Both the position numbers and the translations under genes were made by a program. This document shows, piece after piece, positions 1 through 34,019 of a DNA stretch of 34,019 bases (its first letter is position 1; each line of letters begins with the position of its first letter). The DNA comes from Eubacteriales bacterium (GTDB taxonomy: Bacteria; Bacillota; Clostridia; Saccharofermentanales; DTU023): contig JAQWBU010000007.1 in NCBI GenBank assembly GCA_028706195.1, positions 1 through 34,019 of the forward strand. Reading direction: 5' to 3'. Under the pieces are notes generated by a model. The model was given only the letters and a program-made list of their open reading frames with translations, was not told where the DNA came from and searched no databases.

Positions 1-64
1 GCCAGCGAAAAATTATAGCCTTTCTGCGGCTAAACACCAATATTTTAGCATAGTTTCTTACTGC

Positions 65-91
65 CAAAAACGCAGATGACACGAAATCTGC
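65..91 (-). terminator. Candidate intrinsic terminator downstream of gcvPB
   Basis: Minus strand: GCAGAT-ttcgtgtc-ATCTGC followed by GTTTTTGG. Short 6-bp stem with a U-rich tail. Confidence 0.5.
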
Positions 92-96
92 ATAAA

Positions 97-126
97 GAAG
101 GGGGTTTGTAAAAAACTCCCCCCTTC
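97..126 (-). terminator. Stem-loop immediately downstream of gcvPB (possible terminator, tandem with 65..91)
   Basis: Inverted repeat GAAGGGGG / CCCCCTTC just after the gcvPB stop; weak U-tract on the minus strand. Confidence 0.45.
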
Positions 127-154
127 GAATTCTCACAGATTGTGATCTTATTTA

Positions 155-1615
155 TTAATCCAGACAGGTCAGAATCTGATCTTTGGCGGCGCGGGTTTCG
201 TCCGGACGAGCTATCGGTGTGCCATGCGGTGCACCTTTAACCAGTTCGGGGTCCGTCTCGCATTCTTTTGCAATGTCGATGAAAGCCTGAGCCAGAGCAT
301 CGAGATCGCGCCATGTCTCCGTCTCGGTAGGTTCAACCATCATTGCTTCATGAACAATCAATGGGAAATAGACGGTCGGCGGATGGAAGCCATAGTCAAT
401 AAGTCTCTTGGCGATATCATTCGTATCAATGCCGTACTTTTCTTTCTGCCAGGCACTGGTTATGACAAACTCGTGCATGCAGGGCTCGTCATAGGGCAGC
501 TCATAGTATTCTTTAACCCGTTCCATTAGGTAGCGGGCATTCGCTACTGCGCCCTCTGAGACTTCTTTCAGGCCCTCGACTCCGTTACGCAGCATATAAG
601 CATACGTGCGGACCAGAACTCCGAAAGAACCGATAAATGAGCGTACTTTGCCCATGCTTTCGGGCATATCGTAATCCAGAGTAAAGCCATCGTCTTCCTT
701 GACCACTACAGGTCTTGGCAGGTACTTTTTCAAAAAGTCTTTGCATCCGACAGGACCGGCACCCGGGCCACCGCCACCGTGAGGTGTGGATAAGCTCTTG
801 TGCACGTTCAGGTGGACACAGTCAAAACCCATGTCTCCGGGACGAGCCTGCATCATAATCGGGTTAAGATTTGCGCCGTCGTAGTAGCAAAGACCACCGG
901 CGTCGTGAACCATTTCCGTAATCTTGTCAATGTTGCAGTCAAAAAGACCCAGGGTATTAGGGTTAGTCAGCATGAGACCGGCAACGTCATCGCCCAGCGC
1001 TTCAGCCAGAGCATCCAGATCAACTAATCCATGCTCGTTCGACTTCACTTCCCTGACCTTATAGCCTACCATGGCCGCAGTCGCAGGGTTAGTGCCGTGG
1101 GCTGCGTCGGGGACTATGATGGTGTCACGCTTAGTGTCGCCTCTCTCATCATGATAAGCCTTGATCAGGAGTATCCCTGTCAGCTCACCATGCGCTCCCG
1201 CTGCCGGCTGGAAAGTGTAAGCATCCATACCGGTCAGGTCGTTAAGCTGCATTTCCAGTTCATAGAGCAGTTCCAGACTTCCCTGAACTGTATCACAGGG
1301 CTGGTAGGGGTGAACGTTGGCAAAGCCCGGCAAGGCCGCCATGTCTTCATTCACCTTCGGGTTATATTTCATGGTGCAGGAACCAAGCGGATAGGTTCCG
1401 ACTTCAACGCTGAAGTTCTTATTCGACATATTGGTGAAATGGCGAACAGCGGTTATTTCATCCACATTCGGTATATCCGGCATTTCTGCGCGGTAACTGT
1501 CGCCGTAGTAAGCAGCCAAGTCCGGCATCTCAACATCGAGAGGACGGATGTAACTGCTTTTAAACGATTTTGATCCTAATGTAAAAATCAATGGGGTTTC
1601 TTTTAGCATAGTCAT
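155..1615 (-). CDS. gcvPB: Glycine dehydrogenase (decarboxylating) subunit 2
   Basis: 486 aa. PLP-lysine region 'HLNVHKSLSTPHGGGGPGAGPVG' and 'YPLGSCTMKYNPK' are typical of GcvPB; adjacent to gcvPA/H/T. Confidence 0.96.
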   Translation of the reverse strand: MTMLKETPLIFTLGSKSFKSSYIRPLDVEMPDLAAYYGDSYRAEMPDIPNVDEITAVRHFTNMSNKNFSVEVGTYPLGSCTMKYNPKVNEDMAALPGFANVHPYQPCDTVQGSLELLYELEMQLNDLTGMDAYTFQPAAGAHGELTGILLIKAYHDERGDTKRDTIIVPDAAHGTNPATAAMVGYKVREVKSNEHGLVDLDALAEALGDDVAGLMLTNPNTLGLFDCNIDKITEMVHDAGGLCYYDGANLNPIMMQARPGDMGFDCVHLNVHKSLSTPHGGGGPGAGPVGCKDFLKKYLPRPVVVKEDDGFTLDYDMPESMGKVRSFIGSFGVLVRTYAYMLRNGVEGLKEVSEGAVANARYLMERVKEYYELPYDEPCMHEFVITSAWQKEKYGIDTNDIAKRLIDYGFHPPTVYFPLIVHEAMMVEPTETETWRDLDALAQAFIDIAKECETDPELVKGAPHGTPIARPDETRAAKDQILTCLD

Positions 1616-1630
1616 ATTATTCCTCCTCTC

Positions 1631-2968
1631 TTATTGCGACTTTGCGAGACGTTCAACAGTCTCTACAAACTTGTCCATTGCCTCTTTTGATTTCTTTTCT
1701 GTGACTGCCAGCAGCCAGCGGTTCTCATCTACGACCAGACCGCCGAAAATCTTTTCTTCAAGAAGATCCTGATTCAATTTATTAAGATCCAGACCATCTT
1801 TGGCTGTCAGTGCAAATTCGCGGAAAACAGCTGAGTTGTAAGTATTTTCAAACAGTCCTGTCGCCAGCAGTTTTTCCTGCAGATAAAGCGCCTTGGCTGC
1901 AGATTGCTCAGCAACATCTCTGATGCCGGAAGCACCCATCAGGGCCAGCCAGATAGTAGCTGATGTAGCCATCAGTGCCTGACTGGTGCAAATGTTTGAT
2001 GTGGCGCGTTCACGGCGGATATGTTGTTCACGAGCCTGAATGGTCAGAACGTAGCTGGTTTTACCATCACGATCAACAGTTTCACCGGTAATACGTCCGG
2101 GCATTTTACGCAGCAACTTCTGTGTTACAGCCATATAACCCACACCGGGGCCGCCAAAGCTCATCGGGATTCCCAAGGCCTGGGCTTCGCCGGTAACTAT
2201 GTCTACACCGAGATCACCGGGACGCTGTAATAAAGCAAGGCTGATCAAATCGCAGGATGCTGCAGCAAGAGCACCGGCAGCATGTGCCTTTTCGACCAGA
2301 AGTGAAAGATCTTCAACAACTCCGTAAAAGTTAGGGCTCTGCACCATGAAGGCGGCATAACCCTTCTCCGTCGGGTAATCCTCTGTCTGACCGGCTTCAT
2401 TTAAAGCGCCGACTTCGACTTCAACGCCTGCTGCATTGCAGTAGGTTTGAATTGTTTCAATAAACTCAGGGTGCATTCCTTGGGACACGAAGACTTTGTA
2501 AAGACGTTTCTCACGGCAGGCCATCAAAGCAGCTTCAGCTGCTGCGGAAGCGCCATCGTACATGGATGCGTTAGAGATGTCCATACCGGTAAGGCGGCTG
2601 ATATAGCTCTGCCATTCAAAAATAGCCTGCAAAGTGCCCTGGGAAATCTCAGCCTGATAAGGTGTGTAGGCAGTAAGGTATTCCGTTCTGCTGATTAAAT
2701 GTTTTACAGCGGCTGGCTGGTAATGGTCATAAAAACCTGCACCAAGATAAGAATCGTAGTCATCTGTACGTTTATTCAGATCCGCCAGTGCCTTAAGACG
2801 TTCAACTACTTCAAACTCAGAATAACCTTCTTGCTCTAAACCACTGAAATCAGTATTTTTCAATTTTTGGGACTCTTGGATCGAGTCGAAAAGGTGGTCT
2901 AAATCTACACCGACCGAAGCGAGCATCTCGCGACGTTCTTCCCGATCCATGGGAAGATAAGCGGTCAT
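1631..2968 (-). CDS. gcvPA: Glycine dehydrogenase (decarboxylating) subunit 1
   Basis: 445 aa. 'YLTAYTPYQAEISQGTLQAIFEWQSYI' and 'MSFGGPGVGYMA' are typical of GcvPA; overlaps the gcvH end by 4 nt. Confidence 0.96.
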   Translation of the reverse strand: MTAYLPMDREERREMLASVGVDLDHLFDSIQESQKLKNTDFSGLEQEGYSEFEVVERLKALADLNKRTDDYDSYLGAGFYDHYQPAAVKHLISRTEYLTAYTPYQAEISQGTLQAIFEWQSYISRLTGMDISNASMYDGASAAAEAALMACREKRLYKVFVSQGMHPEFIETIQTYCNAAGVEVEVGALNEAGQTEDYPTEKGYAAFMVQSPNFYGVVEDLSLLVEKAHAAGALAAASCDLISLALLQRPGDLGVDIVTGEAQALGIPMSFGGPGVGYMAVTQKLLRKMPGRITGETVDRDGKTSYVLTIQAREQHIRRERATSNICTSQALMATSATIWLALMGASGIRDVAEQSAAKALYLQEKLLATGLFENTYNSAVFREFALTAKDGLDLNKLNQDLLEEKIFGGLVVDENRWLLAVTEKKSKEAMDKFVETVERLAKSQ

Positions 2969-3354
2969 GCAGACTCCTCCTCACAGAATTTTTCATAAGC
3001 TGCGGCATCCATCAGATCATCCAGCTGTGAAGGATCAGACATTTCAATTTTCACAAACCAGGTGCCAAAAGCATCCTCATTGATCTGTTCCGGTTCGTCT
3101 TCAATTGATTCGTTGGATTCAACGATTTTGCCGGAAATGGGGGAGAAAAGATCTGAAGCCATCTTTACAGATTCAACGCTGCCAATCAGGTCGTCAATCT
3201 CTACCTCTTCGCCGACAGGCTCTGCTTCAGCATAAACTAAGTCACCCAACTGATCCTGAGCGAAATCGGTGATACCGATCCAGGCAACATTGCCTTCTAC
3301 TTTTACCCATTCATGGGTCTTTGCATAACGAAGATCTTCTTTAACTGTTGTCAT
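2965..3354 (-). CDS. gcvH: Glycine cleavage system H protein
   Basis: 129 aa; lipoylation context 'GSVESVKMASDLFSPISGKIVE'. Confidence 0.96.
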   Translation of the reverse strand: MTTVKEDLRYAKTHEWVKVEGNVAWIGITDFAQDQLGDLVYAEAEPVGEEVEIDDLIGSVESVKMASDLFSPISGKIVESNESIEDEPEQINEDAFGTWFVKIEMSDPSQLDDLMDAAAYEKFCEEESA

Positions 3355-3411
3355 ATTTTTTTACCTTTCATTTTCTGAATATACTAGCCGTTTAAGAGCG
3401 GCAGGACTTAC

Positions 3412-4533
3412 CTATTTCTTTACGAAGGGGGCCTTAATAACCTTGAAGGGCTCAAATTTCTTTCTTACTTTTACCTCTACTACCATATCGGTATCATCAG
3501 GAAAATCCAGATTCACCAGCGCAAAGGCGATGCCTTTGCCTAAAGTCGGCGAGAAACTTCCGGATGAAACAACACCCACCTCAGCATCATTGAGGTAAAC
3601 AGGATATCCATCGCGCGGGATGGCGCGTCCTTCACTGACTAAAGCGATTCTCTTGCGGGTAGATTTCTCTTTCATCTTTTCTCCGCCCTGGAACTCGCGG
3701 CTAAAATCAACAAAGAAACCCATGTCGCCTTCGAGGGGAGTGATGTCTTCAGACATTTCATGTCCGTATAGAGGCATTCCGGCTTCCAGACGCAGGGAAT
3801 CACGTGCTCCTAGACCTACAGGTTTAACTCCATAATCGTAAAACAGATCCCAGACCTCAGCTGTAAGTTCAGCCGGAAGATAAATCTCATAACCATTCTC
3901 TCCAGTGTAACCAGTGCGCGAAATAATCATTTTGCGTTCAAAACCGGGTTTTTCCACTTGAATCTGACGATAGCGCTTTAGTCCCTGCAACTGTTCCTTC
4001 TGTTCTGCATCAAGGCCCAGTTTATCCGCCAGATCGAGCATCACGCTCAGACTTTCCGGTCCCTGTACGGCAATTTGTCCATAGTAAGCTGAGTCATCAA
4101 TGACTTGAACATCCCCTTCTCTGTCGGGATACTTCTCGCGATAGCTTGTCAAACTGTCATTGATATGCAAAACATCCTTATCTTTATTTGCAGCGTTTAC
4201 TACCAACATGTAGCAGTTTTCGTCCATTTCGTAGACCAGAAGATCGTCTACTGTGCCGCCATCCTCATAACAAAGAATTGCATATGTGATCTGATCTTTT
4301 TGCTTACCGGTGACATCACGGCTTAAAAGCCAGTTCAGGAATTCTCCGCTGCCCTCACCGCAAACTAATACTTCTCCCATGTGAGAAACGTCGAACATGC
4401 CGACTTTTTCTCTTACGGCTATGACCTCTTCCGTAATGCCTTCATACTGTACTGGCATCTCCCAGCCTGCGTAGTCGACCATACGGGCGTTCAAAGCCAA
4501 ATGTCTTTGATTTAGTGGTGTTTTTTTCATCAC
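3412..4533 (-). CDS. gcvT: Aminomethyltransferase (glycine cleavage T protein)
   Basis: 373 aa; 'MVDYAGWEMPVQYEGI', 'FDVSHMGE', 'GYTGENGYEIYLP', 'GLGARDSLRLEAGMPLYGHE'. AAGGAGG RBS upstream. Confidence 0.97.
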   Translation of the reverse strand: MMKKTPLNQRHLALNARMVDYAGWEMPVQYEGITEEVIAVREKVGMFDVSHMGEVLVCGEGSGEFLNWLLSRDVTGKQKDQITYAILCYEDGGTVDDLLVYEMDENCYMLVVNAANKDKDVLHINDSLTSYREKYPDREGDVQVIDDSAYYGQIAVQGPESLSVMLDLADKLGLDAEQKEQLQGLKRYRQIQVEKPGFERKMIISRTGYTGENGYEIYLPAELTAEVWDLFYDYGVKPVGLGARDSLRLEAGMPLYGHEMSEDITPLEGDMGFFVDFSREFQGGEKMKEKSTRKRIALVSEGRAIPRDGYPVYLNDAEVGVVSSGSFSPTLGKGIAFALVNLDFPDDTDMVVEVKVRKKFEPFKVIKAPFVKK

Positions 4534-4615
4534 AATACCTCCTTTTCAGACTAAGTTCAGTCTATCAGATACTCCTGTTTACTTCCATAATTGGATGGTG
4601 TATTTAGCGCTATAA

Positions 4616-5233
4616 TTAAGCGTTTTCACCAGACTCAGCTTCGAGTGCCCGATTAAGTTCTTCTTCATAAGCAGGGCGATCGAAATGATACCTGGCTCTT
4701 TCGCCGCCGATTCGCGGCAGACGGGATTTCAAGGCACTTAGGTGCGCCTCTCCGATATTTTTCGTTTTTAAACGTTGTGGAATTTGAACATATTTAACGT
4801 GCATGCCGATAAATGTGTCACCAATGTCGAGTCCTGCCACTGCCGTTATTCTTGAAACCACGGCCGGATCGTTTGCCTGGGCATACGCAGCAGTGGCCGC
4901 TGCACCTCCAGCGTTCGGCACCGGGACAACACTTACTTCTTCTAAAGCATATTTTTCTGCGACGGCGCGCTCGACGACAAGTGAGCGGTTGAGATGTTCA
5001 CAGGCCTGTACCGCCAGATCAATTCCCAGAGGATCAAGCACTTCCCTGCTCGCTTTAATAACTGTATGTCCCACAATCAGGCTGGAACATTTGCCGATAC
5101 ATTCACCTAATATTTCGCTGCTGCTGCAGCCTAGAACGACAAGGTCTCCAGACTTGAGTCCTGCTTCGGAGATCAGCTCCTGCCAGGCAGCTCTTACTTC
5201 TACTGCGATGCTATCCAAAAACTCTTTAGTCAT
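4616..5233 (-). CDS. TIGR01440/DUF436 (YwlG-like) family protein
   Basis: 205 aa; 'LVVLGCSSSEILGECIGKCSS', 'LAVQACEHLNRSLVVE', 'DIGDTFIGMHVKYVQIP' match this conserved Firmicutes family. Confidence 0.85.
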   Translation of the reverse strand: MTKEFLDSIAVEVRAAWQELISEAGLKSGDLVVLGCSSSEILGECIGKCSSLIVGHTVIKASREVLDPLGIDLAVQACEHLNRSLVVERAVAEKYALEEVSVVPVPNAGGAAATAAYAQANDPAVVSRITAVAGLDIGDTFIGMHVKYVQIPQRLKTKNIGEAHLSALKSRLPRIGGERARYHFDRPAYEEELNRALEAESGENA

Positions 5234-5257
5234 GCTCGCTCCTTTCAGTTTTCAATA

Positions 5258-6133
5258 TCAGTTGGGCGGGTACGGCAGGGTCAGCTTGAAATAATAAATG
5301 TCCTTGCCTTCACTCCGGCGCCGGTTGATCGAACAGCGCACTTGTCCGTGTGTCTCGCAATGAAGGATCCAGGACCAGCGTTTATTCTTTTTCGTGATGA
5401 TTATGGGCTCATCACTGGTCAAAACCCGCTGGCAGGCCGGACATTTATACTCCTGCCCCCTGATTGTTGCTTCGGCGTTTCCTTCGGCTGCTTCAGTCAG
5501 CTGCCACCTTGAATCACGATTCAAAAATGGATCATAAAGGAAGGGTCGGAGAGCTTCTTTGCGCTCTTCTTCTGTTTCTGTCTTTAACAATAATGCATTT
5601 AGAATTCTGGCTGCGTAACGTGCGTCGTTGAGGGCGTCATGAAAACTGAGATCTGCCTCTATATTCAAAGATTCAAGTGCATACTCGATGGACCTTTGTT
5701 GAGAGGTCTGACCCGCTTCCGCCATGTGAGCGAAAAATACCTGCAAATTAAGGGCTTTCCGGAAAAACGATGGATCCAGCTGATGAAATTCCAAGTTTTG
5801 TTTGAGTACCTGAGGATCAGATTGCCCCCAGGAAGCCAGAATCGCGTCTGCACCGCAGAATTCCGCAAACTCAGCTGCTACCAATGGAAAAGGGTCACCC
5901 TGGCTCAGACTTTCCTGGCTGCGTTGGGTGACCCTGGCGATATATTTGTTTAATTGCTTGTATACTTGTGCTTTGACGTTGGCTGAAAATGTTTCCAGAG
6001 GTTCCACTTCTGTTGAGAGTTTAACAGCGCCGATCTCAATGATTTCAAATGGCAGTTCTGCGAGGCTTTCACTGCTGCCTGATTTTCCGGGTGCGGCGCT
6101 GTTCCACTCCAAATCAAAGACGACAAAATTCAC
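5258..6133 (-). CDS. DEDDh 3'-5' exonuclease with C-terminal zinc-ribbon-like domain
   Basis: 291 aa; 'VVFDLEWN' (ExoI), 'FHDALNDARYAARI' (ExoIII); C-terminal 'YKCPACQRVL...LHCETHGQVRC'. Confidence 0.8.
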   Translation of the reverse strand: MNFVVFDLEWNSAAPGKSGSSESLAELPFEIIEIGAVKLSTEVEPLETFSANVKAQVYKQLNKYIARVTQRSQESLSQGDPFPLVAAEFAEFCGADAILASWGQSDPQVLKQNLEFHQLDPSFFRKALNLQVFFAHMAEAGQTSQQRSIEYALESLNIEADLSFHDALNDARYAARILNALLLKTETEEERKEALRPFLYDPFLNRDSRWQLTEAAEGNAEATIRGQEYKCPACQRVLTSDEPIIITKKNKRWSWILHCETHGQVRCSINRRRSEGKDIYYFKLTLPYPPN

Positions 6134-7284
6134 TATTTACTCCCAAATAAGTTGCGGATCTTATCTACAAATCCTTTGCGCTTTTCGTAATGCTTGTCCG
6201 ACATGCTTTCCTCGAACTTGCTCAGCATTTCCTTCTGCTCATCATCGAGGTTCCTCGGAACTTCCAGTATAACGCGGAATTTGTGATCCCCGCGACCCTG
6301 ACGGTTCAGATAAGGAATTCCCTTGCCGCGTATTGTCATTACATCATTGGGCTGGGTTCCTTCTTTCAGCTTGTAAGTAACCGGGCCGTCAATGGTCGGC
6401 ACTTCAATTTCAGAGCCCAGAGCTGCCTCCGCATAAGTTATAGGAACTTCACAGAAAGTCATATTGCCTTCACGGGAGAACACGGGATGTGGACGGATAA
6501 AAATCTGAATGTAGAGATCGCCATAGGGGCCGCCATTACGGCCGGGTTCCCCTTCGCCTCTTAAAGTCAGCATCTCCCCTTCATTGATTCCCGCCGGCAC
6601 CGATACGAGGAGCTTTTTGTCTTTCATCATAGTGCCAACGCCCTTACAGGTCTTGCAGGGGTTCTCTATGATCTGACCACTGCCCTGACATTGCGGGCAG
6701 GGGCGTGTTGTCAGCATTTGGCCGAACATGGTTTGCTGTTGGACCTGTTCCTGACCGCTGCCCCTGCAGTTGGGGCAGGTCGCGGGTTCAGATCCGTCCG
6801 CGGTACGCTTGCCTTCACAGGCGGGACAGACGTCATCCTTGCGGATTTTGATCTCGCGTTCAACGCCGAAGGCAGCCTCCATGAAATCGAGGTTCATGCG
6901 ATAACGCAAATTTGCTCCCCGGGTTGGTCCTGTCGGGCGGCGCGATTGAGAGAAGCCCGAACCAAAGCCGTTAAAACCGAAACCTCCGAAGATGCTGTTG
7001 AAAAGATCTTCCAGATCAATACCGAAACCGGCACCACCGCCTTCAAAGCCGCTGGTGTCTACACCGGAATGCCCAAACTGGTCATAACGCTGTTTTTTCT
7101 CCGCGTTCGATAAAACTTCGTAAGCTTCATTCGCTTCCTGAAATTTCTCGCTGGCCTGAGGATCATCCTTGTTTACATCGGGATGATACTTTTTGGCCAG
7201 TTTCCAGAATGCTTTCTTGATCTCAGCAGAATCAGCGTCTTTGCTGACGCCTAATACTTCGTAATAGTCTCTTTTTGCTGCCAC
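6133..7284 (-). CDS. dnaJ: Molecular chaperone DnaJ
   Basis: 383 aa; J-domain with HPD, G/F region, CxxCxGxG-type zinc-finger repeats; GTG start; downstream of dnaK. Confidence 0.97.
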
Positions 7285-7298
7285 TCTTAACTCCTATA

Positions 7299-7321
7299 TT
7301 GTCTTTGCAGGGCAAAGACAA
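7299..7321 (-). promoter_or_regulatory. Perfect 10-bp stem-loop just upstream of the dnaJ RBS
   Basis: TTGTCTTTGC-AGG-GCAAAGACAA (exact inverted repeat, 3-nt loop). Confidence 0.7.
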
Positions 7322-7330
7322 GTAAAACAC

Positions 7331-7365
7331 CCGAAGAGCGATCAGGCTTCCCTGGTCGCTCTCGG
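7331..7365 (-). promoter_or_regulatory. Stem-loop between dnaK and dnaJ
   Basis: GAGCGATCAGG-cttc-CCTGGTCGCTC, 11 bp with one G-U-type mismatch, extendable by flanking A-T and CCG/CGG. Short U-containing sequence downstream on the minus strand (possible attenuator). Confidence 0.65.
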
Positions 7366-7396
7366 CATTATCATATTATATGTCAGTTTAATGCAA

Positions 7397-9235
7397 CTAC
7401 TCTTCGTCACTGCCTACGTCTTTGAAGTCAGCATCATAAGTGCCGGGCTCATTATCCGCTGCAGGACCGTCAGGCTGCTGTGTCTGTTGCTGTTGGGCTG
7501 ACTGCTGGCTCAATTTTTCGGCAACTTTGTATAGCTCCTGATCCAAAGCATCACTGTCCGCCTTCATGGTATCAAAGTCATCGCTATCGTGGCTTTTCTT
7601 CAGTTTTTCCAAGGCTGCTGTTACTGCTTCGCGATCTTCGCCTTCATAGAGCTTGCCTGTTTCTTCATCTTCCAGCAGCCGCTCTGTTTGACGGATCTTG
7701 GTCTCCGCCTCGTTTTTGATCTGTACTTTCTCGGCGCGTTCCTTATCGGCTTCGGCGAATTCTTCCGCTTCTTTTATGGCCCGCTCTATATCGTCATCGC
7801 TCATGTTACTTGAAGCAGTAATGGTGATGTTTTGCTTGCGTTTGGTCGTCAGGTCGACAGCTGTGACATTGACAATGCCGTTCGCATCGATGTCAAAGCT
7901 TACTTCAATCTGAGGCACGCCGGCGCGAGCAGGCGGAATGCCGTCGAGGAAAAATCTGCCCAGAGTTCTGTTGTCAGCGGCCATGGGTCGCTCGCCCTGC
8001 AGTATATGGACCTCAACCTGAGTCTGATTGTCGGCAGCAGTGCTGAAAACTTGTTTTTTGCTGGTCGGGATTGTGGTGTTGCGCTCGATCATACGAGTCA
8101 TGACACCGCCCAGAGTTTCCAGACCCAATGACAAGGGGGTGACATCCAGCAGGACCATCTCGTCAACATCACCGGACAGGATACCTCCCTGGATAGCTGC
8201 GCCCAAGGCCACACACTCGTCCGGGTTGATGCCCTTGTATGGCTCTTTGTTGAAGAAATTTTTCACTGCTTCCTGAACTGCTGGTATGCGAGTTGAACCA
8301 CCGACCAGGAGAATCTTGTCAATCTCGGCCGGCTGTAATCCGGCATCCTTCATGGCCGTGGATACGGGAGTCATAGTTGCTTCGACCAGATCTCTGGTCA
8401 TGTCGTCAAATTTCGCGCGGGTCAGATCCAGGTCCAGGTGCTTGGGACCATCTTCCCCTGATGAAATGTAAGGCAGGCTGATATTGCTTGTCAGCACGCT
8501 GGATAGTTCGATTTTCGCCTTTTCAGCGGCATCACGCAGACGCTGCACGGCAAACTTGTCTTTCGAAAGATCGATACCTTCGTTGTTTTTCATTTCCTGA
8601 ATCATCCAGTCAACGATGCGGTTGTCAAAGTCATCGCCGCCCAGTTTGGTGTTACCCGAGGTAGATTTAACATCAAAAACACCATCACCGAGTTCCAGGA
8701 TAGATACGTCGAAAGTTCCGCCGCCCAGGTCATAAATCAGTATTGTCTGATTTTCTTCTTTTTCCAGGCCATAGGCTAATGAAGCTGCGGTCGGTTCGTT
8801 AATAATACGATCCACTTGCAGCCCGGCGATACGTCCGGCATCTTTCGTTGCCTGACGTTGTGAGTCTGAAAAATATGCAGGAACCGTAACGACAGCTTTG
8901 GTTACGGTTTCGCCCAGATAAGCCTCTGCGTCAGCCTTCAACTTTTGCAAAATCATTGCTGATATCTCAGGTGGTGTATAAGCTTTGCCATCGATCATAT
9001 GTTTATTGTTAGAACCCATCTCACGCTTGATTGATGTAATTGTGCGATCCGGGTTACGTTGTGCTTGGTTTTTGGCTACTTGGCCAACCAGACGTTCACC
9101 TTCTTTGGTGAAAGCCACAACCGACGGGGTCGTACGTTGTCCTTCGGCGTTAGGAATAATAACTGCCTCGCCGCCTTCCATAACGGAGACAACTGAGTTG
9201 GTTGTACCTAAGTCAATTCCGATAATTTTTGCCAT
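7397..9235 (-). CDS. dnaK: Molecular chaperone DnaK (Hsp70)
   Basis: 612 aa; '[20 protein letters not shown]', '[15 protein letters not shown]', '[13 protein letters not shown]'. Confidence 0.98.
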
Positions 9236-9282
9236 ATAAATTCCTCTTTCTTATCTGATATCTAAATTCTGAAATCGCTGAG

Positions 9283-9870
9283 TTAATTCGCTACTTTCAC
9301 CATACTGTGACGTATGACGCGATCTCCTCTTTTGTATCCTTTTTGAAATACTTCGACTATTTCGTTCTCACCGGCGTTTTCATCTTCGACGCTCATAACC
9401 GCCTGATGCAAAGTCGGGTCAAACTTCTCTCCCAAAGCTTTTATTTCTTCAACACCCACCTTGTTGAGTGCGTTAATTAACTGTTTATATATTAAACTTA
9501 TCCCGGTAGCTTCGGACTCGGAAATTTCTTTCTTCGTCTCGCCTTCTATACTAAGTGCGCTGTCAAAACTGTCGAGAACAGGCAGCAGTTCGCATACTAC
9601 TGCGCAGGTTGCTTCCTGGAATAAAGATTCAAGCTCGGTTTTCGAGCGACGGCGATAATTTTCGTATTCTGCCGCAATGCGCAAATATCGGTCTTCCCAG
9701 TCACTTGCCTGCTCTTTCTCTATTTCCGGAGCCTCGGTATCCGCTTCTGCAATCAAATCCGGACTATCCGCTGAAAGATCTTCCGACTCCGGAATCTGCT
9801 GCTCCAAAATCTCAGTCTCTGTTCCCGAGTTGATCTCGGCAGAATCATTTTTCTTCTTAGATTTGCTCAT
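9283..9870 (-). CDS. grpE: Nucleotide exchange factor GrpE
   Basis: 'RYLRIAAEYENYRRRSKTE', 'VGVEEIKALGEKFDPTLHQAV', 'VFQKGYKRGDRVIRHSMVKVAN'. ATG at 9870 has a GGAG RBS and is preferred over the upstream ORF start at 9891. Confidence 0.93.
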   Translation of the reverse strand: MSKSKKKNDSAEINSGTETEILEQQIPESEDLSADSPDLIAEADTEAPEIEKEQASDWEDRYLRIAAEYENYRRRSKTELESLFQEATCAVVCELLPVLDSFDSALSIEGETKKEISESEATGISLIYKQLINALNKVGVEEIKALGEKFDPTLHQAVMSVEDENAGENEIVEVFQKGYKRGDRVIRHSMVKVAN

Positions 9871-9923
9871 TAAATACTCCTTATCTCCCACTACATTATA
9901 TTAATCCGCTTGAGTCATCCTCC

Positions 9924-9953
9924 GGTGCCTTGCATACTTTTGTGCCTGGCACC
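9924..9953. repeat. GGTGCC...GGCACC inverted repeat in the hrcA-grpE intergenic region
   Basis: GGTGCC (9924-9929) and GGCACC (9948-9953), with a partial internal copy 'tgtgcc'. Confidence 0.5.
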
Positions 9954-9964
9954 AAATTATGCAG

Positions 9965-11098
9965 TTAACGATCCAGCTCCAGTTCTTCAGATGTCTCTGA
10001 CAGGGTTTTGTTGATGAACTGAATTTGTGAAATTATTTCTCCATAACGCATACGTTTAGGCCCGATTACCGCCAGCTGACCGGAAATATTGTCGGAAAAA
10101 CGATACACGGTAGATATGAATGACATATCCTCAAGTCCCTTTAAAACAATTTCCTGGCCAATACGGAGCATGTAAGCATCTTTTTTCTGTTTCTTAGCTC
10201 CGGCTGTCTTCTTGTCGGCAGCAGAAACTGTCTCATCAGCTATGTCAGCCTGATCAGTTTGCGCCTCTTTGGCATCTTCTTCCTTTTGCATATCGCTCAT
10301 GTAGCCGGCTACAATTTGGGGTTTGTTAATAGCGTGAAAAAATCGCTGCGCTCTGTCAATGTCCTGAAATTCAGGCTGTCCAAGCAGGCGATGTGAACCG
10401 TCTATATAAACATCAAGATTATCCATTTGCTTGATACTGGTATAGGTTTCAAATGCAACCTGATTGAGTAAAGGTTCCGGTATATCAGTATCTTCAGCCG
10501 CTGCGGTGACCATGACGAGGGTAATATCGTTGAGCGGTTTTCCCTTGACAGCACTTTCTACAGCTTTGCCGATACGATTCAACTGTTCTGCATCCAAGAG
10601 GTCAGGAACGCGAATCAGACGATCGTGCACAATGCCCGCCGAGATCACTATGACCACCAGCGCGGATCCCGGTTCTATCATCAATATTTTCAACTGTTGT
10701 ATATTGGCGAAACTAAAATCCGGAGACAAAGCTACGGAAACAAAGGCCGTCTGTTCTGAAAGATAGTCGGCCGCTCGAATAATCAGATCTGAAGCCTCAT
10801 CTATCTGCTGCTCCAGATAATCACGAAATTCCGCCTGTTTTTTCAAAGGAACAGGAGGCAGTAACGGAAGATTTTCGACATATGCGCGATAACCTTTATC
10901 TGAAGGCACTCTGCCTGCGGAAGTATGAGGTTTTTCCAAATAGCCTTCTTCTTCCAGCCATGACATTACATTGCGCACTGTAGCGGAGGAAAGGTTAAGA
11001 TTATATTTATCTACCAGATACTTGGAACCGATCGGTTCGCAAATCTCTACGTAGCTGTTTACAATTGCCTGCAGAATCATTTTTGCACGGTTATCCAT
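9965..11098 (-). CDS. hrcA: Heat-inducible transcription repressor HrcA
   Basis: 377 aa; 'YVEICEPIGSKYLVDKYNLNLSSATVRNVMSWLEEEGYLEKPHTSAGRVPSDKGYRAYVE' N-terminal wHTH; 'AVIGPKRMRYGEIISQIQFI' C-terminus; CIRCE upstream. Confidence 0.97.
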   Translation of the reverse strand: MDNRAKMILQAIVNSYVEICEPIGSKYLVDKYNLNLSSATVRNVMSWLEEEGYLEKPHTSAGRVPSDKGYRAYVENLPLLPPVPLKKQAEFRDYLEQQIDEASDLIIRAADYLSEQTAFVSVALSPDFSFANIQQLKILMIEPGSALVVIVISAGIVHDRLIRVPDLLDAEQLNRIGKAVESAVKGKPLNDITLVMVTAAAEDTDIPEPLLNQVAFETYTSIKQMDNLDVYIDGSHRLLGQPEFQDIDRAQRFFHAINKPQIVAGYMSDMQKEEDAKEAQTDQADIADETVSAADKKTAGAKKQKKDAYMLRIGQEIVLKGLEDMSFISTVYRFSDNISGQLAVIGPKRMRYGEIISQIQFINKTLSETSEELELDR

Positions 11099-11122
11099 AA
11101 ACTTTTCCCCCTTTTCAAAATA

Positions 11123-11149
11123 TTAGCACTCGACGCCTTCGAGTGCTAA
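11123..11149 (-). promoter_or_regulatory. CIRCE operator (HrcA binding site)
   Basis: Exact TTAGCACTC-N9-GAGTGCTAA, 25 bp upstream of the hrcA start. Confidence 0.98.
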
Positions 11150-11153
11150 ACAT

Positions 11154-11182
11154 AATTTAACATTCACGCCACAGAGTGTCAA
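11154..11182 (-). promoter_or_regulatory. Sigma-A-type promoter of the hrcA operon
   Basis: Minus strand TTGACA - 17 nt - TAAATT, immediately upstream of CIRCE. Confidence 0.8.
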
Positions 11183-11250
11183 CGCAATAAAGAAAACAAA
11201 AATGGCGCATTATGAAGTCAATTTGAAGTCTCCTTCGCATTGATGACTGA

Positions 11251-12444
11251 TCATACAAATTCACGAAATACGATGTTGCAAAAGTCCTCTCCTTTATGTG
11301 CCAGCCGCATAGTTTCACCATTGAAATCCACTAATCCCCGCTGACACAATTTTTCAATCTGAGATGCGAATAAAATTCGATAATCCCTACCATGATGATT
11401 CCGGAAATCCTCAGCATTTACTCCGGCCAGCAGCCGCAATCCCAGCAGCATGCTTTCGCGCATAGCTTCTTCATCGGAAATGATCTCTGTGATATTGTTC
11501 TCTGAGAAAGGACCCTCTTCCTGAACAGATTTCACCCAAGTACTTAGGGATGCAGGATTACTGCGACGAATGCCAGCCAGATAGCTGCTGGCAGCCGGAC
11601 CCGCTGCCAGATAAGGTTCTGCCCGCCAATATACAGTGTTGTGGCGTGACTCAAAAGAATCCAAAGCGAAATTGCTTATTTCGTAGTGCTGGAAGCCCCT
11701 GCCAATGAGTGTATCTCTAATCCTGTGAAACATCTGTCTTTCAAGGAGATCATCCGGAAAGCGTTCAGGGTTTTCTGCCTGCATTTTCGCAAAGCGGGTA
11801 TTGTGCGCGACATCCAGAGCATAGCAGGAAATATGTGCCAAAGGCAGACTGTCAATGAAGTTCAGGGTGTCTTCGACATCAGACATTGTGGCGTCGGGAA
11901 GACCGCTAATCAGGTCCGCAGATATATTGCGAAACCCGGCCTGATGAGCATAGTTAAATGCGTGATACGCATCTTCTCTGGTATGCCTTCGCCCCAACAC
12001 TTGAAGGAGTCTATCGGAAGCGCTCTGCAGACCCATACTGAGACGATTGATACCTGCTTCCAACCAGTCTGCAGCGATTCTCTTCGAATTAAGCTGTTCC
12101 GGATTTGCCTCCAGTGTGATCTCAGCATCCTCATCTATTCCGAATAGTTCCCGACAAAGATCAAGTTCCTCAGAGAGGAACTTGACCGGGACTAAGGATG
12201 GAGTGCCACCCCCATAGTAAATTGTCTTTAATGATTGTATCTCAAGGCCTGCCGCTTCTGACTCGGAAGCCAGACGCTGGAGTTCCAATTTGATCGTTTC
12301 ATGCCACCGATGCAACTGTTCGCTGTTTGCAGAGCTGATGCTGTAAAAATCACAATAATGGCACTTGCTCTGACAGAAAGGTACATGAATATAGAGCGAG
12401 CTGACAGTTCCTGTCAGCGAATTCGGTATTTCCTCCTGCAGCAT
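11251..12444 (-). CDS. hemW: Radical SAM heme chaperone / coproporphyrinogen III oxidase-like protein HemW
   Basis: 'LYIHVPFCQSKCHYCDFYS' (CxxxCxxC), 'IYYGGGTPSLVP', 'GLQSASDRLLQVLGRRH'. Start set at ATG 12444 just after the SPFH stop; the longer ORF start (12495) lies inside the upstream gene. Confidence 0.92.
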   Translation of the reverse strand: MLQEEIPNSLTGTVSSLYIHVPFCQSKCHYCDFYSISSANSEQLHRWHETIKLELQRLASESEAAGLEIQSLKTIYYGGGTPSLVPVKFLSEELDLCRELFGIDEDAEITLEANPEQLNSKRIAADWLEAGINRLSMGLQSASDRLLQVLGRRHTREDAYHAFNYAHQAGFRNISADLISGLPDATMSDVEDTLNFIDSLPLAHISCYALDVAHNTRFAKMQAENPERFPDDLLERQMFHRIRDTLIGRGFQHYEISNFALDSFESRHNTVYWRAEPYLAAGPAASSYLAGIRRSNPASLSTWVKSVQEEGPFSENNITEIISDEEAMRESMLLGLRLLAGVNAEDFRNHHGRDYRILFASQIEKLCQRGLVDFNGETMRLAHKGEDFCNIVFREFV

Positions 12445-12451
12445 TATCTTC

Positions 12452-13438
12452 TTAATCACGCCATGACTGTTTGTCCTGTGACTGGCTGTCCTCATACTTG
12501 CCGGAAGTATCGATATCAGTCAACATTTCTTTCACAGACACCGCTAATCCGGCCAGGCTTTGCATGTCCGAAGGAATTATTATCTTGGTAGCGCGGCCGT
12601 CAGCGACCTTTACAAAGGTGTCCAGGCTCTTCAGTGCGATCAGTGAATCATCTGCCTGCACGTCTTTAATCATCTTTAAACCTTTTGCTGTGGCAGCCTG
12701 CACGTTCAGGATAGCCTGAGCCTGACCGTCTGATTCTCTGATGGCAGTTTCCTTCATAGCATCGGCCCGCAGTATAGCTGCCTCTTTATCGCCTTCAGCA
12801 ACACGAATTGCAGCTTCTTTCTGACCTTCAGCAATCAGGATTTTCTCACGCTTTTCGCGCTCAGCCTTCATCTGACGTTCCATTGCATTCTGGATGTCCT
12901 GAGGAGGCAAAATGTTTTTCAGCTCGACACGATTCACCTTTATACCCCAGGGGTCGGTAGCTTCGTCCAAGGTTACACGCATGCGTGTATTGATTACATC
13001 ACGTGAAGTCAGCGTTTCATCCAGTTCCAGATCACCTATGATGTTACGCAAAGTGGTTGCTGTCAGGTTTTCGATAGCCATAATCGGGTTTTCAATACCA
13101 TAGCTGTAAAGCACAGGATCCATGACCTGATAAAAGATAACCGTGTCAATTTGCATCGTAACGTTATCTTTAGTAATAACGGGCTGAGGCGGAAAATCCG
13201 CAACCCTTTCTTTCAGTGAAATCCGGCGGGCTACGCGGTCAATGAAAGGCACCTTCATGTGGATGCCTGATTGCCAGGTAGATTGATAGGTACCCAGACG
13301 TTCAATTACAAAGACGTTGGCCTGTGGCACAACACGTACGTTCTTGATCAGAATCAGGAAAATAAAAAGAATAACTGCCACTAATGCAATAATTTCCCCG
13401 AGATTTGCAGTTTGAAGTACTGTGTAAATCAAAGTCAT
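12452..13438 (-). CDS. SPFH/band-7 (stomatin-like) membrane protein
   Basis: 328 aa; N-terminal TM helix, 'VPQANVFVIERLGTYQSTWQSGIHMKVPFIDRVARRISLKERV', 'MERQMKAEREKREKILIAEGQKEAAI'. Confidence 0.93.
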   Translation of the reverse strand: MTLIYTVLQTANLGEIIALVAVILFIFLILIKNVRVVPQANVFVIERLGTYQSTWQSGIHMKVPFIDRVARRISLKERVADFPPQPVITKDNVTMQIDTVIFYQVMDPVLYSYGIENPIMAIENLTATTLRNIIGDLELDETLTSRDVINTRMRVTLDEATDPWGIKVNRVELKNILPPQDIQNAMERQMKAEREKREKILIAEGQKEAAIRVAEGDKEAAILRADAMKETAIRESDGQAQAILNVQAATAKGLKMIKDVQADDSLIALKSLDTFVKVADGRATKIIIPSDMQSLAGLAVSVKEMLTDIDTSGKYEDSQSQDKQSWRD

Positions 13439-13466
13439 AATAAGCTCCCTAATTTCTATTGCTGCT

Positions 13467-13496
13467 GTCTGCTTTGAGTTTATAACTCAAGCAGAC
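13467..13496. promoter_or_regulatory. Stem-loop between the NfeD-like and SPFH genes
   Basis: GTCTGCTTTGAGTT-tat-AACTCAAGCAGAC, 13-bp stem with a single-nt bulge; no U-tract following on the minus strand. Confidence 0.6.
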
Positions 13497-13590
13497 TGTC
13501 TGCTGGTTCAATACTAAGTTTATATCCGGATGTTTTTTCGTTACGATACCTCCATTACGGACTTGCTGCGGTATCTGCTCTCCGTTTTGC

Positions 13591-14121
13591 TTAGTGATTT
13601 GATTCTTCATGGTCTAACTCAGCCTGCTCTCCCCGGGTTTTCCTCTGATGGCGTCTGACAACTGCTTTAACTCCTCTGATGGTTACAATAAGAACCTCAG
13701 CGCCCGGTTCGATGACATCTTCTTCATCTTCAGCGCGGGCACTCCAGATCTGGTTGCCCACACGGATTAAGCCGCGTCCTACTTCGGTGTCAACGGTTTC
13801 GGTCACAATACCTACTTGTCCAATGATACGATCTGCATTGGTTGCCACTGTTCTGCCGCCGTTTTTCATATATTTGGGCCTGATTACGAAAATAAAAATC
13901 AGCAAACCTATTACAGCCGCTGAGAAGAAAATCACTAACTGTAAAGCCAGCGATGCCCCAAGCAAACTGGCAACAACAGCAATTATGGCTGCTGCTATAA
14001 ACCAGATTGATACGAGATTGAGGGTGCTTATTTCTATAACGCTGGCCACCACAGCAATCAGCAGCCAAAATACCCAGTCGTTAATTCCGAGAATCGTTAT
14101 ATTCAGTAAAGAACTTAACAT
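13591..14121 (-). CDS. NfeD-like membrane protein
   Basis: 176 aa; several TM helices then an OB-fold-like 'IIGQVGIVTETVDTEVGRGLIRVGNQIWSARAEDEEDVIEPGAEVLIVTIRGVKAVV'; next to an SPFH gene. Confidence 0.9.
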   Translation of the reverse strand: MLSSLLNITILGINDWVFWLLIAVVASVIEISTLNLVSIWFIAAAIIAVVASLLGASLALQLVIFFSAAVIGLLIFIFVIRPKYMKNGGRTVATNADRIIGQVGIVTETVDTEVGRGLIRVGNQIWSARAEDEEDVIEPGAEVLIVTIRGVKAVVRRHQRKTRGEQAELDHEESNH

Positions 14122-14137
14122 GTTTAACTCTCCTCTT

Positions 14138-14206
14138 CTGTCTTGTCACGCGAATAATTTCTGTCTTGTCACGCGAATAATTTCTGTCTTGTCACGCGAA
14201 TAATTA
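14138..14206. repeat. Three tandem 23-bp direct repeats (ctgtcttgtcacgcgaataattt)
   Basis: Copies at 14138-14160, 14161-14183 and 14184-14206; the first two are identical, the third differs only in the last base, which lies in the M28 stop codon. Confidence 0.97.
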
Positions 14207-15544
14207 TTGATCATAAACATAGTCTATGGGACCACGTCTGGCCAGTTGAACCAGTATAAAGGCAGTATTATTGATGCGCTTTGTCAGGCGATTATCATCA
14301 TAAGCCCTTGTATCCGCTGGCTCTTCTTTTTCGGTTCCGTTAGTTTCCGTGTTCGTGGCATCGCTTTCTGTTACAGCTGGCCATTCAATAACAGTATCTT
14401 CCTCTTCCAGCGTACGGAAGAATTCCTCCAGATAATCGCTTTCATCGAATAAGCTGCCGGAGATCATGCCGTTAGTCGGTGCGAAACGAGGGCTCGTGTT
14501 TTCCTGACCGAGGTCTTCTTTAGTAACATTATAGTCACCTGACTCAATGAATACGATCGGAATTCCTGCTCTATCAAACGGTGTGTGATCAGACTCAATT
14601 ACGGTCCATTCCCGGTAGAGTCCCAATTGTGTTGCTCCACCTCCCAGTGGAGAGTAAGGCATGAAATAATCGGACTGATTAGTATATACAGCATAACTGT
14701 TCTGTGTATTCAGCATGTAGTCAAAGAACACGTCCGTTACCTGATACAGTTTGCGGCGCATCTCGTAATCCTTCTCAGCTCCGGGCAAAACAGAATTTTG
14801 TCCTGCGTGAGCGTAGATCTTATCACCGGCATAGATCGGTCCGATGTTTACCATAGCATCGATCAGATTTATTTCACTATCGGATAAAGATTTAAGATAA
14901 GCTTTGGCACCTTCCTGTTTATAAGTTCCGGAGCCAAAGAACACAAAATAAATATCGTAACCCGGTTTTACCTGCAGCATTTGCTTTGCGGCCATCAAAA
15001 CTGCTGCAACACCTGATGCATTGTTGTGAATACCATCAGCCGTATTAGAAGGCACGTAGCCATTTTCATCAGCTTCAGGAGTGAATTCCGGCGTATCATA
15101 GTGAGCGCCGATAATCAGAATTCTGTCATCAATTTTTGCAGCTGCACTCTCCGATCGGTCTTGTTCGAACTGCGGAGAATAGCTAAAACCCTCTCCATTT
15201 ATTTTTGCTATGATGTTTTGTGATTCCGTTGGTACACCGGTCTTGTAAAAAGAGAAATCCTGTTTTTGCGGCGAGTATCCCATAAGTTTAAGCTGATCGA
15301 ATATAAACTGAGCAGCTCCTGCTTCTTCGTCTGATCCAGGAGTACGTCTGGAAAAATTATGGGCCAGTGTCTCTGCGAATTCTGCCCCGGCGGTACCGTA
15401 AGCGGCATCACGTGTCTTGGCTTCAGGCTCATCTGTCTGACAGGCAAACAAAGGCAGCGCCAGAAGTATCAGGGCTAAAACAAAACAAGTATAACGGATA
15501 ATGGATCCGGCTTTATTCAGGGGCAATGGTTTATCGAGTGACAC
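14204..15544 (-). CDS. M28-family (Zn) aminopeptidase-like lipoprotein
   Basis: 446 aa; lipobox-like 'LALPLFAC', 'IIGAHYDTPEFTPEADENGY..NTADGIHNNASGVAAVLMAAK', 'ESDHTPFDRAGIPIVFIESGDY'. Confidence 0.85.
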   Translation of the reverse strand: MSLDKPLPLNKAGSIIRYTCFVLALILLALPLFACQTDEPEAKTRDAAYGTAGAEFAETLAHNFSRRTPGSDEEAGAAQFIFDQLKLMGYSPQKQDFSFYKTGVPTESQNIIAKINGEGFSYSPQFEQDRSESAAAKIDDRILIIGAHYDTPEFTPEADENGYVPSNTADGIHNNASGVAAVLMAAKQMLQVKPGYDIYFVFFGSGTYKQEGAKAYLKSLSDSEINLIDAMVNIGPIYAGDKIYAHAGQNSVLPGAEKDYEMRRKLYQVTDVFFDYMLNTQNSYAVYTNQSDYFMPYSPLGGGATQLGLYREWTVIESDHTPFDRAGIPIVFIESGDYNVTKEDLGQENTSPRFAPTNGMISGSLFDESDYLEEFFRTLEEEDTVIEWPAVTESDATNTETNGTEKEEPADTRAYDDNRLTKRINNTAFILVQLARRGPIDYVYDQ

Positions 15545-15661
15545 GAGGTCTCTAAACTCCTTTATATCTGCTATTTCCCTTTAATTTTAGCATACAATCA
15601 TTATTGCTTCTTAAATGAAAAGACCCTATCATTATCTTGTACCAGTTGAAAGGGCGCTGTA

Positions 15662-17203
15662 ATGGTGGGCACAACACGTTCCAATAAACATAAGAGATTT
15701 TCTTGTTCAAATAAAATCGCACTGTCCATCGTTGCCTTTTTCATCTTTTTAATTCTCCTGACAGCTGTTGTCCTTATAAGCGGAGAAACAGTTCTTGCTG
15801 CTGACGGTGATGAGGGCAGCATGGCTGCAGCATTTGATCCGCCCTTCAAGCTGCCGGCGGGACTTGCATTTAATGCTCCCGGGCGTCCCCTGCTCTACAG
15901 CCATAATTCTGAAATTCCCCTGGAGATCCCTGCTGCCTCACGTTTAATGCTGCTTCTGATCAGCTCCGAACAAATTACAGCTGATGAGACGATACTTATA
16001 TCAGAAGAGGCGGAAAAACTCGCAACTTTCGAAATGAACACAAATCTTAAGCTTGAGAGCGGTATGACCCTGCCTTACCGCTACCTCATGCTAAGACTGC
16101 TGATGCAAAACTCTGACGCTGCCGCGCTGGCGATTGCCGAACACATCAGCGGCGGCGAGGATGACTTTTTGGAAATAATGCAGCAAAGAGCCTCCGAACT
16201 GGGTATGATCAATACCGAATTTCACACTGTGCTTGTCTCCAAAGCAGAGCGGGAAAACCAGGCTCCTGCTTTTTTCGCAGATCCCTCAATTGACTGGGGC
16301 TCTTTTACTTATGAAAAAAACGAAAATCAGGGATTCCAGGTGATAATAGGTGGCCAGCCGGTGCCGACTATTATTCCTGACTTTCAGGATATGGAAATAC
16401 ATACAGCCAAAATCAACCTAAATGATATGTGTTTACTGGCGCAGGCTTTAAACTCCAGCAGATCAGCGCTGGATTATCTTCGTGTCACCGAACAGCTGGT
16501 TTCTGTGCGCGTGGATAGCGGTGACAGGGTAATACCGATGCGTTCGAATGTTTCCCGCTTATTCACTCTTTCCGAAGGGGACGTTGAAGCTGCTTATCAT
16601 CATCGCTCTGAACGCTTTTCGCTGACTATGAGCTTTGGCCAAAGCGATGGAGAAATCCGCATCACCACTTTGCTGCTATCAGCCAATCAAAGTCCGATGA
16701 TAGACGAAACACTGAAACTCTATGACAGTATTGATCAGTATTACCAGCGCATAGCTCTAACTGAGGCAGGCTCTCCTGTTCCCGGACACAGAGAAAGTAC
16801 AGAAAGCGGAGAGAGCTTTTCTTTGCAATATCTGGACACGGTTTATTATGTTCACCCTAAGGACAACTTTTATCTGAAAGACGATGTCATTTATGTGGGC
16901 AACGCCCCCTATTTCCTGCCTATTCAAAAGGGAAGCATGACCGGTCAGATAATTTTCGAGATGCTGGACGGTACAAGAATACCAGTCCGGGTTGGCCCTG
17001 ATCGTGACATTATTTCATCTAATACTGCTATGGCCAGGCTGGTCAGTCTGCTCTATAATAACGCGAATTTGGGCCGTTTGATTATTGGACTGGCCGTATT
17101 TATCTGCCTCATTCTCATAATTCTTTTAATCAAAGAAATTTATCTATTGCTGTACTGGCGGCGTATGCGGAGACTGGAACGCGCCGGGCACCCTGAAAAA
17201 TAG
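15662..17203 (+). CDS. D-alanyl-D-alanine carboxypeptidase (S11/PBP5)-like protein with degenerate catalytic motifs
   Basis: 513 aa; N-terminal TM/signal and C-terminal TM anchor; PBP5-like frame 'PAASRLMLLLISSE', 'LMLRLLMQNSDAAALAIAEHISGG', 'ASELGMINTEFH'. SxxK, SxN and KTG are all altered. Confidence 0.72.
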   Translation: MVGTTRSNKHKRFSCSNKIALSIVAFFIFLILLTAVVLISGETVLAADGDEGSMAAAFDPPFKLPAGLAFNAPGRPLLYSHNSEIPLEIPAASRLMLLLISSEQITADETILISEEAEKLATFEMNTNLKLESGMTLPYRYLMLRLLMQNSDAAALAIAEHISGGEDDFLEIMQQRASELGMINTEFHTVLVSKAERENQAPAFFADPSIDWGSFTYEKNENQGFQVIIGGQPVPTIIPDFQDMEIHTAKINLNDMCLLAQALNSSRSALDYLRVTEQLVSVRVDSGDRVIPMRSNVSRLFTLSEGDVEAAYHHRSERFSLTMSFGQSDGEIRITTLLLSANQSPMIDETLKLYDSIDQYYQRIALTEAGSPVPGHRESTESGESFSLQYLDTVYYVHPKDNFYLKDDVIYVGNAPYFLPIQKGSMTGQIIFEMLDGTRIPVRVGPDRDIISSNTAMARLVSLLYNNANLGRLIIGLAVFICLILIILLIKEIYLLLYWRRMRRLERAGHPEK

Positions 17204-17209
17204 TTCTGC

Positions 17210-17755
17210 TTATTTCCTGTGAAGCCAGGGTTTGATTCTATCGAAATAAAAAGCTTCATAATTCAAAAGCGCATAGCGATAGGCAAGCAGCACGATCTGG
17301 AAAGCGACAAAAATAATCAGCCAGATCAGCCATGTTTCCAGGTTTAGACGATTTACGATGAAACTGTCCAATCCGACAATCCTGATAACTGCGATCAATA
17401 TAAGACTCATTAAGCTGTGACTGATAAGGTATTGTAAAAATTTGGACAAGCCGCTCCGGTAAAGCCGGAGTATTATGAGTGGCAAAGGTCCTGCAAAGAT
17501 GGCAAAGGCGAGAGCGTGAATAACACCGGGATACATCAGACTTAAGACACTGATACCAAGTGCAAGCAGAACAGCTCCGCTGATCCGAAGTTCAAAGTAA
17601 GCTGTTGCTACTATGAGAGAAGCCAGGAATAGTAAAAAGAGGCGGCCTGTTGGCAGGACACCTGAGAGGATAACGAAAATCCAGCCCAAAGCCATTAAAA
17701 TTCCGCTTAAGGCGATTGTGTAAGAGGATCGTGAAGATTTATTATCAGGTGGCAT
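17210..17755 (-). CDS. Multi-pass membrane protein of unknown function
   Basis: 181 aa, about 5-6 hydrophobic helices; superficially like small ECF S-component/DUF2232-type proteins, not assignable by eye. Confidence 0.7.
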   Translation of the reverse strand: MPPDNKSSRSSYTIALSGILMALGWIFVILSGVLPTGRLFLLFLASLIVATAYFELRISGAVLLALGISVLSLMYPGVIHALAFAIFAGPLPLIILRLYRSGLSKFLQYLISHSLMSLILIAVIRIVGLDSFIVNRLNLETWLIWLIIFVAFQIVLLAYRYALLNYEAFYFDRIKPWLHRK

Positions 17756-17803
17756 AATTAATGCTCGAACATTTCAATAAATAAGTGAAAACAAAAGCCG
17801 GAT

Positions 17804-18196
17804 TTAGCAACAAAGGCAAAGATCGCCGCCCATGCATTCGCAACAGGAGTCCGCACAACATAGACAGGTCAGCTGCTCACAGCAACCAGTGCCAGAGGAG
17901 CGGTAATAGGGCGATTGATTTTGTGGCTGTTGTTGATAAAAAGGACCCTGATAGCTGCCATAAGGGTTCTGATAAGGCGGTCTCTGGTATGGGCCCCTCT
18001 GCTGCTGACCACCTTTAGTTAACTGGTCGTAGGCGTTGTTGACTTCCTTCATCTTCTCCTCAGCCAGTTCTTTCATATTAGGATCCTGATATTTGTCCGG
18101 GTGATATTTCTTGGTTTGCTCGAGATAAGCATCACGGATTTCTTTCTCCGTGGCTCCGGGCCTGACACCTAAAACATCGTATGGATCTTTTGCCAT
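17804..18196 (-). CDS. J-domain protein with Q/P/Y-rich linker and Cys-rich C-terminal tail
   Basis: 130 aa; 'PYDVLGVRPGATEKEIRDAYLEQTKKYHPDKYQDP' (HPD present); tail 'CCEQLTCLCCADSCCECMGGDLCLCC'; RBS ggag upstream. Confidence 0.9.
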   Translation of the reverse strand: MAKDPYDVLGVRPGATEKEIRDAYLEQTKKYHPDKYQDPNMKELAEEKMKEVNNAYDQLTKGGQQQRGPYQRPPYQNPYGSYQGPFYQQQPQNQSPYYRSSGTGCCEQLTCLCCADSCCECMGGDLCLCC

Positions 18197-18225
18197 TTCA
18201 TATCTCCAATATCAACTTGAATCTG

Positions 18226-19077
18226 CTATAAGCGAGGCAGTTCTACACCGGCCAAAATACGTTCTCGGGTTCGACTCAAACCAATGGTGGCAACATTTCC
18301 TACGATAGCGCCATCGCGCTGATAAGGCAGGAGAGCCAGGAGCCGATCAACTTCTTCTTCGCATTCTTTGAGCTTTTCCTCTACAAATATCCGGCTGTCC
18401 GGCTCGGAAAATTTCAGCAGGGGATTCCATTGCTTATTATGAAGATCGTCTTCCCTATCGTCAAATGCATCCATCAGATAAATCCATTTCCCCAGAGCAA
18501 AGCCAACCTCCGGCAGCACTCTGATCAACATGTCGCGATCGGGATGATCCAGCAGCCTGGCACCCTCGGCAAAAAGCTCCGCCAAAAGTCGGCCAAAGAT
18601 GTCCGCCGCAGAGGGATCATAGTCGCCTTTTTCAATATCATTCAGTTCGCGCAATGAAGCTGCGATATTCGCAGACAAGTCCGGATAGAGTCTGCTTGCT
18701 TTTCTCCCTGATCGCCTGAGTAAAAGGCTTTGCGCCCGACCCAGAAATGGTCTTTCGTCCCGTGCGTTATCAAGAGCGGAATAGTAGGCAAGAATGATGC
18801 TGCTGTCCGCAGCAAAGTCAAGCGCTGCATGGTGCTTGCTGATCGGCTTCTTCTTAAGGGGGTTTAAAACACAGCCCTCCTGCACGATCTCACTATCTTC
18901 AAGGGATAACGACAAAAGAAGCAGCGCCAGAAAAGTCATGTCGTAAGTGACGACACTGCGTTGCAGATTACCATAACGTTCCTTTATGGTTTTGCATAAA
19001 CCACAATAAACAGAACGATAGCGGGTAAAATCACGCATCAATAATAATTCTTTTTCCGGCCGAACATAACCAAACAT
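18226..19077 (-). CDS. DUF5685-like family protein
   Basis: 283 aa; 'MFGYVRPEKELLLMRDFTRYRSVYCGLCKTIKERYG', 'VVTYDMTFLALLLLSL', 'LAYYSALDNARDE', 'GKWIYLMDAFDDREDDLHNKQWNPL'; next to a J-domain gene. Confidence 0.75.
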   Translation of the reverse strand: MFGYVRPEKELLLMRDFTRYRSVYCGLCKTIKERYGNLQRSVVTYDMTFLALLLLSLSLEDSEIVQEGCVLNPLKKKPISKHHAALDFAADSSIILAYYSALDNARDERPFLGRAQSLLLRRSGRKASRLYPDLSANIAASLRELNDIEKGDYDPSAADIFGRLLAELFAEGARLLDHPDRDMLIRVLPEVGFALGKWIYLMDAFDDREDDLHNKQWNPLLKFSEPDSRIFVEEKLKECEEEVDRLLALLPYQRDGAIVGNVATIGLSRTRERILAGVELPRL

Positions 19078-19186
19078 AATGATCCTGACTGAGATTTAAA
19101 GCGTGTAATAGTCAGCTTATTCATTGCATGGTATCATGAACAGGCTCAAATAACTAACATTTAATACTACAAGGAAGTGAATTTTT

Positions 19187-20926
19187 ATGACAAAAAACGA
19201 CGCAGGCTTCAGCTTTCCGACTAGCGATTTTGGTATCACACCGGCAGAAGAAGTCACCACTGATAATGAATTGTCACACTTCATTATCGACGCGATAGAT
19301 GAAGACATGGCAGAAGGCGGCCGCACTGAGGGTATGACCGTGCACACGAGATTCCCGCCTGAGCCCAATGGTTTACTCCATATCGGGCATGCTAAGGCCA
19401 TTGTGATCAACTTTGGTTTGGCAGAACGCTATCAGGGCTTATGCAACCTGCGCATGGACGACACCAACCCTGCTAAAGAAGAAGAGGCCTTTGTCAAGGC
19501 GATCAAAAAAGATATTCACTGGCTGGGGTATGACTGGGAGGACCGATTCTACCACGCTTCCGACTATTTCGAGCAAATGTATCTTTTTGCTGAAGAATTG
19601 ATCGAAAAGGATTTGGCTTTCGTCTGTGAGCAGACTGCAGAAGAGATACGCACAGCGCGCGGGACTCTGACCGAGCCGGGTGAGGAAAGTCCCTGGCGTT
19701 ATCGGCCCAAGGAAGAGAGCCTAGATCTGTTCCGGCGCATGAGAGCAAGAGAATTTCCGGATGGCGCAATGACGCTGCGCGCTAAAATCGACATGAGCTC
19801 GGGAAACATGAATATGCGCGATCCGGTAATTTACCGCATCAGCCATATGGATCACCACCGCACCGGTAATGAATGGTGCATCTACCCTATGTATGATTTT
19901 GCCCATCCGCTGAGTGATGCTTTAGAACACATAACTCATTCTCTCTGTTCCTTGGAATTTGAAGACCACCGCCCGCTTTATGACTGGGTAATCAATAATA
20001 CTTCAGTACCTTCAAAACCACGACAGATTGAATTCGCCCGGCTTAACCTGACCAATACGGTCATGAGCAAACGCAAGCTGCGCCATATAATTGAAAACGG
20101 TGTAGTTGATCGCTGGGATGATCCCAGACTTCCCACGCTCTGCGGCCTTCGTCGCCGCGGTTATACTCCGCGCTCGATCAGAGATTTTTGTGAACGGATC
20201 GGTGTTTCAAAAGTCGACAGCATTGTTGACATGGCCTTCCTCGAGCATTGTTTGCGTGAAGATCTGAATGAAAGAGCTCCACGTGCTATGGCCGTGCTGG
20301 ATCCAATTCCGCTGACAATCAGCAATTATCCTGAGGGGAAATCGGAAACACTGATGATGGATAATCTGCCGAGAAATCCTGAAGCCGGTCAGCACGAAAT
20401 TAGTTTCTCCCGTCATCTCTGGATTGAACGTGACGACTTTATGGAGGATCCTCCCAAAAAATATTTCCGTCTCTTCCCCGGTAACCACGTAAGACTGGCG
20501 AATGCCTATATAGTTGAATGCACCGGTTTTAAAAAGGACGAGAACGGCGAAATTATTGAAGTTTTTGCTGAATACAACCCGGAAACAAAGGGAGGGTCTG
20601 CGCCTGAAGGGCAAAAGGTGCGTGGTACCATCCACTGGTTAGATCAGGCTACAGCAATGGATGCGGAAATTCGCCTCTACAACAAACTCTTCACAGTTGA
20701 AGAACCGGAAAAGGAAGCCGAAAACTATCTTGAGCTGGTCAATCCCAGATCACTGGAAGTACTGCAGGCAAAGGTTGAACCTTCCTTGGCTGAGGAGGTT
20801 TCACCTATCGGTTACCAGTTTATGCGCAACGGCTACTTTATCCACGACTCACAGGATTCTACACCTGAAAACCTCGTTTTCAATCGCTCGGTAGCCTTGA
20901 AGGATTCTTACAAACCACCGCAATAA
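19187..20926 (+). CDS. glnS: Glutaminyl-tRNA synthetase
   Basis: 579 aa; 'FPPEPNGLLHIGHAKAI' (HIGH), 'VMSKRKL' (KMSKS-like), 'EFEDHRPLYDWVINN'. Confidence 0.95.
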   Translation: MTKNDAGFSFPTSDFGITPAEEVTTDNELSHFIIDAIDEDMAEGGRTEGMTVHTRFPPEPNGLLHIGHAKAIVINFGLAERYQGLCNLRMDDTNPAKEEEAFVKAIKKDIHWLGYDWEDRFYHASDYFEQMYLFAEELIEKDLAFVCEQTAEEIRTARGTLTEPGEESPWRYRPKEESLDLFRRMRAREFPDGAMTLRAKIDMSSGNMNMRDPVIYRISHMDHHRTGNEWCIYPMYDFAHPLSDALEHITHSLCSLEFEDHRPLYDWVINNTSVPSKPRQIEFARLNLTNTVMSKRKLRHIIENGVVDRWDDPRLPTLCGLRRRGYTPRSIRDFCERIGVSKVDSIVDMAFLEHCLREDLNERAPRAMAVLDPIPLTISNYPEGKSETLMMDNLPRNPEAGQHEISFSRHLWIERDDFMEDPPKKYFRLFPGNHVRLANAYIVECTGFKKDENGEIIEVFAEYNPETKGGSAPEGQKVRGTIHWLDQATAMDAEIRLYNKLFTVEEPEKEAENYLELVNPRSLEVLQAKVEPSLAEEVSPIGYQFMRNGYFIHDSQDSTPENLVFNRSVALKDSYKPPQ

Positions 20927-20945
20927 ATTGCGACTTCTAAAACGC

Positions 20946-20975
20946 TTGACAAGGTATTGTGTTCTGTCCTACACT
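20946..20975 (+). promoter_or_regulatory. Promoter of tRNA-Ala
   Basis: TTGACA - 18 nt - TACACT, about 43 nt upstream of the mature tRNA 5' end. Confidence 0.7.
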
Positions 20976-21017
20976 GTAGTTCGCTTGATCAGAATTTTCG
21001 CTGGCAGCAGCAGCCGT

Positions 21018-21093
<76 letters not shown>

Positions 21094-21094
21094 C

Positions 21095-21134
21095 AGGCCC
21101 TGTATCACCTCATTTGAGTGACAGGGCCTTTTTG
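21095..21134 (+). terminator. Intrinsic terminator of tRNA-Ala
   Basis: AGGCCCTGT...ACAGGGCCT stem followed by TTTTT. Confidence 0.9.
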
Positions 21135-21157
21135 TCATAAAACATTAGAGGGACTTT

Positions 21158-22372
21158 ATGGATCTGCAGGAATTAAAAATAACAGCGCAGGACGGCAATG
21201 AAGCGGAGGAGCGAAAATCTCAAGGGATAAAAGCTGCGGTACTAGGGATCATTCTTAATCTTCTTTTGGCTATCAGTAAAATTATCGCCGGTTATTTATC
21301 AGGCAGTGTAGCTATTAGCGCAGATGGCTGGAACAATGTTTCTGATGCGTTTTCTTCTATCGTTACTATGTTATCTTTTGCCTATTCCAGTAAGCCGGCA
21401 GACAAAGAACATCCTTTTGGGCATGCCAGAGCAGAATATATCGCTTCCTCAATTATAGCCCTGGGTATGCTGATTGTCGGCTTAAGCTTGGGGCGTCAGT
21501 CTATTGAGAGAATCATCAGTCCTCAGGATCTGGATTTCGGCATTATGTCATATCTATCTCTGGGCATCTCCATCGCTGTCAAGGGCTTTTTATATTTTTA
21601 CTATAATGCGCGGGCTAAACGTTTGAGTTCACCTGCCATGCGTGCCAGCGCCAAGGACAGTCTGGCAGATGTAATTTCCACGTTGGCAGTACTGTTGTCT
21701 ACGATTCTCTTTGCAGTCGGAGGTATCAATATCGATGGCCTGACAGGTTTGATGGTCAGTGTATTCATCTTGTGGTCCGCAATTGGCATCATGCGAAATA
21801 TGGTCAACCGCCTCATGGGCTCCCCTCCTTCAAATGAATTGAAGCAACTGATTATTGACGAAATTATGGAAACAGATCCTGGTATTTTGGGTGTGCATGA
21901 TCTCTTGCTGCACGATTATGGACCGGGGAATATGCATGCATCTGCTCACGTCGAAATAGACAGTAAAATGACATTCGTTGCGGCGCATCTCTTGCTTGAT
22001 CGCATTGAAAGCAAGTTTTACGAGGACTATGGTTTGGAGATCGTCCTGCACGGGGATCCGACCGCTTTAAAAGATCCGCTTAACGGAAAACTGGTGGAAA
22101 TGCTTCAAGAAACGGCGCACAAAATTGACCCCGCAGTTGATGTGCATGATCTGCAGCAATTTGAGACTGCGGACGAACATATTCTCGCCTTTGACGTATC
22201 TTTGCCGGACAATGTCATGCTAAGCGATGAAGAGATCCGCTATCAATTTCGCACAGCTTTCCAGAAAAACTATCCGGAGCTTACGCTGATCATCGCTATC
22301 GAGCGTGCTTATCAGACCAGCAGTAAAGAGCAAATCAGCGACAAAATTGATAAAATTATTGATGAAGCATAA
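21158..22372 (+). CDS. Cation diffusion facilitator family transporter
   Basis: 404 aa; 'SGSVAISADGWNNVSDAFSSIVTM', 'EHPFGHARAEYIASSIIA', 'LADVISTLAVLLSTI'. Confidence 0.93.
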   Translation: MDLQELKITAQDGNEAEERKSQGIKAAVLGIILNLLLAISKIIAGYLSGSVAISADGWNNVSDAFSSIVTMLSFAYSSKPADKEHPFGHARAEYIASSIIALGMLIVGLSLGRQSIERIISPQDLDFGIMSYLSLGISIAVKGFLYFYYNARAKRLSSPAMRASAKDSLADVISTLAVLLSTILFAVGGINIDGLTGLMVSVFILWSAIGIMRNMVNRLMGSPPSNELKQLIIDEIMETDPGILGVHDLLLHDYGPGNMHASAHVEIDSKMTFVAAHLLLDRIESKFYEDYGLEIVLHGDPTALKDPLNGKLVEMLQETAHKIDPAVDVHDLQQFETADEHILAFDVSLPDNVMLSDEEIRYQFRTAFQKNYPELTLIIAIERAYQTSSKEQISDKIDKIIDEA

Positions 22373-22527
22373 ACAAGCTGTCACCGGCTAAGCCACGTAA
22401 GTCATATCCATCCCCACTGTTCTCTCATAGACTTTCTCTGCTAATTGAATACAACAATGTCTTTTGTTAAGCTTAAGCAGAGGGGTAATTTTCATATATT
22501 CTTTTACTTGCAAAGAGAGGTATTTGT

Positions 22528-24270
22528 GTGAAACGACTAATGTCCGGGAACGAAGCCGTAGCCCGTGGCCTTTACGAGGCAGGTGTAAAACTTGCCAGCG
22601 CTTATCCGGGAACTCCCAGCACTGAAATTATCGAAAACCTGAACCAGTATGACTCTGTGTATTCTGAATGGGCACCTAATGAAAAAGTTGCTGTAGAAGT
22701 AGCTTATGGTGCTTCTATTGCCGGTGTGCGCTCAGTTGCCATTATGAAACACGTAGGATTAAACGTTGCGGCTGATCCCATATTTAATGCCGTTTATGAC
22801 GGCGTCGAAGGTGGCTTTGTCATTATCTCCGCTGATGATCCCAGCATGCATTCCTCCCAGAACGAGCAGGATAACCGTCATTACGCCCGTGCTGCCAAAA
22901 TGCCGATGTTTGAGCCCTCAGACAGTCAGGAATGCCTCGACATGATCCGAGAGGCGTTTGAGGTCTCTGAGCGCTTCGATACGCCGGTGTTTTTTCGCAT
23001 GACTACCAGAATCTGTCACTCCAAGAGCCTCGTTGAACCAGGCGACGTGTTAGAAATTGAAGCCATTCCTTATAAAAAAAACCCAGCGAAATATATCAGC
23101 TCTCCCGGCAATGCCATGGTGCATAGACCGCTTCTGGAGCAAAGATTACTCGCTCTGGCAGACTATAGCGATAAGTCTGAGTTCAATAGAGTTGAGATCA
23201 ACAACACAAATTTCGGTGTGATCGCTTCCGGCATCTCTGTTCAGATCGCTCGCGAGGTCTTCCCTTCCGACTACTCATTTCTCAGTCTTGCTTTCACCTA
23301 TCCGCTCCCGAAAAAACTGATCCACAGCTTCGCTGAGCAAGTGGATGAGATTTATGTGCTGGAAGAGGTGGATCCCTTTATGGAGGAGCAGATCAAAGCC
23401 CTGGGCATAGAAGTCAGGGGAAAAGATATTTTCCCCAAGATGTTCGAACTCAATCCGGCAATAGTACGCGAATGTCTTCGCGGTGAAAAACAAGAACTTT
23501 CTGATCTGGATGTAGACATGGTGGCCAGACCGCCCTCTCTTTGCCCCGGTTGCCCACATCGCGGATTTTTCTATAGCATCCGCAAAAAGAAAAAGGCCGT
23601 TATCGCCGGAGACATCGGCTGCTATACATTGGGAGGCTCAGAACCTCTGAGCGCCATCGATTCCGTTATCTGCATGGGAGCCGGTTTTTCTGCAGCTATG
23701 GGTATGTCCAAAGCCTTCGAGCTTTCCGGCGAAGATAAAGTTGTCTTTGGCGTGGTGGGCGATTCCACCTTTTTCCATAGCGGAATTACCGGTGCGATAG
23801 AGATAATCTACAATAAAGGCCGCGTCATCCCGGTCGTACTTGATAACAGTACTACAAGCATGACGGGTCAGCAGGATAATCCGGGAACAGGACGGACTCT
23901 GTCCGGAGAAATCGCTGAGAAAATTTCAATTGAAGCCATCTTCAGGGCTGTCGGTTACGAAAAAGTGATCACGGTGGATCCGCAGGATCTCACTGCAATG
24001 GAAGCAGCCATAGACGAGGCCATTGATTCGGATCAGACCTGCGCCATGATTGTTAGACGCCCCTGTGTTCTTCTGAAAAACGTCGAACATGATTTCAAAC
24101 TCTGTGAAGTGGATCGCGACTTATGCACCAGTTGCAGACGCTGCCTGCAAGTGGGCTGTATGGCGATTTATTATGTAGACGACAAGGCCTATATTGATCC
24201 TGGTCTATGTACCGGGTGTACTGTCTGCATGCAGGTCTGCAATTTCGACGCTATCCATATAGTTGAATAG
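22528..24270 (+). CDS. iorA: Indolepyruvate ferredoxin oxidoreductase alpha subunit
   Basis: 580 aa; 'MSGNEAVARGLYEAGVKLASAYPGTPSTEI', 'PPSLCPGCPHRGFFYSI', 'DIGCYTLG', TPP site 'GVVGDSTFFHSGITG', C-terminal ferredoxin-type Cys clusters; GTG start. Confidence 0.95.
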   Translation: MKRLMSGNEAVARGLYEAGVKLASAYPGTPSTEIIENLNQYDSVYSEWAPNEKVAVEVAYGASIAGVRSVAIMKHVGLNVAADPIFNAVYDGVEGGFVIISADDPSMHSSQNEQDNRHYARAAKMPMFEPSDSQECLDMIREAFEVSERFDTPVFFRMTTRICHSKSLVEPGDVLEIEAIPYKKNPAKYISSPGNAMVHRPLLEQRLLALADYSDKSEFNRVEINNTNFGVIASGISVQIAREVFPSDYSFLSLAFTYPLPKKLIHSFAEQVDEIYVLEEVDPFMEEQIKALGIEVRGKDIFPKMFELNPAIVRECLRGEKQELSDLDVDMVARPPSLCPGCPHRGFFYSIRKKKKAVIAGDIGCYTLGGSEPLSAIDSVICMGAGFSAAMGMSKAFELSGEDKVVFGVVGDSTFFHSGITGAIEIIYNKGRVIPVVLDNSTTSMTGQQDNPGTGRTLSGEIAEKISIEAIFRAVGYEKVITVDPQDLTAMEAAIDEAIDSDQTCAMIVRRPCVLLKNVEHDFKLCEVDRDLCTSCRRCLQVGCMAIYYVDDKAYIDPGLCTGCTVCMQVCNFDAIHIVE

Positions 24271-24304
24271 TGCGTCGGTGGCTGGAGAAGAAAGAGGTTA
24301 TGTG

Positions 24305-24910
24305 ATGAGTGAAGCAGTTAAATCTATTGTGCTGATCGGCGTAGGTGGTCAGGGGACAATTTTAGTCAGTAATGTTCTGACTTCCGCACTGGTCGCAGCC
24401 GGCTACGATGTAAAAATGAGTGAGATTCACGGCATGGCTCAGCGTGGAGGCAGTGTTTCTACTCAGATCAGGTATGGCCAGAAGGTTTACTCACCCTTAA
24501 TCGGCGCCGGTGAGGCTGATCTGCTTCTGGCCTTTGAGCGCATGGAAGCTGTACGGGGAGCAGCTTACCTGAAAGAGGATGCTCTGATTATTGTTAATGA
24601 TTACGCCATTGTACCGCCTCCGGTAGCCTCCGGTAAAGCAAGCTACCCCGATAACTGCATAGAGGCACTCAGCAATAAATTTAAAGTCATTTCCTTCAAT
24701 GCGGCCAGGGTCGCTGAAGAGCTTGGCAATTCACGTGTGATGAATGTCGTCTTGTTGGGTGCTATGGCTGAGGTTTTGCAGCTGGACAGTCTGGATTGGG
24801 ACACTGCCCTGAAGGAAAATGTCCCGGAGCTTTTTATTGAGACAAATCAGAAAGCCTTTAAGCGCGGGCGCGAACTGGCTCGCAGTGAGGAGAAAGCTTA
24901 TGAAGCGTGA
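24305..24910 (+). CDS. iorB: Indolepyruvate ferredoxin oxidoreductase beta subunit
   Basis: 'IVLIGVGGQGTILVSNVLTSAL', 'MSEIHGMAQRGGSVSTQIRYG'; ATG 24305 with RBS gaaagagg, preferred over the TTG at 24263. Confidence 0.93.
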   Translation: MSEAVKSIVLIGVGGQGTILVSNVLTSALVAAGYDVKMSEIHGMAQRGGSVSTQIRYGQKVYSPLIGAGEADLLLAFERMEAVRGAAYLKEDALIIVNDYAIVPPPVASGKASYPDNCIEALSNKFKVISFNAARVAEELGNSRVMNVVLLGAMAEVLQLDSLDWDTALKENVPELFIETNQKAFKRGRELARSEEKAYEA

Positions 24911-26117
24911 CCTGCCATTAACACTCAATCAGGAAGCTCTGCATAATGGTCAGCAGCGTTCCGTTATCCGCGAACTGTTCGACTATGGTCAAATCAAAGC
25001 CAAAGAAATTGGCGCGGAGAACATTTTCGATTTCAGTATCGGAAATCCGAGCATTCCCCCACCCCCTGAAGTTCAGGCAGCTTTCCTTACATTGCTGCAG
25101 GACAGGGATCCGACAAAACTACATGGTTATACCAGCAGCGCCGGCGACATATCAGTTCGGCAGACGATCGCTGATTCGCTCAACAGGCGCTACGGAACTC
25201 ATTATGCCGGAGAAAATATTTTCATGACCTGTGGAGCAGCGGCTGCTTTAACAAGCGCATTCAGAGCTTTGGTTGAAGAAGGTGCCAATAACGAATTCAT
25301 TGTTCAGGCTCCGTATTTCCCTGAGTACAAACCTTATATTGAAGGACAGCAGGGAAATTTTCTTGTTGTCCCGGCCTGCCCGCCTGATTTCGGTCTTGAT
25401 CTGGATGAAATTGAAAAATCTATAAGCCCTGATACCAGAGCGATTGTTATTAATTCACCCAACAATCCCAGCGGCAAGTTATACAGTGAAGAGGAATTAC
25501 AGAACCTGGCTTATTTGCTGAGACTCAAATCTCAGGAATACAGAAGACCGATCTTTATTGTTTCGGATGAACCATATCGGGAACTGGTCTACGACGGCAA
25601 GGAAGCGCCACATATTCCGGCCATATATGAATACACAATTATGACCTATTCCTACAGCAAGTCGCTCTCAATCCCCGGCGATCGCATCGGCTATGCCTTG
25701 GTGCCACCAAATTTCGAAGGGCATGATCTTGTCTTTGCCGCCATTGCAGGAGCTGCGCGCGGCATGGGTTACGTTTGCGCCCCCAGTCTTTTGCAGCACA
25801 TGATAGGACTTACAGTTGACGTCAAAACAGATACGAAAACCTATGATAAAAACAGACAAATGCTCTACAAGGGTTTGCGTGAAATCGGCTACGAGGTCTT
25901 GCGGCCTGAAGGCGCGTTTTACCTGTTTATGAAGGTGCCGGGGGGCGATGCTCCGGCTTTCTCTAATTTCCTCAGGGATGAATACAACGTGCTGGCAGTT
26001 CCCTCTGACAGCTTTGGCTGTGAGGGCTATATGCGCGTATCTTACTGTGTTGCTACGAAGACTATCGAAAATGGATTAGAAAGATTTGAGAAGGCCTTTA
26101 AGAACTGGCCCGGATGA
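24900..26117 (+). CDS. Pyridoxal-phosphate-dependent (class I/II) aminotransferase
   Basis: 'FDFSIGNPSIPPPPEV', 'INSPNNPSGKLY', 'VSDEPYRELVYDG', 'TYSYSKSLSIPGDRIGY'. ATG at 24900 overlaps the iorB end; the ORF start at 24819 is inside iorB. Confidence 0.93.
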   Translation: MKRDLPLTLNQEALHNGQQRSVIRELFDYGQIKAKEIGAENIFDFSIGNPSIPPPPEVQAAFLTLLQDRDPTKLHGYTSSAGDISVRQTIADSLNRRYGTHYAGENIFMTCGAAAALTSAFRALVEEGANNEFIVQAPYFPEYKPYIEGQQGNFLVVPACPPDFGLDLDEIEKSISPDTRAIVINSPNNPSGKLYSEEELQNLAYLLRLKSQEYRRPIFIVSDEPYRELVYDGKEAPHIPAIYEYTIMTYSYSKSLSIPGDRIGYALVPPNFEGHDLVFAAIAGAARGMGYVCAPSLLQHMIGLTVDVKTDTKTYDKNRQMLYKGLREIGYEVLRPEGAFYLFMKVPGGDAPAFSNFLRDEYNVLAVPSDSFGCEGYMRVSYCVATKTIENGLERFEKAFKNWPG

Positions 26118-26137
26118 TATTAAATTAAATTTTAGTG

Positions 26138-26171
26138 AAAAAATCCCGCCAGTCCAAGCGTGATTTTTTTA
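26138..26171. terminator. Bidirectional intrinsic terminator between convergent genes
   Basis: AAAAAATC..CGC..GCG..GATTTTTTT between the aminotransferase stop (+) and the C69 gene stop (-). Confidence 0.75.
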
Positions 26172-26187
26172 TTGGGGGGAACACAGC

Positions 26188-27528
26188 TTATGTTCCACGC
26201 TTTAACTTATCGTTCGCTTTTTTCCAATAACGTCTGAAATAGAAATTACCCTCTATGTCAAGTTCCTGCTTGCCGGCTGCTGCGAGAGCCCGGGTACGCA
26301 GGTCATATTCCGACTCCAGCGCCATATGTTGAATCTCAGCCAGTTCAATGGCAGGAGTGTTTCCGTCTACTTTCCCCACTTCAGATAGCAAAATATCCTC
26401 AATCTGATTTCGTTCAAATTGATACTTTTCCCAATCTATGCGCTGTTCCAGTACGGCCCTATATATTTCTTCCTGCCTTTCCCAGTAAGCCAAAGCGGCT
26501 TTTGTTTCTGCTTCCGAAAAGCTCAGGTGATCGGGTTCAATCATCCACCAGGGCTTGAATAAACTAAGACAAGGAGCAGAGCTGCCTGTGATCCAGTAAG
26601 TATCACGGGGCGCAGCCTCACTAAGACCTTCCCCCGGATAAGCAAGTTCTGATATGAAACTGCCTGTCGTCTGATCTCCTACCAATCCACCGGCATGCAT
26701 GCAGACACTCGATACAGAGGCTCTCTGATAAGGCTTCTCTTCGAAAGTCGCTGTATGGCTGCGCAGGATGTCCATCACACTTGCAACAGTAATACTGCCT
26801 TTCCGCGCTTCAAGTGCAGCTCGTGTAGTATGCTCACGCTTCGCCGCTCCGCTGAAGCGCGTCACTAAGCGATTTGTATAGCAACGGGCAAAATCAAAAT
26901 CATCTTCACTGCGGCACCAGCCTTGGTCGAGCGCATGATGAAAGAGATCCGGGTGGGCGCGATCATAATCCCTACCGATGGTGAGGCGGTTGGAGATGGA
27001 ATAGACATCCTTCACTTTTCTGGCTGCCCAGTACTGCCCTGCAGTTTCCAGAACCCAGGCTGTGGAACGGTCAGCAATCAGGTAAGAGTTATCGTAGCGG
27101 AAATTCTTTGCAAAAGCGCAATTGCCTCCCTGACCATAAGTCCCCAGTAATCTGATTATGCAGTTTAGAGCCTCTTCAGCGTTCTTGCTACGTTCCAATG
27201 CCAATCGCAACAGATCCATTCCTAGTAAAGCTTCTTCTCCGGGCTTCTCACGAGTGAAGACAGCCTCATTGCCTATGACCACACCGTATTCGTTGCAGCC
27301 CATCTCGGCGCCCCAGATCCAGTGTGGTCGAAAAAGAAGTACCTCATAAGTTTCTGTAATCTGAGGAATTGTGATGTAAGTACAATTGACCATGCTTCCG
27401 GGAGCATACTGTTTCCGTGGGATTCTCTCTGTCAGAAGCCGCTCATTAGGTGAACGATCACTGTTCTTGGCGAAAATTATCCTACCGTTCTGTGTCGAGT
27501 TTCCCAGGGCAATCAGCGTGTCACACAT
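26188..27528 (-). CDS. C69/U34 (secernin-like) Ntn-hydrolase family protein
   Basis: 446 aa; 'MCDTLIALGNSTQNGRIIFAKNSDRSPNE' with Cys2 nucleophile, 'GAEMGCNEYGVVIGNEAVFT', 'SISNRLTIG'. Confidence 0.88.
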   Translation of the reverse strand: MCDTLIALGNSTQNGRIIFAKNSDRSPNERLLTERIPRKQYAPGSMVNCTYITIPQITETYEVLLFRPHWIWGAEMGCNEYGVVIGNEAVFTREKPGEEALLGMDLLRLALERSKNAEEALNCIIRLLGTYGQGGNCAFAKNFRYDNSYLIADRSTAWVLETAGQYWAARKVKDVYSISNRLTIGRDYDRAHPDLFHHALDQGWCRSEDDFDFARCYTNRLVTRFSGAAKREHTTRAALEARKGSITVASVMDILRSHTATFEEKPYQRASVSSVCMHAGGLVGDQTTGSFISELAYPGEGLSEAAPRDTYWITGSSAPCLSLFKPWWMIEPDHLSFSEAETKAALAYWERQEEIYRAVLEQRIDWEKYQFERNQIEDILLSEVGKVDGNTPAIELAEIQHMALESEYDLRTRALAAAGKQELDIEGNFYFRRYWKKANDKLKRGT

Positions 27529-27540
27529 GAAATTTGGCTC

Positions 27541-29001
27541 CTAAACCGGATTGTTCCGGCGCAGATAATTGTCCTTCAGGGTCCAGAGATTTTCTGACAA
27601 GTCTACATAATAGTTCTGTGGTTTTTCAAAACGTTTCACTGTATCCCACAGCTTGTCCTGTTCACTTGCGCAATATGCGCGAACCTGCTGCACACTTTGT
27701 TTTTCATACACGGATTTGCCACGTACAAATACCGGTTTCAGCAAAGCTTCAGCGCGAAAATCAGGCAATGTCTTTCTCTTCCAGGTGTGGAAAGGATCAA
27801 AGATGGTTAAGGGTTTGCTGTCGTCAATTACTTCATCATTCAGTGTGATCAGGTCAGCTTCGGCTTTGCCGGTTTCACGGTCATATAATCGATAAACCTG
27901 CTTGTTGCCCGGGTTGGTAACCTTCTCCGGATTGTCGGAAAATTTCATTTTCGGTTGCAAGTGACCGTTTTCTTCAACTGCGGCTAATTTATACACACCG
28001 CCAAAAACAGGGTCTGAACGAGAAGTAATCAATCGTTCGCCAACCCCGAAACTATCGATTCTGGCCCCCTGATGTAACAACTCACGAATCAGGTACTCGT
28101 CCACAGAATTGCTGACCGTGATGCCGCAATCATGCAGGCCTGCATCATCTAACATCTTGCGTGCATTTATACTCAGATAGGTTAAGTCACCAGAATCGAT
28201 TCTGATAGACTTAAGACGCTTGCCCATTGGCTCCAAAATTTCTTTTGCCACCCGAATAGCATTGGGCACGCCACTACGCAAGGTATTGTAGGTATCTACC
28301 AAGAGTTGAGCATCATCAGGAAAAGCCTTCGCATACGCTGCAAATGCCTCAAATTCAGTCGGGAAAGCCTGCACCCAGCTGTGTGCCATAGTGCCCATGA
28401 CCGGAATATCAAAATATTCACCTGCAATCGTGCAGGACGTTCCTGTGACACCGCCAATGTAAGCTGCCCTTGCTCCCAGAACAGCAGCGTCTATACCCTG
28501 AGCGCGCCGTGCACCGAATTCCATCACTACCCGGCCTTCTGCAGCGCGCACAATACGCGAGGCTTTGGTTGCTATCAGACTTTGGTGATTCAGAACCAGC
28601 AGGATCATAGTTTCTATCAGCTGAGCCTGCATGATGGGGCCCTTCACCTTTAGAATCGGCTCACCAGGGAAAATCGGCAAACCTTCATTAACAGCCCAGA
28701 CATCGCAAGTAAATTCAAACTTGCGCAAATAATCTATAAATTCATGATCAAAGATATTGAGGCTTTGCAGATATTTGATATCGTCATCATCAAACTCCAA
28801 AGTCAGTAAATGATCAACCAGCTGCTCTAAGCCGGCCATGATGGCAAAGCCGCCATTCTCAGGCACCGTGCGAAAAAACATATCAAATACCGCTTCCGTA
28901 TCCTGCATGCCACACTTCAGGTAGCCATTTGCCATCGTGAACTCATAAAAGTCAGTCAACATCGTCATATTTTGACGATTAGTCCATTTCAAAGCCATCA
29001 A
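27541..29001 (-). CDS. pncB: Nicotinate phosphoribosyltransferase
   Basis: 486 aa; 'MLTDFYEFTMANGYLK', 'EFGARRAQGIDAAVLGARAAYIGGVTGTSC', 'GTMAHSWVQAF', 'IRIDSGDL', 'FGVGERLITS'. Confidence 0.95.
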   Translation of the reverse strand: MMALKWTNRQNMTMLTDFYEFTMANGYLKCGMQDTEAVFDMFFRTVPENGGFAIMAGLEQLVDHLLTLEFDDDDIKYLQSLNIFDHEFIDYLRKFEFTCDVWAVNEGLPIFPGEPILKVKGPIMQAQLIETMILLVLNHQSLIATKASRIVRAAEGRVVMEFGARRAQGIDAAVLGARAAYIGGVTGTSCTIAGEYFDIPVMGTMAHSWVQAFPTEFEAFAAYAKAFPDDAQLLVDTYNTLRSGVPNAIRVAKEILEPMGKRLKSIRIDSGDLTYLSINARKMLDDAGLHDCGITVSNSVDEYLIRELLHQGARIDSFGVGERLITSRSDPVFGGVYKLAAVEENGHLQPKMKFSDNPEKVTNPGNKQVYRLYDRETGKAEADLITLNDEVIDDSKPLTIFDPFHTWKRKTLPDFRAEALLKPVFVRGKSVYEKQSVQQVRAYCASEQDKLWDTVKRFEKPQNYYVDLSENLWTLKDNYLRRNNPV

Positions 29002-29111
29002 CTCCTTCTTTCTCAGTTACTGCTAAAGCGCCTTCACGCTTGTTTCTTAGTTTGACTTTACTACCACTACAGTTCAAATGCAATTAATTTATAGGTCGAA
29101 ACAAACAAAGC

Positions 29112-29924
29112 TCAGCTCTCTGCCTGCCAGTCGTGATAAGGCCAGCGGTCTGACCCGAACAGCTCATCTTTGTAAAAAACCCGCTCCAGAGTTAATCCGC
29201 AAGCAGACAGGGTAGGACCCATGGCCCTGCGATCTCTTTCTTTTAAGAGTAGCGGAATGTCTTGGGCAGTCAATTTGCCGAGACCCACATAAAGCAGCGT
29301 TCCAGCCAGTATCCTCACCATATGATACAGAAAGCCATCGCCGATCACGTGCAGATGGAGGAAGGGATCCGCTTCTTCCAGAACCAAGGAATATAGACTG
29401 CGGCAGGGTCTTTTTGAGGGACTGCCCTGATCCATCAGAGCCGTAAAGTCATGTTCTCCCAGAAAAGAAGCACTAGCCTCGCGCATAGCCGCCAGATCCA
29501 ACTTCTGAGGAACGTGATGTGTCTGAAAACGCTCTATCACCGGCCTGGTTTTGCTGAGATAAAAAGAGTAAGTGTATTCTTTGCCCAAAGCATCAAAACG
29601 TGGGTCAAAATCTGTCTGAGTGATCTTAGCCTCTCTTACGGCAACGCCCGGACCTAGCTTCGTATTCCAGGCCAGTGGAATGCGTTCTACAGGAATGCTG
29701 CTGCAAGTCACAAAGGAAGATATATGTCTGCGTGCGGAAACGCCGGCATCGGTTCTGCTGCTGCCATTAAGTACAATACGTTCAGAAGTCAGTTCAAACC
29801 AGGCATCTTCCAACTCTGCCTGAACAGTATGCGCATTCTCCTGACGCTGCCAACCGTGAAAATCCACCCCCAGATACTCGGTGGATATTGCGATCTTAAG
29901 TTTTTCCCTGCATACATTTGTCAT
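29112..29924 (-). CDS. truA: tRNA pseudouridine(38-40) synthase TruA
   Basis: 'EYLGVDFHGWQRQENAHTVQAELEDA', 'GSSRTDAGVSAR', 'FLYHMVRILAGTLLYVG'; start set at ATG 29924 after the ecfT stop. Confidence 0.95.
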   Translation of the reverse strand: MTNVCREKLKIAISTEYLGVDFHGWQRQENAHTVQAELEDAWFELTSERIVLNGSSRTDAGVSARRHISSFVTCSSIPVERIPLAWNTKLGPGVAVREAKITQTDFDPRFDALGKEYTYSFYLSKTRPVIERFQTHHVPQKLDLAAMREASASFLGEHDFTALMDQGSPSKRPCRSLYSLVLEEADPFLHLHVIGDGFLYHMVRILAGTLLYVGLGKLTAQDIPLLLKERDRRAMGPTLSACGLTLERVFYKDELFGSDRWPYHDWQAES

Positions 29925-29926
29925 AA

Positions 29927-30748
29927 TTAAAACCAAATTATTTGCGGAAGACGCGGTTGAACTACAGCCACCAGAAGCAGCAAAATAACGATGAGCGCCA
30001 GGAGTGAGTACTCGCGCCAGGTCAATTTCCGGCCACTTCTGCGAGTCCTGCCTGCTTCACCCTGATAGCAGCGCGCTTCCATCGCTACAGCCAAATCCTC
30101 TGCACGGCGAAAACTCGAAATAAAAAGCGGAACTAAAATACTGACCAGACCGCGGACCTTTTTGATCAAGCCTCCTGTATCATAAGAAGCACCGCGCGAA
30201 GACTGGGCTTTCATCAGCTTGTTTGCCTCCTCGAGCAAAGTCGGAACAAAGCGCAGGGCTATCGACATCATCATGGCGAACTCGTTCACAGGAAAGCGCA
30301 GGTGTCTGAGTGGTGAAAGCAAACGTTCCACACCATCTGCTAAAGCGGTAGGCGGAGTTGTAAGTGTCAGAAATAAAGATGTATTAATGACAAGAAGAGT
30401 GATACGCAAAGCCGTGAGCGCACCCGTCACAATACCTTCCAGACTGATTCTAAAAATCCAGAAGCTGGCAATGGTTTCACCTTGACCACTGAGCCCGTGG
30501 ATTATAAAGGCAAAGATAATTATGAAAAGTATGGGACGTACACTCTTCAACACCAAGCTGAACGGCAATTTTGACAACTTGATCAGAAGAAGTGTGAGAA
30601 TTGTCATGAACAGCAAAATCAGGGGATGCTGCGACAGTAACACAATCACCATCAAAGCGATAGCTGCTAGCAGCTTAACGCTGCTGTTCATCCTATGCAG
30701 CTGAGAATCCGCAACGAAAGTCCTGCCGAGCAGGGATAAACTAGACAA
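29927..30748 (-). CDS. ecfT: ECF transporter transmembrane component EcfT
   Basis: 273 aa; multi-TM, 'MMSIALRFVPTLLEEANKLMKAQSSRGA' and 'LVSILVPLFISSFRRAEDLAVAMEARCYQG' coupling motifs. Confidence 0.95.
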   Translation of the reverse strand: MSSLSLLGRTFVADSQLHRMNSSVKLLAAIALMVIVLLSQHPLILLFMTILTLLLIKLSKLPFSLVLKSVRPILFIIIFAFIIHGLSGQGETIASFWIFRISLEGIVTGALTALRITLLVINTSLFLTLTTPPTALADGVERLLSPLRHLRFPVNEFAMMMSIALRFVPTLLEEANKLMKAQSSRGASYDTGGLIKKVRGLVSILVPLFISSFRRAEDLAVAMEARCYQGEAGRTRRSGRKLTWREYSLLALIVILLLLVAVVQPRLPQIIWF

Positions 30749-32555
30749 TTGTTCCCTCCTCTGAAGGCTGTAGATAAGCTGTCAGAAGAGCGAGAAGACC
30801 TTCTTCTGCTGTGAAGGCGCCTGACTGCAGATGGGGAAAATCACTCCTTAACAAATTAAGGAATTTAACTGTCGAGGGCACGGTCAGACTGGCTTCGGCC
30901 AGAAGCCCTTCACTGGATAATATCTTCTCCGGCGTATCGATTGCTATTATTTCACCCTTGCTCATCAGCATGAGACGGTCCACTATTCGTGCGATCGACT
31001 CCAAATCATGTGAAATCAAAATAACCGTCTTAGAGGATTTTGCCAGCTCTGACAGATCATTAAGGACAGTCTCACGCCCATCCGGGTCAAGACCTGCGCT
31101 GGGTTCATCCATAATTAAAATCTCCGGATTAAGCGCCAGAACACCGGCAATAGCGACACGTCTTTGTTCACCGCCTGAAAGTTCAAAAGGCGACCGGCTC
31201 AGCAGATGAGACACTCCTGTTATTTCAGCAGCTCTTTCCACGTTTTCCGCTACTTCAGCCGGCGAAAACTTCATCTCCTTAGGGCCAAAAGCTATATCCA
31301 GGGCTACGGTTTCTTCAAAGAGCTGGTCCTCAGGATATTGGAACAGCAATCCTACCAAACGTCTGACCTCACGCACGTTTTTCTTCTCTGCAAGATCCTG
31401 TGAAAAAATCAGAACTTTCCCTTTTTCCTCAGGGCGAATCAGTCCATTAAGATGTTGTGCGAAGGTGGACTTTCCGGACCCGGTAGCACCAACCACCCCT
31501 AGAATCTCGCCTCGTGTACTGGCCATGGTCAGATTATGTAAAGCTGTAACCTTTTGCAGAGGATTATCGTCGTATGTAAAAGAGAGCTTATTGACTTCTA
31601 TGACGGTCTCGCCGGAAGTGGAAGGCTGACGTCGCTCTGTTTCAATAAGAGCTTCCAGACGTAGCTGCTCATCGCGTAACATTTCCAGAGGAAAGTTCTC
31701 TGCCCTGGCTTGAAGCATAACCTGCCTGACGTGATCAGCTGCATCGTTCAAATCAATTATGGCCGTGGCCTCAATCTCTCCGTTAAAAATTCTGTCAATG
31801 TTTTGACTTATTTCAATATAGGGAGGAACATCCAGCTTCAGTTCGCGTAATTCATAAGGACGACTGAATATTTCCGCAGGCGTACCACTTCGGATAATAC
31901 TGCCTTCTGACAATAATAAGACGTAATCAGCTTCCAGCGCTTCTTCCATATAATGGGTTATCTGAACGATGGAGAGCCCTTCCTCGTCACGTAATCTAAT
32001 AATCAGCTGCATTAACTCATCTCGTGAAACAGGGTCAAGCATCGAAGTTGCTTCATCCAAAATCAGGCAAGATGGCTTCATCGCCAAGACGCCGGCTATT
32101 GCCAGCTTTTGTTTCTGGCCACCTGACAGTTCGTGCGGTCCCCGGTCTCTGAGGGCCGACAAACCGGTCATAGCTAAGGCCTCATCAACACGCCGCTCAA
32201 TTTCTCCGAGCTCCACTCCCAGGTTTGATGGTCCGAAAGCAACATCCAAAGCCACGGTAGATTCAATTATCTGATTATCAGGATTTTGAAAAACCATGCC
32301 ACATTGACGGCGAATCTCATAGATCGAGTTTTCATCTGCGGTGTCCATATCTGCGACAGTAACAGTTCCTCTGTCAGGCACAAGCAAACCGTTCATCAGG
32401 CGCGCCATAGTCGACTTGCCGGAACCGTTGGCTCCCAGAATGGCTAAATGCTGGCCGCGTGGCAGAGAAAATGATACGTCATTGACAGTCGGCTGACTGT
32501 CAGCGCCCGTATCATAAAAAAAAGAAACGCGATCAAATTCTAAGATCGGGTCCAT
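30741..32555 (-). CDS. ECF transporter ATPase, fused EcfA1-EcfA2 (two complete ABC domains)
   Basis: 604 aa; two Walker A (GANGSGKST, GATGSGKST), two signatures (LSGGQKQK, LSGGEQRR), two Walker B (LILDEAT, LIMDEPS), two H-loops. Confidence 0.94.
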   Translation of the reverse strand: MDPILEFDRVSFFYDTGADSQPTVNDVSFSLPRGQHLAILGANGSGKSTMARLMNGLLVPDRGTVTVADMDTADENSIYEIRRQCGMVFQNPDNQIIESTVALDVAFGPSNLGVELGEIERRVDEALAMTGLSALRDRGPHELSGGQKQKLAIAGVLAMKPSCLILDEATSMLDPVSRDELMQLIIRLRDEEGLSIVQITHYMEEALEADYVLLLSEGSIIRSGTPAEIFSRPYELRELKLDVPPYIEISQNIDRIFNGEIEATAIIDLNDAADHVRQVMLQARAENFPLEMLRDEQLRLEALIETERRQPSTSGETVIEVNKLSFTYDDNPLQKVTALHNLTMASTRGEILGVVGATGSGKSTFAQHLNGLIRPEEKGKVLIFSQDLAEKKNVREVRRLVGLLFQYPEDQLFEETVALDIAFGPKEMKFSPAEVAENVERAAEITGVSHLLSRSPFELSGGEQRRVAIAGVLALNPEILIMDEPSAGLDPDGRETVLNDLSELAKSSKTVILISHDLESIARIVDRLMLMSKGEIIAIDTPEKILSSEGLLAEASLTVPSTVKFLNLLRSDFPHLQSGAFTAEEGLLALLTAYLQPSEEGTIV

Positions 32556-32570
32556 GAGTTAGTGCTTTCT

Positions 32571-32605
32571 AAAAAAGAGGCCGCGTTGATCACGTGGCCT
32601 CTTTT
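32571..32605 (-). terminator. Terminator after rplQ
   Basis: AAAAGAGGCC...GGCCTCTTTT stem with a run of T on the minus strand, between rplQ and ecfA. Confidence 0.88.
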
Positions 32606-32611
32606 AATACT

Positions 32612-33142
32612 TTAAACAAGTTCCAGCATGACCATCGGGGCGGCATCTCCGCGCCTCGGCCCGAGTTTTATCATTCGAGTGTAACCGCCCTGTTTACCTG
32701 CGTAACGCGGCGCAACATTGCTGAAAAGGTAATTAACAGTTTTAATTCGATCGCCGTCACTGTTGTAGGTATCTTCTAAAACTGTGAGAAGTTTTCTGCG
32801 AGCGGCTAAACGAGAAGGTGAATCAACTTCGACTTCTTTCGTAGTCATTTCACGCTCAACCACATCGTAAACACGATCATTTTTGGAGGTAGCGGTCTGC
32901 AGAATTTTGCGTCCCTTACCATCCAATTTAGCTGCAGATACCGTAACTTTCTTTACTGTAAAGTTTGTGTACTCTTTGACAGCTAAGGTAATGGCTTTTT
33001 CTGCCAGCTTCCGAACTTCTTTGGCCTTAGCTTCTGTTGTCTTAACTTGGCCATTCACGATCAGAGATGTTACCAAACCACGCAAGAGTGCCTTGCGCTG
33101 GCTGGAAGTACGACCAAGTTTTCTATATCCAGGCATATTCAT
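32612..33142 (-). CDS. rplQ: Ribosomal protein bL17 (extended form)
   Basis: 176 aa; 'MPGYRKLGRTSSQRKALLRGLVTSLI', 'APRYAGKQGGYTRMIKLGPRRGDAAPMVMLELV'. Confidence 0.96.
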   Translation of the reverse strand: MNMPGYRKLGRTSSQRKALLRGLVTSLIVNGQVKTTEAKAKEVRKLAEKAITLAVKEYTNFTVKKVTVSAAKLDGKGRKILQTATSKNDRVYDVVEREMTTKEVEVDSPSRLAARRKLLTVLEDTYNSDGDRIKTVNYLFSNVAPRYAGKQGGYTRMIKLGPRRGDAAPMVMLELV

Positions 33143-33174
33143 ACCCTCCCGTTTGTCTTAATATTAATAATGTC

Positions 33175-34019
33175 TTATTTAAGTTCAAGACCAATACTAG
33201 CCAGTTTTTCGTCCACTTCTTCCATGGATTTCTTGCCCAGATTGCGAACTTTCATCATGTCTTCTCTGCTTCTGGCCATCATATCTGCCACCGTATTCAT
33301 ATTGGCGCGCTTTAGACAATTGTATGTCCGCACAGAGAAGTTCAGATCCTCAATCGGGATCATGTAATCTTCTTCAGCGCTTTCGTCAATCACAACTTCT
33401 TCTTCCCTGTCTTCTGTGACGACTTCCGCATCGGAGATCGAGGAAAACAGATTCAGATGCTCGATCAGAATCTTTGAAGCCAATGATAATGCGTCGTTAG
33501 CTTTGATTGACCCGTCCGTCCAAACTTCCATTGTCAATTTATCATAGTCAGTTACTTGTCCGACACGAGTGTCAGTGACTGAGTACTTGACCTTGCTAAC
33601 AGGTGTGAAAATAGAGTCAACCGGAATCACGCCGATCGGCGAATTATCAATTTTATTGTCTTCGGCACTCCTGTAGCCCAGACCGTTATTGAAGGTCAGC
33701 TCCATAAACAGGCGTCCTTCGCCGTTTAAGTTTGCAATAACCAGATCCGGATTGACTATTTCGACTTCATCGTCGCGGATAATGTCACCGGCAGTCACAG
33801 GACCTGTGAAGCCTTCTTCGGTGCTGATATAAACAGTCTTAGGACCTTCCACACGCATTCTTGCGCGAATTTCCTTTACATTGAGGATAATCTCAGTGAC
33901 ATCCTCAATTACACCGGGAACTGTGGAAAATTCCTGATAAACATTTTCAATGCGAATAGCAGTAACTGCTGAACCCGGCAGTGAAGATAACAGTACACGT
34001 CTCAAGGCGTTTCCCAGGG
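33175..34019 (-). CDS. rpoA: DNA-directed RNA polymerase alpha subunit (5' partial, runs off the window)
   Basis: Reads [46 protein letters not shown] to the edge; alpha-CTD at the C-terminus. The ORF-track 'M' at 34005 is an internal TTG Leu codon. Confidence 0.97.

Follow-up and report, generated by a model that had tools for sequence, protein, structure and literature searches.

We propose, with a rough probability of 0.42, that Clostridia-wide a native bacterial system of cysteine S-prenylation exists in which DUF5685 acts on a dedicated C-terminal Cys-string acceptor, usually borne by a J-domain co-chaperone. The system is described here from a stretch of 34,019 nucleotides (the window) of a Eubacteriales bacterium (GenBank assembly GCA_028706195.1, contig JAQWBU010000007.1). 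If the proposal is correct, bacteria would own a form of Cys prenylation, a modification whose details have until now come from eukaryotes alone, together with a route for placing an Hsp70 machine at membranes, and the system would be a convergent bacterial counterpart both of cysteine string protein and of eukaryotic protein prenylation. The proposal also brings two families lacking a function and a membrane protein under one testable hypothesis. Our literature search returned no described function for DUF5685, which was mentioned in one paper, as a mere list entry, and never under its accession PF18937, and with the terms tried it returned no description of bacterial S-prenylation.

From gene order, shared strand and spacing, we infer that three genes of the window make up an undescribed operon, in which DUF5685 comes first, the gene for the J-domain/Cys-tail protein stands in the middle, and a small integral membrane protein follows (Table 1). 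The middle gene starts 30 bases past the DUF5685 gene on the same strand. A preliminary description of this DNA had dealt with the middle gene and missed both of its neighbors. Convergent to the operon lies a gene resembling S11-type D-Ala-D-Ala carboxypeptidases (window 15662-17203; PF00768, E=8.9e-18).

Table 1. Coordinates in the window of the three genes and of the features discussed in the text.
Feature	Position	Strand	Remarks
DUF5685 gene, first of the operon	18226..19077	minus	283 aa; PF18937 E=1.7e-71
C25xxC28 of DUF5685	18994..19005	minus	invariant in 71 sequences
C69 of DUF5685	18871-18873	minus	invariant in 71 sequences
First Asp motif of DUF5685, D103xxxD107	18757..18771	minus	invariant in 71 sequences
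Second Asp motif of DUF5685, D203xxxD207xxxD211	18445..18471	minus	D203 and D207 invariant, D211 in at least 90% (71 sequences)
J-domain/Cys-tail protein gene	17804..18196 (including stop)	minus	130 aa; ORF and translation, PF00226
J-domain, residues 4-61	18014..18187	minus	PF00226 E=3.4e-16
HPD of the J-domain, residues 32-34	18095-18103	minus	
Q/P/Y/G-rich flexible linker, residues 62-104	17885..18013	minus	sequence
C-terminal Cys string, residues 105-130, class A	17807..17884	minus	CCxxLxCLCCADSCCECMGGDLCxCC
Small integral membrane protein gene, third of the operon	17210..17755	minus	181 aa; family profile E=3e-22

The intact HPD J-domain and the low-complexity, Q/P/Y-rich linker that the preliminary description had reported are both present, and our count of the final 26 residues (CCEQLTCLCCADSCCECMGGDLCLCC) likewise gives 11 cysteines, for which the binomial chance is approximately 5e-15 at a Cys frequency of 1.2%. 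Comparison of five congeners yielded pS=0.70 and pN=0.078 for the tail, a ratio of 0.11, with TGT and TGC interchanging freely at its Cys codons; the corresponding ratio for the J-domain was 0.03. Because nonsynonymous changes are so much rarer than synonymous ones, because the Cys codons switch, and because the tail is present across the order, we conclude that it is under purifying selection as protein and that a genuine J-protein carries it as a conserved module, not a translation artifact. A phage search gave matches to the J-domain only and hence no sign of a phage origin.

The tail almost certainly belongs, in functional terms, to DUF5685. We examined 129 DUF5685 loci, leaving out four that are cut off by the end of the contig or stretch, and found a Cys tail beside DUF5685 or within the same protein at 121 of the 125 assessable loci (119 adjacent, 2 fused). 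Six further loci that had appeared tail-less (L035, L075, L085, L126, L130, and L134) proved to be start-codon, overlap or spacing artifacts. The four at which DUF5685 lacks an adjacent Cys-tail partner (L017, L018, L020, and L058) count against prenylation; at L018 a single Cys forms the end of DUF5685 itself (KSRSKKHC). Co-occurrence follows the same pattern. In the window's order, 29 of 39 genomes encode both DUF5685 and a Cys-tail protein and 10 encode neither, so that all 39 are concordant (G209, G226, and G237 were checked by hand). Among 200 evenly sampled Bacillota genomes, DUF5685 was present in 20, which places the pair in about a tenth of the sample, and carriers of the family include the gut genera Blautia, Dorea, and Faecalicatena. 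When class A tails (A4; the classes are described below) were searched as a profile, the same 200 genomes gave nine matches at E<1e-9, all of them within the 20 with DUF5685 (hypergeometric p=1.4e-10, a value that ignores kinship between genomes); a tenth match, in G082, was weak (E=6.7e-4). A scan of GTDB genome contigs returned at least 589 DUF5685 relatives, of which the best 80 were kept. DUF5685 also scored above the cutoff in our control genome, Thermotoga maritima, which means that the family extends outside Bacillota. In G226 (L224, 1535-4902), an opposite-strand gene of 557 aa, formate-tetrahydrofolate-ligase-like by eye, sits between the Cys-tail gene and DUF5685, both of which are retained.

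In two genera of one family (G151 and G238), the Cys tail forms the C terminus of DUF5685 itself, the fused protein ending in ...LITTAICCDAADCDCDA[LI]ECLS[TS]GNPCEL[LF]ECFC. The operons that encode these fusions continue with a protein of 155-161 aa and a polyprenyl synthase (PF00348, E=5.8e-49), the latter an additional, more divergent copy among the three and four of the respective genomes, alongside two and three canonical copies. The fused loci are L176 (7553-10488, in G151) and L184 (in G238); their 155-161 aa protein is anchored, and the G151 operon also has, by eye, a prepilin-peptidase-like protein. Polyprenyl synthase reading frames near DUF5685 in G054 and G158 were not counted, as they lie kilobases off on the other strand. 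This gene link is seen in a single family, which counts against prenylation. A polyprenyl diphosphate synthase is encoded in the window's genome and in 18 of the 19 relatives searched, which makes a prenyl donor available.

The system does not, on the other hand, center on the J-domain: the partner also occurs in J-less, TPR-only versions, and there are fusions of DUF5685 to the tail. The usual partner consists of a J-domain, a TPR stretch, a Y/G-rich linker and the tail; judging from TPR matches in longer homologs, the TPR stretch takes the place of the window's linker in other lineages. HPD is found in 105 of 110 homologous partners, and the J-less partners of L011, L019, L021, and L022 retain the Cys tail (CCECMGGDFISCC). 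Cysteines are concentrated accordingly, with 0.18 per 100 residues in the bodies of the 110 partners versus approximately 8 in the 45-residue tail. In G151, which carries the fused form, DnaJ is the sole J-protein.

To DUF5685 we assign a fold, which very probably makes it an enzyme of the isoprenoid synthase superfamily. An AlphaFold2 model built on an alignment of 71 sequences reached a pLDDT of 95.6 and a pTM of 0.92, and when it was compared with the PDB by Foldseek, the best 50 matches were all of the isoprenoid synthase fold, among them polyprenyl, farnesyl diphosphate (FPP) and GGPP synthases, terpene synthases, MoeN5 and UbiA. TM values reached 0.67. The E values of these matches are modest (1.3e-3 at best), and this too counts against prenylation. 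Residues invariant in the 71 sequences include C25, C28, C69, D103, D107, E149, Y200, D203, D207, and N218. In a local hhalign comparison, DUF5685 aligned with squalene/phytoene synthases over 124 columns (E=2.7e-4, probability 41%), with D103 and D107 falling on their DDxxDE and D203, D207, and D211 on their NxxxDxxxD; the first of these motifs ends helix D and the second ends helix H, and DUF5685 has both. Local mode was used because the -glob option produced only terminal matches of 8 and 47 columns. Controls with reversed templates gave E values of 0.19-0.65 and known superfamily pairs 0.067-0.24, the latter worse than DUF5685 against squalene/phytoene synthases. An unrelated control, DUF5685 against its J partner, reached E=9e-4 over 38 columns, and for this reason the superfamily assignment is based on the fold and the motif register rather than on the score. 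Searching PDB sequences with the DUF5685 profile gave chance helical matches only, and a Pfam scan of the 71 members detected no other family apart from one weak match to DUF2600 (terpene synthase).

Resemblance to squalene/phytoene synthases (PF00494) could suggest a different product. DUF5685 might make a small isoprenoid by head-to-head condensation or cyclization, with the Cys-tail protein serving as a noncovalent scaffold, regulator or membrane receptor. These synthases are the top profile match, sharing the DxxxD and N/DxxxDxxxD motifs in register and in the same helix order; the third gene's fold weakly recalls an S component, a small-molecule-binding fold; and the fused operons encode a polyprenyl synthase. 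We nevertheless regard this explanation as quite unlikely, for the DUF5685 neighborhoods surveyed contain no other recurring gene for terpenoid tailoring, and this explanation does not say why the Cys tail, and not the J or TPR part, is what is kept and fused. DUF5685 differs from squalene/phytoene synthases in its lack of Pfam-level similarity, an extra beta-hairpin, its three invariant cysteines and its obligate Cys-tail partner.

Prenyl transfer is the simplest account of an isoprenoid synthase fold with intact Asp motifs that is linked in trans or in cis to a Cys string. We put the chance that DUF5685 S-prenylates tail cysteines and so tethers the J-protein to the membrane a little short of even. 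Under this mechanism, two Asp motifs that bind Mg2+ would let DUF5685 hold a prenyl diphosphate, and the enzyme would pass its prenyl group to one or several cysteines of the tail, the invariant ones near the C terminus most probably among them. The prenylated tail, on its flexible linker, would then hold the J-domain (or TPR) protein at the membrane, where the J-domain could recruit DnaK. C25 and C28 possibly form, with C69, a putative metal-thiolate site, and we speculate that a metal bound there might, like the Zn of farnesyltransferase, activate the acceptor thiol.

Among the closest parallels are ComQ-ComX and PalQ-PalX, in which the gene for an enzyme of the same fold also lies beside that of its substrate and modification occurs at or near the substrate's C terminus, where the string is likewise located here (PMC10853753, PMC13290415). 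PalQ, a trans-IDS-like enzyme, prenylates the C-terminal residue of the neighbor-encoded PalX (PMC10853753). The parallel has limits, the first of which counts against prenylation: characterized trans-IDS-like peptide prenyltransferases target Trp only (PMC13290415), whereas an acceptor Trp is not conserved here (Trp occurs in 44 of 119 tails) and Cys is always present. In ComQ/PalQ-type enzymes a conserved Gln also closely precedes the second Asp motif (PMC13290415), and at the aligned position DUF5685 has the invariant Tyr200. Both departures fall where one would expect them. Finally, the partner here is a chaperone-type protein, while theirs is a pheromone or RiPP.

Comparison extends to eukaryotic systems. 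The class A termini, -CC or -CX, recall Rab proteins, and a hypervariable linker leading to a C-terminal Cys is a further likeness to CaaX and Rab substrates. The eukaryotic enzymes, however, are heterodimers of alpha and beta subunits built on an alpha-alpha barrel, a fold unrelated to that of DUF5685, and class A tails have no CaaX box. Ydj1, which is farnesylated, sets a precedent for a prenylated J-protein. In CYSTM tail-anchored proteins a Q/P/Y-rich region likewise precedes a C-terminal Cys-rich module, but these proteins have neither a J-domain nor a prenyl-enzyme partner. The likeness to DNAJC5 was considered in the preliminary description to be perhaps only analogy, and we agree. Both proteins combine an N-terminal J-domain, a low-complexity linker and a dense Cys string of similar length, and both suggest a membrane tether for the Hsp70 system. 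In DNAJC5, which is palmitoylated, the string is internal and followed by a C-terminal domain; the bacterial string is instead at the extreme C terminus, is defined by its pairing with DUF5685, contains conserved acidic and GGD residues in one class, and occurs in proteins that sometimes lack the J-domain. Beyond the J-domain itself, there is no sign of common descent.

The order of J-domain, linker and Cys string might still mean that the tail is S-acylated or membrane inserted as in DNAJC5, independently of DUF5685, and tails of the second class, rich in Cys and otherwise mostly uncharged, would suit such a role. We consider this very unlikely, given that the obligate partner has the fold of an isoprenoid synthase and not of an acyltransferase; to our knowledge, DHHC palmitoyltransferases are absent from bacteria. 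More broadly, the preliminary description had left a choice among metal-binding, redox and lipid-modified modules, and the paired isoprenoid-synthase-fold gene, with its genomic and structural support, favors the lipid option over the other two.

Tails fall into two classes, and this division bears on a role in metal binding. At 75 loci the tail follows the class A motif, C-x-L-x-C-A-D-x-x-C-E-C-M-G-G-D-L-x-x-C-C; across 48 diverse class A tails (A4), D20, C23, E24, G27, D29, and C33 are invariant. All 75 have Cys as the second-last residue and end at the last Cys or one residue beyond it. The remaining tails are richer in uncharged residues and have their cysteines, 5-9 within the final 34 residues, at variable spacing. 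The preliminary description had named variable or absent Cys tails among homologs as grounds for refutation, and here the outcome is divided: the tail nearly always recurs (121 of 125 loci), but its Cys spacing is fixed in one class only, which counts against one fixed metal site.

A metal or Fe-S/Zn module that shares or exchanges metal with C25, C28, and C69 of DUF5685, with the J-domain used for loading in the manner of HscB, is accordingly an explanation that we hold to be unlikely. J-proteins such as HscB do act in Fe-S assembly, three cysteines are invariant in DUF5685, and the dense cysteines of class A tails, with their fixed spacing and the acidic residues among them, fit such a module; the invariant D, E, and GGD resemble a structured motif that could equally be a metal site, and tails with as many as 12 Cys exceed what a prenyl anchor needs, both of which weigh against prenylation. 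The number and spacing of cysteines vary widely, however, in the other class beside the same DUF5685, and a metal module leaves the isoprenoid synthase fold with both of its Asp motifs unexplained. We hold it highly implausible that the tail switches J-domain activity as a sensor of thiol redox state or as a disulfide relay: the dense CC and CxC pairs would lend themselves to it, but no redox partner gene recurs in the neighborhoods surveyed, and DUF5685 would be unaccounted for.

The third gene tracks the tail class. It accompanies acidic tails at 76 of 76 loci and other tails at 2 of 36, and on the DUF5685 tree, tail type switches in five supported independent pairs, with the third gene following in 4.5 of them on average and never moving the opposite way (p=0.0625). 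This is suggestive of a tie between the acidic tail and the third gene. In lineages with acidic "CADxxCEC" tails, the tether proposed under S-prenylation would involve the third gene's membrane protein. The idea that a tail of higher hydrophobicity stands in for the membrane gene was rejected, as mean hydropathy is similar (0.80 versus 0.91); what distinguishes the classes is acidic residues (1.1 versus 3.7 per 26).

The family profile that recognizes the third gene's product was built from proteins at the equivalent position in other genomes, and no Pfam family matched this product. Its AlphaFold2 model (pLDDT 92.1) has a predicted fold that weakly resembles an ECF S component: the five top Foldseek matches were all RibU, at E 0.27-0.68 and TM 0.43. 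The family also weakly matches the Hpre_diP_synt_I profile across 71 columns. Loci with uncharged tails have a different downstream gene, whose product is a short membrane protein that carries a zinc ribbon at its C terminus (KCPHC...CPxC; L003-L006, L100, L117, L119, L125, L128, and L133).

The available sequence of the window's genome encodes one other J-protein, an ordinary DnaJ (6133-7284), within an hrcA-grpE-dnaK-dnaJ cluster (window 6133-11098) that lies approximately 7-11 kb from the operon. In the relatives G201, G202, G203, G205, G221, and G230, dnaJ is on the same contig as the Cys-tail gene, approximately 10-15 kb away.
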